In this document: one piece after another, positions 1 through 64,000 of the stretch
Layout: the number at the start of each line of letters is the position of its first letter
How positions within the stretch are numbered: position 1 is the first letter of the stretch
Assembly: GCF_036084755.1 (NCBI RefSeq)
Contig: NZ_CP107968.1
Coordinates: 6,162,501 to 6,226,500 of the forward strand
DNA length: 64,000 bases
DNA from: Streptomyces sp. NBC_00370
GTDB taxonomy: Bacteria; Actinomycetota; Actinomycetes; Streptomycetales; Streptomycetaceae
Direction of reading: 5' to 3'
Translations under genes and position numbers: made by a program
The notes under the pieces: model-generated
Seen by the model: the letters and a program-made list of their open reading frames with translations, nothing else
Told to the model about the DNA's origin: nothing
Databases searched by the model: none

Positions 1-867
1 AAGAACCGCCGCCGCAGATCGGCCGTGGTCGAGGTGCCCGTCCTGATCGTCGTCGCCGTACTCATCGCGCTCGTGCTCAAGACCTTCCTGGTCCAGGCGT
101 TCGTGATCCCCTCCGGTTCGATGGAGGAGACGATCCGGATCAGCGACCGGGTCCTGGTGGACAAGCTGACGCCCTGGTTCGGCTCGAAGCCGAGCCGCGG
201 CGACGTGGTCGTCTTCAAGGACCCCGGCGGCTGGCTGAAGGACGAGAAGCCCACCGCCGACACCTCACCCGCCGGCGTCAAACAGCTCAAGCAGGGACTG
301 ACGTTCATCGGACTGCTGCCGTCGGCCGACGAGCAGGATCTGATCAAGCGAGTGATCGCGGTCGGCGGTGACACCGTCAAATGTTGTGACAAGGATGGCA
401 AAGTCACCGTCAACGGAACGCCCCTGAACGAGCCGTATCTTCACCCGGGGAACCCGCCGTCCACACTCTCGTTCGAGGTGAAGGTGCCGGCCGGGCGGAT
501 CTTCGTCATGGGAGATCACCGCTCCGACTCGGCCGATTCCCGCTTCCATCTGAACGAGAAATACCAGGGCACGGTGGCGGAGTCCGAGGTCGTGGGGCGT
601 GCGGTGGTCATCGCCTGGCCGTTCGGCCACTGGCGCAGACTGGAGGAACCGGCCACGTACGCTTCGGTGGCCGAGGCGCGTGCGGGTCCTGCGGCGGCGT
701 CAGTACGTACGAATAGTGTGATCCCCCAGGATCGCAACGGATTGGTCCGGCCCCCGGGCCCTGCGGAACTCCCGGTCGTTATGGGAGTGGTGGTCCTGTC
801 CTGGAACCGGGACAGGCGCTCGTACAGCTCGTACAGAGCGAAACGCAGAGTGAATCGCACGGAGTGA
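1..867 (+). CDS. lepB: Signal peptidase I, 5'-truncated by window edge
   Basis: Type I signal peptidase, which cleaves Sec and Tat signal peptides on the outer face of the membrane. The frame is open from base 1, so the start lies upstream of the window. A membrane anchor (VLIVVAVLIALVLKTFLV) precedes the SGSM box with the catalytic Ser. The general-base Lys sits in DLIKRVIAVGGD, and the conserved GDHRSDSADSR box follows. About 80 residues continue past the catalytic core and include a weak second hydrophobic segment near the C-terminus. The next signal peptidase gene begins about 10 bases after the stop, so the two are probably cotranscribed. Streptomycetes typically carry several such paralogues side by side. 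Confidence 0.93.
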   Translation, partial: KNRRRRSAVVEVPVLIVVAVLIALVLKTFLVQAFVIPSGSMEETIRISDRVLVDKLTPWFGSKPSRGDVVVFKDPGGWLKDEKPTADTSPAGVKQLKQGLTFIGLLPSADEQDLIKRVIAVGGDTVKCCDKDGKVTVNGTPLNEPYLHPGNPPSTLSFEVKVPAGRIFVMGDHRSDSADSRFHLNEKYQGTVAESEVVGRAVVIAWPFGHWRRLEEPATYASVAEARAGPAAASVRTNSVIPQDRNGLVRPPGPAELPVVMGVVVLSWNRDRRSYSSYRAKRRVNRTE

Positions 868-877
868 AGGAGTGGAT

Positions 878-1882
878 GTGGGGGACGTGGCGGTCGGCGC
901 ACGATCCGGACACGATGATCCCGAGGAGGGACACGAGCAGCTCGCCGAGTCGCCCGCAGCCGTGACCGATATGACGAACGACATGACGAAACCGGCGGCG
1001 CCGGGGAGCGGAGCAGGCACGGAATCCGGGAGCAGCACCGAGTACGGCGGCAGCGGCGGCCCCGGTGACGGCGAGGGCGACGGGGAAGATGACGGCGCGG
1101 CCGGCCGGCCGCGCAAGCAGCGCTCCTTCTGGAAGGAGCTGCCCCTGCTGATCGGGATCGCGCTGGTACTGGCGCTGCTGATCAAGACCTTCCTGGTGCA
1201 GGCGTTCTCCATCCCGTCCGACTCGATGCAGGACACCCTGCAGCGGGGCGACCGGGTGCTGGTGGACAAGCTCACCCCGTGGTTCGGCGCTGAGCCGCAG
1301 CGCGGCGAGGTGGTCGTCTTCCACGACCCGGGCGGCTGGCTCGAGGACACCCCGACGCCGGACCCGAACGTGGCGCAGAAGTTCCTCAGCTTCATCGGCC
1401 TGATGCCGTCGGCCGAGGAGAAGGACCTGATCAAGCGGGTCATCGCGGTCGGCGGTGACACGGTGAGCTGCGACAAGGGCGGCAAGGTCAAGGTCAACGG
1501 CCACGCGCTGCAGGAGTCCGGGTACATCTACCCGGGCAACACTCCGTGCGACGACGAGCCGTTCGGGCCGATCAAGGTCCCCGACGGCCGTATCTGGGTG
1601 ATGGGCGACCACCGGCAGAACTCGCTGGACTCCCGCTACCACCAGTCGCTGCCCGGCAACGGGACGGTCTCCACCGACGAGGTCGTCGGCCGGGCCATCG
1701 TCGTGGCATGGCCGGTCAACCGGTGGGACGCGCTGTCCGTGCCGAGCACCTTCGACCAGTCGGGGCTGAGCGCAACGGCAGGCGCGGCTCCGGTGGCGGT
1801 CGGCCTGGTGGGCGCCTTCCCGCTGGTGCTGTGGCGCAGGAAGCGCCGAACCCGTGGACTTACCGAGCGTAACCCCGGGTAA
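878..1882 (+). CDS. lepB: Signal peptidase I
   Basis: Second type I signal peptidase paralogue, 334 residues. A GTG start at 878 is chosen because AAGGAG lies 5 bases upstream; an in-frame GTG at 872 overlaps that ribosome binding site and is less likely. The first 75 residues are acidic, Gly-rich and probably cytoplasmic. A membrane segment follows at about 87-108, then catalytic Ser116 (SDSM), Lys186 (DLIKRV) and the GDHRQNSLDSR box. Near the C-terminus AVGLVGAFPLVLW followed by a Lys/Arg cluster looks like a second membrane anchor. It differs from its neighbours mainly in the long acidic N-terminus. Confidence 0.95.
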   Translation: MGDVAVGARSGHDDPEEGHEQLAESPAAVTDMTNDMTKPAAPGSGAGTESGSSTEYGGSGGPGDGEGDGEDDGAAGRPRKQRSFWKELPLLIGIALVLALLIKTFLVQAFSIPSDSMQDTLQRGDRVLVDKLTPWFGAEPQRGEVVVFHDPGGWLEDTPTPDPNVAQKFLSFIGLMPSAEEKDLIKRVIAVGGDTVSCDKGGKVKVNGHALQESGYIYPGNTPCDDEPFGPIKVPDGRIWVMGDHRQNSLDSRYHQSLPGNGTVSTDEVVGRAIVVAWPVNRWDALSVPSTFDQSGLSATAGAAPVAVGLVGAFPLVLWRRKRRTRGLTERNPG

Positions 1883-1979
1883 GGTGCGGTCCCAGATCGT
1901 CGATCTCCGAGGATCTTGATCTCCGTGGATCACTCCCGGAAATCTCCGAGGATCACTCTCCGGAAATGGGGGCGCTGGG

Positions 1980-2738
1980 ATGAGCGGAACAGGACGGACC
2001 AACGACGGCCGCGGCCGCCTCGGCAATGTGCTGTCGGGGCTGGCCGTGGCCGTCGGCTGTGTGCTCTTCCTCGGAGGGTTCGTCTGGGGCGCCGTCGTCT
2101 ACCAGCCGTACACGGTGCCGACGGAGTCGATGACGCCGACAGTGAACGCGGGCGACCGGGTGCTCGCCCAGCGGATATCGGGCGCCGACGTGCGCCGCGG
2201 CGACGTGGTGGTCTTCAAGGACAAGCAGTGGGGCGACCTGCCGATGGTGAAGCGGGTGGCCGGGGTCGGCGGCGACAAGGTCGCCTGCTGCGACAGCCAC
2301 GGCCGGCTCACCGTCAACGGCAAGCCGATCGACGAGCCGTACACCCAGAAGGCCATCGGCGGTCTCGCCTCGGCGACCGCCTTCTCGGCGTCGGTGCCGA
2401 AGGGTCAGCTGTTCATGCTCGGTGACGAGCGCAGCGGGTCGCTGGACTCCCGGGTCCATCTGCAGGACCCGGACCAGGGCTCCGTGCCGCGCTCCGAGGT
2501 GCGGGCGCGGGTGGACGCCGTCGCCTGGCCGCTGGGGACCATGATCGGCCGTCCCGCCTCCTTCGCCGCGCTGCCGGGCGGGGTGTCCCGGCCGGGGCCG
2601 CTGAAGCTGATGGTGGCGGCGGTGATTGCCGGTGCCGTGCTGATCCTGGGCGGCGCGGCCCTCGGACCGGTGCTGGGCAGGCTGTCCAGGCCGCGCCGGG
2701 GGGCCAGGACGGGCGAGGTGTCCGCGGGTGCCCGCTGA
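1980..2738 (+). CDS. lepB: Signal peptidase I
   Basis: Third type I signal peptidase paralogue, 252 residues and the most divergent of the three. The N-terminal membrane segment is at about 21-40. The catalytic Ser50 is in TESM, Lys91 in MVKRVAGVGGD, and the last box reads GDERSGSLDSR instead of GDHRxxSxDSR. A second hydrophobic segment at about 205-230 makes a C-terminal anchor. The gap from the previous gene is 97 bases, so it may have its own promoter. The stop overlaps the NUDIX start by 11 bases, which suggests translational coupling to the downstream gene. Confidence 0.94.
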   Translation: MSGTGRTNDGRGRLGNVLSGLAVAVGCVLFLGGFVWGAVVYQPYTVPTESMTPTVNAGDRVLAQRISGADVRRGDVVVFKDKQWGDLPMVKRVAGVGGDKVACCDSHGRLTVNGKPIDEPYTQKAIGGLASATAFSASVPKGQLFMLGDERSGSLDSRVHLQDPDQGSVPRSEVRARVDAVAWPLGTMIGRPASFAALPGGVSRPGPLKLMVAAVIAGAVLILGGAALGPVLGRLSRPRRGARTGEVSAGAR

Positions 2739-3255
2739 CGAGGTGCCCCTTGAGGGTGTGGCGCCGGGCGGCGAGGTGGTGCGGAAGGTGGCACGGGTGG
2801 TGCTGCTGGACCCCGACGACCGGATCCTGCTGTTGCGCGGGTTCGAACCGGCCGACCCCGCCGACACCTGGTGGTTCACCCCGGGCGGCGGCCTGGAGGG
2901 CGACGAGACCAGACGGGAGGCCGCGCTGCGTGAGCTGACCGAGGAGACGGGGATCACACAGGTGGATCTCGGTCCGGTGCTGTGGCACCGGATCTGCTCG
3001 TTCCCGTTCGACGGCCGCCGCTGGCACCAGGACGAGTGGTACTTCCTGGCACGTACGACACAGACCGACACCTCGTCCGAAGGGCTGACCGAGCTGGAAC
3101 GCCGCAGTGTCGCCGGGTCGAGGTGGTGGACCTCCGCCGAACTGTCGGCGTCGCGTGAGACGGTGTATCCGACCAGGCTCGCCGGGCTGCTGCGCAGGCT
3201 GCTCGACGAGGGTCCTCCGGATGAGCCGGTGATCCTCGACCCCGAAATCGTCTAG
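2728..3255 (+). CDS. NUDIX hydrolase
   Basis: 175-residue NUDIX protein. The full NUDIX box is visible at about residues 52-74 (GGGLEGDETRREAA, then RELTEETGI), with the Mg-binding REXXEE glutamates intact. Such enzymes hydrolyse nucleoside diphosphates linked to another moiety; the substrate cannot be told from sequence. The GTG start lies inside the end of the signal peptidase gene, so it belongs to the same transcript. Nothing is missing from the fold. Confidence 0.88.
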   Translation: MPADEVPLEGVAPGGEVVRKVARVVLLDPDDRILLLRGFEPADPADTWWFTPGGGLEGDETRREAALRELTEETGITQVDLGPVLWHRICSFPFDGRRWHQDEWYFLARTTQTDTSSEGLTELERRSVAGSRWWTSAELSASRETVYPTRLAGLLRRLLDEGPPDEPVILDPEIV

Positions 3256-3310
3256 GGGTGAGAGGCGCCGGAGCACAATGGGGGGACGTACGGCTGAAGG
3301 GGAACATGCC

Positions 3311-3619
3311 ATGAGCGCCGAGGACCTCGAGAAGTACGAGACCGAGATGGAGCTGAAGCTCTACCGGGAGTACCGCGATGTCGTCGGTCTGTTCAAATAT
3401 GTGATCGAGACCGAGCGCCGCTTCTATCTCACCAACGACTACGAGATGCAGGTGCACTCGGTACAGGGTGAGGTTTTCTTCGAGGTGACCATGGCGGACG
3501 CCTGGGTCTGGGACATGTACAGGCCGGCCAGGTTCGTCAAACAGGTCCGGGTGCTCACATTCAAGGACGTGAACATCGAGGAGCTCAACAAGAGCGATCT
3601 CGAACTGCCCGGCGGCTGA
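3311..3619 (+). CDS. DUF2469 family protein
   Basis: 102-residue protein starting MSAEDLEKYETEMELKLYRE, a family highly conserved in actinobacteria and without an assigned function. The ATG at 3311 is preferred to the in-frame ATG at 3278 because GAAGGGG lies just upstream and homologues begin with MSAEDLEKYE. It is rich in aromatic and acidic residues, with no membrane segment or known catalytic motif. It sits between the NUDIX gene and the YraN-YifB-DprA run. Confidence 0.9.
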   Translation: MSAEDLEKYETEMELKLYREYRDVVGLFKYVIETERRFYLTNDYEMQVHSVQGEVFFEVTMADAWVWDMYRPARFVKQVRVLTFKDVNIEELNKSDLELPGG

Positions 3620-3665
3620 AGAGAGTGAGCCGCCACCCCTGAGGCCCTGGAGCCTGGGGCCGGGG

Positions 3666-3702
3666 CCCTGAGGCACTCACCCCTGAGGCACTCACCCCTG
3701 AG
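3666..3702. repeat. 15-bp tandem repeat after DUF2469 gene
   Basis: Two full copies and part of a third of CCCTGAGGCACTCAC lie about 45 bases after the stop of the DUF2469 gene. They do not extend a reading frame usefully. One of several short tandem repeats found just downstream of genes in this window. Confidence 0.7.
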
Positions 3703-3795
3703 AGTGGCCGGGTTGTCCACAGATGCAGGGTTATCCACCAAGATCCACTCGTTTCCGGCGAAGGCGTCAGAGTCGGTGGTGGAGGTGGTGCCGAG

Positions 3796-4158
3796 ATGAA
3801 CGCGACGGGGGCACTGGGGCGGTACGGCGAGAATCTGGCGGCGCGACAGCTGGTCGCGGCGGGGATGACCGTGCTCGCGCGGAACTGGCGGTGCGGCAGG
3901 ACCGGCGAGATCGACATCGTGGCGATGGACACGGACGTGCTGGTGGTCTGCGAGGTCAAGACCCGCAGAGCCGACTCGTTCGAGCATCCGATGGCCGCGG
4001 TGACACCGGCCAAGGCGGAGCGGCTGAGACGGCTGGCCGACTGCTGGCTGGAGCGCTCGGGCGGCCCGCCGCCCGGCGGGGTGCGGATCGATCTCGTCGG
4101 AGTGGTGCTGCCGGACCGTGGCGCGCCCGTGCTGGAGCATGCGCGGGGGGTGGCCTGA
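3796..4158 (+). CDS. YraN/UPF0102 family putative endonuclease-fold protein
   Basis: 120 residues with the N-terminal GxxGE signature ([12 protein letters not shown]) and the nuclease-like core GEIDIVAMD followed by VVCEVKTRR. This matches the D-(E/C)xK layout of Holliday-junction-resolvase-type restriction folds. The function is not established in bacteria. The stop overlaps the start of the YifB gene as TGATG, and YifB in turn overlaps dprA, a triplet conserved in actinobacteria and linked by inference to DNA uptake or recombination. Confidence 0.9.
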
Positions 4159-5786
4159 TGGGGTTCGCGCGTGCGTGCTCGGTGGCCCTGGTGGGCGTCG
4201 AAGGCGTGGTGGTCGAGGTCCAGGCCGATCTGGAGCCGGGAGTAGCCGCCTTCACCCTGGTCGGGCTGCCCGACAAGAGCCTCGTCGAGAGCCGGGACCG
4301 GGTCAGGGCTGCCGTGGTCAACTCCGGCGCCGAATGGCCGCAGAAGAAACTCACGGTGGGGCTGAGCCCCGCCTCCGTACCGAAGAGCGGGAGCGGCTTC
4401 GACCTGGCCGTCGCGGCCAGCGTCCTGGGCGCGGCCGAGCGGATCGACCCCAAGGCGATCGCCGATCTGGTGCTGATCGGGGAGCTGGGTCTCGACGGCC
4501 GGGTCCGACCCGTACGGGGCGTGCTGCCCGCGGTGCTGGCGGCGGCCGAGGCCGGCTACCGGCAGGTCGTCGTCCCCGAGCAGACCGCCGGTGAGGCGGC
4601 CCTGGTGCCCGGCGTCTCGGTCCTCGGCGTCCGGAGCCTGCGCCAGCTCATCGCCGTGCTGACGGACGGGCCTGTGCCGGACGAGCCGGAGGAGACCCTG
4701 GAAGGGCGCCCCGACCCCATGCTGGCCGGGCTGCTGGTGCCGGGAGCAGGAGTGGGCACCGGGCTCGCCACGGGCGCCGGGGCGGACGGCGGGCATCGTC
4801 CTGATCTCTCCGACGTGGCGGGACAGGCCGAGGCGCGTACGGCCCTGGAGGTCGCGGCGGCCGGCGGCCACCACCTGCTGCTGCACGGCCCGCCGGGCGC
4901 GGGCAAGACCATGCTGGCCGAGCGGCTGCCGGGCGTTCTGCCGCCGCTGACCCGACAGGAGGCCCTGGAAGTCACCGCGGTGCACTCGGTGGCCGGCATG
5001 CTGCCGCCGGGGCAGCCGCTGGTCCGTACGGCGCCCTACTGCGCGCCGCACCACTCGGCGACGATGCAGTCACTGGTCGGCGGCGGGAACGGGATGCCAC
5101 GGCCCGGCGCTGTGTCGCTGGCACACCGCGGGATTCTCTTTCTCGACGAGGCGCCCGAGTTTTCGGGGCGGGCCCTGGACGCGCTGCGCCAGCCCCTCGA
5201 ATCGGGTCATGTGGTGGTGGCCCGCAGCGCCGGCGTGGTGCGGCTGCCCGCCCGCTTCCTGATGATCCTCGCCGCCAACCCGTGCCCCTGCGGCCGGCAC
5301 ACCCTGCAGGGCTCCGGCTGCGAGTGCCCGCCGTCCGCGATCCGCCGCTACCAGGCGCGACTCTCCGGACCGCTGCTCGACCGGGTCGATCTGCGGGTGC
5401 GGGTCGAGCCGGTCCAGCGCGCCGATCTGATGGGGCAGGGCGGCAGGGGAGAGCCGACGGCCGCCGTCGCCGCACGGGTCGCCGAGGCCAGGGCGCGCTC
5501 CGCGGCCCGGCTCGACGGCACACCCTGGCGCGTCAACAGCGAGGTGCCGGGTCATGAGCTGCGTACCCGCTGGCTCGTCGCTCCCGGCGCCCTCGCCGCC
5601 GCCGAGCGCGATCTGGAGCGCGGACTGCTCACCGCCCGCGGCCTGGACCGGGTGCTGCGGGTCGCCTGGACCGTCGCCGACCTCGCGGGACGCGACCGGC
5701 CGCAGGAGCGGGACGTCGCGCTCGCGCTGGAGTTGCGTACCGGCGTCGCCAGAGGCGTACCGGCCGCCGCGGGGAGCGGGTCATGA
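4158..5786 (+). CDS. YifB/ComM family Mg-chelatase-like AAA+ ATPase
   Basis: 542-residue AAA+ protein. The N-terminal ChlI/Lon-like domain (to about 190) contains TLVGLPDKSLVESRDRVR and the PKSGSGFDLA motif. The ATPase domain has Walker A GPPGAGKT and Walker B GILFLDEAPEF. A Cys cluster PCPCGRHTLQGSGCEC is typical of the family, and the C-terminal ChlI-like domain closes the protein. ComM homologues are helicases that promote branch migration in natural transformation; the role in streptomycetes is not established. The start is ATG inside the TGATG overlap with YraN. The much longer upstream open frame is not coding because it would overlap all of YraN. Confidence 0.94.
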   Translation: MGFARACSVALVGVEGVVVEVQADLEPGVAAFTLVGLPDKSLVESRDRVRAAVVNSGAEWPQKKLTVGLSPASVPKSGSGFDLAVAASVLGAAERIDPKAIADLVLIGELGLDGRVRPVRGVLPAVLAAAEAGYRQVVVPEQTAGEAALVPGVSVLGVRSLRQLIAVLTDGPVPDEPEETLEGRPDPMLAGLLVPGAGVGTGLATGAGADGGHRPDLSDVAGQAEARTALEVAAAGGHHLLLHGPPGAGKTMLAERLPGVLPPLTRQEALEVTAVHSVAGMLPPGQPLVRTAPYCAPHHSATMQSLVGGGNGMPRPGAVSLAHRGILFLDEAPEFSGRALDALRQPLESGHVVVARSAGVVRLPARFLMILAANPCPCGRHTLQGSGCECPPSAIRRYQARLSGPLLDRVDLRVRVEPVQRADLMGQGGRGEPTAAVAARVAEARARSAARLDGTPWRVNSEVPGHELRTRWLVAPGALAAAERDLERGLLTARGLDRVLRVAWTVADLAGRDRPQERDVALALELRTGVARGVPAAAGSGS

Positions 5787-6964
5787 CGTCCACGACCGGC
5801 GCGGCCGAGGAGCGGCTGGCGCGGGCCGCGCTCACGCGGATCTTCGAGCCGGGCGACGAGAGCGGCGGCGCGTGGCTGCGGCAGTACGGTCCGCGCGAGG
5901 TGCTGGCCCGGCTCACCACGCCCGACGAGGGGACGGGGGCCCGGCGTGGGTGGCTCGGTGAGGTGGGCGAGCGGCGGCTCGCCGGATACCGGGCGCGGGC
6001 GGCGACGGCCCGGCCCGAGCGTGATCTGGCGGCGGTCGCCGCGCTCGGCGGCCGGTTCGTCTGCCCGGGCGACCAGGAGTGGCCCAGCCAGCTCGACGAC
6101 CTCGGCGCGGCGGCCCCCATCGGGCTCTGGGTGCGTGGCGGACCCGATCTGCGGCTGTGGGCGCTGCGCTCCGTCGCCGTGGTGGGGGCCAGGGCGTGTA
6201 CTCCGTACGGGGCACACATGGCGGCCGGACTCGGCGCGGGACTCGCCGAGCGCGGCTGGGTCGTCGTCTCCGGCGGCGCGTTCGGGGTCGACGCCGCGGC
6301 GCACCGCGGCGCCCTCGCGGCGGGCGGCGCGACCGTCGCCGTACTGGCCTGCGGGGTCGACGTCGTCTATCCGCGCGGTCATGCCGAGTTGATCGCACGC
6401 ATCGCCGAACAAGGTCTGGTCATCGGAGAATTGCCGCCCGGCGACCACCCGACCCGCAGCAGGTTCATCCTGCGTAACCGCGTGATCGCCGCGCTCACCC
6501 GGGGCACGGTGGTGGTGGAGGCGCAGTACCGCAGCGGCTCGCTGGTCACGGCCCGCAGCGCGCAGCGGCTCGGGCGGCACACGATGGGGGTCCCGGGCCC
6601 GGCGACCAGCGGTCTGTCGGCGGGGGTGCACGAGCTGCTGCGAGGCGAAGGTGTGCTGGTCACGGACGCGGCCGAAGTGGCGGAGCTGGTCGGGGACATC
6701 GGCGATCTGGCCCCGCCCCGCACCGGTCCCGTCCTGCCCAGGGACCTGCTCGACCCGGTCGGCGCCCGGGTGCTGGAGGCCCTGCCCGGCGGTGGCACGG
6801 CCGACGTCCGGCAGCTCGCGACGGCGGCCGGTACGACACCGGACGAGGCGCTCGGCAAGCTCTACGAACTCCACTCGTTGGGGTTCGTCGAACGGCGCGG
6901 CGACACCTGGCGCCCCGCCTTCCTCGCGGCAGAGCCCGTCGCGACCCGGCGAGGCGGTGCTTGA
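5783..6964 (+). CDS. dprA: DNA-processing protein DprA
   Basis: 393-residue DprA/Smf protein, which loads RecA on incoming single-stranded DNA. The Rossmann-like core is complete: VAVVGARACTPYG, VVVSGGAFGVDAAAH, the RFILRNRVIAAL segment and VVVEAQYRSGSLVTARSA. A C-terminal winged-helix domain (from about residue 320) follows. The start ATG overlaps the YifB stop as ATGA. With YraN and YifB it makes a competence-like set, although classical uptake genes are not in this window. Confidence 0.95.
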   Translation: MTSTTGAAEERLARAALTRIFEPGDESGGAWLRQYGPREVLARLTTPDEGTGARRGWLGEVGERRLAGYRARAATARPERDLAAVAALGGRFVCPGDQEWPSQLDDLGAAAPIGLWVRGGPDLRLWALRSVAVVGARACTPYGAHMAAGLGAGLAERGWVVVSGGAFGVDAAAHRGALAAGGATVAVLACGVDVVYPRGHAELIARIAEQGLVIGELPPGDHPTRSRFILRNRVIAALTRGTVVVEAQYRSGSLVTARSAQRLGRHTMGVPGPATSGLSAGVHELLRGEGVLVTDAAEVAELVGDIGDLAPPRTGPVLPRDLLDPVGARVLEALPGGGTADVRQLATAAGTTPDEALGKLYELHSLGFVERRGDTWRPAFLAAEPVATRRGGA

Positions 6965-7047
6965 CCTGGGGCATTCGGGTGAAATGGTGAGAGCGATGAC
7001 CTTTGTATTTCTATCGGGGATAACCCTGCCGGCGGCAGTGACACCGG

Positions 7048-7069
7048 GAGGAACGGGCGCCCGTTCCTC
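7048..7069. terminator. Perfect palindrome between dprA and whiG
   Basis: Arms GAGGAACGGGC and GCCCGTTCCTC form a perfect 22-bp palindrome 84 bases after dprA and about 110 bases before whiG. It can fold into a short tight hairpin and most simply ends the dprA transcript. No T-run follows, which is normal for streptomycetes. An operator role for whiG cannot be excluded. Confidence 0.5.
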
Positions 7070-7177
7070 GCGCACCGCGACTCCTCAGTCACGCTACGCT
7101 CACCAGGATTCCGGCCCAGACGGACAGCCCCCACGCTTTCCCCCCGCACTTCACAGCAGAACGGCTCAAGGCAACGC

Positions 7178-8023
7178 ATGCCCCAGCACACCTCCGGGTC
7201 CGACCGCACGGCGCCCCGGGCAGCGCCCCCAGCCGCCCGGAGCGCCGAGCGGCCGACCGCACCGTCGGCTCTCGACGCGCTGTGGCGGTCGTACAAGACC
7301 ACGGGTGAGAAGCGGTTGCGCGAGCAGCTGATCCTGCACTACTCGCCGCTGGTGAAGTACGTCGCCGGCCGGGTGAGCGTGGGGCTGCCGTCCAACGTCG
7401 AGCAGGCGGACTTCGTCTCCTCCGGGGTCTTCGGGCTCATCGACGCGATCGAGAAGTTCGACATCGAGCGGTCGATCAAGTTCGAGACGTACGCGATCAC
7501 CCGGATCCGGGGCGCGATCATCGACGAACTCCGGGCGCTGGACTGGATCCCACGCTCCGTGCGGCAGAAGGCGCGGGCCGTCGAGCGGGCGTACGCCACC
7601 CTGGAGGCGCAGCTGCGGCGTACCCCCTCCGAGGCCGAGGTCGCCGCGGAGATGGGGATCCAGCTGGAGGAACTGCACGCCGTTTTCAGCCAGTTGTCCC
7701 TCGCCAACGTGGTCGCCCTGGAAGAACTGCTGCATGTCGGCGGTGAGGGCGGCGATCGGCTCAGCCTGATGGACACCCTGGAGGACACGGCGGCCGACAA
7801 CCCGGTCGAGGTCGCCGAGGGCCGCGAGCTGCGCCGGCTGCTCGCCCGCGCGATCAACACGCTCCCCGACCGGGAGAAGACCGTGGTCACGCTCTACTAC
7901 TACGAAGGCCTCACGCTCGCCGAGATCGGCAACGTCCTCGGGGTGACCGAGAGCAGGGTCAGCCAGATCCACACCAAGTCCGTCCTGCAGTTGCGGGCCA
8001 AACTGGCCGACGTCGGACGTTGA
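7178..8023 (+). CDS. whiG: RNA polymerase sigma factor WhiG
   Basis: 281-residue FliA-type sigma factor directing the switch of aerial hyphae to sporulation in Streptomyces. Region 2 is visible as [18 protein letters not shown] with [20 protein letters not shown]; region 3 includes [16 protein letters not shown]; region 4 is [20 protein letters not shown] followed by [10 protein letters not shown]. There is no region 1.1, as expected for this class. The first 30 residues are Pro/Ala-rich and disordered. It follows dprA by 213 bases. Activity is normally controlled by the anti-sigma factor RsiG with c-di-GMP, not seen here. Confidence 0.97.
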
Positions 8024-8071
8024 CGCCGATCTGCCGCTGAATCGTGCCTGCCGCGTCCGTAGAGTGGTGCC

Positions 8072-8656
8072 GTGCCCAGGATTCGAGCGGCCTCGGTGGC
8101 CGAGCACCGGAACATGCAGCGCGACGCCCTGCTGGACGCCGCGCGCTCCCTGCTGTCCGAAGGCGGTACGGAAGCGCTGACCTTCCCCGCCCTCGCCGAG
8201 CGCACCGGCCTCGCCAGATCCTCGGTGTACGAGTACTTCCGCTCCCGCGCCGCCGTCGTTGAGGAACTGTGCGCCGTCGACTTCCCCCGCTGGGCGGCGG
8301 AGGTCGAGGCGGCGATGGCCTGCGCCGACACCCCGCAGGCCCAGGTCGAGGCCTATGTGCGCCGGCAGTTGGCGCTGGTCGGCGACCGCAGTCACCGGGC
8401 CGTCGTCGCGATCTCGGCCGGTGAACTGGACGACGGAGCGCGGGAGAAGATCCGCGCGGCGCACGGCGGTCTGATCGCCATGATCGTGGAGGCGCTGGCC
8501 GCGCTCGGCCACGAGCAGCCGAGGCTCGCCGCGATGCTCCTCCAGGGAGTCGTCGACGCCGCGGTCCGCCGGATCGAGCTCGGCGCGGCCGAGGAACCCG
8601 CCGAGATCGCCGAGGCCGCCGTCTCGATGGCGCTGCGCGGCGTCGGCAAGGACTGA
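8072..8656 (+). CDS. TetR/AcrR family transcriptional regulator
   Basis: 194-residue repressor. The N-terminal DNA-binding domain is clear ([18 protein letters not shown], then [16 protein letters not shown]). The ligand domain is helical with no telling residues. The GTG start is 48 bases after the whiG stop, so it may be cotranscribed with whiG. The convergent M23 peptidase frame overlaps its last 265 bases. Target and ligand unknown; a similar gene follows whiG in other streptomycetes as I recall. Confidence 0.9.
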
Positions 8657-9225
8657 CGCACCGGCGGGGTCACGGTTCCGCTCACCGGCTGCGCCACCCC
8701 GAAGACCGGCAGCAGCCGGGACGGGCCCCGGCGCAGCAGCTCGGGCGGCAGCAGGGACAGCGGGTCCAGATACACCGCGCCGCGCAGCAGCCCCCAGTGC
8801 AGACACCCCCCGGCGCAGTGCGAGGGGCCCGCCGCCAGCGTGGCGACCAGCTGCCCCTCGGTCACCTCGGCGCCCTCGGCGACGAGCGGTTCCACCGGTT
8901 CGTACGTGGTGCGCAGCGGCGGGTCGCCCGTACCGGCCAGCGCGACGGAGAGCACCCCGCGCCCGGCGACCCGGCCGGCGAAGGTGACCCGCCCGCCGGC
9001 CGCCGCCCGCACCGGCGAGCCGGGCGCGGCGGCGAGATCCACCCCGCGGTGGCCCCGCCCGTACGCGGAGGCGGGCGGCTCCCAGCCGCGCACCACGGCC
9101 GGCCGGGGATCCACCGGCCAGACGGCGGCGGACGCGGCCCCGGCGGCGGCGGTCGCGACCGCGGGAACGGTCAGGAGCAGAGTGGCCGCCACGAGCGGCC
9201 CGAGCAGCCAGCGAACAGTGATCAT
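8392..9225 (-). CDS. Secreted M23 family metallopeptidase (LytM-like)
   Basis: 277 residues from the ATG at 9225, chosen because a signal peptide ([21 protein letters not shown]) begins at once; an ATG at 9267 is also in frame. The M23 domain follows: [17 protein letters not shown] has the first zinc ligands (HxxxD) and [12 protein letters not shown] carries the HxH-type C-terminal ligands, here spaced C-x-x-G-G-C. The Cys pair is typical of streptomycete relatives. It would act on cell-wall peptide cross-links. The recognisable domain ends near GVAQP; the remaining 80 or so residues run antisense to the TetR gene and look unlike protein, so the true end may differ. Confidence 0.8.
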
Positions 9226-9267
9226 GGCGCATACGGTGCCGCGTACCGACCGGTTCGCGCTGATCAT

Positions 9268-9504
9268 GAACCGGATCTGTGGAGTACCGACCGGTTGTGG
9301 ACAGCGCCGTCACCCGGGGGTGCGAAGGTCCCGTACACTTCTTGTGGCGATCCGGGTCACCGGGTCGACTTCGCACGCCCCGCCATCGGCCCTTCATCGC
9401 GCCGATGTCCGCGCCACTCGGTCCTTCGTGGCACAGCGCGCCGGGGCGTCAGGCGGGACCGTCGTCCGGCGGTCGCGACAACCGAGTATCCGAGGAGTAC
9501 GGCC
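9268..9504 (+). promoter_or_regulatory. rpsB upstream region and leader
   Basis: 237-base region with no gene. A possible -10 (TACACT, 9334-9339) would give a leader of about 155 bases. The leader can form at least two hairpins: CATCGGC (9384-9390) with GCCGATG (9401-9407), and GCCAC/GTGGC just after. A strong ribosome binding site GAGGAG (9492-9497) follows. Ribosomal protein S2 regulates its own mRNA in other bacteria, so a leader sensor is plausible but unproven. The -35 is not convincing. Confidence 0.35.
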
Positions 9505-10503
9505 ATGGCCGTCGTCACGATGCGGGAGCTGCTGGAAAGCGGCGTCCACTTCGGTCACCAGACCCGCCGTTGGAACCCGAAGATGAAGCGTTTCATCTTC
9601 ACGGAGCGCAACGGCATCTACATCATCGACCTGCTCCAGTCGCTGTCGTACATCGACCGCGCCTACGAGTTCGTCAAGGAGACTGTCGCCCACGGCGGCT
9701 CCATCATGTTCGTCGGCACCAAGAAGCAGGCGCAGGAAGCGATCGCCGAGCAGGCGACGCGCGTGGGCATGCCCTACGTCAACCAGCGCTGGCTCGGCGG
9801 CATGCTGACCAACTTCTCCACCGTCTACAAGCGTCTGCAGCGCCTCAAGGAGCTTGAGCAGATCGACTTCGACGATGTGGCCGCCTCCGGCCTCACCAAG
9901 AAGGAGCTGCTGGTCCTCTCCCGCGAGAAGATCAAGCTGGAGAAGACCCTCGGCGGTATCCGCGAGATGCAGAAGGTGCCCAGCGCCGTCTGGATCGTGG
10001 ACACCAAGAAGGAGCACATCGCCGTCGGTGAGGCGCGCAAGCTCCACATCCCGGTCGTCGCGATCCTCGACACCAACTGCGACCCCGACGAGGTCGACTA
10101 CAAGATCCCGGGCAACGACGACGCGATCCGTTCCGTCACCCTGCTCACCCGCGTGATCGCCGACGCCGTCGCCGAGGGCCTCATCGCCCGCTCCGGTGCC
10201 GCGACCGGCGACCAGAAGCCGGGCGAGAAGGCCGCCGGTGAGCCGCTCGCCGAGTGGGAGCGCGACCTGCTGACCGGTGACAAGAAGGCCGCCGAAGGCG
10301 ACGCCGAGAAGCCGGCCGACGCCGAGGCCCCGGCCGAGGCCACCGCCGAAGCCCCGGCCGAGGTCCAGACCTCCGCCGAGACGGAGAAGGTCGCCGACGC
10401 CGAGCAGGCCGAGGAGACCGCCGCTCCCGCCGAGGCCGCAGCCGACGAGGCCGCAGCCCCCGCCGAGGAGTCGGCTCCGGCCGCGGACGCCGAGAAGGCC
10501 TGA
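9505..10503 (+). CDS. rpsB: 30S ribosomal protein S2
   Basis: 332 residues. The conserved S2 fold runs to about residue 235 ([56 protein letters not shown]). It is followed by a roughly 90-residue Ala/Glu/Pro-rich acidic tail that makes it longer than the usual 230-260 residues; such tails occur in streptomycete S2. The ATG at 9505 has GAGGAG 7 bases upstream. A much longer open frame extends upstream but is not coding. First gene of the rpsB-tsf pair. Confidence 0.97.
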
Positions 10504-10524
10504 CCCTCACAAGGTTCGGTTGCT

Positions 10525-10555
10525 GACGGCGGGGGTCCACAAGACCCCCGCCGTC
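10525..10555 (+). terminator. Strong hairpin between rpsB and tsf
   Basis: GACGGCGGGGGTC and GACCCCCGCCGTC form a perfect 13-bp stem with loop CACAA, 21 bases after the rpsB stop and 40 before tsf. It may act as an attenuator or processing site reducing tsf relative to rpsB, or as an mRNA 3' end. A T-run is absent. Confidence 0.75.
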
Positions 10556-10594
10556 CACCCGTAGATCTTCGACTTCCGAGAGAGACTCACAGAC

Positions 10595-11437
10595 ATGGCG
10601 AACTACACCGCCGCTGACGTCAAGAAGCTCCGCGAGCTGACCGGCGCCGGCATGATGGACTGCAAGAAGGCCCTGGTCGAGGCCGACGGCGATGTCGACA
10701 AGGCCGTCGAGGTCCTGCGCGTCAAGGGCCAGAAGGGCGTCGCCAAGCGAGAGAGCCGCAGTGCCGAGAACGGCGCGGTGGTCTCCCTCATCGCCCCCGA
10801 CAACACCTCGGGCGTGCTGGTCGAGCTGAAGTGCGAGACGGACTTCGTCGCCAAGGGCGACCGGTTCCAGGCCGTCGCCACGGCGATCGCCGAGCACGTC
10901 GCGAAGACCACCCCCGCCGACATCGCCGCTCTGCTGAGCTCCGAGATCGAGGCCGGCAAGACCGTCCAGGCGTACGTGGACGAGGCCAACGCCAACCTCG
11001 GCGAGAAGATCGTCCTGGACCGCTTCGCGCAGTTCCCGGCCGACGGCGGTTACGTGGCGTCGTACATGCACCGCACCATGCCCGACCTCCCGCCGCAGGT
11101 TGGCGTCCTGGTCGAGCTGGACAAGGAGAACGCGACGATCGCCAAGGATCTCGCGCAGCACATCGCCGCCTTCTCCCCGCAGTACCTGACGCGCGAGGAC
11201 GTCCCCGCCGACATCGTCGAGAACGAGCGCCGCGTCGCCGAGGCCACCTCCCGCGAGGAGGGCAAGCCCGAGGCAGCCCTGCCGAAGATCGTCGAAGGCC
11301 GGGTCAACGGCTTCTTCAAGGAGGTCACCCTCCTCGACCAGCCGTTCGCCAAGGACAACAAGAAGAGCGTCAAGAAGATCCTGGACGAGGCCGGTGTCAC
11401 GCTGAAGCGCTTCGCGCGCATCCGCGTCGGCGCCTGA
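10595..11437 (+). CDS. tsf: Translation elongation factor Ts
   Basis: 280 residues; nucleotide exchange factor for EF-Tu. The N-terminal UBA-like domain has [20 protein letters not shown], and the [10 protein letters not shown] segment contacts the EF-Tu G domain. Near-complete core and C-terminal module are present. The start has GAGAGAG upstream. It follows rpsB, the usual partner, and precedes pyrH. Confidence 0.97.
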
Positions 11438-11533
11438 CGTCGCAGCAGTCGTACGCGAACGACGGCGGATCCCGCTAGGGTCTGGGACAGTCGTCGGCCG
11501 TGTACACGCCGCACGACCGCAGACCTGACGAGG

Positions 11534-11577
11534 AGGCCATTGCCGAAAGGGACACATCCACCCACCGGCAATGGCCT
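11534..11577 (+). terminator. Inverted repeat between tsf and pyrH
   Basis: AGGCCATTGCCG and CGGCAATGGCCT form a perfect 12-bp stem around a 20-base loop, followed by TCTTCG. It probably ends or attenuates the tsf message before pyrH. The 5' arm also contains a GAGGAGG sequence, but no convincing frame follows it. Confidence 0.7.
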
Positions 11578-11603
11578 TCTTCGTATGTGCACGAGGAGAT
11601 CCC

Positions 11604-12392
11604 ATGAACAAGGGCGCGGACGCCAACCAGTCTGCCGACGACAAGAGCGAACCCGGCGACCCCGGCAAGAAAGCCGGCCGCTTCATGCTGAAGCTGTCCG
11701 GTGAGGCGTTCGCCGGCGGCGGAGGGCTCGGCGTCGACCCCGACGTCGTACACGCCATCGCCCGCGAGATCGCGGCCGTCGTACGGGACGGGGCGGAGAT
11801 CGCCATCGTCATCGGCGGCGGTAACTTCTTCCGCGGCGCGGAGCTCCAGCAGCGCGGCATGGACCGGGCCCGCTCCGACTACATGGGGATGCTCGGCACC
11901 GTCATGAACTGCCTCGCCCTCCAGGACTTCCTGGAGAAGGAAGGCATCGACTCCCGCGTCCAGACCGCCATCACCATGGGCCAGGTCGCCGAGCCGTACA
12001 TCCCGCTGCGTGCCGTGCGCCATCTGGAGAAGGGCCGCGTGGTGATCTTCGGCGCGGGCATGGGCATGCCGTACTTCTCCACCGACACCACAGCGGCCCA
12101 GCGCGCGCTGGAGATCGACGCCGAACTGCTGCTGATGGGCAAGAACGGCGTGGACGGCGTCTACGACTCCGACCCCAAGATCAACCCTTCGGCCGTCAAG
12201 TTCGACGCCCTGGAGTACAGCGAGGTCATCGCCGGCGGTCTGCGCGTCGCCGACATGACGGCGATCACGCTGTGCCAGGACAACAAACTGCCCATCCTGG
12301 TCTTCGAATTGCTGGCCGAGGGCAATATCGCGCGTGCGGTCAAGGGTGAGAAGATCGGCACTCTCGTGAGCGACCAGGGCACCCGGAGCTGA
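11604..12392 (+). CDS. pyrH: UMP kinase
   Basis: 262 residues of the amino-acid kinase fold; phosphorylates UMP to UDP with ATP. Motifs seen include [64 protein letters not shown] and [12 protein letters not shown]. The ATG at 11604 has GAGGAG upstream; the first 25 residues are a non-conserved hydrophilic extension. It precedes frr, the standard bacterial order. Confidence 0.97.
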
Positions 12393-12524
12393 CTCCGGAG
12401 CGGCCCCGCACGGGGATGGACAAAGGCCTGCCGGTCGGACACCGTGCAGGAGAAGACGCGACGCAGGTTCCGCCGGGACCGGCAGCAGACAACCGGGCCC
12501 ACTCAAGACACGCAGGAGCAAGTG

Positions 12525-13082
12525 GTGATCGAAGAGACCCTCCTCGAGGCCGAGGAGAAGATGGAGAAGGCCGTCCTGGTCGCCAAAGACGACTTCGCAG
12601 CGATCCGCACGGGGCGTGCGCATCCGGCGATGTTCAACAAGATCGTGGCTGACTACTACGGCGCCTTGACCCCGATCAACCAGCTCGCCTCGTTCGCCGT
12701 GCCCGAGGCGCGGATGGCCGTGGTGACCCCGTTCGACAAGTCGGCGCTGCGCAACATCGAGCAGGCGATCCGCGACTCCGACCTCGGTGTCAATCCGAGC
12801 AACGACGGCAACATCATCCGGGTGGTCTTCCCCGAGCTCACCCAGGACCGCCGCAAGGAGTTCATCAAGGTCGCCAAGACCAAGGCCGAGGACTCGAAGA
12901 TCTCGATCCGCGCCGTGCGCCGCAAGGCCAAGGAGACGATCGACAAGTTCGTCAAGGACGGCGAGGTCGGCGAGGACGAGGGCCGGCGCGCGGAGAAGGA
13001 GCTCGACGACACGACGGCGAAGTACGTCGCCCAGGTCGACGAACTCCTGAAGCACAAGGAAGCCGAGCTGCTCGAAGTCTGA
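12525..13082 (+). CDS. frr: Ribosome recycling factor
   Basis: 185 residues, the usual length. It splits post-termination ribosomes with EF-G. Diagnostic segments are [34 protein letters not shown], the [10 protein letters not shown] helix and the charged C-terminal coiled coil. GTG at 12525 is chosen with GGAG 7 bases upstream (homologues begin [16 protein letters not shown]). The stop overlaps the cdsA start as TGATG, so the two are coupled. Confidence 0.97.
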
Positions 13083-14152
13083 TGAACGACTCTTCCTGGG
13101 GCACCCCGCCGACTGCCGGCTACTGGGGGCCGCCCGACCAGGGGGCTGCCCCGGCGGGTCCCGCATACGATGAGCATGAGGCACAGCAGACTCGCCCCAT
13201 GCCCATCGTGCCCGACGAACCCGCCGACGGCGGGGACCAGGATGCCGGCCGGGGGGCTGCTCGGCCGGGCGGCCCCCTGTTCCGCGACGAGATCCCGCAG
13301 GAGCCCATGCCCGCAGCACCGCCACCCCCGCCGCAGAAGAAACGGGCCGGCCGTGACCTGCGCGCGGCGATAGGGGTCGGTCTGGGCCTCGGCGCCGTGG
13401 TCATCGCCTCCCTCTTCATCGTCAAGGCCGTGTTCGTCGGCGTCATCGCCGTCGCCGTGGTCGTCGGCCTGTGGGAGCTCACCTCCCGGCTGGCCGAGAA
13501 GAAGGGCATCAAGGCCCCCCTCGTGCCCCTGGCCGTCGGCGGAGCCGCGATGGTCGTCGCCGGTTACGTACGCGGAGCCGAGGGCGCCTGGGTCGCGATG
13601 GCCCTGACCGCGCTCGCCGTGCTGGTCTGGCGGATGACCGAACCTCCCGAGGGCTACCTCCGGGATGTCACGGCCGGCGTCTTCGCCGCGTTCTACGTGC
13701 CGTTCCTGGCCACGTTCGTCGCGATGCTGCTGAGGGCGGACGACGGCCCGCAGCGGGTCCTGATGTTCCTGGTACTGACGGTGGTCAGCGACACCGGCGC
13801 CTACGCGGTCGGCTGGCGCTTCGGCACCCACAAGCTCGCGCCGCGCATCAGCCCAGGCAAGACCCGCGAAGGCCTGTTCGGCGCGGTCGCGTTCTCGATG
13901 GTGGCCGGCGCGCTGTGCATGCAGTTCATGATCGACGACGGAATCTGGTGGCAGGGCCTGCTCCTGGGCCTCGGCGTCGCCGCCAGCGCCACCCTCGGCG
14001 ACCTCGGCGAGTCCATGATCAAGCGAGACCTGGGAATCAAGGACATGGGCACCCTGCTGCCCGGCCACGGCGGCATCATGGACCGCCTGGACTCCCTGCT
14101 CCCGACCGCCCCGGTGGTCTGGCTGCTCCTGGTCCTCTTCGTAGGCTCCTGA
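13082..14152 (+). CDS. cdsA: Phosphatidate cytidylyltransferase (CDP-diacylglycerol synthase)
   Basis: 356-residue integral membrane enzyme making CDP-diacylglycerol for phospholipid synthesis. The first 95 residues are a Pro/Gly-rich cytoplasmic tail common in actinobacterial forms, followed by about eight membrane segments. The CTP-transferase signature is complete near the C-terminus: SATLGDLGESMIKRDLGIKD, then PGHGGIMDRLDSL. Coupled to frr by overlapping stop and start. Confidence 0.95.
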   Translation: MNDSSWGTPPTAGYWGPPDQGAAPAGPAYDEHEAQQTRPMPIVPDEPADGGDQDAGRGAARPGGPLFRDEIPQEPMPAAPPPPPQKKRAGRDLRAAIGVGLGLGAVVIASLFIVKAVFVGVIAVAVVVGLWELTSRLAEKKGIKAPLVPLAVGGAAMVVAGYVRGAEGAWVAMALTALAVLVWRMTEPPEGYLRDVTAGVFAAFYVPFLATFVAMLLRADDGPQRVLMFLVLTVVSDTGAYAVGWRFGTHKLAPRISPGKTREGLFGAVAFSMVAGALCMQFMIDDGIWWQGLLLGLGVAASATLGDLGESMIKRDLGIKDMGTLLPGHGGIMDRLDSLLPTAPVVWLLLVLFVGS

Positions 14153-14184
14153 CCACCCCCACCCCCACCCCCACCGAGCACCCG

Positions 14185-14221
14185 AGCGGGGCCCCTTGTC
14201 CACAGGACAGCGGGCCCCGCT
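14185..14221. terminator. Bidirectional terminator after cdsA
   Basis: AGCGGGGCCC and GGGCCCCGCT form a perfect 10-bp stem between cdsA and the convergent GNAT gene. It can serve both strands. Confidence 0.8.
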
Positions 14222-14239
14222 CCGCGCGTCTCCCGGCGG

Positions 14240-15109
14240 CTATGCCCGCGTTGTGTGGCTGAAGCCCAGAGAGATGAGTCCTTCGGACTGGCACAACCTG
14301 TCGGAGGGGCCACCGACTTCCGTCTGGAGGAGTTGGTAGGCGGCGCCGTGGGACCGGCCCCAGTCCATGGCCGACCGCCACAGGGCGCGGCCCACGCCCT
14401 TCCCTCGGGCCTCGGGCAGGACGCCGAAGTACTGGGGCATGAGCTGGGGGCAGCCGATCGCGTCGGGACGTACGTCCATGGGCCCGATCGCGCCCACGAT
14501 GCGGTCCTCGACGGCGGCGGCGAGGACCGGACCGCACCTGCCGGTCTGCATCTGGGTATGGAGGAACGCCAGGCCGTCGGCGGCCATGGCCCTGGCGAAC
14601 GGCGCGAAGGTCTCCCGCACGACGGCCGGCCAGTCGGTGACGGGTCGGATCGTGCGGCCGGGGGCGGGACAAGGGCCGCTGGTGAAGTCCTTCAGCTGGA
14701 CGCGGATGCCGCGCGGGGAACCGATCTCGGGCCCCAGCGGGCGCACCACCCTCGCGTTGGCCGCGTCGTGCACGGCGGCGAGCTTCGCTGCCAGCTCGGC
14801 GGCTTCGTCGACGACGCCGTCGCGGTGCCCGTAGGCGAAGACCTTGACGGTGCCGCGCCCGCGCCGGCTCAGGGTGGGGACGAGAGTGCGGTCGGGTCGG
14901 TGAACCATGTCGCCGGTCAGGACCGCTTCGTCCTTCTCACCGCTCCAGCGCCGGTCCTTGTCGTAGTGCAGGAAGAACCGGTCGGTGACGGCCGCTCGCA
15001 GTGTGTCCTCGAAGAGGTCGACGGTGAGGGCGTGAGGATGGACGGGGCCGAGAGTCGGCACGATCGGCGCGGTCAGCACGGGCCTGAGCCAGTCCCAACG
15101 GAAGAGCAT
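14240..15109 (-). CDS. GNAT family N-acetyltransferase
   Basis: About 289 residues from an ATG at 15109; a GTG at 15118 is also in frame and neither has a clear ribosome binding site. The C-terminal half is a GNAT domain with the acetyl-CoA binding loop [19 protein letters not shown]. The N-terminal half (about 150 residues) is of a type I do not recognise and may bind substrate. The gene stands alone, convergent to cdsA and divergent from rlmN. Substrate unknown. Confidence 0.8.
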
Positions 15110-15224
15110 GAGCGGCACATTAACGGTCGGGGCGGTTGACGATGACGAGTGTCACCCGTCATCGGTCATTGGTGAGCCTTTGTCGGACTGGTCACTGGGG
15201 AGTGTCTGCGACACTGGTACGACC

Positions 15225-16331
15225 ATGCCTGTACCCGGAGAACTTACTTTTGTCGCGCCCCGCGGAGCCAAGAAGCCGCCGCGGCATCTTGCCGATCTCA
15301 GTCCCGTCGAGCGGCGCGAGGCTGTCGCTGCCATGGGGGAGAAAGCGTTTCGTGCCAAGCAGCTGTCGCAGCACTACTTCGCGCGCTATGCCCATGACCC
15401 CGAGCAGTGGACCGACATCCCCGCCGCCTCGCGGCAGAAGCTTGCCGCCGAGCTGCTGCCTGACCTGATGTCGGTGGTGCGGCACATCTCGTGTGACGAC
15501 GACACCACCCGCAAGACCCTGTGGCGGCTGCATGACGGCACGCTCGTCGAGTCCGTGCTGATGCGCTACCCGGACCGGGTGACGATGTGCATCTCCTCGC
15601 AGGCGGGCTGCGGGATGAACTGTCCGTTCTGTGCGACGGGGCAGGCGGGGCTCGACCGTAATCTGTCGACCGCCGAGATCGTGCACCAGATCGTGGACGG
15701 CATGCGCGCCCTGCGCGACGGGGAGGTGCCCGGCGGGCCCTCGCGGCTGTCGAACATCGTCTTCATGGGGATGGGCGAGCCGCTCGCCAACTACAAGCGG
15801 GTGGTCGGCGCGATCCGGCGGCTGACCGACCCCGAGCCGGACGGGCTCGGGATCTCGCAGCGGGGGATCACGGTGTCGACCGTCGGGCTCGTGCCCGCGA
15901 TGCTGCGCTTCGCCGACGAGGGGTTCAAGTGCCGCCTCGCCGTCTCGCTGCACGCCCCGGACGACGAGCTGCGGGACACGCTCGTACCCGTCAACACCCG
16001 GTGGAAGGTTCGCGAGGTGCTGGACGCCGCCTGGGAGTACGCGGAGAAGTCGGGCCGCCGTATCTCGATCGAGTACGCGCTCATCCGGGACATCAACGAC
16101 CAGGCCTGGCGCGGAGACCGGCTGGGCCGGCTGCTCAAGGGCAAGCGGGTGCACGTCAACCTGATCCCGCTCAACCCGACGCCCGGCTCGAAGTGGACCG
16201 CTTCCCGCCCCGAGGACGAGAAGGCGTTCGTCGACGCCATCGCCGCCCACGGCGTGCCCGTGACCGTACGGGACACCCGGGGCCAGGAGATCGACGGGGC
16301 CTGTGGGCAGCTTGCCGCCTCCGAGCGGTAG
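15225..16331 (+). CDS. rlmN: 23S rRNA (adenine2503-C2)-methyltransferase RlmN
   Basis: 368-residue radical SAM enzyme that methylates C2 of A2503 in 23S rRNA (and A37 in some tRNAs). The cluster-binding motif is C129-x3-C133-x2-C136 ([14 protein letters not shown]). SAM-binding [11 protein letters not shown], the [10 protein letters not shown] segment and the catalytic Cys in EIDGACGQL are present. Start ATG at 15225; no strong ribosome binding site, so a leaderless or weakly initiated message is possible. Confidence 0.96.
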
Positions 16332-16351
16332 GGCCCGCGGCTAGGACCGCC

Positions 16352-16377
16352 GGAACAGATTGCATGTAATCTGTTCC
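16352..16377. promoter_or_regulatory. 26-bp near-perfect palindrome before TPP riboswitch
   Basis: Arms GGAACAGATT (16352-16361) and AATCTGTTCC (16368-16377) flank GCATGT, whose centre CATG is also self-complementary, leaving one mismatched pair that would be G-U in RNA. It lies 20 bases after the rlmN stop and about 24 before the riboswitch. It may be the rlmN terminator, or an operator overlapping the thiB promoter. It is markedly AT-richer than its surroundings. Confidence 0.6.
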
Positions 16378-16400
16378 CGTACAACCGCACAGTCACATTC

Positions 16401-16509
16401 CGACAGGGGAGCGCCACAGCGCTGAGAGTGCGGCACATGTCCGTGAAGACGGACACAGGCCGCAGACCCTCTGAACCTTGCCCAGGTCATTCTGGGTAGG
16501 AAGTTCGGA
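16401..16509 (+). ncRNA. TPP (THI element) riboswitch
   Basis: All hallmark elements of the thiamine pyrophosphate aptamer appear in order: GGGGAGCGCC, GCTGAGAGTG, a variable hairpin arm (GTCCGTGAAGACGGAC), ACCCTCTGAACCTTG and GTCATTCTGGGTAGGAAG. It lies in the leader of thiBPQ, so it should lower expression of the thiamine transporter when cytoplasmic TPP is plentiful. Confidence 0.95.
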
Positions 16510-16527
16510 CATCCCTCAAGCTGTTGC

Positions 16528-16573
16528 GCCCTGCCCGGGTTCCGCTCACCGCGAGCGGCGCACCGGGCAGGGC
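16528..16573 (+). terminator. Terminator hairpin of the TPP riboswitch
   Basis: GCCCTGCCCGG (16528-16538) pairs perfectly with CCGGGCAGGGC (16563-16573), with an inner hairpin CCGCTC/GAGCGG, giving a long stable stem 18 bases after the aptamer. GTCTTCTCCT follows. This is a plausible transcriptional output of the switch. Confidence 0.75.
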
Positions 16574-16581
16574 CGCGTCTT

Positions 16582-16599
16582 CTCCTGGACATCCAGGAG
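16582..16599 (+). promoter_or_regulatory. Hairpin masking the thiB ribosome binding site
   Basis: CTCCTGG (16582-16588) pairs with CCAGGAG (16593-16599), with loop ACAT, so the AGGAGG site of thiB lies in a stem. It can block translation initiation and may be a second output of the riboswitch or a constant brake. Confidence 0.6.
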
Positions 16600-16606
16600 G
16601 AATTCA

Positions 16607-17707
16607 GTGAGCAACACCCGGAGAATGACGGCCGTGGCGATCGTCGCCGCGCTCGGTGTCTCGACCCTCGCCGCCTGCGGCTCCGACAGTTCCGACTCGT
16701 CGGCGGGCAGCGGCGGGGGCGCCAAGTCCAAGACCGTCACCCTCGTCAGCCATGACTCGTGGGCCGCATCGCCCGCCGTCATGAAGGCCTTCACCAAGGA
16801 GACCGGTTACACGGTCAAGGTGCTCAAGAGCGGCGACGCGGGGGAGGCCGTCAACAAGGCGGTCCTCACCAAGGGTTCGCCCCAGGGCGACGTCTTCTTC
16901 GGCGTCGACAACACCCTGCTCTCCCGCGCCCTCGACAACGGCCTGTTCACGCCGTACGTCGCCAAGGGCCTCGGCCAGGTCGACGCCGACACCCAGCTCG
17001 ACAAGGCGAAGCACCGGGTCACCCCCATCGACAGCGGTGACCTGTGCGTCAACTACGACAAGAAGTACTTCGCCGACAAGAAGCTCGCGCCGCCGCAGAC
17101 CTTCGACGACCTGATCAAGCCCCAGTACAAGAACCTCCTGGTCACCGAGAACGTCGCGACCTCGTCGCCCGGCCTCGGCTTCCTGCTCGGCACGGTCGCG
17201 CGGTACGGCGACGACGGCTGGCAGGACTACTGGAAGAAGCTCAAGGCCAACGGCGTCCAGGTCGTGGACAGCTGGGAGCAGGCCTACAACGAGGACTTCT
17301 CCGGTTCGGCCGGCGGCAAGAAGGCCAAGGCCGACCGGCCGCTCGTCGTCTCGTACGCGTCGAGCCCGCCGGCCGAGGTGCTGTACGCCAAGCCGCAGCC
17401 GGCCCAGGCGCCGACCGGTATCTCCACCGGGACCTGCTTCCGGCAGATCGAGTTCGCCGGGCTGCTCGACGGGGCGAAGAACCCGGCCGGCGGCAAGGCC
17501 CTGATCGACTTCCTGATCAGCAAGAAGTTCCAGGAGGACATGCCGCTCACCATGTTCGTGAACCCCGTCGTCAAGGGCGCGAAACTGCCCGAGATCTACA
17601 CCAAGTTCGGCACCACGGTCCCCAAGCCCGCGACCGTGACACCCGACCGCATCGCCGCCAACCGTGAGCAGTGGATCCAGTCGTGGTCCTCACTCGTGGT
17701 GAAGTGA
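16607..17707 (+). CDS. thiB: Thiamine ABC transporter substrate-binding lipoprotein
   Basis: 366-residue ThiB/TbpA-type extracytoplasmic binding protein. GTG at 16607 has AGGAGG directly upstream. A signal peptide ends at the lipobox LAAC, so it is lipid-anchored. A Ser/Gly-rich linker leads to the type II periplasmic binding fold (VTLVSHDSWA, GDVFFGVDNTLLSRALDNG, SYASSPPAEVLYA). The TPP riboswitch upstream and the thiP and thiQ genes downstream support thiamine, or its phosphates, as the ligand. Confidence 0.93.
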   Translation: MSNTRRMTAVAIVAALGVSTLAACGSDSSDSSAGSGGGAKSKTVTLVSHDSWAASPAVMKAFTKETGYTVKVLKSGDAGEAVNKAVLTKGSPQGDVFFGVDNTLLSRALDNGLFTPYVAKGLGQVDADTQLDKAKHRVTPIDSGDLCVNYDKKYFADKKLAPPQTFDDLIKPQYKNLLVTENVATSSPGLGFLLGTVARYGDDGWQDYWKKLKANGVQVVDSWEQAYNEDFSGSAGGKKAKADRPLVVSYASSPPAEVLYAKPQPAQAPTGISTGTCFRQIEFAGLLDGAKNPAGGKALIDFLISKKFQEDMPLTMFVNPVVKGAKLPEIYTKFGTTVPKPATVTPDRIAANREQWIQSWSSLVVK

Positions 17708-19356
17708 CCGCACCCGGCCGGGGGAACGCGGTGCGGCTCGGCCTGATGGCCCTGCCCGTCGCGTTCTTCGGGGTCTTCTTCGGCTACCCCGTCGTCGCCA
17801 TCGTCGGTCGCGGGCTGAAGACCGGCGACGGCTGGCAGTTCGGCCGGATCGGCGACGTGCTCGGCCGGCCCGACATCCTGCACGTCCTGTGGTTCACCAC
17901 CTGGCAGGCCCTGGCGTCCACCCTGCTCACCCTGCTGGTGGCGCTGCCCGCCGCGTACGTCTTCGCCCGCTTCGACTTCCCCGGCAAACAGCTGCTGCGG
18001 GCCGTGGTCACGGTGCCGTTCGTGCTGCCGACCGTCGTCGTGGGCACCGCGTTCCTCGCGCTGGTCGGCCGGGGCGGGGTGCTGGACGAGCTGTGGGGCG
18101 TACGGCTCGACACCACGGTCTGGGCGATCCTCCTCGCCCATGTCTTCTTCAACTACGCCGTGGTCGTACGGACCGTCGGCGGCCTCTGGTCGCAACTCGA
18201 CCCGCGCCAGGAGGAAGCGGCGCGGGTCCTCGGCGCGGGCAGGGTCGCCGCGTGGTGGCGGGTGACGCTGCCCGCGCTCGCGCCCGCCGTCGCCGCCGGC
18301 GCCCTGATGGTCTTCCTCTTCTCCTTCACGTCCTTCGGCGTCGTCCAGATCCTCGGCGGCCCCGGCTACTCCACCCTGGAGGTGGAGATCTACCGGCAGA
18401 CCGCGCAGCTGCTCGACCTGCCGACGGCCGCCGTGCTGACGCTGGTCCAGTTCGTCGCCGTCGGCGCGATCCTCGCCGTGCACGCCTGGACCGTACGCAA
18501 GCGGGAGACCACCCTGAAGCTCGTCGACCCGGCGCTGAGCGCGCGCCGGCCGCGCGGCGCCGCGCAGTGGACCCTGCTCGGCGGGGTGCTGGCGAGCATC
18601 GCGCTGCTGCTCCTGCTGCCGCTCGGCGTACTGGTCGAGCGCTCGCTCGACGTGCCCGGCGGATACGGCTTCGCGTACTACCGGGCGCTCGGCCGCCTCG
18701 ACGCCGGCGGCACCTTCCTCGTACCGGCGCTGGACGCGGTGTGGAACTCGCTGCGGTACGCCCTCGTCGCGACGGTCATCGCGCTCGCGATCGGCGGCCT
18801 CGCCGCGGCGGCGCTCACCCGCAGGGCGGGCCGGTTCGTCCGGGGCTTCGACGCGCTGCTGATGCTGCCGCTCGGCGTCTCGGCGGTGACCGTCGGCTTC
18901 GGCTTCCTCATCACGCTCGACAAACCGCCGCTCGACCTGCGGCAGTCGTGGATCCTGGTGCCGCTCGCCCAGGCGCTGGTCGGGGTCCCCTTCGTCGTAC
19001 GGACCATGCTGCCGGTGCTGCGGGCCGTGGACGGGCGGCTCCGTGAGGCCGCCGCGGTCCTCGGTGCCTCGCCGCTGCGGGTCTGGCGCGAGGTCGATCT
19101 GCCCATGGTGCGGCGGGCGTTGCTCGTCGCGGCCGGATTCGCCTTCGCCGTCTCGCTGGGCGAGTTCGGCGCGACGGTCTTCATCGCCAGGCCCGGCAGC
19201 CCGACTCTGCCGGTGGCCGTGGCGCGGCTGCTCGGCAGGCCGGGGGAGCTGAACTACGGCGAGGCGATGGCCCTGAGCACGGTCCTGATGATCGTGTGCG
19301 CGGTGTCCCTGCTCGTACTCGAACGTGTCCGCACCGACAGTTCCGGAGAGTTCTGA
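17704..19356 (+). CDS. thiP: Thiamine ABC transporter permease
   Basis: 550-residue fused permease with two copies of the transport domain, the usual ThiP organisation (about 12 membrane segments). Two cytoplasmic EAA loops that dock with the ATPase are visible: EEAARVLGAGRVAAWWRV and EAAAVLGASPLRVWREV. The GTG at 17704 overlaps the thiB stop as GTGA; alternative starts up to 33 bases upstream would lie inside thiB. The middle of the operon. Confidence 0.93.
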   Translation: MTAPGRGNAVRLGLMALPVAFFGVFFGYPVVAIVGRGLKTGDGWQFGRIGDVLGRPDILHVLWFTTWQALASTLLTLLVALPAAYVFARFDFPGKQLLRAVVTVPFVLPTVVVGTAFLALVGRGGVLDELWGVRLDTTVWAILLAHVFFNYAVVVRTVGGLWSQLDPRQEEAARVLGAGRVAAWWRVTLPALAPAVAAGALMVFLFSFTSFGVVQILGGPGYSTLEVEIYRQTAQLLDLPTAAVLTLVQFVAVGAILAVHAWTVRKRETTLKLVDPALSARRPRGAAQWTLLGGVLASIALLLLLPLGVLVERSLDVPGGYGFAYYRALGRLDAGGTFLVPALDAVWNSLRYALVATVIALAIGGLAAAALTRRAGRFVRGFDALLMLPLGVSAVTVGFGFLITLDKPPLDLRQSWILVPLAQALVGVPFVVRTMLPVLRAVDGRLREAAAVLGASPLRVWREVDLPMVRRALLVAAGFAFAVSLGEFGATVFIARPGSPTLPVAVARLLGRPGELNYGEAMALSTVLMIVCAVSLLVLERVRTDSSGEF

Positions 19357-20381
19357 TGGCCCTGTTGACCCTGGCTGACGTGACGGCGCGGTTCGGCGAG
19401 CGCACGGCGGTCGACGCGGTGGACCTGGAGATCGCCGAACACGAGATCGTCTGCGTGCTCGGCCCCAGCGGCAGCGGCAAGTCCACCCTGCTGCGGGTGG
19501 TCGCCGGGCTGCAACCCGCCGACGCCGGAAGGGTGTTGCTGGACGGCGCCGACCAGTCGGGGGTGCCGGTGCACCGGCGCGGGGTCGGGCTGATGTTCCA
19601 GGACCACCAGCTGTTCCCGCAGCGCGACGTCGGCGGCAATGTCGCCTTCGGACTGCGGATGCGCGGCGCCTCCCGCGACGAACAGCGGCGCCGCGTGGAC
19701 GAGTTGCTTGACCTCGTCGGTCTGCCGGGCGCCGGAGGGCGGGCCGTGGCCGCGCTGTCGGGCGGTGAGCAGCAGCGCGTGGCGCTCGCCCGCGCGCTCG
19801 CCCCCGAGCCACGGCTCCTGATGCTGGACGAGCCGCTGGGCCAGCTCGACCGGAGTCTGCGTGAACGGCTCGTCGTCGAACTGCGCCTGCTGTTCGGCCG
19901 GTTGGGCACCACCGTGCTCGCCGTCACACACGACCAGGGCGAGGCGTTCGCGCTCGCCGACCGGGTGGTGGTGATGCGGGACGGGCGAATCGCCCAGACC
20001 GGCACGCCCCTTGAGGTCTGGCAGCGGCCCGCGTCCGCCTTCGTCGCGCGCTTCCTCGGCTTCGACAACGTCGTGGACGCCACCGTCGCCGGCCGGGCGG
20101 CCGCCACCCCCTGGGGCAAGATCCCGGTGCCCGAGGGCTCGGCGCAGGGCGACCGTACGCTGCTGGTACGGCCCGCCGGGGTACGGCTGGTCGCCCCGGC
20201 GGACGGCCTGCGGTGCACGGTCGAGGCGCGCACCTTCCGGGGCAGCCGCGTCGCCGTACTGCTGCGTCCCGACGACGAGGCGCCGACGCTGGAGGCGGAG
20301 TGCGGCCTGCGGGAGGCGCCGCCCGAGGGGACGGCGGTCGGGGTGACCTTCGCCGCCGAGGACGTCGTCGTACTCGACTGA
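19356..20381 (+). CDS. thiQ: Thiamine ABC transporter ATP-binding protein
   Basis: 341-residue ABC ATPase. Walker A GPSGSGKST, Q-loop region MFQDHQLFPQRDV, signature LSGGEQQRVALARAL, Walker B LLMLDEPLGQLD and the switch His in AVTHDQGEA are intact. A C-terminal domain of about 100 residues resembles the regulatory TOBE module. The start is inside the TGATG overlap with thiP. Last gene of thiBPQ, convergent with the SnoaL-like gene. Confidence 0.93.
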   Translation: MALLTLADVTARFGERTAVDAVDLEIAEHEIVCVLGPSGSGKSTLLRVVAGLQPADAGRVLLDGADQSGVPVHRRGVGLMFQDHQLFPQRDVGGNVAFGLRMRGASRDEQRRRVDELLDLVGLPGAGGRAVAALSGGEQQRVALARALAPEPRLLMLDEPLGQLDRSLRERLVVELRLLFGRLGTTVLAVTHDQGEAFALADRVVVMRDGRIAQTGTPLEVWQRPASAFVARFLGFDNVVDATVAGRAAATPWGKIPVPEGSAQGDRTLLVRPAGVRLVAPADGLRCTVEARTFRGSRVAVLLRPDDEAPTLEAECGLREAPPEGTAVGVTFAAEDVVVLD

Positions 20382-20395
20382 GCGGGCGCCGGCGC

Positions 20396-20833
20396 TCAGT
20401 CGGCGCAGGCGGCGGCTATCGCGAGGCTGTCCTCGTAGATGCGGTAGCCGCTGATCAGCCCGTCCTCGACGGTGAGCCGCATCGCGAAGGGCGAGCGGAA
20501 CGTCTTGCCGGTCGCCGTCACCGTCCCGGCCAACCGGCCTGTCACCACGGCCTGCTTGCCGTCGGCGAGCACCACGTCGACCGAGGAGTGCGCGGCGTCC
20601 GGGCGCTGCCCTGCGGCGAGTTCGCGGAAGTGGTCCGCCACATCGGCGCGGGTGGTACGCGGACGGATCCACGGCACCGTCGGGTTCTCGGCGATGGACC
20701 AGTCGACCCGCTCGGCGAACAGCCCCGCGATCAGGGCTGGTTCGCCGTCACCGATCAGCCGCAGCAGCTCCAGCGCCACGGCGCGGGTGCGCTCGGTCTC
20801 TGAGGCCGGAGAGGCCTCGGGGGTGGTGGTCAT
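20396..20833 (-). CDS. SnoaL-like/nuclear transport factor 2-like protein
   Basis: 145 residues from the ATG at 20833, which has GGAG 5 bases upstream. The alpha+beta cone-fold pattern fits the SnoaL-like family (LLRLIGDGEPALIAGLFAER, then the closing strands TFRSPFAMRLTVEDGLISGY). Members may be cyclases, isomerases or binding proteins; catalytic role cannot be assigned. Lies between the thiQ end and the LOG-like gene, same strand as the latter. Confidence 0.8.
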   Translation of the reverse strand: MTTTPEASPASETERTRAVALELLRLIGDGEPALIAGLFAERVDWSIAENPTVPWIRPRTTRADVADHFRELAAGQRPDAAHSSVDVVLADGKQAVVTGRLAGTVTATGKTFRSPFAMRLTVEDGLISGYRIYEDSLAIAAACAD

Positions 20834-20935
20834 GGGATCTCCAGATGTTCGTGCCGCTGCTACGCGCACCACTCTGCCCGTAGGCACCGGGACACGCGAT
20901 TACCTCACAGGTCATGACACCGACGTCGGTCAGGC

Positions 20936-20971
20936 CCCCGACGTCCCCGACGTTCCCGACGGCCCCGACGT
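20936..20971. repeat. Four 9-bp tandem repeats next to LOG-like gene
   Basis: Four head-to-tail units of (C/T)CCCGACG(T/G) occupy 36 bases ending exactly at the stop codon of the LOG-like gene, in the gap before the SnoaL-like gene. No coding role. Confidence 0.75.
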
Positions 20972-22095
20972 CAGTACGCGTCCGTCAGCCGCGCCAGCGC
21001 CGCCGCCGCCTCGTCCACCGTGTCGACCAGCACGATCCGCGACTCCATGGCACGCTCCCTGGCCAGCGCCTGGAGCAGCGGCCAGGCCGGCAGGTGCCGG
21101 GTCCAGTGGTCGCGGTCGACCAGGATCATCGGGGTCGGCTCGCCGCGCGACTCGTAGTAGTTCGGTGTCGCGTTGTCGAAGATCTCCTGGACCGTCCCCG
21201 CCGCGCCCGGCAGGAAGATCACGCCCGCGTTCGAGCGGGCCAGCAGACCGTCCTCACGGGTGGCGTTGGCGAAGTACTTCGCGATGTGGCCCGCGAAGGC
21301 GTTCGGCGGCTCGTGGCCGTAGAACCAGGTGGGTATCCCGACGGAGTCGTCGCCCTTGGGCCAGCGCCTGCGCACGTCGAAGGCGGCCTGCGCCCAGTCG
21401 GAGACGGAAGGACGGAACGACGGTGTCTTGCTGAGGAGTTCCAGCGCCTCGTCCAGCATGCCGTCCCGGTAGCAGGCGGCGTAGGCGCCGAGGTTGGCCG
21501 CCTCCATGGCGCCGGGGCCGCCGCCGGTGGCGACGGTCAGTCCGGTACGGGTCAGGGAGCGGCCGAGCCGGGCGGCGCCCGCGTACTCGTCGGTGCCGCG
21601 CGCCATGGCGTGGCCGCCCATGACGCCCACGACCTGCGCGCCGACCAGGTGTTCGTCGAGGGCGTCGGAGATCGCGTCGTCGTGCACGGAGCGCAGCATG
21701 GAGGCGAAGATGTCGCCGTCGGACCTGGTCCGCTGGAACCACGCGTAGCCGCGGGCGTCCGGTGTCGCGTCGTAACCGGCGTCGTCAAGGCCGTCGAAAA
21801 GCTGCTCGGGCGTGTACAGCAGGCCGCGGTACGGATCGAACGGCAGGCCGGGCACCGGCGGGAACACCAGGGCGCCGTCGGCGCGCACCTTGGCCAGCGC
21901 CTCCGGCTCCATCGGGCAGCCGAGGAACACCGCGCCCGTGGTGTCGGCGGCCAGCAGGGCGGCCGTACGGCCCGTCAGGTCGACGGCCTGCAGGCGGTAT
22001 CCGCCGAGCTTTCCGCCACCGACCCTGCGATCGAATTCCGCCAGGGACTCGATCTCCAGGTCCTGGCCACTGTCACTGCTCTCCGGATTCAGCAC
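20971..22095 (-). CDS. LOG-like Rossmann-fold nucleotide-binding protein
   Basis: 374 residues, longer than the roughly 190-residue LOG (cytokinin-riboside phosphoribohydrolase) enzymes. The nucleotide-binding loop GGGPGAMEAANLGAYA is present. The second motif, normally PGGxGTxxE, reads PGAAGTVQE, keeping Gly-Thr and Glu but not the second Gly. The N-terminal 130 residues are extra. Likely a nucleotide-binding protein, possibly a nucleoside monophosphate hydrolase; activity is uncertain because of the altered loop. Isolated from its neighbours. Confidence 0.82.
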   Translation of the reverse strand: MLNPESSDSGQDLEIESLAEFDRRVGGGKLGGYRLQAVDLTGRTAALLAADTTGAVFLGCPMEPEALAKVRADGALVFPPVPGLPFDPYRGLLYTPEQLFDGLDDAGYDATPDARGYAWFQRTRSDGDIFASMLRSVHDDAISDALDEHLVGAQVVGVMGGHAMARGTDEYAGAARLGRSLTRTGLTVATGGGPGAMEAANLGAYAACYRDGMLDEALELLSKTPSFRPSVSDWAQAAFDVRRRWPKGDDSVGIPTWFYGHEPPNAFAGHIAKYFANATREDGLLARSNAGVIFLPGAAGTVQEIFDNATPNYYESRGEPTPMILVDRDHWTRHLPAWPLLQALARERAMESRIVLVDTVDEAAAALARLTDAY

Positions 22096-22176
22096 GGCGC
22101 CAGCCTAGGGCCTATGCCCCGGGCCTAACCCTGGGGCCGTCCCTCAACCCGTCGACACGGCCGGACAGGGCACCGC

Positions 22177-23319
22177 TCAGCGGCTCAGCGGCAGCGCGGC
22201 GAGGGTGGAGACGGCCCAGGTCAGCGGTACGAAGACGACGAGCAGCGCGAAGGCGCGCGTCGTCGCCGCCGTACGCAGCACCGCGACCGGAGCGCCCTGT
22301 CCGCGCAGCGCCCGTGTGCTGTCGGCACGGGACTGCCGGGACTCCAGCGCCGCCGTCAGCAGCGTCGCGGCGGCGCAGCCGATGACGAGGCTCGCGCCGA
22401 GCCCGGTGAGCGGGCCGAAGGGGCGCTCGTCGCCGGGGCCGTACAGCGAGGCCGCCGCGAACACCCCGGAGACCACCGCGCACAGCACCCCGAGCGGGCG
22501 GCCGATCCTGCGCGCCTCCGTCATCAGGGCGCGGCCCGCCAGCAGCCGTACGGCGCCGGGGCGCAGGGCCTGGAGCAGCCAGCCGCTGAGATGGACGATG
22601 CCGGGCCCGGCCAGCGCGAGTCCCACCGCCGTGAGGGTCCAGCCGGCCAGTACCCCGGCCGGACTGCCGTCGAAGTGCCCGGGCAGCGGGAGCGGGGTGC
22701 CGCCCCCGCCCCTACTCGCGTACGTCTCGACGGCGAGCCCGGCGGCGGTGAGCGCGATGCCCCACGGCAGTCCGGTCGGCGCCGGTGCTTCCCTGGTCGC
22801 CTCGTCCGTGGCCCGGCGGGCCCGGGGGCGCAGTGTGAGGGCGGCGGCCACCGACGCGGTGACCGGCAGGAGGGCCAGCAGCAGGGCGGCGGCCGCGACC
22901 GGCACGGGGCGGTCGGCTGCGAGCAGGTCGGCGGCGGCGCCGTCGAGGGGCAGCCCCGTCGGATCGCCGCGCAGATGCAGGAAGAGCAGCAGCGCCAGCG
23001 CGCTGCCGAGCGTGCAGGACACGGCGGTGGAGGCGGCGGCCAGCGCCGTCAGCCGGGCCGGGCCGAGCCCCACGGCGGAGAGCCCGGAGCGCGGCTTGGT
23101 CCCGGGGTCGGTACGGGCCACGGCGACCGCGAACTGCACGGTCGCGGCCAGCGGGATCAGACACCACAGCAGCCGCAGCATCGATCCGGCCGGATGGCCG
23201 ACCGCCCAGCCCAGGGTGCACAGCAGCAGGAAGCCGACGCCCGCCGAAGCGGCGACGACCAGCAGCCGGCGCAGCTGGACCAGGGGCCGCGCGCCTCGGG
23301 CTAGACGGAGAGCGAGCAC
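22177..23319 (-). CDS. FtsX-like/ABC exporter permease
   Basis: About 380 residues from a GTG at 23319, chosen because the frame upstream is antisense-like while the protein-like sequence begins here ([13 protein letters not shown]). Roughly eight to ten hydrophobic segments, consistent with a doubled FtsX-type or exporter permease. No extracellular domain stands out. It overlaps the end of the ATPase gene by 19 bases, so they form one exporter unit. Substrate unknown. Confidence 0.75.
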
Positions 23320-24032
23320 GCCGCCCGGCCTTCCGCCTCGGAGGTCCGGTGCGCGTCGTCGGTGCGGCGCCCGTCGACCAGCGTCACCGTGCGGTCGGCG
23401 AGCGTCGCCGCCTCCGGGTCGAGGGTGGCGATGACGACGGTGATGTCGTGCGAGCGGGCCGCCGTCGTCAGCGTACGGAGCACCTGCGCGCGGTCCGTAC
23501 GGTGCAGCGGCGCCGTCGGCTCGTCGGCGAACAGCACCGAGGGCGAGGCGACCAGCGCACGGGCCACGGCCACCCGCTGGCGCTCGGACTGCAGCAGCGT
23601 GTGCGGGCGCTTGCGGGCGAGCGCGCCGATGTCGAGCCGCTCCAGCCACTCCATGGCGGCGGACTTGGCGGCGCGGTGCGAGGAGCCGCGCAGCAGCAGC
23701 GGCAGCGCCGCGTTCTCCCAGGCGCTCAGCTCGGGGACGAGCGAGGGGTCGGCGCCGATCCAGCTGAAGCGGTCGCTGCGCAGCCGCTCGCGGAGCTGCG
23801 GGGTCATGGTGTGCACGGCGGTGCTGTCGAACCAGACCTCGCCCTCCTGCGGGACCAGCTGGCCCGACAGACAGCGCAGCAGGGTCGTCTTGCCGCTGCC
23901 GCGTGGGCCGTTGACGGCGAGGATCTCCCCTTCGCGTACGCCGAGGGAGACACCGTCGAGCGCTGGCGAGCCGCTGTGGGAGTAGTGCAGGGAACGCGCC
24001 CAGAGCACGTCGTTGTCCGGCGGGGCCACCAT
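23301..24032 (-). CDS. ABC transporter ATP-binding protein with atypical signature
   Basis: 243 residues of the LolD/MacB type. The ATG at 24032 has GAGG 8 bases upstream; a GTG at 24041 is also possible. Walker A is GPRGSGKTT and Walker B is [12 protein letters not shown]. The ABC signature, normally LSGGQ, reads [15 protein letters not shown], and the usual switch His is replaced by [11 protein letters not shown]. It partners the overlapping permease. Altered signature and H-loop suggest weakened or unconventional ATP hydrolysis. Confidence 0.85.
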
Positions 24033-24140
24033 GGCGTACACCTCGTTCGGATCAGATTTACCGCCCGTCCGGGGGACGGCGGCGGGGCCGATCGGTCACT
24101 GGGCACGCTAAGCAGACTCGGGCTGGTGTGCGGACAGCAC

Positions 24141-24189
24141 ACGGCCCGGATGCCGCCCTTCTCACCCGAAAGGGGGGCACCCGGGCCGT
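24141..24189 (-). terminator. Long terminator after the aminotransferase gene
   Basis: ACGGCCCGG...TGCC...CCCTT pairs with AAGGG...GGCA...CCGGGCCGT, an 18-bp stem with two single mismatches and a short loop. It lies 56 bases beyond the aminotransferase stop and separates that operon from the ABC pair. Confidence 0.8.
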
Positions 24190-24244
24190 CAACAGGCTCA
24201 GCGTTCGATCAGGGCGTAAGCCTGCCGCTCGTCGACGGGTACGC

Positions 24245-25606
24245 CTACAGCTTGGTGTACGCCTCCGTCAGCACGGACCGCAGGATGCCCTCGATCTCGT
24301 CGAAGGTCCCCTGGTCGGAGATGAGCGGCGGCGCCAGCTGGACGACCGGGTCGCCGCGGTCGTCGGCCCGGCAGTACAGACCCTGTGCGAACAGCTCCTT
24401 GGAGAGGAAGCCGTACAGCACGCGCTCCGTCTCCTCGTCGGTGAACGTCTCCTTGGTGGCCTTGTCCTTGACCAGCTCGATCCCGTAGAAGAAGCCGTTG
24501 CCGCGTACGTCTCCGACGATCGGCAGGTCGTGCAGCTTCTTCAGGGTGTCGAAGAACGCGCCCTCGTTGTCGAGGACGTGCTGGTTGAGGCTCTCGCGCT
24601 CGAACAGGTCGAGGTTGGCGAGGCCGACGGCGGCGGAGACCGGGTGGCCGCCGAACGTGTAGCCGTGCAGGAAGGTGTTGTCACCCTGGTAGAACGGCTC
24701 GGCGAGCCGGTCGGAGATGACGCAGGCGCCGATCGGGGAGTAGCCCGACGTCATGCCCTTGGCGCAGGTGATCATGTCGGGTACGTAGCCGAACTTGTCG
24801 CACGCGAACATCGTGCCGAGCCGGCCGAAGGCGCAGATGACCTCGTCCGAGACGAGCAGCACGTCGTACTGGTCGCAGATCTCGCGCACCCGCTGGAAGT
24901 AGCCGGGCGGCGGCGGGAAGCAGCCGCCGGAGTTCTGCACCGGCTCCAGGAAGACCGCGGCGACCGTCTCGGGACCCTCGAAGAGGATCTCCTGCTCGAT
25001 CTGGTCGGCGGCCCAGCGGCCGAACGCCTCCGGGTCGTCGCCGTGGATCGGCGCCCGGTAGATGTTGGTGTTGGGCACCTTGTGCGCGCCGGGCACCAGC
25101 GGCTCGAAGGGCGCCTTCAGCGACGGCAGTCCGGTGATGGACAGGGCTCCCTGCGGGGTGCCGTGGTAGGCGACGGCGCGCGAGATGACCTTGTACTTGG
25201 TGGGCTTGCCGGTCAGCTTGAAGTACTGCTTGGCGAGCTTCCAGGCGGTCTCGACCGCCTCGCCGCCGCCGGTGGTGAAGAAGACCTTGTTGAGGTCGCC
25301 GGGCGCGTAGTCGGCGAGCCGCTCGGCCAGCTCGACCGCCTTCGGGTGCGCGTACGACCAGATCGGGAAGAAGCCCAGCTCCTGGCCCTGCTTGTAGGCG
25401 GTCTCGGCGAGCTCGTGCCGGCCGTGCCCCGCGTTCACCACGAACAGCCCGGACAGCCCGTCGAGGTACCGCTTGCCCTTGTCGTCGTAGATGTAGGTGC
25501 CCTCACCACGCACGATGGTGGGCACGGGTGCGTTCTCGTAGTCCGACATGCGGGTGAAGTGCATCCACAGGTGGTCGTACGCGGTTTTGGAGAGGTCCTT
25601 GCTCAC
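24245..25606 (-). CDS. Class III aminotransferase, probable putrescine/omega-amino acid aminotransferase
   Basis: 453-residue PLP enzyme. The PLP-phosphate loop TTGGGEAVETAWKLAK, VSDEVICAFGR with the ring-nitrogen Asp, and the Schiff-base Lys in MITCAKGMTSGY are present, followed by the FGGHPVSAAVGLAN segment. It resembles SpuC-type polyamine:pyruvate and omega-amino acid:pyruvate aminotransferases. GTG at 25606 begins 2 bases after the Lrp stop (GTG at 25624 would overlap it), so the genes are coupled. Beside two aldehyde dehydrogenases and a polyamine transporter, deamination of putrescine to 4-aminobutanal is the likely job. Confidence 0.9.
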   Translation of the reverse strand: MSKDLSKTAYDHLWMHFTRMSDYENAPVPTIVRGEGTYIYDDKGKRYLDGLSGLFVVNAGHGRHELAETAYKQGQELGFFPIWSYAHPKAVELAERLADYAPGDLNKVFFTTGGGEAVETAWKLAKQYFKLTGKPTKYKVISRAVAYHGTPQGALSITGLPSLKAPFEPLVPGAHKVPNTNIYRAPIHGDDPEAFGRWAADQIEQEILFEGPETVAAVFLEPVQNSGGCFPPPPGYFQRVREICDQYDVLLVSDEVICAFGRLGTMFACDKFGYVPDMITCAKGMTSGYSPIGACVISDRLAEPFYQGDNTFLHGYTFGGHPVSAAVGLANLDLFERESLNQHVLDNEGAFFDTLKKLHDLPIVGDVRGNGFFYGIELVKDKATKETFTDEETERVLYGFLSKELFAQGLYCRADDRGDPVVQLAPPLISDQGTFDEIEGILRSVLTEAYTKL

Positions 25607-25608
25607 GG

Positions 25609-26109
25609 CTATCGGGTTCCCCACATATAGGTCTGCTTCTTCAACTTGAGGTAGACGAAGCTCTCGGTGGAGCGCACGCCGGGGAGCGCGCGGATCCTTT
25701 TGTTGATCACATCGAGCAGGTGGTCGTCGTCCTCGCAGACGACCTCCACCATCAGGTCGAACGAGCCCGCGGTCATCACCACGTACTCGCACTCGTCCAT
25801 GGCGGCCAGCTCGTCGGCGATCATCTCCATGTCGCCCTCGACGTTGACGCCGACCATCGCCTGCCGCCGGAAGCCCACGGTGAGCGGGTCGGTGACGGCG
25901 ACGATCTGCATCACGCCCTGGTCGAGCAGCTTCTGTACGCGCTGGCGCACGGCCGCCTCGGAGAGGCCGACGGCCTTGCCGATCGCGGCGTACGGCCGGC
26001 GTCCGTCCTCCTGCAGCTGTTCGATGATGGCGAGGGAGACGGCGTCGATCGCTGGCGACGACCCGTTCCCGGTCCTGGAGTCTGCGCTACGGCTAACCAC
26101 GCGGTTCAC
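25609..26109 (-). CDS. Lrp/AsnC family transcriptional regulator
   Basis: 166 residues. The N-terminal winged helix (AIIEQLQEDGRRPYAAIGKA, then GLSEAAVRQRVQKLLDQGV) is followed by the RAM ligand-binding domain (VVMTAGSFDLMVEVVCEDDD, then ALPGVRSTESFVYLKLKKQ). Such proteins sense small amines or amino acids as octamers. GTG start at 26109. It is divergent from the first aldehyde dehydrogenase and cotranscribed with the aminotransferase, so it is the likely regulator of the polyamine genes. Confidence 0.93.
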   Translation of the reverse strand: MNRVVSRSADSRTGNGSSPAIDAVSLAIIEQLQEDGRRPYAAIGKAVGLSEAAVRQRVQKLLDQGVMQIVAVTDPLTVGFRRQAMVGVNVEGDMEMIADELAAMDECEYVVMTAGSFDLMVEVVCEDDDHLLDVINKRIRALPGVRSTESFVYLKLKKQTYMWGTR

Positions 26110-26294
26110 TGTGCACTGCGACTCGACCGTCCCGCAACCCTGAAGCGATGAAATTCGTTGTTGTAGGGGTCAAATATAACCGAATCCGAAGTTGAGGAGG
26201 GTCGGGCCTGTCGAAAGCGTCGACCGAGCGTTTAGGGTGGGTGTCTCACCCACTGAGCAATCAGGGATCCGGCATCCGAACAGGAGGGGTGGCA
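26110..26294. promoter_or_regulatory. Divergent promoter region with candidate Lrp operator
   Basis: 185 bases between the divergent lrp and aldehyde dehydrogenase genes. The AT-rich core 26150-26192 has inverted arms ATTCG (26153-26157) and CGAAT (26181-26185) around GTTGTTGTAGGGGTCAAATA. A possible -10, TATAAC, is at 26175-26180. AATTCGTTGTT resembles ATTCCGTTGTT upstream of the second dehydrogenase operon, so it is a candidate binding site for the adjacent regulator. Confidence 0.5.
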
Positions 26295-27734
26295 GTGACC
26301 ACCGAGCTGCGCCGTCTGCGTAACTACATCAACGGGGAGTTCAAGGACGCCGCCGACGGGCGGACCATCGAGGTGGTCAACCCCGCCACCGGCGAGGTCT
26401 ACGCCACGTCCCCGCTCTCAGGACCCGCCGACGTCGACGCCGCGATGGAGGCGGCGGCCGCCGCGTTCCCCGCCTGGCGCGACACCACACCCGCCGAGCG
26501 GCAGAAGGTCCTCCTCAAGATCGCCGACGCCTTCGAGGAGCGCGCCGAGGACCTGATCGCCGCCGAGTCGGAGAACACCGGCAAGCCGCTGGGGCTCACC
26601 CGCAGCGAAGAGATCCCGCCGATGGTGGACCAGATCCGCTTCTTCGCCGGCGCGGCCCGGATGCTGGAGGGCCGTTCGGCCGGCGAGTACATGGAGGGGC
26701 TGACCTCCATCGTCCGGCGCGAGCCGGTCGGCGTCTGCGCGCAGGTCGCCCCGTGGAACTACCCGATGATGATGGGCGTGTGGAAGTTCGCCCCGGCGCT
26801 CGCCGCGGGCAACACGGTCGTACTGAAGCCGTCGGACACCACCCCCGCCTCGACCGTGCTGATGGCCGAGATCATCGGCGCGATCGTGCCCAAGGGCGTC
26901 TTCAACGTCATCTGCGGCGACCGCGACAGCGGACGCGCCATGGTCGAGCACCCGACCCCGGCGATGGCGTCGATCACCGGTTCCGTACGGGCCGGCATGC
27001 AGGTCGCCGAGTCGGCGGCCAAGGACGTCAAGCGGGTCCATCTGGAGCTGGGCGGCAAGGCCCCGGTCGTGGTCTTCGACGACGTCGACATCGCGGGCGC
27101 CGTCGCGGGCATCGCGGAGGCCGGGTACTTCAACGCGGGCCAGGACTGTACGGCCGCCTGCCGGGTCCTCGTCCACAAGTCGATCCACGACGAGTTCGTG
27201 ACCGCGCTGGCGAAGGCGGCGGAGGACACCAAGACCGGCGCCGCCGACGACGAGGACGTGGCGTACGGACCGCTCAACAACGCCAACCAGCTCGCGCACG
27301 TCTCCGGCTTCATCGACCGGCTGCCGGCCCACGCCAAGGTCGAGGCGGGCGGCCACCGCGTCGGTGACAGGGGCTACTTCTACGCGGCGACCGTCGTCTC
27401 CGGGCTGAAGCAGGACGACGAGATCATCCAGCAGGAGGTCTTCGGCCCCGTCATCACCGTCCAGTCCTTCACGGACGAGGCGCAGGCGCTGGAGTACGCG
27501 AACGGCGTCGAGTTCGCCCTCGCCTCGTCGGTGTGGACCAAGGACCACGGGCGCGCGATGCGGATGTCCAAGTCCCTGGACTTCGGCTGCGTGTGGATCA
27601 ACACCCACATCCCGCTGGTCGCCGAGATGCCGCACGGCGGCTTCAAGCACTCCGGCTACGGCAAGGACCTGTCCGGCTACGGCTTCGACGACTACACGCG
27701 CATCAAGCACGTGATGACGTCGCTGGACGCGTAA
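26295..27734 (+). CDS. Aldehyde dehydrogenase, probable gamma-aminobutyraldehyde dehydrogenase
   Basis: 479-residue NAD(P)-dependent aldehyde dehydrogenase. GTG at 26295 has GGAGGGG upstream. Cofactor-binding PWNYPMMMGVWKFAPALAAG, the catalytic-base Glu in LELGGKAP and the nucleophile Cys in GQDCTAACR are all present. Sequence style matches Prr/PuuC-type 4-aminobutanal dehydrogenases, converting the putrescine deamination product to GABA. Divergent from lrp, followed by potD. Confidence 0.92.
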   Translation: MTTELRRLRNYINGEFKDAADGRTIEVVNPATGEVYATSPLSGPADVDAAMEAAAAAFPAWRDTTPAERQKVLLKIADAFEERAEDLIAAESENTGKPLGLTRSEEIPPMVDQIRFFAGAARMLEGRSAGEYMEGLTSIVRREPVGVCAQVAPWNYPMMMGVWKFAPALAAGNTVVLKPSDTTPASTVLMAEIIGAIVPKGVFNVICGDRDSGRAMVEHPTPAMASITGSVRAGMQVAESAAKDVKRVHLELGGKAPVVVFDDVDIAGAVAGIAEAGYFNAGQDCTAACRVLVHKSIHDEFVTALAKAAEDTKTGAADDEDVAYGPLNNANQLAHVSGFIDRLPAHAKVEAGGHRVGDRGYFYAATVVSGLKQDDEIIQQEVFGPVITVQSFTDEAQALEYANGVEFALASSVWTKDHGRAMRMSKSLDFGCVWINTHIPLVAEMPHGGFKHSGYGKDLSGYGFDDYTRIKHVMTSLDA

Positions 27735-27766
27735 CTTCGCCGTCCGGACGCCGAAGTCCCGCCGAG

Positions 27767-27803
27767 GGGGCGGGCAGTAGACACTGTGTCCATTGCCTGC
27801 CCC
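27767..27803 (+). terminator. Hairpin between aldehyde dehydrogenase and potD
   Basis: GGGGCGGGCA pairs with TGCCTGCCCC (one G-U pair) around a 17-base loop. It may reduce read-through into potD or stabilise the upstream mRNA. Confidence 0.5.
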
Positions 27804-27829
27804 TCTCGCGTGGGCCGAGGGTATGGGGC

Positions 27830-29029
27830 ATGGCTACTGCGGACCTTTCCCGACCGGTCTCCCGGCGCACGCTGCTGCACGGTCTCGGCACGGCGGGCGT
27901 GCTCGGCGCGCTGGCCGCGCTCACCGGCTGCGGTGTGCCGGCCGCGTACGTGCAGCCCGGCGACCGCGGAGCGCCCGACCGGTCGGCGGCGGACCGGACA
28001 CTCACCTTCGCCAACTGGCCCCTCTACATCGACGTCGACGACGACAACCCGGCACGCCGCCCCACCCTCGACGCGTTCACCCGGCGCACCGGCATCGACG
28101 TCCGGTACACCGAGGAGATCAACGACAACGACGAGTTCTTCGGCAAGATCAGCCCCTCCCTGATCAATCATCAGGAGACCGGCAGGGACCTCGTCGTCAT
28201 CAGCGACTGGATGGCCGCCAGGTTCGTCAGGCTCGGCTGGGTACAGGAGATGGACCGGTCGAAGCAGCCTCATGTCGCCGCCGAACTCGACCCGCAGCTG
28301 CGCAGCCCCGCCTTCGACGAGGGCCGGCTGCACAGCGTCCCCTGGCAGTCCGGGATCACCGGCATCGCGTACAACCGCAAGAAGCTGGGCCGGGAGATCC
28401 GCTCGACCAACGACCTGTGGGCGGACGACCTGCACGGCCGGATCACTCTGCTGTCCGGACTCGACGAGGCGTTCGCCCTGCTCATGCAGGGCAACGGCGC
28501 GGACGTCACCCGCTGGACGGCGGACGACTTCGACACGATGTGCGAGCAGGTCGAGCGGCAGAAGCGGCGCGGCCAGATCCGCCGCTTCACCGGCAACGAC
28601 TACATCAAGGACCTCGCGACCGGCGACGTGGTGGCCTGTCAGGCGTACTCCGGCGACGTCATCCAGCTCCAGGCGGACAGCGCCGACATCGAGTTCGTGG
28701 TGCCCGAAGAAGGCGCCGAACTCTGGGCGGAGAGCCTGCTGATCCCCAATCTCGCCCGCCACAAGAGCAACGCGGAAGCGCTGATCGACTACTACTACGA
28801 ACCCGAGGTCGCCGCCGAACTCGCCTCCTGGGTCAACTACGTCTGCCCGGTGCCTGCCGCCAGGGACGTACTGGCTTCCTCGAAGGACAAGGACAGCGCC
28901 GCGCTCGCCGAGGACCCGCTGATCTTCCCCGACGACGCGATGCGCTCACGGCTGGCGATAGCCCGGGACATCACGTCCGACGAGCGGGAGGACTACGCCA
29001 AGCGCTGGGACGCGATCGTCGGCCTCTGA
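27830..29029 (+). CDS. potD: Polyamine ABC transporter substrate-binding lipoprotein (first copy)
   Basis: 399-residue PotD-type binding protein. ATG at 27830 has GAGGG 8 bases upstream. The N-terminus carries a twin-arginine motif (VSRRTLLHGL) and lipobox LTGC, so it is a Tat-exported lipoprotein. The PotD fold begins LTFANWPLYIDVDDDN; GNDYIKDLATGDVVACQAYSGD lines the ligand pocket. No permease or ATPase adjoins it; the potABC genes 6 kb away have their own potD, so this copy probably shares them. Confidence 0.93.
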   Translation: MATADLSRPVSRRTLLHGLGTAGVLGALAALTGCGVPAAYVQPGDRGAPDRSAADRTLTFANWPLYIDVDDDNPARRPTLDAFTRRTGIDVRYTEEINDNDEFFGKISPSLINHQETGRDLVVISDWMAARFVRLGWVQEMDRSKQPHVAAELDPQLRSPAFDEGRLHSVPWQSGITGIAYNRKKLGREIRSTNDLWADDLHGRITLLSGLDEAFALLMQGNGADVTRWTADDFDTMCEQVERQKRRGQIRRFTGNDYIKDLATGDVVACQAYSGDVIQLQADSADIEFVVPEEGAELWAESLLIPNLARHKSNAEALIDYYYEPEVAAELASWVNYVCPVPAARDVLASSKDKDSAALAEDPLIFPDDAMRSRLAIARDITSDEREDYAKRWDAIVGL

Positions 29030-29072
29030 GCCCTGGCCGCCGTACCGCCTTCCGGCTGCGGGTTCCGCGCCG

Positions 29073-29759
29073 TCACCGCTTCTCCGCCAGCAGGCCGGAC
29101 AGGACGTCGACCCGGTTCGTGGTGATCGAGTCGACGCCGTACTTGACCAGCCGGCGCATGGAGCGCGCCGTGTCGACCGTCCAGGCGGAGACCAGCAGGC
29201 CGTCCCGGTGGTTGCGCTCGACCAGTTCCGTGCTGATCAGGCCGAAGCGGTAGTTCAGCCAGCGCGGCCGTACGGCGGCGAGCAGGGCCGGTACGGGCGG
29301 TGCCACCGACTTCCACGTCATCGCGATCTCGGCGGACGCGTCGGTGTTCCGCACGGCCAGCATCGTGGTGGGTCCCGCCGTGTAGAAGACCCGGTCGGCG
29401 GCGCCGCTCTCCCGTACGACACCGATGACCGTGCGGACCGCTTCCTCGGTCGCCCCCGGCAGATCGATCATGAGCCGGGACGCGGTCGTGGCCAGCAGCG
29501 CCTCGCGCAGGGTCGGCACCCCGCCGCCGGTCAGCGCGGTCAGCTCGGCGGCGGTCACGTCGGCGAGGAGCCGGTCCTGGCCCCACAGCCGGTCCAACGA
29601 CGCGTCGTGCAACAGGACGGGCAGGCCGTCCTTGGTGAGCCGCACGTCGACCTCGACCGCCGCCGCTCCGCGCGCGAGCGCGGAGCGTACGGAGGGGAGG
29701 GTGTTCTCGCGTACCCGGTACGGGTCGCCTCGGTGGCCTACAGCAACGACGGTTCGCAT
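29073..29759 (-). CDS. Glycerophosphodiester phosphodiesterase
   Basis: 228 residues from an ATG at 29759 (MRTVVAVGHRGDPYRVREN); an ATG at 29798 directly after the deaminase stop is also in frame and has GGTGA upstream. The GDPD active site is complete: HRGD, EVDVRLTKDG and LLHDASLDR. It hydrolyses glycerophosphodiesters to glycerol-3-phosphate and an alcohol. No signal peptide, so cytoplasmic. It probably shares a transcript with the upstream deaminase. Confidence 0.9.
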   Translation of the reverse strand: MRTVVAVGHRGDPYRVRENTLPSVRSALARGAAAVEVDVRLTKDGLPVLLHDASLDRLWGQDRLLADVTAAELTALTGGGVPTLREALLATTASRLMIDLPGATEEAVRTVIGVVRESGAADRVFYTAGPTTMLAVRNTDASAEIAMTWKSVAPPVPALLAAVRPRWLNYRFGLISTELVERNHRDGLLVSAWTVDTARSMRRLVKYGVDSITTNRVDVLSGLLAEKR

Positions 29760-29802
29760 GAGGCCATTGTGTCGGTAGGCCGCCGTGTGACGGGTCATCC
29801 GG

Positions 29803-30828
29803 TCACCGGGCGAGCCATGCGGCGGTGTACGAGTCGATCTCGTCGGCGAGCTGCTTCTTGCCCGCGGCGTCGAGGAAGGACGCCGCCACGCCGTTCTTGG
29901 CGAGGGCGGCGATCCCCGGCTCGTCCAGGCCGAGCAGCCGGGCGGCGACCCCGAACTCCTGGTTCAGATCGGTGCCGAACATCGGCGGATCGTCGCTGGC
30001 GATCGTCACCAGCACCCCGGCGGCGACCATCTCGATCACCGGGTGCTCGTCGATGTTCGCGACCGCGCGGGTGGCGATGTTCGACGTGGGGCAGACCTCC
30101 AGCGGAATGCGGTGCTCGGCGAGATGCGCCAGCAGCTTCGGGTCCTGTACGGCGCTGGTGCCGTGGCCGATGCGCTCGGCGCGCAGCGAGGTGAGCGCGT
30201 CCCAGATGGTCCCGGGGCCCGTCGTCTCCCCGGCGTGCGGCACGGAGTGCAGACCGGCCGCGATGGCCCGGTCGAAGTACGGCTTGAACTGCGGCCGCGG
30301 CACCCCGATCTCCGGTCCGCCGAGTCCGAAGGCGACAAGACCCTCGGGGCCCAGGTCCACCGCGAGCCTGGCCGTCTCCTCGGCGGCCTCCAGGCCCGCC
30401 TCGCCGGGGATGTCGAAGCACCAGCGCAGCACGACACCCAGCTCGGCCTCGGCCGCGACGCGCGCGTCCTCGATCGCCTCCATGAAGGCTTCCCCGGGGA
30501 TGCCGCGCCTGGTGGAGCTGAACGGGGTGACGGTCAGCTCCGCGTAGCGGACGTTCTGCCGGGCCATGTCCCTGGCGACCTCGTAGGTCAGCAGCCGGAC
30601 GTCCTCGGGGGTGCGGATCAGGTCGACGACCGAGAGATAGACCTCGATGAAGTGGGCGAAGTCGGTGAAGGTGAAGTAGTCGGCCAGTGCCTCGGGGTCG
30701 GTCGGCACCTTGGAGTCGGGGTGCCGGCCGGCCAGCTCGGACACGATGCGCGGGGACGCCGAACCGACGTGGTGCACATGGAGTTCGGCCTTGGGCAGCC
30801 CAGCGATAAAGGGGTGCGGATCGGTCAT
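29803..30828 (-). CDS. Adenosine deaminase family protein, possible aminodeoxyfutalosine deaminase
   Basis: 341 residues from the ATG at 30828, which has GGAGGA just upstream. Zinc and catalytic motifs of the family are present: ELHVHHVGSASP (metal HxH), SVPHAGETTGP, ERIGHGTSAV, PLEVCPTSN and IASDDPPMFG. The VHHVGSASP variant differs from the VHLxGA of true adenosine deaminases; from memory, streptomycete proteins of this kind deaminate aminodeoxyfutalosine in menaquinone synthesis. Cotranscribed with the phosphodiesterase. Confidence 0.88.
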   Translation of the reverse strand: MTDPHPFIAGLPKAELHVHHVGSASPRIVSELAGRHPDSKVPTDPEALADYFTFTDFAHFIEVYLSVVDLIRTPEDVRLLTYEVARDMARQNVRYAELTVTPFSSTRRGIPGEAFMEAIEDARVAAEAELGVVLRWCFDIPGEAGLEAAEETARLAVDLGPEGLVAFGLGGPEIGVPRPQFKPYFDRAIAAGLHSVPHAGETTGPGTIWDALTSLRAERIGHGTSAVQDPKLLAHLAEHRIPLEVCPTSNIATRAVANIDEHPVIEMVAAGVLVTIASDDPPMFGTDLNQEFGVAARLLGLDEPGIAALAKNGVAASFLDAAGKKQLADEIDSYTAAWLAR

Positions 30829-30950
30829 CGGGAGTCCTCCGTCGTGCCGGGTCGGGTGCCGGTCGGTACGCCGACGGATCATCGTAGGCCGGGCCCTTAC
30901 GGGCCTGAACGCAGGCCGTAGCATGGCGGAATCACGATGGGGGAGGACCA

Positions 30951-31667
30951 TTGTCAGACCAGAGCGAGCAGCCGCAGGGCGGCTACGAGCCGATAGACCC
31001 GTGGGCTCCGCCCGAGAAGAAGACGTCACTGGACAAGGAGCAGCGGCAGCCGTACCCCGGCCCCCAGTCCCCGGCCCCGGGCGGATCCGGCGGACCTGGC
31101 GGGCCCGGCGGATCCGGTGGCTCTGTCCATGATCTGCCGACGGTCATCGGGATGCCGGGCAGCGGCCCCGGAGCCGCGGCCGTGCCCCCTCCGCCGCAGG
31201 CCCCCTCCGGCCCCTCCGCCCCGCCCCAGCACTACGGCTACCCGGTCTACCCCAGCGGCCCCGCCCCGGCCCCCGCGCCGCCGTACCCGGGCGTCGCCGG
31301 CTACGGCTATCCCGGCTACCCCGCCTACGGACAGCTCGGTCCGCAGCAGGGCAACAGGGACGGCATGGGCACGGCGGCGCTGGTGCTCGGCATCATCTCC
31401 GTGGTGGGTTTCTGCCTCGTCGGCGTCGACATCCTCATCGGCGGCCTCGCGCTGACCCTCGGCATCCTCGGCCGCGCCCGGGCCCGCAAGGGCGTGGCGA
31501 GCAACGGCGGTGTGGCGCTGGCCGGCATGATCCTCGGCGCCGTCGGTGTGGTGTTCGCCACGGTCTTCCTCGTCTTCGTCATCTGGGCGAGCAACCAGGA
31601 CGAGAACGAGCGGGACTCGACGGACCGCTATCCGACGTACGACACCTCACTCGTCGTCCCGCGCTGA
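30951..31667 (+). CDS. DUF4190 domain membrane protein with Pro/Gly-rich N-terminus
   Basis: 238 residues. The TTG at 30951 has GGGGGAGG upstream. Residues 1-135 are disordered and rich in Pro, Gly and Tyr (many YGYP and PPYPG stretches). Two membrane segments follow (AALVLGIISVVGFCLVGVDI and GGVALAGMILGAVGVVFATV) with the intervening LGRARARKG loop typical of DUF4190. Function unknown; common in actinobacteria. Confidence 0.85.
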   Translation: MSDQSEQPQGGYEPIDPWAPPEKKTSLDKEQRQPYPGPQSPAPGGSGGPGGPGGSGGSVHDLPTVIGMPGSGPGAAAVPPPPQAPSGPSAPPQHYGYPVYPSGPAPAPAPPYPGVAGYGYPGYPAYGQLGPQQGNRDGMGTAALVLGIISVVGFCLVGVDILIGGLALTLGILGRARARKGVASNGGVALAGMILGAVGVVFATVFLVFVIWASNQDENERDSTDRYPTYDTSLVVPR

Positions 31668-31706
31668 GCCCCGCTCCGGCCGGCCCGCTGATCCGGCTGA
31701 TCCGCT

Positions 31707-32228
31707 TCAGACCGGAGCCCCACTCCCGCTCCTGAGCCGGTCCCGCGCCTCCGTCAGTGCGAAACCCAGCAGGTTCAGCCCGCGCCAGCGCTCCGGGTCC
31801 AGCGCCCGCTCGTCGTCGGCGGCCAGTCCGATGCCCCAGATCCGGTCCATCGGGCTGGCCTCGACGAGTATCCGCTCGCCCGTCGCCAGCAGGAAGGCGC
31901 GCAGCGCCGGGTCCTGGCCGAACTTGTGGACGCTGCCCTCCAGCACGATCCAGTACCGCTCGCGCTCCCAGACGCTCTCGTCGAACCCGCGCACCAGCCG
32001 GCCCGCCTTCTTCGCCAGCGCCGGGTTGGCCGCTTCGACCGCGCGCCGCTCGGCCGCCGGGTCCTGGAACAGCCGCGCCTTGGCCGCCATCATCCAGTGC
32101 TCCGCCGTCGCGTACCGCACGCCGCCGACCGTGAAGGGCGACGGCCACCACTGACTCAGGCAGGACCGGTCGAGCGTGCCGTCCGCGCGCGGTGTGTGCC
32201 CCCAGAAATACAGATACGTGCTCCCCAT
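31707..32228 (-). CDS. NADAR family protein (YbiA-like)
   Basis: 173 residues from ATG at 32228 (MGSTYLYFWGHTPRADG). NADAR hallmarks are visible: CLSQWWPSPFTVGGVRYAT, AEHWMMAAKARLF, the RFDE-like GFDESVWERERY and DRIWGIGL. The family cleaves N-glycosidic bonds in riboflavin intermediates and ADP-ribosyl adducts. Here it stands alone, with no DarT-like toxin or riboflavin gene alongside. It is divergent from the second polyamine operon. Confidence 0.9.
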   Translation of the reverse strand: MGSTYLYFWGHTPRADGTLDRSCLSQWWPSPFTVGGVRYATAEHWMMAAKARLFQDPAAERRAVEAANPALAKKAGRLVRGFDESVWERERYWIVLEGSVHKFGQDPALRAFLLATGERILVEASPMDRIWGIGLAADDERALDPERWRGLNLLGFALTEARDRLRSGSGAPV

Positions 32229-32298
32229 ACACGCGATTCTGGCGGTCACCACTGACACTCCGTACGCCGATCGGCGGCTCCGCGCGACACATGGTCCA

Positions 32299-32334
32299 CC
32301 GATTCCGTCGCGTAATCAAAAGGAAACAACGGAA
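32299..32334. promoter_or_regulatory. Inverted repeat upstream of second polyamine operon
   Basis: GATTCCGT (32299-32306) and ACGGAATC (32327-32334) form a perfect 8-bp inverted repeat around an AT-rich spacer (CGCGTAATCAAAAGGAAACA). On the minus strand the right arm reads ATTCCGTTGTTT, close to ATTCGTTGTTG in the lrp region, so it is a candidate operator for the same regulator. Confidence 0.5.
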
Positions 32335-32403
32335 TCCCTTGTTGAGACTAATGTCCTCTGCCAGGATCGGCACTCAACCGGAGCCGGAACAACGGAGAGC
32401 GCA

Positions 32404-33921
32404 ATGGTCGACCCCTTCCAGGTGCAGGAACGCTTCGCCGCCGGCGCGCAGTTCATCGGCGGGCAGCTGCGACCCGGCACGTCGGGGCGTACCCAGGACG
32501 TGGTGAATCCGGCGACCGGCGAGCCGGTCCTCTCCTACGAGCTGGCGTCGACCGCCGACGTGGACGCCGCCGTCGCCGCTGCCGCCGCCGCCTTCCCCGG
32601 CTGGTCGGGCGCCACCCCGGGCGAACGCTCGGACGCGCTGCACCGCTTCGCCGCCGTACTCGCCGAAGAGGCCGGCGACTTCGCGTACGCGGAGTCGCTC
32701 CAGTGCGGCAAGCCGATCAAGCTCTCCACCGAGTTCGACGTACCGGGCACCGTCGACAACACCGCCTTCTTCGCGGGCGCCGCGCGCCATCTCGAAGGGG
32801 TGTCCGCCGGTGAGTACAGCGCCGACCACACCTCGTACGTACGCCGTGAGGCCATCGGTGTCGTGGGCTCCATCGCGCCCTGGAACTATCCGCTCCAGAT
32901 GGCCGCCTGGAAGATCCTGCCTGCCGTCGCCGCGGGCAACACCATCGTCCTCAAGCCCGCCGAGATCACCCCGCTCACCTCGCTGATGTTCGCCGAGGCC
33001 GCCCGCAGGGCCGGACTGCCCGACGGGGTCGTCAACATCGTCAGCGGCGCGGGCCGCGACGCCGGCGAGCATCTGGTCGGCCACCCCGATGTCGTGATGA
33101 CCTCCTTCACCGGCTCCACGGCCGTCGGCAAACGCGTCGCCGAGATCGCCACCGGCACCGTCAAGCGCCTCCATCTGGAACTCGGCGGCAAGGCGCCCTT
33201 CCTCGTCTTCGACGACGCGGACCTCGAAGCCGCCGTCAACGGAGCCGTGGCCGGATCGCTGATCAACTCCGGCCAGGACTGCACAGCCGCCACCCGCGCC
33301 TACGTACAGCGCCCGCTGTACGACGCGTTCGTGGCCGGTGTCGCCGAGCTGATGGGGACGGTCCGCCTCGGCGACCCCTTCGACCCGGCGACCGACCTCG
33401 GCCCGCTGATCTCGCACACCCACCGGGACCGGGTCGCCGGCTTCGTCGAGCGGGCCCGCGGTCACGCGCGGATCGTCACCGGCGGCGCCGCCCCGCGGGG
33501 CGAGCTGAAGAACGGCGCCTACTACCTCCCCACCCTGATCGCCGGAGCCGCCCAGGACAGCGAGATCGTCCAGAGCGAGATCTTCGGTCCCGTGCTGGTC
33601 GTGCTGCCCTTCGACGCCGACGACGAGGGCATCCGGCTCGCCAACGACACCCCGTACGGTCTCGCCGCCTCCGTCTGGAGCCGCGACGTCTACCGCACGG
33701 GCCGGGCCACCAGGGAGATCAAGGCCGGCTGTGTCTGGGTGAACGACCACATCCCGATCATCAGCGACCTGCCGCACGGCGGATACAAGGCCAGTGGTTA
33801 CGGAAAAGACATGTCCGCGTACTCGTTCGAGGAGTACACACAGGTCAAACATGTGATGTACGACAACACCGCGGTACCCAGGAAGGACTGGCACCGCACG
33901 ATCTTCGGGGACCGTCCTTAA
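32404..33921 (+). CDS. Aldehyde dehydrogenase, probable gamma-aminobutyraldehyde dehydrogenase (second copy)
   Basis: 505-residue aldehyde dehydrogenase. ATG at 32404 has GGAGAG upstream; the open frame before it is not coding. Motifs are PWNYPLQMAAWKILPAVAAG, the Glu in LELGGKAP and the Cys in GQDCTAATR. It is similar to, but not a recent copy of, the dehydrogenase at 26295. First gene of an operon with potD, potABC and a PuuB-like oxidase, so it likely oxidises 4-aminobutanal or the gamma-glutamyl aldehyde. Confidence 0.92.
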   Translation: MVDPFQVQERFAAGAQFIGGQLRPGTSGRTQDVVNPATGEPVLSYELASTADVDAAVAAAAAAFPGWSGATPGERSDALHRFAAVLAEEAGDFAYAESLQCGKPIKLSTEFDVPGTVDNTAFFAGAARHLEGVSAGEYSADHTSYVRREAIGVVGSIAPWNYPLQMAAWKILPAVAAGNTIVLKPAEITPLTSLMFAEAARRAGLPDGVVNIVSGAGRDAGEHLVGHPDVVMTSFTGSTAVGKRVAEIATGTVKRLHLELGGKAPFLVFDDADLEAAVNGAVAGSLINSGQDCTAATRAYVQRPLYDAFVAGVAELMGTVRLGDPFDPATDLGPLISHTHRDRVAGFVERARGHARIVTGGAAPRGELKNGAYYLPTLIAGAAQDSEIVQSEIFGPVLVVLPFDADDEGIRLANDTPYGLAASVWSRDVYRTGRATREIKAGCVWVNDHIPIISDLPHGGYKASGYGKDMSAYSFEEYTQVKHVMYDNTAVPRKDWHRTIFGDRP

Positions 33922-33945
33922 CTCTCACCCGAAAGGGCACAGCGC

Positions 33946-35193
33946 ATGGAGCAGTACGAGTCCGACCCGCTGTCCGCTGTACAGCTGAAGGCCATCCAGC
34001 GCCATCTGACGACCGGCAGGGGTGCCCTCACCCGCCGCTCGGTGCTGCGTGCCGGCGGGGCAGGCGCGCTCGGCATCGGCGGTCTCGCCGCGCTGAGCGG
34101 CTGTGGGATCCCGGCGGCCAAGAAGGAGGACGGCGGTCCGGCGTCGACCGACTTCTCGGCCAAGGAGAAGAAGATCACCTTCTCCAACTGGACCGAGTAC
34201 ATGGACGTCACGGACGACAACAAGCACTACCCGACCCTTGAGGCGTTCACGAAGCGCACCGGGATCAAGGTCACGTACAACACGGACATCAACGACAACA
34301 ACGAGTTCTTCGGCAAGATCCAGCCGCAGCTCGCCGCCGGCCAGGACATCGGCCGCGACATCATCGTCCTCACCGACTGGCTCGTCGGCCGCATCATCGG
34401 ACTCGGCTGGGCGCAGACCCTCGACGCGTCGAACCTGGGCCACGCCTACGCCAACCTCACCCAGCAGTTCAGGACCCCCGACTGGGACCCCGGGCGGGCC
34501 CACTCCTACCCGTGGGCCGGCATCCCCACGGTCATCGCCTACAACACCAAGGCGACCGGGGGCCGCACCGTCACCTCCGTCTCCCAGCTGCTGGAGGACC
34601 CGAAGCTCAAGGGGAAGGTCTCCTTCCTCACCGAGATGCGGGACACCATGGGCATGACCATGCTCGACATGGGCGTCGACCCGGCGAAGTTCACCACCGA
34701 CCAGTACGACGCCGCGACAGCCCGGCTGCAGAAGGGCGTCGACAGCCAGCAGGTCCGCCGCTTCACCGGCAACGACTACACCGCCGACCTCGACAAGGGC
34801 GACATCGCCGCCTGCGTCGCCTGGGCGGGGGACATCGTCCAGCTCCAGGCCGACAACCCGGCCATCAAGTACGCGATACCCGACTCCGGTTACATGATCT
34901 CCAGCGACAACATGATGGTCCCGGTCAAAGCACGTCACAAGACCAACGCCGAGAAGCTCATGGACTACTACTACGAGCCGACGGTGGCCGCCCAGCTCGC
35001 CGCCTACATCAACTACGTCTGTCCCTGCGAAGGCGTGGGCCCCGAACTGGCGAAGATCGACAAGGCGATGGCCGCCAACCCGCTGATCATCCCGGACGCG
35101 AAGATGCAGACCACGTCGCACGCCTTCCGCTCGCTGAGCAACAAGGAAGAGACGTCGCTGGAGCAGAAGTTCTCCAACCTCATCGGAGCCTGA
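33946..35193 (+). CDS. potD: Polyamine ABC transporter substrate-binding lipoprotein (second copy)
   Basis: 415-residue PotD-type binding protein. It has a longer N-terminus before the twin-arginine motif (LTRRSVLRAGGAG) and a lipobox LSGC, so again a Tat lipoprotein. The fold begins ITFSNWTEYMDVTDDN; the pocket segment GNDYTADLDKGDIAACVAWA is conserved with the first copy. It directly precedes potA, potB and potC. Confidence 0.94.
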   Translation: MEQYESDPLSAVQLKAIQRHLTTGRGALTRRSVLRAGGAGALGIGGLAALSGCGIPAAKKEDGGPASTDFSAKEKKITFSNWTEYMDVTDDNKHYPTLEAFTKRTGIKVTYNTDINDNNEFFGKIQPQLAAGQDIGRDIIVLTDWLVGRIIGLGWAQTLDASNLGHAYANLTQQFRTPDWDPGRAHSYPWAGIPTVIAYNTKATGGRTVTSVSQLLEDPKLKGKVSFLTEMRDTMGMTMLDMGVDPAKFTTDQYDAATARLQKGVDSQQVRRFTGNDYTADLDKGDIAACVAWAGDIVQLQADNPAIKYAIPDSGYMISSDNMMVPVKARHKTNAEKLMDYYYEPTVAAQLAAYINYVCPCEGVGPELAKIDKAMAANPLIIPDAKMQTTSHAFRSLSNKEETSLEQKFSNLIGA

Positions 35194-35249
35194 CCCGGCC
35201 ACTGCCGTACGAGCGCCCGTCCATTTCTCTAGCCCCGGGACCGTTATCC

Positions 35250-36434
35250 ATGACAGAGAACGCATCCACCAGCCGCGGCGGCGGTGACGTCCGCCTCGCC
35301 GGGATCAGCAAGACCTATGGCTCCTTCCATGCCGTCCGACCCCTCGACCTGACCGTGCCCGAAGGGTCCTTCTTCGCGCTCCTCGGCGCCTCGGGCTGCG
35401 GCAAGACCACCACCCTGCGCATGATCGCCGGACTTGAGGAGCCCACCACGGGCGCCGTCTTCCTCGGTGACAAGGACGTCACCGACCTGCCGTCCTACCG
35501 CAGGCCCGTCAACACCGTCTTCCAGAGCTACGCGCTCTTCCCGCACCTCGACATCTACGAGAACGTCGCCTTCGGGCTGCGCCGCCGCGGCATCAAGTCC
35601 GTCAAGCAACAGGTCGCCGACATGCTCGACCTCGTCCAGCTCGGTGACTTCGCCAAGCGCAAGCCGCACCAGCTCTCCGGCGGCCAGCAGCAGCGCGTCG
35701 CCGTCGCCCGTGCGCTGATCAACCGCCCGCAGGTGCTGCTGCTCGACGAACCGCTCGGCGCCCTCGACCTGAAGCTGCGCCGGCAGATGCAGCTCGAACT
35801 CAAGCGCATCCAGACCGAGGTCGGCATCACCTTCGTCCATGTCACGCACGACCAGGAGGAGGCCATGACGATGGCCGACACGGTCGCCGTGATGAACGCG
35901 GGCCGCGTCGAACAGCTCGGCACCCCCGCCGACCTGTACGAGAACCCCAGGACCACCTTCGTCGCCAACTTCCTCGGCACCTCCAACCTCATCGAGGCCG
36001 AGGTGACGGCGAAGAACGGCACGGATCTCGTCGTCACGACGGGCGGCGTCACACTGCTGCTCCCCGCGGGACGCAGCTCGGCGGCAGGCGCGGCGGGCGA
36101 CAGGATGCTCGTCGGGGTACGCCCCGAGAAGATCACCCTGGCCCACGCCGACGACGCCGGCGCCGTACCCGAAGGCCGCAACCGGATCACCGGGCGGATC
36201 GTCGACTCCAGCTTCATCGGCGTCTCGACGCAGTACGTGATCGACAGCCCCGTCTGCTCCGAGTTCGAGGTGTACGCGCAGAACATCGAGCGCGACGGCC
36301 GGCTCGTACCCGGCGCCGAGGTCGTCCTGCACTGGAACCCGGAACACACCTTCGGCCTGGACGCCGACCAGTCCGTGCTTGCCGGGACAGTGCGCGACGC
36401 GGGCGTCAAGACCGTCGACGAGGAGGCGGCGTGA
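35250..36434 (+). CDS. potA: Polyamine ABC transporter ATP-binding protein
   Basis: 394 residues. Walker [11 protein letters not shown]-loop [10 protein letters not shown], signature [15 protein letters not shown], Walker [12 protein letters not shown] and H-loop [10 protein letters not shown] are canonical. A C-terminal TOBE domain from about 290 ([11 protein letters not shown]) is present. ATG at 35250; the upstream frame overlaps potD and is not coding. The stop overlaps potB as GTGA. Confidence 0.95.
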
Positions 36435-37372
36435 CGGCCACGGCGGCGCCGCCCGCCGCGCCGACACCCCCGCTCTCCGACGCGGAGCCACCCGTACGCA
36501 AGGCCTCCCGGCGCAAGCGGCTCGTTCCGTACTGGCTGCTGCTGCCCGGCATCCTGTGGCTGCTGATCTTCTTCGTGGCGCCGCTGGTCTACCAGGCCTC
36601 GACCTCGGTACAGACCGGCTCGCTGGAGAAGGGCTTCCAGGTCACCTGGCACTTCCAGACGTACTGGGACGTGCTCCAGCAGTACTACCCGCAGTTCCTG
36701 CGCTCCCTGCTGTACGCCGCGACGGCGACCGTGCTGTGTCTGCTGATCGGCTACCCGCTCGCCTATCTGATCGCCTTCCGGGCGGGCCGCTGGCGCAATC
36801 TGCTGCTGGTCCTCGTCATCGCGCCGTTCTTCACCAGCTTCCTGATCCGCACCCTGGCCTGGAAGACGATCCTCGCCGACGGCGGTCCGGTCGTCTCCGT
36901 GCTGAACAACCTGCACATCATCGACGTCACGAGCTGGCTCGGCTGGACCACCGGCGACCGGGTCCTGGCCACGCCCATGGCGGTGGTCTGCGGACTCACC
37001 TACAACTTCCTGCCGTTCATGGTCCTGCCGCTCTACACCTCGCTGGAGCGCATCGACGGCCGGCTCCACGAAGCGGCGGGCGACCTGTACGCCAGGCCCT
37101 TCACCGTCTTCCGCAAGGTCACCTTCCCGCTCTCCCTGCCGGGCGTCGTCTCCGGCACCCTGCTCACCTTCATCCCGTCGAGCGGCGACTACGTCAACGC
37201 GGAACTGCTCGGCTCGGCCGACACCAAGATGATCGGCAGCGTCATCCAGTCGCAGTTCCTGCGGGTCCTCGACTATCCGGCGGCAGCGGCCCTGTCGTTC
37301 ATCCTCATGGCCGTGGTCCTGGGGATGGTCACCTTCTACATCCGCCGTGCGGGGACGGAGGAGCTTCTCTGA
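36431..37372 (+). CDS. potB: Polyamine ABC transporter permease PotB
   Basis: 313 residues with six membrane segments after a cytoplasmic Pro/Ala-rich N-terminus. The EAA loop ([20 protein letters not shown]) that docks the ATPase is present. GTG start overlaps the potA stop, and the end overlaps potC as TGATG, showing tight coupling. Confidence 0.94.
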
Positions 37373-38178
37373 TGGCAGCGACCCGCTGGATCAGGCGCAA
37401 TCTGGTCGTCATCGCAGGCGTGCTGACGCTCGCCTACATGATCGTGCCGAACGTCGTCGTGATGGTCTTCTCGTTCAACAAACCCGCGGGGCGGTTCAAC
37501 TACGCCTGGCAGCACTTCTCCCTGGACGCCTGGAAGTCCCCCTGCGGCGCCGCCGGGCTCTGCGACTCCCTCGGGCTCTCCCTCCAGATCGCCGTCTGGG
37601 CGACCCTCGCCGCGACCGTCCTCGGCACGATGATCGCGTTCGCGCTGGTCCGCTACCGGTTCCACGGCCGCGGCCCGGTCAACTCGCTGATCTTCCTGCC
37701 GATGGCGATGCCCGAGGTCGTCATGGCCGCCTCGCTGCTCACGCTCTTCCTCAACCTCGGCGCGCAGCTCGGCTACGTCACCATCCTCATCGCCCACATC
37801 ATGTTCTGCCTCAGCTTCGTCGTGACGGCCGTCAAGGCGCGCGTGCTGTCCATGGACCCCCGGCTGGAGGAGGCGGCGCGCGACCTCTACGCGGGGCCCG
37901 TGCAGACCTTCGTCCGGGTCACCCTGCCGATCGCGGCGCCCGGCATCGTCGCCGGCGCGCTGCTCGCGTTCGCGCTCTCGTTCGACGACTTCATCATCAC
38001 GAACTTCAACGCCGGCTCGACGGTGACGTTCCCGATGTTCGTCTGGGGGTCGGCGCAGCGCGGCACGCCGGTGCAGATCAACGTGATCGGCACGGCGATG
38101 TTCATCATTGCCGTAGCGCTGGTGGTCGGCGGACAGCTGATCAGCAACCGCAGGAAGAAGACCGCCGCCACCGCGTGA
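37372..38178 (+). CDS. potC: Polyamine ABC transporter permease PotC
   Basis: 268 residues, six membrane segments. EAA loop [19 protein letters not shown] is present. The start lies in a TGATG overlap with potB. Together potD-A-B-C is a complete type I importer for putrescine or spermidine. Confidence 0.94.
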
Positions 38179-38203
38179 GAGCCCGGCGTGCGGTTCCTGC
38201 CAC

Positions 38204-38236
38204 GAGCAAACCCTGAGCAATCCCTGAGCAACCCCT
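38204..38236. repeat. Three 11-bp tandem repeats after potC
   Basis: Three units of GAGCAA(A/T/C)CCCT, differing only at one base, start 25 bases after the potC stop and end at the ribosome binding site of the next gene. Confidence 0.8.
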
Positions 38237-38252
38237 GAAGGAGTTGGAAGAC

Positions 38253-39704
38253 ATGGCCCCAGGTGCCATGCGAACGACCGCGCGTACCCCCGCGCGTACG
38301 GACACATCAGCGCACGCGGCCGCCCTGGCCGACGTCCAGCCGCTCTCGTACTGGCTGGACGACCCGGCCAGGCCGGCCGCCGAGCCCGCCCTCACCGGCG
38401 ACGAGCGCTGCGACCTGCTCGTCGTCGGCGGCGGCTACAGCGGGCTGTGGAGCGCCCTCATCGCCAAGGAGCGCGATCCCGGGCGCGATATCGTGCTGAT
38501 CGAGGGCCGCGAGGCGGGCTGGGCCGCCTCGGGCCGCAACGGCGGCTTCTGCGCCGCCTCGCTCACCCACGGCTTCTCCAACGGGCTGGCCCGCTGGCCC
38601 GGCGAACTGCACACCCTCGAGGAGCTGGGCGCCCGCAACCTCGACGCCATCGAGGCCGCGGTCGCCCGCTACTCCATCGACTGCGACTTCGAGCGGGCCG
38701 GCGAGATCGACGTCGCCACCGAGCCGTACCAGCTCGACGAACTCGCCGAGCTGCGCGACGAGGCCGAGCGGCTGGGCTTCACCGGTCTCGAACTGCTCGA
38801 CCAGGACGCCGTGCGGGCCGAGGTCGACTCCCCGACGTTCGTCGGCGGGCTGCTGGACCGGGACGGCGTCGCCATGCTGCATCCGGCGCGGCTCGTGTGG
38901 GGTCTCAAGCGGGCCTGCCTCGACCTCGGGGTACGGATCTACGAGAACACCCGCGGCCTCGAACTGGCGCGCTCGGGGCCCGGCATGGCCGTACGCACCC
39001 CGTACGGCCGGGTGCTGGCCAGGCAGGTCGCGCTCGGCACGAACGTCTTCCCCTCGCTGGTCAAGCGCGTCCGCCCGTACACCGTGCCGGTCTACGACTA
39101 CGCGCTGATGACGGAGCAGCTCACCCCCGAACAGCTCGCCTCGATCGGCTGGCAGAACCGGCAGGGCCTCGGCGACACCGCCAACCAGTTCCACTACTTC
39201 CGGATCACCCCGGACCGGCGGATCCTGTGGGGCGGCTACGACGCCGTCTACCCGTACGGCGGCCGGCTCAGTGCCGAGCACGACCACCGGCCCGAGACGT
39301 ACCTCAAGCTCGCCTCGCACTTCTTCCGCTGCTTCCCCCAGCTGGAGGGCGTGCGGTTCAGCCACGCCTGGGGCGGCGCCATCGACACCTGCACGCGCTT
39401 CTCCGCCTTCTTCGGCACCGCCTACGACGGCCGGGTCGGCTACGCGGCCGGCTACACCGGGCTGGGCGTCGGCGCGACGCGGTTCGGCGCCGACGTGATG
39501 CTCGACCTGCTGTCGGGGGAACGCACGGAGCGCACGGCGCTGGAGATGGTCCGCAGCAAGCCGCTGCCGTTCCCGCCCGAGCCCGCCGCCTGGGCGGGCA
39601 TCGGGCTGACGAAGTGGTCACTGGCGCGCGCCGACGAGCGCGGTGGCCGGCGCAATCTGTGGCTGCGGACGATGGACAGGTTCGGCCTCGGCTTCGACAG
39701 CTGA
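38253..39704 (+). CDS. FAD-dependent amine oxidoreductase, PuuB-like (gamma-glutamylputrescine oxidase family)
   Basis: 483 residues of the D-amino-acid-oxidase superfamily. ATG at 38253 with GAAGGAG upstream. The FAD motif CDLLVVGGGYSGLWSALIAK is near residue 50 and WAASGRNGGFC follows. The C-terminal YAAGYTGLGVGATRFGAD closes the flavin site. Last gene of the second polyamine operon, so oxidation of gamma-glutamylputrescine or a related amine is likely; the matching glutamate-putrescine ligase is not in this window. Confidence 0.88.
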   Translation: MAPGAMRTTARTPARTDTSAHAAALADVQPLSYWLDDPARPAAEPALTGDERCDLLVVGGGYSGLWSALIAKERDPGRDIVLIEGREAGWAASGRNGGFCAASLTHGFSNGLARWPGELHTLEELGARNLDAIEAAVARYSIDCDFERAGEIDVATEPYQLDELAELRDEAERLGFTGLELLDQDAVRAEVDSPTFVGGLLDRDGVAMLHPARLVWGLKRACLDLGVRIYENTRGLELARSGPGMAVRTPYGRVLARQVALGTNVFPSLVKRVRPYTVPVYDYALMTEQLTPEQLASIGWQNRQGLGDTANQFHYFRITPDRRILWGGYDAVYPYGGRLSAEHDHRPETYLKLASHFFRCFPQLEGVRFSHAWGGAIDTCTRFSAFFGTAYDGRVGYAAGYTGLGVGATRFGADVMLDLLSGERTERTALEMVRSKPLPFPPEPAAWAGIGLTKWSLARADERGGRRNLWLRTMDRFGLGFDS

Positions 39705-39705
39705 G

Positions 39706-39760
39706 CCTGTCGAGCCCGCTGTCGAGCCCCCTGTCGAACCGCTGTCCCCTGTCGAGCCCC
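39706..39760. repeat. Imperfect 11-bp repeats after PuuB-like gene
   Basis: Four imperfect copies of CTGTCGAGCCC begin 1 base after the stop codon. No coding role seen. Confidence 0.7.
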
Positions 39761-39871
39761 GGCAGCTGAATCATTTTCAATTGGTGGTCCCAACCCGCGT
39801 CATGCCCCGGCGCCACGGCGCTCTCTCCCTATGGACGGAAAGTCCAACAACAGGGACGGGAGGCCGGCCGG

Positions 39872-40342
39872 ATGACTGGCTCGGGGGCAAGAAGCGCGGT
39901 GGAGTGGCTCGCCGCTGTGGCACCGGATCCCGAAGCGTGCCGGTGGGAATGGGAGCGCAACCCCCTCGGGGTGGCGCTCCTGCCCGCCGGCAAACGCTGG
40001 GACGTACTGATCCTGCCGGGGGAACTCGGCTATCCGACGCTCGATGTGCTGACCAGGCTCGTGGACCGGCCAGGGCCGGTTCTCGCGGACTTCGGCGAGG
40101 CGCGCATGGGCTTCCTCGTACCCCCGGGCACGGCGGCCCGCTGGCTCGGCACGGGCGTACGGGGAGCGGGCGAAGGCACGTGGATCGTCGTGCCGTACCC
40201 GGGGCGCACCGGCGGCGGGGTGCGCTGGCTGATCCCGCCGGACGGCTCGGGGACGCTGACCGATCCGGCGCTGCTGGAACTGGCGATGCACGAGGCGGTG
40301 GCCGGGCTCGCGGGGACGGGGGAGGAGGGGGCGGGGGAGTGA
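39872..40342 (+). CDS. Small protein with primase/polymerase-like N-terminal motifs, function unknown
   Basis: 156 residues; ATG at 39872 preceded by GGGAGG. The pattern LPAGKRWDVLILPGELG, then GPVLADFGEARMGFLVPPGTA and GTWIVVPYPG resembles the short actinobacterial relatives of the bifunctional primase-polymerase N-terminal domain, without the acidic catalytic residues being obvious. Lies alone before the chitinase. I would not assign an activity. Confidence 0.65.
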   Translation: MTGSGARSAVEWLAAVAPDPEACRWEWERNPLGVALLPAGKRWDVLILPGELGYPTLDVLTRLVDRPGPVLADFGEARMGFLVPPGTAARWLGTGVRGAGEGTWIVVPYPGRTGGGVRWLIPPDGSGTLTDPALLELAMHEAVAGLAGTGEEGAGE

Positions 40343-40439
40343 GAACGGCCTGGTGGGACGCCCCGTACCCGCCCCGGCGCGCAGACCCGCGCCGACGCCT
40401 GTGCGAAGCCCCGCGCGGACCCCGGTCCTGCCAGAGGTC

Positions 40440-40470
40440 TTGACAACACCAATTGGTCTGGACCATGTTG
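40440..40470 (+). promoter_or_regulatory. Chitinase promoter with DasR-like operator
   Basis: TTGACA (40440-40445) is a good -35, and CATGTT (40464-40469) a possible -10 with an 18-base spacing. ATTGGTCTGGACCATG (40452-40467) between them closely fits the DasR responsive element consensus ACTGGTCTAGACCAGT. This predicts repression by DasR and induction when glucosamine-6-phosphate accumulates. Confidence 0.8.
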
Positions 40471-40514
40471 TGCGCGCCCCGCCACCCCCATTTCCCCCAT
40501 GCCCGGAGGCAGTT

Positions 40515-42353
40515 GTGGCAGTTGTGGAACGCACGAGACGCCGTACCCCGTTCCGAAGACTGGTGGCCGTCCTCGCGACAGCCGCCCTCGCCGCCGGCGG
40601 ACTCGCCGCGGCGGCGCAGACGGCGCAGGCCGCCGACACCGACATCGCGCGCAACGGCACCTTCGAAGCCGGCATCACCGGCTGGAGCTGTACGGCGGGC
40701 AGCGGCGCGGCCGTCACCACGCCCGTCCACGCGGGCAGCGGCGCGCTCAAGGCGACCCCCGCCGGCAGCGACAACGCCAAGTGCTCCCAGACCGTGACCG
40801 TCAAGCCCGGGTCCGCCTACACCCTGAGCGCGTACGTCCGGGGCAGCTACGTCTACCTCGGGGCGTCCGGGACCGGCACCACGGACGTGTCCACCTGGAC
40901 CCAGTCGGCCCCCGACTGGCAGAAGCTCACCACCAGCTTCACCACCGGCCCCGGCACCACGTCGGTGACCGTCTACACCAACGGCTGGTACGGCACCGGC
41001 GCGTACTACGTGGACGACCTCAGCCTCGTCGGCCCCGGCGGCGCCCCCGTCCAGCCGCCGGCCGTGCCCACCGGCCTCAAGTCGACCGGCGTCAGCGCCT
41101 CCTCGGTCTCCCTCTCCTGGTCGGCCGTCCAGGGCGCCACCGGCTACAGCGTCTACCGGGGCGGCACCAAGGTCCTCGACACGGCCGCCACGTCGGCGAC
41201 CGTCGGCGGGCTCAACCCCTCCACCGCGTACGGCTTCCAGGTGGCGGCGACCAACGCGAGCGGTGCCTCCGCGCTCTCGTCCACCGTCACGGCGACCACG
41301 TCCGCATCGGGCGGCAGCGGCGGGACCGGCGGCGGAGACCTGCCGGAGCACGCGCTCGTCGGCTATCTGCACTCCAGCTTCGCCAACGGCTCGGGCTACA
41401 TCCGGATGGCGGACGTACCCGACTCGTGGGACGTGATCGACCTCGCCTTCGGCGAACCCACCTCGGTGACGTCCGGCGACATCCGCTTCAGCCTCTGCCC
41501 GGCGAGCGAATGCCCGAACGTCGAGTCGGCGGCGGACTTCAAGGCAGCCATCAAGGCCAAGCAGGCGGCGGGCAAGAAGGTCCTGATCTCCATCGGCGGC
41601 GCCAACGGCCAGGTCCAGCTGACCACGACGGCCGCGCGCGACACGTTCGTCTCGTCCGTCTCCAAGATCATTGACGAGTACGGTCTGGACGGCCTCGACA
41701 TCGACTTCGAGGGCCACTCCCTCTCGCTCAACACCGGCGACACCGACTTCCGCAGTCCCACGACGCCGGTCGTCGTCAATCTGATCTCGGCGCTCAAGAC
41801 GCTCAAGGCCAAGTACGGCGAGAAGTTCGTCCTGACGATGGCCCCGGAGACGTTCTTCGTCCAGCTCGGCTACCAGTTCTACGGCTCGGGCCCCTTCGGC
41901 GGCCAGGACCCGCGCGCCGGCGCCTATCTCCCGGTGATCTACGCACTGCGGGACAGCCTGACGCTGCTGCACGTCCAGGACTACAACTCGGGCCCGATCA
42001 TGGGCCTCGACAACCAGTACCACACCATGGGCGCGGCGGACTTCCACATCGCGATGACCGACATGATGCTCACCGGCTTCCCGGTGGCGGGTGACACCAG
42101 CAAGATGTTCCCGGCCCTGCGCCCCGACCAGATCGCGGTCGGCCTGCCCGCCTCGGTCAACGCGGGCGGCGGCTTCACGGCGCCGGGTGAGGTGAACAAG
42201 GCACTCAACTGCCTGACGAAGAAGACCGACTGCGGCACGTACCAGACGCACGGCACCTGGCCGGGGCTGCGCGGCCTGATGACCTGGTCGGTCAACTGGG
42301 ACAACTTCAACCAGCGGGAGTTCTCGAAGAACTTCGACGCGTACTTCGGCTGA
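40515..42353 (+). CDS. Secreted GH18 chitinase with carbohydrate-binding and FnIII domains
   Basis: 612 residues from GTG 40515, GGAGG 5 bases upstream. A signal peptide (VAVLATAALAAGGLAAAAQT, ending AQA) is followed by a jelly-roll carbohydrate-binding domain (about 45-180), a fibronectin type III domain (about 190-270), a Gly/Ser linker and the GH18 barrel. The catalytic motif is DGLDIDFEG with Glu399 as acid. It hydrolyses chitin outside the cell; the dre-like operator ties it to the chitin response. Its last 47 bases overlap the convergent PAP2 gene. Confidence 0.94.
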   Translation: MAVVERTRRRTPFRRLVAVLATAALAAGGLAAAAQTAQAADTDIARNGTFEAGITGWSCTAGSGAAVTTPVHAGSGALKATPAGSDNAKCSQTVTVKPGSAYTLSAYVRGSYVYLGASGTGTTDVSTWTQSAPDWQKLTTSFTTGPGTTSVTVYTNGWYGTGAYYVDDLSLVGPGGAPVQPPAVPTGLKSTGVSASSVSLSWSAVQGATGYSVYRGGTKVLDTAATSATVGGLNPSTAYGFQVAATNASGASALSSTVTATTSASGGSGGTGGGDLPEHALVGYLHSSFANGSGYIRMADVPDSWDVIDLAFGEPTSVTSGDIRFSLCPASECPNVESAADFKAAIKAKQAAGKKVLISIGGANGQVQLTTTAARDTFVSSVSKIIDEYGLDGLDIDFEGHSLSLNTGDTDFRSPTTPVVVNLISALKTLKAKYGEKFVLTMAPETFFVQLGYQFYGSGPFGGQDPRAGAYLPVIYALRDSLTLLHVQDYNSGPIMGLDNQYHTMGAADFHIAMTDMMLTGFPVAGDTSKMFPALRPDQIAVGLPASVNAGGGFTAPGEVNKALNCLTKKTDCGTYQTHGTWPGLRGLMTWSVNWDNFNQREFSKNFDAYFG

Positions 42354-43155
42354 TCATCCGCACCACCCGCGCCAGCAGCAGGAGCAACACCCCGCACAGG
42401 GCGACACTGCCGAGGACGTCCAGCGGCCAGTGGTAGCCACGCAGCAGAAGTCCGGCGCCCGTCGCCACCGTGAGCAGCACGGCGACGGGCGCCGTTCTGC
42501 GGGCGCCGGCGAAGGGGGCGAGGACGACGGCGGCCGTCCCGTACGCGACCATCGCCGTCGCCGTATGGCCCGACGGGTAGTAGCCGGTCGCCTCGGTGAG
42601 CGGCCCCGGCCGGTCGATCCAGAGCTTGAGCGGCACGACCAGCGCGGGAACGAGCACCATCGTCACCGCGCCGGCCAGCGCCTGCCACCGGTGGCCCCGG
42701 ACGAGCGCGTAGAGCAGCGCGAGGGCGAGGACGGGCAGGGCGACGGGCATGGAACCCAGATCGGCGAGGACCTCGGTGAACTGCCGTGGTCCGTGGCCCA
42801 CGAGATGGAGCTCAAGCCGCTCGTCGGCCCTGCGGACGGGACCGCCGACGGCGGCGGCCCAGGTGATGAGCGCGAAGAGCACGGCGCAGCAGAGGAGGGC
42901 CGGCGGAAACAGGGGCCCGAGAAGCCGGGGCACGAGAGACGGCCGCCCTGGAGCAGGGGGGGTAGCTCCAAGACGGCCGGAAGGTTCGGCGTGCCGCTCG
43001 CCCCGGGGGGTTTGGGGCGGTCGGCCGTCCGATCCATGAGGATGCCTGGAGCCCGAAGCTCCAGTGGTGTGCGCGAAGGCACGACCAAAGCGGCGCTGGG
43101 GACGCTCCGCCCTGGGGTTGCCCGCAGTCCCCTGCGAGCGGGGTGTTTCTCTCAT
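42307..43155 (-). CDS. PAP2 family phosphatase
   Basis: 282 residues in the longest frame. The lipid phosphatase motifs are KLWIDRPGP, PSGHTATAM and GYHWPLDVLGS, in a six-segment membrane protein starting around residue 75. The first 70 residues look unlike protein, so a GTG at 42933 may be the real start. Probable substrate is undecaprenyl pyrophosphate or phosphatidic acid. The 3' end overlaps the chitinase by 47 bases. Confidence 0.82.
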   Translation of the reverse strand: MRETPRSQGTAGNPRAERPQRRFGRAFAHTTGASGSRHPHGSDGRPPQTPRGERHAEPSGRLGATPPAPGRPSLVPRLLGPLFPPALLCCAVLFALITWAAAVGGPVRRADERLELHLVGHGPRQFTEVLADLGSMPVALPVLALALLYALVRGHRWQALAGAVTMVLVPALVVPLKLWIDRPGPLTEATGYYPSGHTATAMVAYGTAAVVLAPFAGARRTAPVAVLLTVATGAGLLLRGYHWPLDVLGSVALCGVLLLLLARVVRMISRSTRRSSSRTPAG

Positions 43156-43312
43156 CTACGGAAACCGTACGGCAGGGGTGCGGGGACCGACAGCGTCACA
43201 CGCATCCCGCCATCGGCCCCGCACACGTTCTTCACAGGACTCCACCACCGGCCCGGCGCCCGCCTGGCGCCGAGCCCGCCCGGAACCCGCTCAGGGCTGG
43301 CTCACAGCTCGC

Positions 43313-44647
43313 TCAGAGCCCGGCGAACGCCTGCTCGATGATGTCCAGGCCCTCGTTCAGCAGGTCCTCGCCGATCACCAGCGGCGGCAGGAAACGCAGC
43401 ACGTTGCCGTACGTGCCACAGGTCAGCACCAGCAGCCCGGCCTGCTGACAGGCCTTCGCGAGCGCCGCCGTGGCCTCGGCCGCCGGCTCCTTCGACTCCC
43501 GGTCCTTCACCAGCTCGATCGCGATCATCGCGCCGCGGCCGCGTACGTCGCCGACGATGTCGTACTTCTCGCGCAGCGTCGCGAGCCGGGCCTTCATGAT
43601 CTCCTCGATCCGGCGGGCCTTCGCCGGCAGGTCCAGCTCGCGCATCGTCTCGATGGATCCCAGCGCGGCGGCGCAGGCCACCGGGTTGCCGCCGTACGTA
43701 CCGCCGAGGCCGCCCGAGTGCGCCGCGTCCATGATCTCGGCGCGCCCGGTGACGGCGGCGAGCGGCAGGCCGCCCGCGATGCCCTTCGCCGTGGTGATCA
43801 GGTCGGGGACGATGCCCTCGTCCTCGCAGGCGAACCACTGGCCGGTGCGGCAGAAGCCCGACTGGATCTCGTCGGCGACGAAGACGATCCCGTTGTCCTT
43901 CGCGAACTTCGCCAGCGCCGGCAGGAAGCCCTTCGCCGGCTCGATGAAGCCGCCCTCGCCGAGCACCGGCTCGATGATGATCGCGGCGACGTTCTCGGCG
44001 CCGATCTGCTTGCTGATCTGGTCGATGGCCTGCGCGGACGCCTCGGGGCCGCAGTTCTCGGGCCCGGTCGGCCAGCGGTAGCCGTACGCCACCGGCACCC
44101 GGTAGATCTCGGGCGCGAACGGACCGAAGCCGTTCTTGTACGGCATGTTCTTCGCGGTCAGCGCCATCGTCAGGTTGGTACGGCCGTGGTAGCCGTGGTC
44201 GAAGACGACGACCGCCTGGCGCTTGGTGTACGAGCGGGCGATCTTCACCGCGTTCTCGACGGCCTCGGCGCCCGAGTTGAACAGGGCGGACTTCTTGGCG
44301 TGGTCGCCGGGGGTCAGCTCGGCGAGCTGCTCGCAGACGGCGACGTACCCCTCGTACGGGGTGATCATGAAACAGGTGTGGGTGAAGTCGGCGAGCTGGG
44401 CGGTGGCCCGGCGCACGACGGCCTCGGCGCTGGCCCCCACCGTCGTCACGGCGATGCCGGAGCCGAAGTCGATGAACCGGTTGCCGTCCACGTCCTCCAG
44501 CACCCCGCCACCGGCGCGGGCGGCGAAGACGGGCATCGTGGACCCCACCCCGCCGGCCACCGTGGCCGTACGGCGCGCCTGCAACTCCAGCGACTTGGGA
44601 CCGGGGACGGCGGTGACGAGACGGCGCTCCTGCGGGATTGCGGTCAT
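43313..44647 (-). CDS. gabT: 4-aminobutyrate--2-oxoglutarate transaminase
   Basis: 444-residue class III aminotransferase. It converts GABA to succinate semialdehyde. PLP motifs are FNSGAEAVENAVKIARSYTK, IIEPVLGEGGF, VADEIQSGFCRTG and the Lys of LITTAKGIAGG. It takes the GABA made by the two aminobutyraldehyde dehydrogenases and so completes the polyamine route, although it is transcribed on its own 4 kb away. No succinate semialdehyde dehydrogenase is next to it unless the enzyme at 49243 serves. Confidence 0.94.
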   Translation of the reverse strand: MTAIPQERRLVTAVPGPKSLELQARRTATVAGGVGSTMPVFAARAGGGVLEDVDGNRFIDFGSGIAVTTVGASAEAVVRRATAQLADFTHTCFMITPYEGYVAVCEQLAELTPGDHAKKSALFNSGAEAVENAVKIARSYTKRQAVVVFDHGYHGRTNLTMALTAKNMPYKNGFGPFAPEIYRVPVAYGYRWPTGPENCGPEASAQAIDQISKQIGAENVAAIIIEPVLGEGGFIEPAKGFLPALAKFAKDNGIVFVADEIQSGFCRTGQWFACEDEGIVPDLITTAKGIAGGLPLAAVTGRAEIMDAAHSGGLGGTYGGNPVACAAALGSIETMRELDLPAKARRIEEIMKARLATLREKYDIVGDVRGRGAMIAIELVKDRESKEPAAEATAALAKACQQAGLLVLTCGTYGNVLRFLPPLVIGEDLLNEGLDIIEQAFAGL

Positions 44648-44969
44648 GAGGGGCTCCTGAGGGGTGCTTCGGTTGCCTGTCTGGGGGCTCGGGTTGCCTT
44701 TCTTCGCAGGCTAGATGCGGGGGAGCGGAGCGGTCATGCTCCGATCGGTAGTGGTGCGCGCGTGTCGTTGTCCGCCGCGTACAGTCGGTCGGCGGCGCGT
44801 TCGCGGCCGGTCGGCGGCCGGTCGGTGCTCGGGCACCGGCGCGTCGGCGGCCGGTCGGCGCGGGAGTTCGGTAACACCCCCGTACGCGTGGGACGGTGAA
44901 CTACCCGTGCGAGGGCACTAGATTGACGGTGGCACAGAGCGGACCTGGCTGGTCAGGGGGCAGGGGTTC
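44648..44969. promoter_or_regulatory. Divergent intergenic region with GC-rich repeats
   Basis: 322 bases between divergent gabT and the VirD4-like gene. Between 44805 and 44860 the motif GGCCGGTCGG occurs three times. A possible promoter for the rightward gene is GTGAAC (44896-44901) with TAGATT (44919-44924), 17-base spacing. I see no small gene. Confidence 0.4.
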
Positions 44970-47156
44970 ATGAACACCGACGGCACGCACGACCCGCGGG
45001 GCGGCGCGCGCGACTCACGCGACACTCGCGCCACTCCCGTGCCCCGGCCGGCGGGCCCGCCGGGACCGTCGTACGCGGGGCCTCCGGCGGGACCACCTGC
45101 GGGGCCACCGCCCATGCCACGCTCGGCCCCGTTCGGCACGCCCCCGGCCCCGGAGCACGCCCCGGCCACGGGCCCGACGCTCCGCGACTGGCTGCACATG
45201 CCACGCCTCTCGGACGCCCCGGGCACATGGACGTACGGCCACCGGCCGAGGCCGGCGGTGGAACCGGAGCGGACGCCGCTGCGGCAGCTGGTGAGCGGCG
45301 CGCTGATCTCGCTGCTCGTGGGTGTGCTGCTCTGGTCACTGCTCTGGAACCGCTACCTGGGCAGCTTCTGGCTCTGGCCGCTGGTCGTCTTCACCCCCGA
45401 CTCGTGGTGGGACGGCAGCAGCACATCCGTCGCACCCGCCGCCGCCTGGATCTACTACGCGCTCGTCATCGGCATCCTCGCCGTCGTCTTCGGACGCCTC
45501 GGCCGCTGGCCGGAACTCGCCAAGCGCGTCCTCGGACACCGCGCCGACACCCCGCCGCCCGTCGTCGCCGCGCCGCCGCCCGGGCCCGAGGACGACCTCG
45601 CCGAGTGGCCCGAGCTGCGGGCAGCTGGCCTGGGCGACAGCGCGGCGCGGCTCGCCGCCGAGGTGCGCGAGGGCCGGATGAACGACGTCGACTACGTCCG
45701 TATCCGGCGCGCCTGGCACTCCGTGCGGGTCGACCCGACCCGGCTGCCCGCGTTCACCGACGCCGTACGGACCGGCGGCGCCGCCGCCTGCGTCCATCCG
45801 TCCGGCAAGCGCGACCTGCCCGTCAGGGCGGCGCGGCACGATCTGTTCGTCCGGCAGGTCAGGCTCGGCACCGTCCAGGACGGCGAGCGCAACCCTTACG
45901 GCAGGCGGGGCACCGGCATCGCGCTGGAACCCCAGCTCCTCGGGACCTCGCTGCTCGCCGTCGGTCCGCCGGGAGCGGGCAAGACACAGGCCCTGGTCAG
46001 GCCCGTCGTCGAATCGCTGGCCCTCCAGGCGCTCGCCGGGCAGGCCGCCGTCGTCGCCGTGTGCGCCACCGGCACCCCGCTCGGGCCCGACGACGCGTAC
46101 GACGTGGTGGTCAAGCTCGGCGACCCGCAGTCCGTGTACGACCTCGACCTGTACGGCGGCACCAACGACCCCGACGAGGCGGCGTCCGTCCTCGCCGAAG
46201 GGCTCGTCGGCGACCTCACCGACACCGACAGCAGGCGGGCCACCACCGTGCTCGCGCAGCTGCTCGGCCCGTTCCGCGCCGCGTACGGCCGGCTGCCCGC
46301 CGTCCCCGAACTGCGCGAACTGCTCGACGGGGTGCCGACGGCGATCGCCACGCTCCGCGAAGCCCTCGAAGCCGACGGGCACCACGCCATGCGCCGGGAG
46401 CTCGAAGGACGCGAGCGGCAGGCAGGCGCGCCCGGGGACCCCGGCCGTGCGCTCGCCGACCGGATCGCGCTGCTCGACCGGCCCGCCTTCGCCGGATTCT
46501 TCGACACCAGCGGCCGGACCAGGCCGTTCTCGCTGCGCGCCCTGGAACACCCGCTGCGGGTCCGTATCGACCTGCCGGAGCGCGGGCACGCCGAGGCGTC
46601 GCGGCTGCTGGCCCGGCTGGTGCTCGCCCAGTTCACCGCGAACGCGGCGGTCAGGGCCGACCACTCGCTGTTCGCCTGTCTCGTCCTCGACGACGCGACC
46701 CGCACCCTCACCCCCGAGACGCTACGCGGCGTGCAGCGGCTGCGGTCCGTCAACGCCGGGGCCGTACTCACCCTGCGCACGCTCGACGACGTACCGGAGA
46801 CGCTGCACACGGCGCTGCTCGGCGCCGTCGGCTGCCGGATGGCCTTCGCCGGCATCACGACGTGGGACGGCAAGCGGTTCGCCGAGGCATGGGGCACGGA
46901 GTGGGTGGAGACCCGCGACGTCACGCAGCGCACGGTCTTCGCCGACCAGCCGCTGACCCGCGCCATCCACTCCTTCCGGAAGCTGGTCAGCGGCAAGGCG
47001 GTGACCACGGAGGGCGTGACCGTCCGGCAGGTCGAGCGCGAGCGGTGGTCGGCCTCCGACCTGGCGCACGCGGTGCCGGCGGGGCACGCGGTGCTGTCGC
47101 TGCGGACGGTCGATGGCGAGCACGCGCCACCGCTGCTGGTGGATTTGCGGCACTGA
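44970..47156 (+). CDS. VirD4/TraG-like membrane-anchored ATPase, stand-alone
   Basis: 728 residues. A Pro/Gly-rich cytoplasmic tail of about 100 residues precedes two membrane segments (LVSGALISLLVGVLLWSLLW and AAAWIYYALVIGILAVVFG). The ATPase domain has Walker A VGPPGAGKTQ and Walker B ACLVLDDA, and the TSLLAVGPPGAGKT context resembles type IV coupling proteins. No relaxase or conjugation gene is nearby and the gene sits in core chromosome, so it may be a domesticated DNA or protein pump. Followed by PucR, 124 bases on. Confidence 0.85.
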   Translation: MNTDGTHDPRGGARDSRDTRATPVPRPAGPPGPSYAGPPAGPPAGPPPMPRSAPFGTPPAPEHAPATGPTLRDWLHMPRLSDAPGTWTYGHRPRPAVEPERTPLRQLVSGALISLLVGVLLWSLLWNRYLGSFWLWPLVVFTPDSWWDGSSTSVAPAAAWIYYALVIGILAVVFGRLGRWPELAKRVLGHRADTPPPVVAAPPPGPEDDLAEWPELRAAGLGDSAARLAAEVREGRMNDVDYVRIRRAWHSVRVDPTRLPAFTDAVRTGGAAACVHPSGKRDLPVRAARHDLFVRQVRLGTVQDGERNPYGRRGTGIALEPQLLGTSLLAVGPPGAGKTQALVRPVVESLALQALAGQAAVVAVCATGTPLGPDDAYDVVVKLGDPQSVYDLDLYGGTNDPDEAASVLAEGLVGDLTDTDSRRATTVLAQLLGPFRAAYGRLPAVPELRELLDGVPTAIATLREALEADGHHAMRRELEGRERQAGAPGDPGRALADRIALLDRPAFAGFFDTSGRTRPFSLRALEHPLRVRIDLPERGHAEASRLLARLVLAQFTANAAVRADHSLFACLVLDDATRTLTPETLRGVQRLRSVNAGAVLTLRTLDDVPETLHTALLGAVGCRMAFAGITTWDGKRFAEAWGTEWVETRDVTQRTVFADQPLTRAIHSFRKLVSGKAVTTEGVTVRQVERERWSASDLAHAVPAGHAVLSLRTVDGEHAPPLLVDLRH

Positions 47157-47195
47157 GACCGGGACGGGCTTCGGACAACCTGGCAGAATCGGCAG

Positions 47196-47218
47196 TGGCC
47201 GTTCATACGGGACGGCCA
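47196..47218. promoter_or_regulatory. Small inverted repeat before pucR
   Basis: TGGCCGT and ACGGCCA with a 9-base spacer, 40 bases after the VirD4-like gene. It may be a terminator or an operator for pucR. Confidence 0.35.
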
Positions 47219-47279
47219 GATTGGTCTGACGACTTCTCCGTCTCCACCCGCCCGCTGCTGAAAGCCCTACGGTTCCGCC

Positions 47280-48857
47280 ATGCCGCCCACGCTCGCATCG
47301 CTCGTCCAGCACTCGGCGCTCAAGCTCACCGTGCGCGCCGGGGAGGACCGGCTGCAGACCCCTGTGCGCTGGGTGCACGCCAGCGAGCTGGCCGACCCCG
47401 TGCCGTACATGGAGGGCGGGGAGCTGCTGCTCGTCACGGCGACCACTCTCGACGCCGAGGACCCCGCCGCGATGCGGCGCTACGTACGGCGGCTGGTCGG
47501 CGCCGGGGTGGCCGGGCTCGGCTTCGCCGTCGGCGTCAACTACGAGGACATCCCGGACGCGCTGGTCGAGGCGGCGCGCAGCGAGGGGCTGCCGCTGCTC
47601 GGCGTCCCCCGGCGCACGGCGTTCCTGGCGATCAGCAAGGCGGTCTCGCAGGCGATCGCCGCTGACCAGTACCACGCGGTGAGCGCCGGCTTCGAGATCC
47701 AGCGCGAGCTGACGAACGCCGCGCTCACCGAAGGCCCGGCGGCGCTGCTGGCCCGGCTCGCCGCGCACGTCGACGGCTGGGCGGCGCTGTACGACACGTC
47801 GGGCGCCGTCGTCGCCGCAGCCCCCGAGTGGGCGGCCAGACGGGCCGCCCGGCTGACCTCCGACGTGGCCAGGCTGGGGGAGCGGCCCGCCCCCGCGTCC
47901 CAGGTGGTCGGCGGCGACGCCGTCGACACGGACGACCGGGTGGAACTCCAGTCCCTGGGCACCGGGCGCCGCGTACGGGGCGTGCTGGCCGTCGGCACGG
48001 CGGCGGCGCCCGGCACGGCCGAGCGGTACGCGGTCCACTCGGCGGTCGCCCTGCTGACCCTCACCACGGAACGCTCCCGCGCCTTGCAGGAGGCCGAGCA
48101 GCGACTCGGCGCCGCCGTGCTGCGCATGCTGCTCTCCGGCCAGCCGGACCACGCGCGCGCCGTGGCCGGCGACCTGTACGGGGAGCTGCTGGACGCGCCG
48201 TTCCGGCTGCTGGTCGCGGAGAGCGCGGACGCCGCGGCGGGACAGGACCGGGAGACCGACCACCCGCTGGAAGTACTGGCCGAAGCCCTGGAAGCCACCG
48301 CCTCACGCGCGGCCGAGGCGATCCTGGTCGTGCCGGAAGGCGACGAACGCTTGGTCGTCCTGGCCGTCGACGGCGGCCCGGTGGTCACGGCCGCCGTGGC
48401 GTACGCTGCGCGCGAGTCGGAAGAGGCCGGAGTGGCCATCGGCCTCTCGGCCCCGACGGGCCCCATCGCAGCGGCCGGCGCGTACAAGCAGGCCGAACAG
48501 GCCCTCTCGGTCGCCCGCCGCCGTGGCCGCGCCCTGGTCGAACACGAGGAACTGGCGGCGGGCTCGATCCTCCCCCTCCTCGCCGACGACGCGGTGCGCG
48601 CCTTCGCCGACGGCATGCTGCGCCCGCTGTACGAACACGACGCGAAGGGCCGCGGCGACCTGGCGGCGTCGCTGCGCGCCTGGCTGTCCCACCACGGCCA
48701 GTGGGACGCGGCGGCGGCGGACCTGGGGGTGCATCGTCATACGCTGCGCTACCGGATGCGGCGGGTGGAGGAGATTCTGGGGCGCTCGCTGGACGATCCG
48801 GATGTCCGGATGGAACTGTGGCTGGCCCTGAAGACGGCGGAGCCGTCGCCGTCGTAG
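47280..48857 (+). CDS. PucR family transcriptional regulator
   Basis: 525 residues. The N-terminal PucR domain (about 1-125, VRWVHASELADPVPYMEGGE) is followed by a GGDEF-like middle region and the C-terminal helix-turn-helix (LAASLRAWLSHHGQWDAAAA, then LGVHRHTLRYRMRRVEEILG). Family members regulate purine, GABA or amine use, among others. It lies beside gabT and an aldehyde dehydrogenase, which suits GABA or amine control. ATG start without strong ribosome binding site. Confidence 0.9.
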   Translation: MPPTLASLVQHSALKLTVRAGEDRLQTPVRWVHASELADPVPYMEGGELLLVTATTLDAEDPAAMRRYVRRLVGAGVAGLGFAVGVNYEDIPDALVEAARSEGLPLLGVPRRTAFLAISKAVSQAIAADQYHAVSAGFEIQRELTNAALTEGPAALLARLAAHVDGWAALYDTSGAVVAAAPEWAARRAARLTSDVARLGERPAPASQVVGGDAVDTDDRVELQSLGTGRRVRGVLAVGTAAAPGTAERYAVHSAVALLTLTTERSRALQEAEQRLGAAVLRMLLSGQPDHARAVAGDLYGELLDAPFRLLVAESADAAAGQDRETDHPLEVLAEALEATASRAAEAILVVPEGDERLVVLAVDGGPVVTAAVAYAARESEEAGVAIGLSAPTGPIAAAGAYKQAEQALSVARRRGRALVEHEELAAGSILPLLADDAVRAFADGMLRPLYEHDAKGRGDLAASLRAWLSHHGQWDAAAADLGVHRHTLRYRMRRVEEILGRSLDDPDVRMELWLALKTAEPSPS

Positions 48858-48868
48858 CGCTCCGCGTC

Positions 48869-49091
48869 GCCTGCGGCGAGCTTGTTCCCCAGCCCCGCCC
48901 CTTCACGAACCCGGGGCAGGCCCCGGACCCCGGTCCGGCCTGCCGGCCGCGCGGCGGGCGCGGCGCCGGGGCGTCGTCCCTGCGTCCCGCCCCGCCGCAC
49001 CGGGCGCAGCCCAAGCGGCTGGGGGTCCGGGGGTCCGGGGGCTTGCCCCCGGTTTCGGGAAGGGGCGGGACTGGGGAACGGCGCCGCAGGC
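48869..49091. repeat. Long inverted repeat after pucR
   Basis: Left arm 48869-48930 and right arm 49031-49091 are about 60 bases long and complementary with few mismatches (ends GCCTGCGGCG and CGCCGCAGGC; cores CCCCGCCCCTTC and GAAGGGGCGGG). The 100-base centre is itself GC-rich and foldable. It lies in a 385-base gene-free stretch before the aldehyde dehydrogenase and probably ends the pucR transcript. Similar elements recur in streptomycete genomes. Confidence 0.8.
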
Positions 49092-49242
49092 AACGCCCCA
49101 AGCACACCCGCCGGCACACATACAAACCGTCGCGTCCCCCCACCGCCACCACTCCACCCCGGACAAACGACCTCCCACCCCCTCCCCCCTACCGTGGTGC
49201 GAGACAGCTCCACCCCACCGTTCTGAAGGGCCGGGACTCGCC

Positions 49243-50688
49243 ATGACCTCCACCCACGCCTTCTGGCTCGCCGGCCGCCAGGCCACCGGGCAGGACACCT
49301 TCGACGTCACCTCCCCCTGGGACGGCCGGCTCGTCGGGACCGTCGCCGTGCCGACCGACGCGCAGGTCGAGGAGGCCGTCGCCGCCGCGCACGGGGTGGT
49401 CGGCGAGTTCGCCGCCACGCCCGCGCACGTACGCGCCGCCGCCCTCGACCACGTGTCGCGTCGGCTCGTCGAGCGGACCGAGGAGATCGCCCGGCTGATC
49501 TCCGACGAGAATGGCAAGCCCATGAAGTGGGCCAGGGGCGAGGTCGGGCGGGCCGTGTCCGTGTTCCGGTTCGCCGCCGAGGAGGCCCGCCGGTTCAACG
49601 GGGGTGAGGCGCAGCGCCTCGACACCGATGCCGGCGGCGCGGGGCGGCTCGCGCTGACGCGGCGTTTCCCCAAGGGCGTCGTCCTCGGCATCGCGCCGTT
49701 CAACTTCCCGCTCAACCTGTGCGCGCACAAGATCGCCCCGGCCATCGCCGTCGGGTCGCCGATCATCCTCAAGCCCGCCCCAGCGACCCCGCTGTCCGGG
49801 CTGCTCATCGGGGAGCTGCTCGCCGAGACCGAGCTGCCCGCCGGGTCCTGGTCGGTGCTGCCCGTGGCGAACGACCGGATGCCCGCGCTCGTCCAGGACG
49901 AGCGGCTGCCGGTGATCTCGTTCACCGGTTCCGACAAGGTCGGCTTCGCGATCATGGACTCCGTCCCGCGCAAGCACCTCACCCTCGAACTCGGCGGCAA
50001 CGGCGCGGCCGTCGTCCTCGCCGACTACGCGAGCGAGCAGGACCTGGACTGGGCCGCGAGCCGGATCGCCACGTTCTCGAACTACCAGGGCGGCCAGTCC
50101 TGCATCTCCGTGCAGCGGGTCATCGCCGACGCCTCGGTGTACGACCGGCTCGTGCCGAAGATCGTCGCCGCGGTCGGGGCGCAGGTCACCGGTGACCCCG
50201 CCGACGACGCCACGGACGTGGGCCCGCTCGTCAGCGAGGACGCGGCCAAGCGGGTCGAGGCGTGGGTGGACGAGGCCGTACGGGGCGGGGCGCGGCTGCT
50301 GGCCGGCGGGAAGCGGGACGGCGCCTCGTACGCGCCCACCGTGCTCGCCGACGTCCCCGGCGACGTGACCATCTCCTGCGAGGAGGTCTTCGGGCCCGTA
50401 CTGACCCTGCGGCGCGTCGACGGCGAGAGCGAGGCGTTCGACGCCGTCAACGACTCGAAGTACGGCCTCCAGGCGGGCGTGTTCACGCACGACGTGCAGG
50501 CCGCCTTCCGCGCGCACCGCACTCTGGAGGTCGGCGGCGTGATCATCGGCGACGTCCCCTCGTACCGCGCGGACCAGATGCCGTACGGCGGCGCCAAGAT
50601 GTCCGGCGTCGGCCGCGAGGGCGTGCGGTTCGCGATGGACGACTACACGTACGAGCGGGTCATGGTATTGACGGGCCTCGCCCTGTAG
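49243..50688 (+). CDS. Aldehyde dehydrogenase family protein
   Basis: 481 residues. PFNFPLNLCAHKIAPAIAVG, Glu in LELGGNGAAVV and Cys in GGQSCISVQR mark a complete enzyme of the GAPN/lactaldehyde or succinate-semialdehyde dehydrogenase branch. Substrate unknown; it might oxidise succinate semialdehyde from GabT. Downstream of pucR and the long inverted repeat. Confidence 0.9.
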   Translation: MTSTHAFWLAGRQATGQDTFDVTSPWDGRLVGTVAVPTDAQVEEAVAAAHGVVGEFAATPAHVRAAALDHVSRRLVERTEEIARLISDENGKPMKWARGEVGRAVSVFRFAAEEARRFNGGEAQRLDTDAGGAGRLALTRRFPKGVVLGIAPFNFPLNLCAHKIAPAIAVGSPIILKPAPATPLSGLLIGELLAETELPAGSWSVLPVANDRMPALVQDERLPVISFTGSDKVGFAIMDSVPRKHLTLELGGNGAAVVLADYASEQDLDWAASRIATFSNYQGGQSCISVQRVIADASVYDRLVPKIVAAVGAQVTGDPADDATDVGPLVSEDAAKRVEAWVDEAVRGGARLLAGGKRDGASYAPTVLADVPGDVTISCEEVFGPVLTLRRVDGESEAFDAVNDSKYGLQAGVFTHDVQAAFRAHRTLEVGGVIIGDVPSYRADQMPYGGAKMSGVGREGVRFAMDDYTYERVMVLTGLAL

Positions 50689-50763
50689 CGCTGCCGGGGC
50701 CGCATTGATTGGTCGGCCCACGACTGGTGCGGGTGCGGGGAATCGGGTAGATACGGACGAGTA

Positions 50764-50777
50764 GTACCGGCCGGTAC
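50764..50777. promoter_or_regulatory. Palindrome in acyl-CoA dehydrogenase promoter
   Basis: GTACCGGCCGGTAC, a perfect 14-bp palindrome 39 bases before the acyl-CoA dehydrogenase start and just after TAGATA (50748-50753), a possible -10. It has the look of a TetR-family fatty-acid operator. Confidence 0.5.
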
Positions 50778-50815
50778 GCAGTGTCGCACCCGACTTCGTG
50801 GCGAGGTGAGTTCTG

Positions 50816-52771
50816 ATGTCCGCCCCATCCACCGCATCCGCACCCCAGGGCCAGCCCAAGGTCTCCGAGCGTGAGGCACGGCAGGTCGCCGAGGAAGCCC
50901 GTGAGCAGGGCTGGCGCAAGCCCAGCTTCGCCAAGGAGATGTTCCTCGGCCGCTTCCGCCTCGACCTCATCCATCCGCACCCGATGCCCGCACAGGAGGA
51001 CGTACGGCGCGGTGAGGCGTTCCTGGCCAAGCTGCGGACGTTCTGCGAGGAGAAGGTCGACGGCGCGCTCATCGAGCGCGAGGCCAAGATCCCGGACGAG
51101 GTCATCAACGGCCTCAAGGAACTCGGCGCGCTCGGCATGAAGATCGACACCAAGTACGGCGGTCTCGGTCTCACCCAGGTGTACTACAACAAGGCCCTGG
51201 CGCTGGTCGGCTCGGCGAACCCCGCGATCGGCGCGCTGCTCTCCGCGCATCAGTCGATCGGCGTACCGCAGCCGCTCAAACAGTTCGGCAGCCAGGAGCA
51301 GAAGGACGCCTTCCTGCCGAGGCTGGCCCGCACGGACATCTCGGCCTTCCTGCTGACCGAGCCCGACGTCGGCTCGGACCCGGCCAGGCTGGCGACGTCC
51401 GCCGTCCCGGACGGCGACGACTACGTGCTGGACGGCGTCAAGCTGTGGACGACCAACGGCGTCGTCGCCGACCTGCTCGTGGTGATGGCGCGGGTGCCGA
51501 AGTCCAAGGGCCACAAGGGCGGTATCTCGGCGTTCATCGTCGAGGCGGACTCGCCGGGCATCACGGTCGAGCACCGCAACGCGTTCATGGGCCTGCGCGG
51601 CCTGGAGAACGGCGTGACCCGCTTCCACCAGGTCCGGGTCCCCGCGGCGAACCGGATCGGCCCCGAGGGCGCCGGTCTCAAGATCGCCCTGACGACGCTG
51701 AACACCGGGCGGCTCTCGCTGCCCGCGATGTGCGTCGGCTCGGGCAAGTGGTGTCTGAAGATCGCCCGCGAGTGGTCCGCCGAGCGTGAGCAGTGGGGCA
51801 GGCCCGTCGCCAAGCACGAGGCGGTGGGCGAGAAGATCTCCTTCATCGCGGCGACGACGTTCGCGCTGGAGGCCGTGGTCGACCTGTCGTCGCAGATGGC
51901 CGACGAGAACCGCAACGACATCCGTATCGAGGCGGCCCTGGCCAAGCTGTACGGCTCCGAGATGGGCTGGCGGATGGCCGACGAGCTGGTCCAGATCCGC
52001 GGTGGCCGCGGCTTCGAGACGGCCGACTCGCTGGCGGCCCGCGGCGAACGCCCCGTGCCCGCCGAGCAGATGCTCCGCGACATGCGGATCAACCGCATCT
52101 TCGAAGGCTCGACGGAGATCATGCACCTGCTGATCGCCCGCGAGGCCGTCGACGCCCACCTCGCGGTGGCCGGCGACATCATCGACCCGGACAAGTCCCT
52201 CTCCGACAAGGCGAAGGCGGGCGCGCAGGCGGGCAAGTTCTACGCCCGCTGGCTGCCGAAGCTGGTTGCCGGCCCGGGTCAACTGCCCAACTCGTACGGC
52301 GAGTTCCACCACGCCGGCCACCCCGACCTGGCGGCGCACCTGCGCTACGTGGAACGCGGCTCCCGCAAACTGGCCCGCTCCACCTTCTACGCCATGTCGC
52401 GCTGGCAGGGCCGGATGGAGACCAAGCAGGGCTTCCTCGGCCGGATCGTCGACATCGGCGCCGAACTGTTCGCGATGAGCGCCGCCTGCGTACGGGCCGA
52501 ACTGCTCCGCACGAGCGGCGACCACGGCCGCGAGGCGTACCAACTGGCCGACGCCTTCTGCCGGCAGTCCAGGATCCGCGTCGAGGAGCTGTTCGGCCGC
52601 CTGTGGTCCAACACGGACGACATCGACCACAAGGTCGTGGACGGCGTCCTGTCCGGCACGTACACCTGGCTGGAGGAGGGCGTCGTCGACGCGAGCGGCG
52701 AAGGCCCCTGGATCGCCGACGCGACCCCGGGCCCCTCCAAGCGCGACAACGTCCACCGCCCGATCAAGTAG
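50816..52771 (+). CDS. Long-form acyl-CoA dehydrogenase (VLCAD/ACAD9-like)
   Basis: 651 residues, much longer than the usual 380-400, with an extra C-terminal helical region of about 200 residues as in very-long-chain acyl-CoA dehydrogenases. FAD-binding FLLTEPDVGSDPARLAT and WTTNG, the KHEAVGEKISFI helix and the catalytic-base Glu in RIFEGSTEIMHLL are present. First step of fatty acid beta-oxidation. Single gene with its own promoter. Confidence 0.93.
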   Translation: MSAPSTASAPQGQPKVSEREARQVAEEAREQGWRKPSFAKEMFLGRFRLDLIHPHPMPAQEDVRRGEAFLAKLRTFCEEKVDGALIEREAKIPDEVINGLKELGALGMKIDTKYGGLGLTQVYYNKALALVGSANPAIGALLSAHQSIGVPQPLKQFGSQEQKDAFLPRLARTDISAFLLTEPDVGSDPARLATSAVPDGDDYVLDGVKLWTTNGVVADLLVVMARVPKSKGHKGGISAFIVEADSPGITVEHRNAFMGLRGLENGVTRFHQVRVPAANRIGPEGAGLKIALTTLNTGRLSLPAMCVGSGKWCLKIAREWSAEREQWGRPVAKHEAVGEKISFIAATTFALEAVVDLSSQMADENRNDIRIEAALAKLYGSEMGWRMADELVQIRGGRGFETADSLAARGERPVPAEQMLRDMRINRIFEGSTEIMHLLIAREAVDAHLAVAGDIIDPDKSLSDKAKAGAQAGKFYARWLPKLVAGPGQLPNSYGEFHHAGHPDLAAHLRYVERGSRKLARSTFYAMSRWQGRMETKQGFLGRIVDIGAELFAMSAACVRAELLRTSGDHGREAYQLADAFCRQSRIRVEELFGRLWSNTDDIDHKVVDGVLSGTYTWLEEGVVDASGEGPWIADATPGPSKRDNVHRPIK

Positions 52772-52794
52772 CCACCCGGGCAACCCGATCAGAC

Positions 52795-52823
52795 GCCCGC
52801 GCGGGATCCGTTCCCGCGCGGGC
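52795..52823 (+). terminator. Terminator after acyl-CoA dehydrogenase
   Basis: GCCCGCGCGGGA and TCCCGCGCGGGC form a perfect 12-bp stem, 24 bases after the stop. Confidence 0.8.
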
Positions 52824-52876
52824 GCCGTACGTGGCAGTGACGACCCTGAGCACGACCGCATAACCTGCTCCGCGTG

Positions 52877-53368
52877 ATGACCGCCGACGACGTGCTGTCC
52901 CTGCTCGCGCTGATCCGGGGCGCCGGTGCCGACGTGTGGACGGCGGGGGGTTGGGGTGTGGACGCCCTGGTGGGGGAGCAGAGCCGGGGGCATCGGGATC
53001 TGGATCTCGTGCACCGGGTGGAGCAGGAGCACGCGTTGCTGGACGCGCTCGCCGGGGCCGGGTTCGCGCCGACGCTGGACGCGCGGCCCCTGCGGTTCGT
53101 GTACGCACATCCGGACGGGCGGGAGATCGATCTGCATCCGCTCGTCTTCGCCCCCGACGGCTCAGCGACCCAGTCGTCCCCCGATCCCGCCGAGCCCTTC
53201 CGGTATCCGGCGGACTGCTTCACCACCGGGACGATCGGCGGGGCCGTCGTCCCGTGTCTCTCCGCCGCGCAGCAGGTCTACTTCCACCAGGGGTACGAAC
53301 CGGCCGACCGCGACCGGCACGACATGGCCCTGCTGAGGGCGAAATTCGGCATCGCGACCCACTTCTGA
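52877..53368 (+). CDS. Nucleotidyltransferase, AadB/Lnu-like
   Basis: 163 residues; ATG at 52877 (a GTG lies just before). The AGGWGVDALVGEQSRGHRDL, then DLVH pattern is the nucleotidyltransferase core shared with lincosamide and aminoglycoside adenylyltransferases, with the Asp pair of DLDL and a later DIDLHPL-type Asp in EIDLHP. It could adenylate a drug or another hydroxyl compound. No resistance context, so the substrate is open. Confidence 0.8.
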   Translation: MTADDVLSLLALIRGAGADVWTAGGWGVDALVGEQSRGHRDLDLVHRVEQEHALLDALAGAGFAPTLDARPLRFVYAHPDGREIDLHPLVFAPDGSATQSSPDPAEPFRYPADCFTTGTIGGAVVPCLSAAQQVYFHQGYEPADRDRHDMALLRAKFGIATHF

Positions 53369-53416
53369 CCGGGCGCGCTGTCCCCGGACACAGTTGATGG
53401 GGCAAGAATGGGGTCC

Positions 53417-54670
53417 ATGAGCGACAGCCCAGCCCCTCTCGCGGACCCCCACCTCGCCTTCGATCCGGCCGAAGGCCGCCGGGACATCGTCGTCCTCGGC
53501 TCCACCGGGTCCATCGGTACCCAGGCCATCGACCTGATCCTGCGCAATCCCGACCGTTTCCGGGTCACCGCGCTGTCCGCCGCCGGCGGCAGGGTGGCCC
53601 TGCTCGCCGAGCAGGCGCGGCAGCTGCGGGTGCGCACGGTCGCCGTGGCGCGCCCGGACACGGTTCCCGTGCTCCGGGAGGCGCTGCGGGCCGAGTACGG
53701 GCCCGGCGAGGCGCTTCCCGAGATCCTCGCGGGGCTCGAGGCGGCCACCGAACTGGCCGCCTCCGACTGTCACACCGTGCTGAACGGCATCACCGGTTCC
53801 ATCGGCCTCGCGCCGACCCTCGCCGCCCTCGAAGCCGGCCGCACCCTCGCCCTCGCCAACAAGGAATCGCTGATCGTCGGCGGTCCGCTGGTCAAGGCCG
53901 CCGCCGCGCCCGGGCAGATCATCCCGGTCGACTCCGAGCACGCCGCGCTGTTCCAGGCACTGGCCGCCGGCACCCGCGCCGATGTGCGCAAGCTCATCGT
54001 CACCGCCTCCGGCGGCCCCTTCCGCGGCCGTACCCGCGCCGAACTCGACGATGTCACCCGCGAGGACGCCCTCGCCCACCCCACCTGGGCCATGGGCCCC
54101 GTCATCACGATCAACTCGGCGACCCTCGTCAACAAGGGCCTCGAAGTGATCGAGGCCCATTTGCTGTACGACATCCCCTTCGAACGCATCGAGGTTGTCG
54201 TACACCCCCAGTCGTACGTTCACTCGATGGTGGAGTTCAGCGACGGCTCGACCCTCGCGCAGGCCACTCCGCCCGACATGCACGGCCCGATCGCCATCGG
54301 ACTCGGCTGGCCGGAGCGGGTGCCGGACGCGGCGCCCGCCTTCGACTGGACCAAGGCGTCGTCCTGGGAGTTCTTCCCGCTCGACACCGAGGCGTTCCCC
54401 TCCGTGGGACTCGCCCGGCACGTCGGAGCGCTGGGCGGCACGGCTCCCGCCGTGTTCAACGCCGCCAACGAGGAGTGTGTGGACGCGTTCCTGTCGGGTC
54501 GGCTGCCGTTCAACGGCATCATGGATACCGTCACCGAAGTCGTCGCCGAGCACGGGAGCCCCGGCAAGGGAACCCCGCTCACTGTCGGTGACGTCCTGGA
54601 AGCTGAGACCTGGGCACGGGCCCGGGCCCGGGAACTGGCAGTGAAGGCAACAGCGGAGGCTCGCGCATGA
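53417..54670 (+). CDS. dxr: 1-deoxy-D-xylulose-5-phosphate reductoisomerase
   Basis: 417 residues; second step of the MEP isoprenoid pathway. NADPH-binding [27 protein letters not shown], the metal-binding [13 protein letters not shown] and TASGGPFRG, and [12 protein letters not shown] are all present. ATG at 53417 ([12 protein letters not shown]) agrees with relatives; an ATG at 53408 is less likely. The stop overlaps the M50 protease start as ATGA. Confidence 0.96.
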
Positions 54671-55968
54671 CGATCCTGTTGACGGTCCTTGGCATAGTCA
54701 TTTTCGCCGTGGGGCTGCTCTTCTCCATCGCCTTCCACGAGATGGGCCATCTCTCGACGGCCAAGATGTTCGGCATCCGGGTGCCCCAGTACATGGTGGG
54801 ATTCGGGCCGACGATCTGGTCGAAGAGGAAGAACGACACGGAGTACGGGATCAAGGCGATCCCGCTCGGCGGCTACATCCGCATGATCGGGATGTTCCCG
54901 CCGGGCGCCGACGGCCGGATCGAGTCCCGGTCCACCTCGCCCTGGCGCAGCATGGTCGAGGACGCGCGCTCCGCCGCGTTCGAGGAACTGCAGCCCGGTG
55001 ACGAGAAGCTGCTGTTCTACACGCGCAAGCCCTGGAAGCGCGTCATCGTGATGTTCGCAGGGCCGTTCATGAACCTGATCCTCGCCGTCGCGATCTTCCT
55101 CGGCGTGGCGATGTCGTACGGCTTCCAGACGCAGACCACCGACGTCGCCGCCGTCCAGCAGTGCGTCATCTCACAGAGCGCGAAGCGCCAGACCTGTGAG
55201 AAGGGCGACCCGGTCTCGCCGGCCAAGGCCGCGGGACTGAAGCAGGGCGACAAGATCGTCGCCTTCAACGGCCGGAAGGTCGCGGACTGGAGCACGCTCT
55301 CCGACCTGATCCGCAAGACGATCGGCCCCGCCACCATCACCGTCCAGCGCGACGGCTCGGAGCAGGTGCTGCACGCCAAGCTGCTCAGCAACACCGTCCT
55401 GAAGAAGGACTCCAACGGCGATGTCGTGCAGGACAAGTACGTACCCGCCGGCTACCTCGGCTTCGCCGCCTCCACCAAGATCGTCCCGCTGACCTTCTCG
55501 CAGTCCGTCGACCGCATGGGCACCATGATCGAGGACAGTGCCAAGCGGATCGTCGACCTGCCGTCCGAGATCCCCGCGCTGTGGCGCGCGGCCTTCGACG
55601 GCGGTGAGCGCAAGGCGGACTCGCCGGTCGGCGTGGTCGGCGCCGCCCGGATCGGCGGCGAGGTGATGACGCTGCACGTGCCGGCGCAGAGCCAGATCGC
55701 GATGCTGCTGTTCCTGCTCGCCGGGTTCAACCTCTCGCTGTTCCTCTTCAACATGCTGCCGCTGCTGCCGCTCGACGGCGGGCACATCGCGGGGGCGCTG
55801 TGGGAGGCGCTGCGGCGCAACGTGGCGCGGGTCTTCAGCCGGCCCGACCCGGGCCCCTTCGACGTGGCGAAGCTCATGCCGGTCGCCTATGTGGTGGCGG
55901 GGCTGTTCATCTGCTTCACGGCGCTCGTCTTCATCGCCGACGTGGTCAACCCGGTAAAGATCAGCTGA
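54667..55968 (+). CDS. rseP: M50 site-2 metalloprotease, RseP family
   Basis: 433 residues. Zinc motif HEMGH at 24-28 in the first membrane helix, PDZ domain at about 190-270 ([20 protein letters not shown]), and the last ligand in [13 protein letters not shown]. Intramembrane proteases of this type cut anti-sigma factors or signal peptide remnants. ATGA overlap with dxr, and precedes ispG, the common actinobacterial order. Confidence 0.95.
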
Positions 55969-56001
55969 ATCATTCGATTCGGGGTAATCTTCCCGTTTTG
56001 C

Positions 56002-56032
56002 AGCGGCCGGACACTTTTTGTGTCCGGCCGCT
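56002..56032 (+). terminator. Terminator between rseP and ispG
   Basis: AGCGGCCGGACAC and GTGTCCGGCCGCT, a perfect 13-bp stem with loop TTTTT, followed by TACTTTTG. Strong intrinsic terminator, so ispG is probably transcribed from its own promoter in 56033-56149. Confidence 0.88.
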
Positions 56033-56149
56033 TACTTTTGAGTGGACTCTTCGTAGCGGTGTGCCCGTTCGACGCGCGGTGGCGTAATCTCGGGGGCTGG
56101 AGCCCGCCGATCTCGGGACCTCGATCCACACCTTGGGGTTGCACACCAG

Positions 56150-57304
56150 ATGACTGCAATTTCACTCGGAATGCCGTCCGTTCCCACGAAGCTCGCCGAA
56201 CGCAGGGTCAGCCGCCAGATCCAGGTCGGCTCGGTGGCGGTCGGCGGGGACGCACCGGTGTCGGTCCAGTCGATGACCACGACGCGTACGTCGGACATCG
56301 GCGCGACGCTCCAGCAGATCGCCGAGCTGACCGCGTCGGGGTGTCAGATCGTCCGAGTGGCGTGCCCGACGCAGGACGACGCGGACGCGCTGGCGACGAT
56401 CGCGCGGAAGTCGCAGATCCCGGTGATCGCGGACATTCACTTCCAGCCGAAGTACGTCTTCGCGGCGATCGACGCGGGCTGTGCGGCGGTCCGGGTCAAC
56501 CCCGGGAACATCAAGCAGTTCGACGACAAGGTGCGGGAGATCGCGAAGGCCGCGCTGGAGACCCGGACACCGATCCGGATCGGCGTCAACGCGGGCTCGC
56601 TGGACGCGCGGCTGCTGAAGAAGTACGGCAAGGCGACGCCGGAGGCCCTGGTGGAGTCGGCGCTGTGGGAGGCGTCGCTGTTCGAGGAGCACGGCTTCCG
56701 TGACATCAAGATCTCGGTGAAGCACAACGACCCGGTGGTGATGGTGAATGCCTACCGTCAGCTCGCCGAGCAGTGCGACTACCCGCTGCACCTCGGTGTG
56801 ACGGAGGCGGGCCCGGCGTTCCAGGGGACCATCAAGTCGGCCGTGGCGTTCGGTGCGTTGCTCTCGGAGGGCATCGGGGACACGATCCGCGTCTCGCTGT
56901 CCGCCCCGCCGGCCGAAGAGGTCAAGGTCGGGCTGCAGATCCTGGAGTCGCTCAACCTGAAGCAGCGCCGGCTGGAGATCGTGTCCTGCCCCTCGTGCGG
57001 CCGGGCGCAGGTGGACGTGTACAAGCTCGCGGACGAGGTGTCGGCGGGACTTGAGGGCATGGAGGTGCCGCTGCGCGTCGCGGTCATGGGCTGTGTGGTG
57101 AACGGTCCGGGCGAGGCGCGCGAGGCCGATCTGGGTGTGGCGTCGGGCAACGGCAAGGGCCAGATCTTCGTGAAGGGCGAGGTCGTCAAGACCGTCCCCG
57201 AGTCGAAGATCGTGGAGACCCTGATCGACGAGGCCATGAAGATCGCCGAGCAGATGGAGAAGGACGGCATCGCCTCCGGCCAGCCCGAGGTCGCTGTCAG
57301 CTGA
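56150..57304 (+). CDS. ispG: (E)-4-hydroxy-3-methylbut-2-enyl-diphosphate synthase
   Basis: 384 residues; penultimate step of the MEP pathway, a 4Fe-4S enzyme. TIM-barrel motifs [30 protein letters not shown] and VNAGSLD are present, and the cluster ligands lie in [11 protein letters not shown] and [13 protein letters not shown]. Length is normal for the actinobacterial short form. Confidence 0.97.
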
Positions 57305-57313
57305 CCCTGCCGG

Positions 57314-57399
57314 GTGCCGCGCTGACCCTGCGGTGCCGCGTTGAGCTAGCGGTGCCACGCTGACCCTGCGGTGCCGCGTTGAGCCTGGCGGTGCCACGG
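57314..57399. repeat. 19-bp tandem repeat after ispG
   Basis: About four and a half copies of a 19-bp unit, GTGCCGCGCTGACCCTGCG or the variant GTGCCGCGTTGAGCTAGCG, begin 10 bases after the stop. The third copy has GTGCCACG. Each copy contains TGA, so readthrough would stop at once. Confidence 0.85.
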
Positions 57400-57449
57400 A
57401 GGTCGCCGTCAGCCGACTCGGGTTTTCCACCGGTCGTACGAACCACAAC

Positions 57450-57495
57450 GGGCCCCGCCGCCGATGTGCCCCCACAGGCACCGGCGGCGGGGCCC
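57450..57495. terminator. Long terminator between ispG and GNAT genes
   Basis: GGGCCCCGCCGCCG...GTGCC pairs with GGCAC...CGGCGGCGGGGCCC, a 19-bp stem with a 2-base bulge and a 6-base loop. Ends the ispG transcript. Confidence 0.85.
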
Positions 57496-57579
57496 GTACC
57501 CGTGCGGGCCCACGGGAGGCGCCCCCGGAGGCCGCCAGGTAGAGTTCGCAGATCAGCAGACCGTATGGTGAGGCCCCCA

Positions 57580-58425
57580 GTGTTGACGCAGACCACCACC
57601 CGGGTCCTCGAACCCAGCGAACTCGGCGCAGCGCTCGCCATCCTTGAGAGCGAGCCGGTCGCCAACGCCTTCGTGACCTCGCGCGTCCAGGTGGCGGGAC
57701 TCGACCCGTGGCGCCTCGGCGGCGAGATGTGGGGCTGGTACGCCGACGGACATCTGCGCTCGCTCTGCTACTCCGGTGCCAACCTCGTCCCCATCTGCGC
57801 CACCCGCGAGGCCGTACGCGGCTTCGCCGACCGTGCCCGCCGCACCGGGCGCCGCTGCTCGTCCATCGTCGGACCCGTCGAAGCCACCACCCAGCTGTGG
57901 CGGCTGCTGGAACCCAGCTGGGGCCCCGCCCGCGAGGTCAGGGCCAACCAGCCGCTGATGGTCACCGAGCAGATCCCCGCCACCGTCACGCCCGACCCGT
58001 ACGTGCGCCGGATCCGCAAGGACGAACTCGAAACGATCATGCCGGCCTGTGTGGCGATGTTCACCGAAGAGGTCGGCGTCTCACCGCTCGCCGGCGACGG
58101 CGGCCTCCTCTACCAGGCGCGTGTGGCCGAACTCGTCGGCGCGGGGCGCTCGTTCGCCCGGATCGACAACGGCAAGGTCATCTTCAAGGCCGAGATCGGC
58201 GCCGCCACCCACCGGGCCTGCCAGATCCAGGGGGTCTGGGTCGACCCCGCCTATCGCGGCCAGGGCCTGTCCGAGACCGGAATGGCCGCTGTCGTCCGGT
58301 ACGCGCTGGCCGACGTCGCCCCCGTCGTGAGCCTGTACGTGAACGACTACAACGCCCCCGCCAGGGCCGCCTACCGCCGGGTCGGTTTCCGTGAGGTGGG
58401 CGCCTTCATGAGCGTGCTGTTCTGA
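57580..58425 (+). CDS. GNAT family N-acetyltransferase (first)
   Basis: 281 residues from GTG 57580, chosen because GGTGAGG lies 6 bases upstream. The first half is a DUF4081-like domain (LGGEMWGWYADGHLRSLCYS), the second a GNAT domain with acetyl-CoA loop VWVDPAYRGQGLSETGM and LYVNDYNAPARAAYRRVGF. Substrate unknown. Followed 17 bases later by another GNAT gene in the same direction. Confidence 0.87.
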   Translation: MLTQTTTRVLEPSELGAALAILESEPVANAFVTSRVQVAGLDPWRLGGEMWGWYADGHLRSLCYSGANLVPICATREAVRGFADRARRTGRRCSSIVGPVEATTQLWRLLEPSWGPAREVRANQPLMVTEQIPATVTPDPYVRRIRKDELETIMPACVAMFTEEVGVSPLAGDGGLLYQARVAELVGAGRSFARIDNGKVIFKAEIGAATHRACQIQGVWVDPAYRGQGLSETGMAAVVRYALADVAPVVSLYVNDYNAPARAAYRRVGFREVGAFMSVLF

Positions 58426-58441
58426 AAGTAGGGTTCCGCAC

Positions 58442-59029
58442 ATGCTGAGCATCCCCGGGGACGACCCCCGGACCCCCGACGTGCAGGTAGGGCCGGTCGA
58501 TCTCACCGCTCGCGTGGACGACGCCCTCGCCGTACAGGCCCTCGCGTTCGGGCTCAGCGACGACGAGATCGACGTACGCCGGCACATCGTGCTCCGGCAT
58601 CTGATGTACCCCGGCTGCCGCTCCTTCGGGGCCACCACGGACGAGGGCAAACTCGTCGGGTTCGTCTACGGGCTGCCCAACCAGCGCACGCACTGGTGGT
58701 CGACCGTCGTCGAGCCGTATCTGCGCAGGACCGAGTCGGACAGCTGGCTCGACGACTCCTTCGTCATCACCGAACTCCACGTCCACCCCGGCTACCAGGC
58801 CAGGGGCATCGGACGCGCGCTGATCACCGTCATCACCGACGGGGTCACCCAGTCCCGGTCGATCCTGTCGGCGATCGACGTCGAGAGCCCGGCCCGGCAT
58901 CTGTACCGCCAGCTCGGCTACCAGGACCTCGCGCGCCAGGTCCACTTCCCGAGCGCGGCACGGCCGTACGCGGTGATGGGGGCGACGCTGCCGTTGCGCA
59001 GACCCGGGGCGGTCGCCTCGGACGCGTGA
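58442..59029 (+). CDS. GNAT family N-acetyltransferase (second)
   Basis: 195 residues. GNAT fold with VHPGYQARGIGRALITVI as the acetyl-CoA loop. N-terminal sequence not related to the first GNAT gene. It probably shares its transcript. Confidence 0.87.
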   Translation: MLSIPGDDPRTPDVQVGPVDLTARVDDALAVQALAFGLSDDEIDVRRHIVLRHLMYPGCRSFGATTDEGKLVGFVYGLPNQRTHWWSTVVEPYLRRTESDSWLDDSFVITELHVHPGYQARGIGRALITVITDGVTQSRSILSAIDVESPARHLYRQLGYQDLARQVHFPSAARPYAVMGATLPLRRPGAVASDA

Positions 59030-59046
59030 TGTCCGGGCCGTGTTTC

Positions 59047-59082
59047 GTGTGTCCCGGGCCCGCGGTCCGTGTGTCCCGGGCC
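59047..59082. repeat. 22-bp period repeat after second GNAT gene
   Basis: GTGTGTCCCGGGCC occurs at 59047-59060 and 59069-59082, with a degenerate third copy just upstream. Lies 18 bases after the stop. Confidence 0.55.
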
Positions 59083-59170
59083 GCCGTCCCTGTGGAGAAG
59101 TGATTTCCGGGTGCGGGTGCGGCACGGCTAATCTCCTGGCATCACCCGAGAGAACGCAGGAGTGCTCCCC

Positions 59171-60865
59171 ATGCCCCAGGTCCAGCGCATGTCCCGTTTG
59201 ATGGCCAAGACATTGCGCGACGACCCGGCCGACGCGGAGACGCTCAGCCACAAGCTGCTCATGCGCGCGGGTTACGTCCGCCGCACCTCCGCCGGCATCT
59301 GGAGCTGGCTGCCGCTGGGCAAGAAGGTCCTCGACAACGTCTCGCGCGTCGTACGCGAGGAGATGGACGCGATCGGCGCGCAGGAGGTGCTGCTGCCCGC
59401 ACTGCTGCCCAGGGAGCCGTACGAGGCGAGCGGCCGCTGGGAGGAGTACGGCGACCTGCTGTTCCGGCTCAAGGACCGCAAGGGCGCCGACTATCTGCTC
59501 GGCCCGACGCACGAAGAGATCTTCACGCAGCTCGTCAAGGACCAGTGCACGTCCTACAAGGACCTGCCGGTGATGCTCTACCAGATCCAGACGAAGTACC
59601 GCGACGAGGCCAGGCCGCGCTCGGGCGTGCTGCGCGGGCGCGAGTTCCAGATGAAGGACTCGTACTCCTTCGACACCACGGACGAGGCCCTGGCCGAGTC
59701 GTACGCCCTGCACCGCGCCGCCTACCAGGCCATCTTCAAGCGGCTCGGGCTCGACTTCCGGATCGTCTCCGCGGTCTCCGGCGCGATGGGCGGCTCTGCG
59801 TCGGAGGAGTTCCTGGCACCGGCAGCGGCGGGCGAGGACACGTTCGTGGACTGCCCGGCGTGCGACTACGCGGCCAACACGGAGGCGGTGACGTTCGTGG
59901 CGCCGGCGGTTGGTGCCGTCGACCACCCTGCCGTCGAGGAGCTGGACACGCCGGACACCCCGACCATCGAGTCGCTCGCCGCGCTCCTCGGGGTGCCCGC
60001 TTCGGCCACGCTGAAGAACCTGCTGGTCAAGGTCGACGGCGAGATCGTCGCCGTCGGTGTGCCGGGCGACCGCGAGGTCGACCTCGGCAAGCTCGGCGAA
60101 CACCTCGCCCCCGCGGTGGTGGAGCTGGTCACCGCCGAGGACTTCGAGGACCGGCCGGATCTGGTACGCGGCTACGTGGGCCCGCAGGACCTGAAGGTCC
60201 GCTACATCGCCGACCCCCGGATCGCGCCGGGCACGGCGTGGATCACCGGCGCGAACCGGACGGGTACGCACGCGCGCAACGTGGTCGCCGGGCGGGACTT
60301 CGAGGTCGACGACTACCTGGACGTCGTGGTGGTCGAGGCGGGCGACCCGTGCCCGGCGTGCGGTGCGGGCCTGACCCTGGACCGCGCGATCGAGATCGGC
60401 CATATCTTCCAGCTCGGCCGCAAGTACGCCGACACGTTCCAGCTCGACGTGCTCGGGCAGCAGGGCAAGCCGGTGCGGGTGACGATGGGCTCGTACGGCA
60501 TCGGCGTCTCGCGCGCGGTGGCGGCGCTGGCCGAGCAGTCGGCGGACGAGCAGGGGCTGTGCTGGCCGCGCGAGATCGCGCCGGCGGACGTGCATGTCGT
60601 GGCGGCGGGCAAGGCGCTGCAGACGGAGCTGGCCGTGTCGGTATCCGAGCAGTTGGCCGCCGCCGGGCTGCGGGTGCTGGTGGACGAGCGTCCCGGGGTG
60701 TCGCCGGGCGTGAAGTTCACGGACGCCGAGCTGATCGGTGTGCCGCAGATCCTGGTGGCGGGGCGGCGCTCGGCGGAGGGTGTGCTGGAGCTGAAGGACC
60801 GGCGCAGTGGTGAGCGCGAGGAGCTGACGGTGGCGGAGGCGGTGGCTCGGCTCACCGCGGTCTGA
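59171..60865 (+). CDS. proS: Prolyl-tRNA synthetase, bacterial type
   Basis: 564 residues. ATG 59171 with AGGAG 8 bases upstream. Class II motifs: [13 protein letters not shown], motif 2 [20 protein letters not shown], motif 3 [14 protein letters not shown]. The inserted editing domain (about 230-400, [15 protein letters not shown]) for clearing misacylated Ala-tRNA is present, and the anticodon-binding domain is at the C-terminus. Confidence 0.97.
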
Positions 60866-60914
60866 GGTTTCCGGCCTTCCGGCTTCTGGGCTGTCTGGGC
60901 TTCTGGTCTGTGTG

Positions 60915-61345
60915 CGGGTGCGGCTCGGTTGCGGGTCCCTGGCTGCGGTTGTCGCCGGGGGCCCCTCCGGGGTCGTGTCCTGCGCTGCGGTGTCGCCGTC
61001 CGGCGCGGTTCGGGGGTTGCGGGTTTGCGACGCGGTGGTCGCCGGGCGCGGTGTCGCCGTCCGGCGCGGTTCGGGGTTGCCGGTCTGGGTTGCGGTTGTT
61101 GCCGGGGGCGGTGTCGCCGTCCGGCCGGTGGTCGGTGCGGGGTTGTGGTTGCGGTTGTTGCCGGGGGCCCTCCGGGGTCGTGTCCTGCGCTGCGGTGTCG
61201 CCGTCCGGCGCGGTTCGGGGGTTGCGGGTCTGGGTTGCGGTGGTTGCCGGGGGCGGTGTCGCCGTCCGGCGCGGTTCGGGGTTGCGGGTTCTTGGTTGCG
61301 GTTGTTGCCGGGTGCCGTTCCGGGGTCGTGTCCTGCGCTGCATGA
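60915..61345. repeat. Six-unit imperfect repeat array after proS
   Basis: A 573-base gene-free gap after proS carries about six tandem units. Each has GCGGTTGTTGCCGGGGG then GGTGTCGCCGTCCGGCGCGG and TTCGGGGTTGCGGGT. Units of about 63 bases alternate with longer ones holding an extra segment CTCCGGGGTCGTGTCCTGCG. The plus strand is strongly G-rich with many GGG runs. It has no spacer structure and encodes nothing recognisable. Confidence 0.85.
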
Positions 61346-61438
61346 TTTACGGCGCGTACTCGCCTGACGCGGAGCCACCGCCGAGATGCGCCACAAATCA
61401 CGCTCTACGCTCCGGACACCACCCCTGCACGACCCCCT

Positions 61439-62323
61439 TCACAGCCAGGCCGCGAACTCCAACAGCAGCTCGGCCGCCTGGCGGTGACGGGCCGTCAGGG
61501 CGCGGGTTGCGGATTCCACGGCGCGGAACAGCGTCCAGGCGCGCAGCCGGTCACGGTCGACGTCCAGGGAGTCCGCCAGCCGGTTGATCCGGCGTCGGGC
61601 TGCCGAAGCGCCGGCGTCCGAGGCGACCAGGTCTTCCACCCGGTCGCGTACCAGCCTCGCCAGGTCGTACGCCCGCTCGCCTACCAGCGGCTCGGGGCCC
61701 ACGGCCAGCCACGGTGTCCGGTCGCCCGCCAGGACCTTTCCCTGGCGGAACGCGCCGTGCAGGAGCATGGTCTCCGTCGGACCGGTCATGAGGTCCGCTC
61801 GGGCCTGGAGCGCTGCTGTGATCAGGGGGGCCGCGGTTTCGTCCTGGGTCGCGGCCATCGTTTTGGCCTGGCGTTCCGTGCGGGTCTCCACCGTTTCGAA
61901 CCCGTGGTCCGCCGGCGGCTCCACCCACAGGCGTCGCAGTGTGCCCGCCGCCTCCAGCAGGGCCTTGGCCTCCGGGAGCGAGCGCAGGGACATCTCGGGG
62001 TGCAGGCGCTCCAGCAGCAGTGCGTCGTCCAGGACCTCCGCCGCGCCCCAGCCCTTCCAGTGGGCCAGGGCCGCGTGTTCGAGAGCGGGGGCGGCGAAGG
62101 GTGGAGCGATCTTGAGAGTGGCGGGGGAGTCGTCGCTCCTGCGTACGAGCATCACCAGGCTGCTCCGGCCGCCGGGCGCCACGACCCGTTCGACGGTCAG
62201 GCCCTGACGGGTGACCGTTTCCTGGGCGAGGGCGGGTAGTCGGTCGAGCCACGGGGTGGCCGCGGATTCTCCGTACGTCTCGCCGAGCGTGCGCAGCAGA
62301 CGCTCCGGCGGTTCAAAAGCCAT
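61439..62323 (-). CDS. Aminoglycoside phosphotransferase-fold protein lacking catalytic residues
   Basis: 294 residues resembling APH(6)/streptomycin 6-kinase-type proteins (LVMLVRRSDDSPATLKIAPP, LLERLHPEMSL). The catalytic loop, usually HGDLHxxNV, reads HGAFRQGKV, so both the base Asp and the Mg-binding Asn are gone. The metal-binding DPKPLVG motif reads GPEPLVG, losing another Asp. It is likely a pseudokinase. Convergent to proS across the repeat array. Followed downstream (minus strand upstream) by a ferritin-like gene. Confidence 0.8.
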   Translation of the reverse strand: MAFEPPERLLRTLGETYGESAATPWLDRLPALAQETVTRQGLTVERVVAPGGRSSLVMLVRRSDDSPATLKIAPPFAAPALEHAALAHWKGWGAAEVLDDALLLERLHPEMSLRSLPEAKALLEAAGTLRRLWVEPPADHGFETVETRTERQAKTMAATQDETAAPLITAALQARADLMTGPTETMLLHGAFRQGKVLAGDRTPWLAVGPEPLVGERAYDLARLVRDRVEDLVASDAGASAARRRINRLADSLDVDRDRLRAWTLFRAVESATRALTARHRQAAELLLEFAAWL

Positions 62324-62347
62324 ACGTACGTAGTTCCCCTTCTGGGC

Positions 62348-62770
62348 TCACGACCGCTCGGCGAGTCCGGGAAAGGCTACGCCGGTGCCGCGCCAGCGCG
62401 CCGCGCGCACCGCTGCCTCGCGCAGCGCGTCGGCGGCCTGCTGGCGCAGTGGGCCTTCGGCGGCGCGTACGAGGTCGGAGTAGACGTCGGCGACCCTGTC
62501 CTCCAGGCGGGCGGCCAGGCGTTCCGCCGACGTCGCCCCCGCCACGGGGAACGGCAGCGTGTAGGCGGCCGCTGCGGCGGTGGGTTCGCCGCCCAGGTCG
62601 CGGACGGTACGGGCCAGGGCGTCGCGCCGGGCGCGGTGTGCCGCGTAGGCCGCCGACGCCTCAGCGCCGCGGGCCGTGCCGATCCGGCCGCCGACGACCC
62701 CGTACCCGTACACGGCCGCGTGTTCGGCGGCGAGTGCGGCCTGTGCCGCCTCCAGCGCACCGCTGCTCAT
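62348..62770 (-). CDS. Ferritin-like domain (DUF4439) protein
   Basis: 140 residues, all-helical. LAAEHAAVYGYGVVGGRI and the ARRDALARTVRDLGGEPTAA segment match the DUF4439 ferritin-like domain; a few possible metal ligands (E, H in AAEHAAVY) remain. Start overlaps the preceding lipoprotein gene as ATGA. Role unknown. Confidence 0.78.
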   Translation of the reverse strand: MSSGALEAAQAALAAEHAAVYGYGVVGGRIGTARGAEASAAYAAHRARRDALARTVRDLGGEPTAAAAAYTLPFPVAGATSAERLAARLEDRVADVYSDLVRAAEGPLRQQAADALREAAVRAARWRGTGVAFPGLAERS

Positions 62771-63252
62771 CGGGCCGCTCCTTCGGTCAGCAGGTACGCG
62801 TGGGTGGCGCTCGCGGCGGCTACGGAGGCCAGCAGCCGGGCGAGTTCCGGGGGCGCGTCCACCAGGGCGGCCGTCTGGGCGTCCGTGGTGCGGCGGGCTG
62901 TCGTCGCCAGCGCCCTGAGTGCTTCGGCGGGGTCCGCTGAGACCGCGGCGGTCGGGCTCGGCGGCGGGGTGGCCGGCGGTTTCCTGGCGGGGGAGAGCGC
63001 CGCCACGTGCTGGGCGGTGGCCGCGCGCAGTGGTGCCAGGGTGGCGCGCTGGTCGGGGTGGCGGGCCAGTACCGCGTCGTACTGGGCGAGCAGGGATCGG
63101 CTGGTGGCGGCCGTGCGGACCCTGAGGGTGTTCTCGGCGCGTACCGAGGCGCTTTCGCCGGGCCCGTGGCGGTCGGCGTCGGTCGAGGAGCAGGCCGTCA
63201 GCAGACCGGCCGCGGCGGCGCCCATGAGGAGCTGCCTCCGTGTCGTACCCAC
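62767..63252 (-). CDS. Tat-type lipoprotein, function unknown
   Basis: 161 residues from the GTG at 63252, which has GGGAG 6 bases upstream; an ATG at 63276 is also in frame. TTRRQLLMG and the lipobox LLTAC mark a Tat lipoprotein. The rest is Ala/Pro-rich helical sequence ending PELARLLASVAAASATHAYL, which echoes the ferritin-like domain. Coupled to the DUF4439 gene by an ATGA overlap, so they likely act together at the membrane. Confidence 0.75.
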   Translation of the reverse strand: MGTTRRQLLMGAAAAGLLTACSSTDADRHGPGESASVRAENTLRVRTAATSRSLLAQYDAVLARHPDQRATLAPLRAATAQHVAALSPARKPPATPPPSPTAAVSADPAEALRALATTARRTTDAQTAALVDAPPELARLLASVAAASATHAYLLTEGAAR

Positions 63253-63398
63253 GCGTCTCTCCCTCGCAGTGATCATCGCAGGCGAGCGTACCTGCGGGTC
63301 AGCCCCATGTGGACGGCAACACCCCCTGGGACCGGATACCCTTGCCGTCTGACGCAGGACGATCCCACAACAGCAGACGCGGCCGAGGAGTCACCCGG

Positions 63399-63893
63399 AT
63401 GAGCACCACCCAGAGCGAGAGGCTGCGCGGACTGCTGGAACCGCTCGTCAGCGCCAAGAACCTTGATCTGGAAGAGGTCGAGGTCTCCCGGGCCGGTCGG
63501 CGTCGTGTACTGAGGATCGTCGTGGACTCCGACGACGGCGTGGATCTCGACGAGTGCGCCGAGCTGAGCCGCACCATCTCCACGACGCTGGACGAGACCG
63601 ACGCCATGGGCGAGGACGAGTACCAGCTCGAAGTGACATCACCCGGGGCCGAGCGCCCGCTGACCGAGCACCGCCACTATGTGCGCGCCGTCGGCAGGCT
63701 CGCCAGGTTCCAGCTTCCCGAGGGCGAGCTGGTGGCCCGGATCCTGGCCGTGGACGACGAGGGCCTTGATGTCGAGGTGCCCGGGGTGAAGGGGCGGAAG
63801 CCCACCGCCCGCCGGCTGGAGTTCGCGCAGATCGCCAAGGCGCGTGTCGAGCTCGAATTCAGCCGCAAGGACAAGAAGGAAGAGGAGGCGTAG
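63399..63893 (+). CDS. rimP: Ribosome maturation factor RimP
   Basis: 164 residues from ATG 63399, GAGGAG 8 bases upstream. RimP motifs include RIVVDSDDGVDLDECAELSR, TSPGAERPL and a C-terminal SH3-like domain. It assists 30S assembly. The nusA start follows 2 bases after the stop, the conserved rimP-nusA order. Confidence 0.94.
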   Translation: MSTTQSERLRGLLEPLVSAKNLDLEEVEVSRAGRRRVLRIVVDSDDGVDLDECAELSRTISTTLDETDAMGEDEYQLEVTSPGAERPLTEHRHYVRAVGRLARFQLPEGELVARILAVDDEGLDVEVPGVKGRKPTARRLEFAQIAKARVELEFSRKDKKEEEA

Positions 63894-63895
63894 CC

Positions 63896-64000
63896 GTGCA
63901 TATCGACGTGAAGCTCTTGAAGGGCTTGTCACAAGAGAAGGAGATCCCCTTCGACCTGCTGGTCGAGGCGATCGAGTCCGCCCTCCTCATCGCGTACCAC
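63896..64000 (+). CDS. nusA: Transcription termination/antitermination factor NusA, 3'-truncated by window edge
   Basis: First 35 residues from GTG 63896 with GAGGAGG upstream. VHIDVKLLKGL, then EKEIPFDLLVEAIESALLIA matches the NusA N-terminal domain. The remainder lies beyond the window. Cotranscribed with rimP. Confidence 0.92.
   Translation, partial: MHIDVKLLKGLSQEKEIPFDLLVEAIESALLIAYH

Follow-up and report, generated by a model that had tools for sequence, protein, structure and literature searches.

A tandem array beside proS in Streptomyces sp. NBC_00370 is the variable-length tail of an incomplete copy of a dispersed hairpin-forming element

Results

A tandem array and a hairpin occupy the gap between proS and a kinase gene

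We analyzed a stretch of 64,000 nucleotides from the chromosome of Streptomyces sp. NBC_00370 (the host), hereafter the window. As a preliminary description of this DNA had stated, a repeat array lies here after proS, in the gap between two convergent genes. The left one is proS and the right one an APH_6_hur-type kinase gene. The features of the locus, with array units placed by anchors, are as follows:

59162..60865, plus strand: proS, left convergent neighbour, outside the element
60866..60920: A-free stretch between the end of proS and the first recognisable unit (no A from 60866 to 61029)
60915..61341, minus strand: tandem array, the tail (arm) of hairpin B; its minus strand is C/A-rich and nearly T-free
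60921-60986: array unit 1, partial, long type
60987-61047: array unit 2
61048-61107: array unit 3
61108-61191: array unit 4, long
61192-61252: array unit 5
61253-61341: array unit 6, long
60966..60988: 23-base insert, copy 1
61171..61193: 23-base insert, copy 2
61319..61341: 23-base insert, copy 3, also within the outer stem of hairpin B
61317..61430, minus strand: hairpin B (covariance model match, descriptor scan, DNA fold z -3.8, 32 copies in the genome)
61408-61404, minus strand: GTAGA loop strand of this hairpin B
61439..62323, minus strand: APH_6_hur-type kinase gene, right convergent neighbour, outside the element

The array DNA (60915-61341) consists of six units, three of which are long and carry the same 23-base insert. 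This agrees with the two-level organization described before, except that the basic unit measures 60 to 61 bases and not 63. Tandem Repeats Finder (TRF) gave scores of 241, 481, and 212 within 60987-61341, whereas the best score in 200 dinucleotide shuffles of the array's own bases was 120, indicating that the repeat is real. The non-coding character proposed earlier also held, because the unit lengths (60, 61, 84, and 89 bases) do not maintain a single frame. Stop codons are absent from all 6 frames of the array because A is nearly absent on one strand; we thus rejected a coding or decayed gene, the openness of the frames coming merely from missing stop codons and the units being out of frame. 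The suggestion that the G-runs of the plus strand form quadruplexes was not borne out: no set of four tracts of at least 3 G was present, whether the loops were allowed 7 or 12 bases at most, versus averages of 0.9 and 1.9 such motifs, respectively, in the shuffled array. Two other tandem repeats were seen in the window, one at 57300-57398 (38-base period, 2.2 copies, score 151) that begins at the end of the gene at 56150-57304, and a short one of 21 to 22 bases before proS (59025-59094), where a 66-base A-free run is also present.

Array and hairpin recur together across the host chromosome

The preliminary description had proposed searching the genome for further copies of the array. In the 8.60-Mb, single-contig host genome the array DNA gave 53 matches, many of which stop at one same base, with reversed matches several hundred bases off, and hairpin and array were found to recur together across the chromosome. 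In the window, hairpin B adjoins the array directly on its right on the minus strand, and the array stops where the hairpin starts. A full copy has the order arm, hairpin B, spacer, hairpin A, inverted arm; the window copy lacks hairpin A and the inverted arm before the kinase gene. The host carries 32 copies of hairpin B and 24 of hairpin A, 23 of the latter being identical over 86 bases and one matching at 91%. At 23 of the 32 B loci the hairpin is paired with hairpin A, which is inverted relative to B in all 23 pairs at a loop-to-loop distance of 110 to 303 bases. In paired hairpins the GTARA sides (see below) face the spacer and a C-rich, T-poor tail extends outward of each hairpin. Inverted pairs also occur in 3 other genomes (G191, G064, and G175), and in other species some complete copies are A + A or B + B rather than B + A. 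Altogether, what lies beside proS is an incomplete copy of an element that forms hairpins and is scattered over the chromosome, and the array is the tail of this copy, variable in length; the picture of a stand-alone array was correct as to the array and incomplete as to what it belongs to.

These data bear on the simplest alternative, a plain minisatellite beside proS that has nothing to do with the hairpin. Mycobacterial MIRU and other intergenic minisatellites likewise consist of tandem units whose number varies among strains, and unit number does vary between strains at this locus (see below). However, the array studied here goes together with a structured hairpin: many of its matches across the chromosome share one end point next to hairpin B, its DNA recurs inverted next to hairpin A, and in other species, too, the hairpin is followed by a T-poor tail. 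Given this genome-wide linkage of arm and hairpin, the plain minisatellite reading is already disfavoured, and we consider it scarcely credible.

Several minor features of individual copies were observed. The loop of the host A copies (e.g., positions 1966-1994 of locus L002) exceeds that of other genomes in length. Within it, GAAGGAGCTCATG is reminiscent of a ribosome site plus start codon, and 23 copies are identical there. Near the tip of hairpin B (around 61358-61368 in the window) a few bases vary by copy and their neighbours are almost fixed, as if these bases were swapped among copies. In genome G064 (locus L117, 1501-2240) two A hairpins lie approximately 700 bases apart instead of approximately 200, with a small ORF between them (1639-2004, minus strand) that appears glyoxalase-like by eye.

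Covariation supports the fold and points to the GTARA strand

In other Streptomyces the letters of the stems differ and the pairing is kept. We aligned 46 of 58 distinct A hairpins, the 46 coming from 6 genomes; the 12 whose loops measure 14 bases, those of G194 included, were omitted so that columns remained aligned. In this alignment 98.7% of cells were paired and 173 cells had changed on both sides, with a both-sided change in at least 1 sequence at 11 of 18 pairs; as a control, partners slid by 1 to 3 columns paired at 36.5% to 41.5%. The B alignment comprised 20 of 43 distinct hairpins, 4 of them from the host (the 23 omitted were host or AcH 505 copies). In it 94.0% of cells were paired, and both-sided changes affected 53 cells and 11 of 30 pairs. 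For both hairpins, none of 500 shuffles matched the observed number of paired cells, the number of cells with a both-sided change, or the covariation score. The number of pairs changed on both sides was reached by 26 of 500 shuffles for A and 2 of 500 for B, and that of further pair types by 140 and 14 of 500, respectively; of five measures of covariation, these two are not exceptional against shuffles. A motif-plus-stem descriptor had no match in 493,341 bases of reversed sequence.

Common to A and B are a stem, a 5-base GTARA strand opposite a single A, and an inner stem starting with GC. Outside the host, the inner part of A consists of a tiny loop (GC-GNA-GC or GC-GNNA-GC). In B the inner part is a longer conserved stem, TGATTTGTGG opposite CCGTAAATCA, with a variable tip; genomes G377 and G060 have a variant loop. 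Among 76 distinct B stems of 12 pairs each, 39 G.T pairs (11 in the host, 3 in AcH 505, and 25 in other genomes) and no A.C pair were counted on the GTARA strand, together with 138 other mismatches, of which 131 were in host and AcH 505 copies. The occurrence of G.T without A.C in B stems suggests that it is the GTARA strand that folds, and does so for RNA and single-stranded DNA alike. The 110 A stems are almost wholly Watson-Crick (1 G.T, 3 A.C, and 5 other mismatches) and have no G.T bias.

The way in which the stems vary also bears on whether the hairpins are the inverted ends of a MITE, i.e., a non-autonomous DNA transposon moved by a classical DDE transposase. Such an origin would fit the inverted arms and hairpins spaced approximately 200 bases apart and the many similar copies, but a site bound as double-stranded DNA would forbid stem letters that vary freely while pairing is kept. 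Moreover, an unsystematic look noticed no target duplication, and the genes between two B hairpins at one locus (L252), considered as possible cargo, encode an ABC transporter ATPase and an FAD oxidoreductase and no transposase. We therefore regard the MITE reading as improbable. No transposase tied to the element was found. We also considered and rejected a RAYT/IS200 enzyme as mobiliser, because no Y1_Tnp (IS200-type) transposase is recognisable in the host and none is present in 9 of the 12 other genomes that contain element matches.

A T-poor tail follows the hairpin

Between the stop codon of proS and the hairpin lie 476 bases that contain a single A on the plus strand. The next A-free run of the window by length spans 71 bases, and 36 other 3' flanks within the window contain 14.6% A on average. 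The array has a C/G ratio of 1.76 on its minus strand. When positions 20 to 80 past the hairpin were read on the GTARA strand, T made up 0.1% to 1.0% in 56 host hairpins and 1.9% to 3.6% in 111 hairpins of other genomes, compared with 14.3% in the intergenic DNA of the window. In a sample of one hairpin from each of 27 genomes (27 of 30 B-model loci, without that of the host and without two located at contig ends), the 80 bases past the B-model match had on average 52% C, 27% G, 16% A, and 4.7% T, with T at 5% or less in 16 of the 27 tails and 11% at the highest, and the 80 bases on the opposite side of the hairpin had on average 9.6% T. Long A-free runs themselves are plentiful in all 24 genomes inspected and as common in non-carriers as in carriers. 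We thus discarded them as a marker of carriers and take the depletion as a property of the tail.

The element is patchily distributed within Streptomyces

A strict A pattern matched 13 of 199 Streptomyces genomes, with up to 77 matches in one genome. Eight of these were judged genuine; the other five (G059, G146, G172, G187, and G195) have one match each, with GTAGAG and no pairing flanks, and were rejected. The B model matched 72 of 392 Streptomyces genomes at E values up to 0.001, the weak matches among which may be due to chance; because no more than nine candidates were scored in each genome, the copy numbers from this search are lower bounds. A class-wide B search matched 9 of 394 genomes. 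Eight of these are Streptomyces; the match in the remaining one (locus L272), a perfect palindrome without GTARA, was not counted as a member. Scanning 84,980 species genomes with a DNA pattern gave 31 stretches, all titled Streptomyces and 16 of them from AcH 505. A search of phages and plasmids with the host version (L002, 1501-2180) returned no match, and in Rfam no family reached its gathering score, with sub-threshold matches to generic hairpins only. In another genome (G371, locus L263, 1200-1700) we observed a nearly perfect B-type palindrome without the GTARA strand, adjoining an arm that contains GGTTGCGGTTGTCG and closely resembles the array of the window.

Copies vary in length between strains and are enriched between convergent genes

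A comparison of unit number among related strains had been proposed, and was made with AcH 505. At its proS site, the flanks are 98% to 99% identical to those of the host and a single unit is present in this draft genome versus six in the host; hairpin A is likewise missing. The distance from flank to hairpin differs between host and AcH 505 at 10 of 16 shared sites; the count of 6 sites of equal length is an upper limit, the anchor at one of them (L006) probably lying inside the array. Assembly collapse could explain part of these differences, AcH 505 being a draft with N gaps. No empty sites were found in AcH 505, and the three unmatched sites that could be placed are N gaps at the element. 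In six relatives in which the gap between proS and the kinase gene can be read in one stretch, no hairpin of the A or B kind is present, and therefore the element arrived or arose in the host lineage. At L002 and at L074 of Streptomyces sp. NBC_01481, a B hairpin lies between the same two neighbour genes (81% and 77% identical) but in opposite orientation, which may reflect either a shared old site or a preferred one.

Among 33 host loci, 16 are convergent, 14 tandem, 2 divergent, and 1 at an edge, based on gene calls that are an approximation; convergent gaps make up 6 of 54 in the window, and the excess at host loci is significant (Fisher p approximately 1e-4). With the same kind of gene calls, 40 loci in four other genomes comprise 20 convergent, 14 tandem, and no divergent ones, 5 at edges, and 1 without a hairpin by scan.

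This placement raises the possibility that the element has never been mobile and belongs to the host as a terminator or insulator working in both directions, with selection keeping the hairpin and C-rich tail between genes and gene conversion homogenising the copies. The excess in convergent gaps, the strong stems on both sides, and the occupation of the same 16 sites compared in AcH 505 are in line with it, as are Streptomyces 3'-end data with strong stem-loops lacking a U tract (PMC8269248, in the part consulted). However, a terminator of this kind would not need the conserved GTARA/A internal loop, and the patchiness within the genus, the identity of the 23 A copies, and the absence of the element from the gap in the six readable relatives all argue against it. 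We consider a never-mobile terminator possible but rather unlikely.

Discussion

The locus beside proS holds part of a multi-copy, structure-constrained, strand-asymmetric intergenic element with an unstable tail. We favour, with a probability of roughly 0.55, the reading that it is a non-coding dispersed element working via folded single strands, similar to REP/BIME, non-autonomous, with a minisatellite tail and located mostly downstream of genes. According to this reading, the hairpin would be recognised as single-stranded DNA or RNA by an enzyme acting in trans that spread it, as in REP/BIME (REPIN); tails would lengthen and shorten as minisatellites, and copies would persist where harm is small, mostly downstream of genes.

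The element probably has an effect on transcript ends as well. RNA with the GTARA strand of the hairpin would then enter the C-rich, U-poor tail, and hairpin plus tail would make a candidate Rho loading site. RNA from either neighbour would pass a GTARA hairpin and then a tail before turning antisense to the other gene, so that a hairpin pair may limit read-through both ways. The window copy would keep the half that acts on leftward transcripts, from the kinase gene towards proS. A bolder form of the hypothesis, which we think doubtful, is that the element is a new class, so far from Streptomyces only, in which a covarying GTARA/A hairpin with a U-poor, C-rich tail is read as RNA by a dedicated protein, was spread by a non-Y1 enzyme, and is used by the host as a two-way insulator between convergent genes.

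Of the known systems, the GTAG REP/BIME/REPIN family, as described in the consulted text of PMC3733652, is closest in its mode of action. Both have many intergenic palindromes per genome and are patchy among species, both have unpaired bases of GTA(G) type 5' of a stem with G.T pairs, and the head-to-head dimers of that family resemble the consistently inverted host pairs. The element nevertheless lacks two tested REP features, the free-end tag and the Y1 transposase: GTARA is an internal loop strand within a longer outer stem, and the host has no associated Y1/RAYT gene. Its hairpins are also different in measuring approximately 70 to 115 nt and in being followed by long, T-poor tails. The same text reports CGTC repeats that seemingly have no dedicated transposase, and it mentions neither Streptomyces nor Actinobacteria. 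MRSC-65-2 (PMC11109978), which we compared by its description only, is similar in its long covarying stem, in its dozens of copies per genome, and in being thought selfish, and differs in its conserved UYCCGG repeat and its occurrence in diverse phyla. Finally, PMC8269248 reports transcript ends of S. clavuligerus at strong stem-loops without a U tract, some of them bidirectional. The strong stem and the sites between convergent genes are shared with these Rho-dependent or U-less terminators, for which the consulted part of the paper describes no conserved internal loop, multi-copy identity, or long T-poor tails. In the literature consulted, mainly titles and the first lines of abstracts, together with passages of PMC2267715, PMC4681348, and PMC1590033 and of the papers cited above, no entry names the element.

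These findings add to Streptomyces a repeat family that is dispersed, defined by structure, and comparable to REP elements, and whose covariation suffices for a search model. Its copies provide a concrete set of loci for studying the ends of transcripts, the action of Rho, and mobility. The element also accounts for arrays that vary between strains and probably for some assembly breaks in carrier genomes: in G194, four contigs (C18, C21, C25, and C28) begin within approximately 30 bases of an A hairpin, and the element therefore probably breaks the assembly there.
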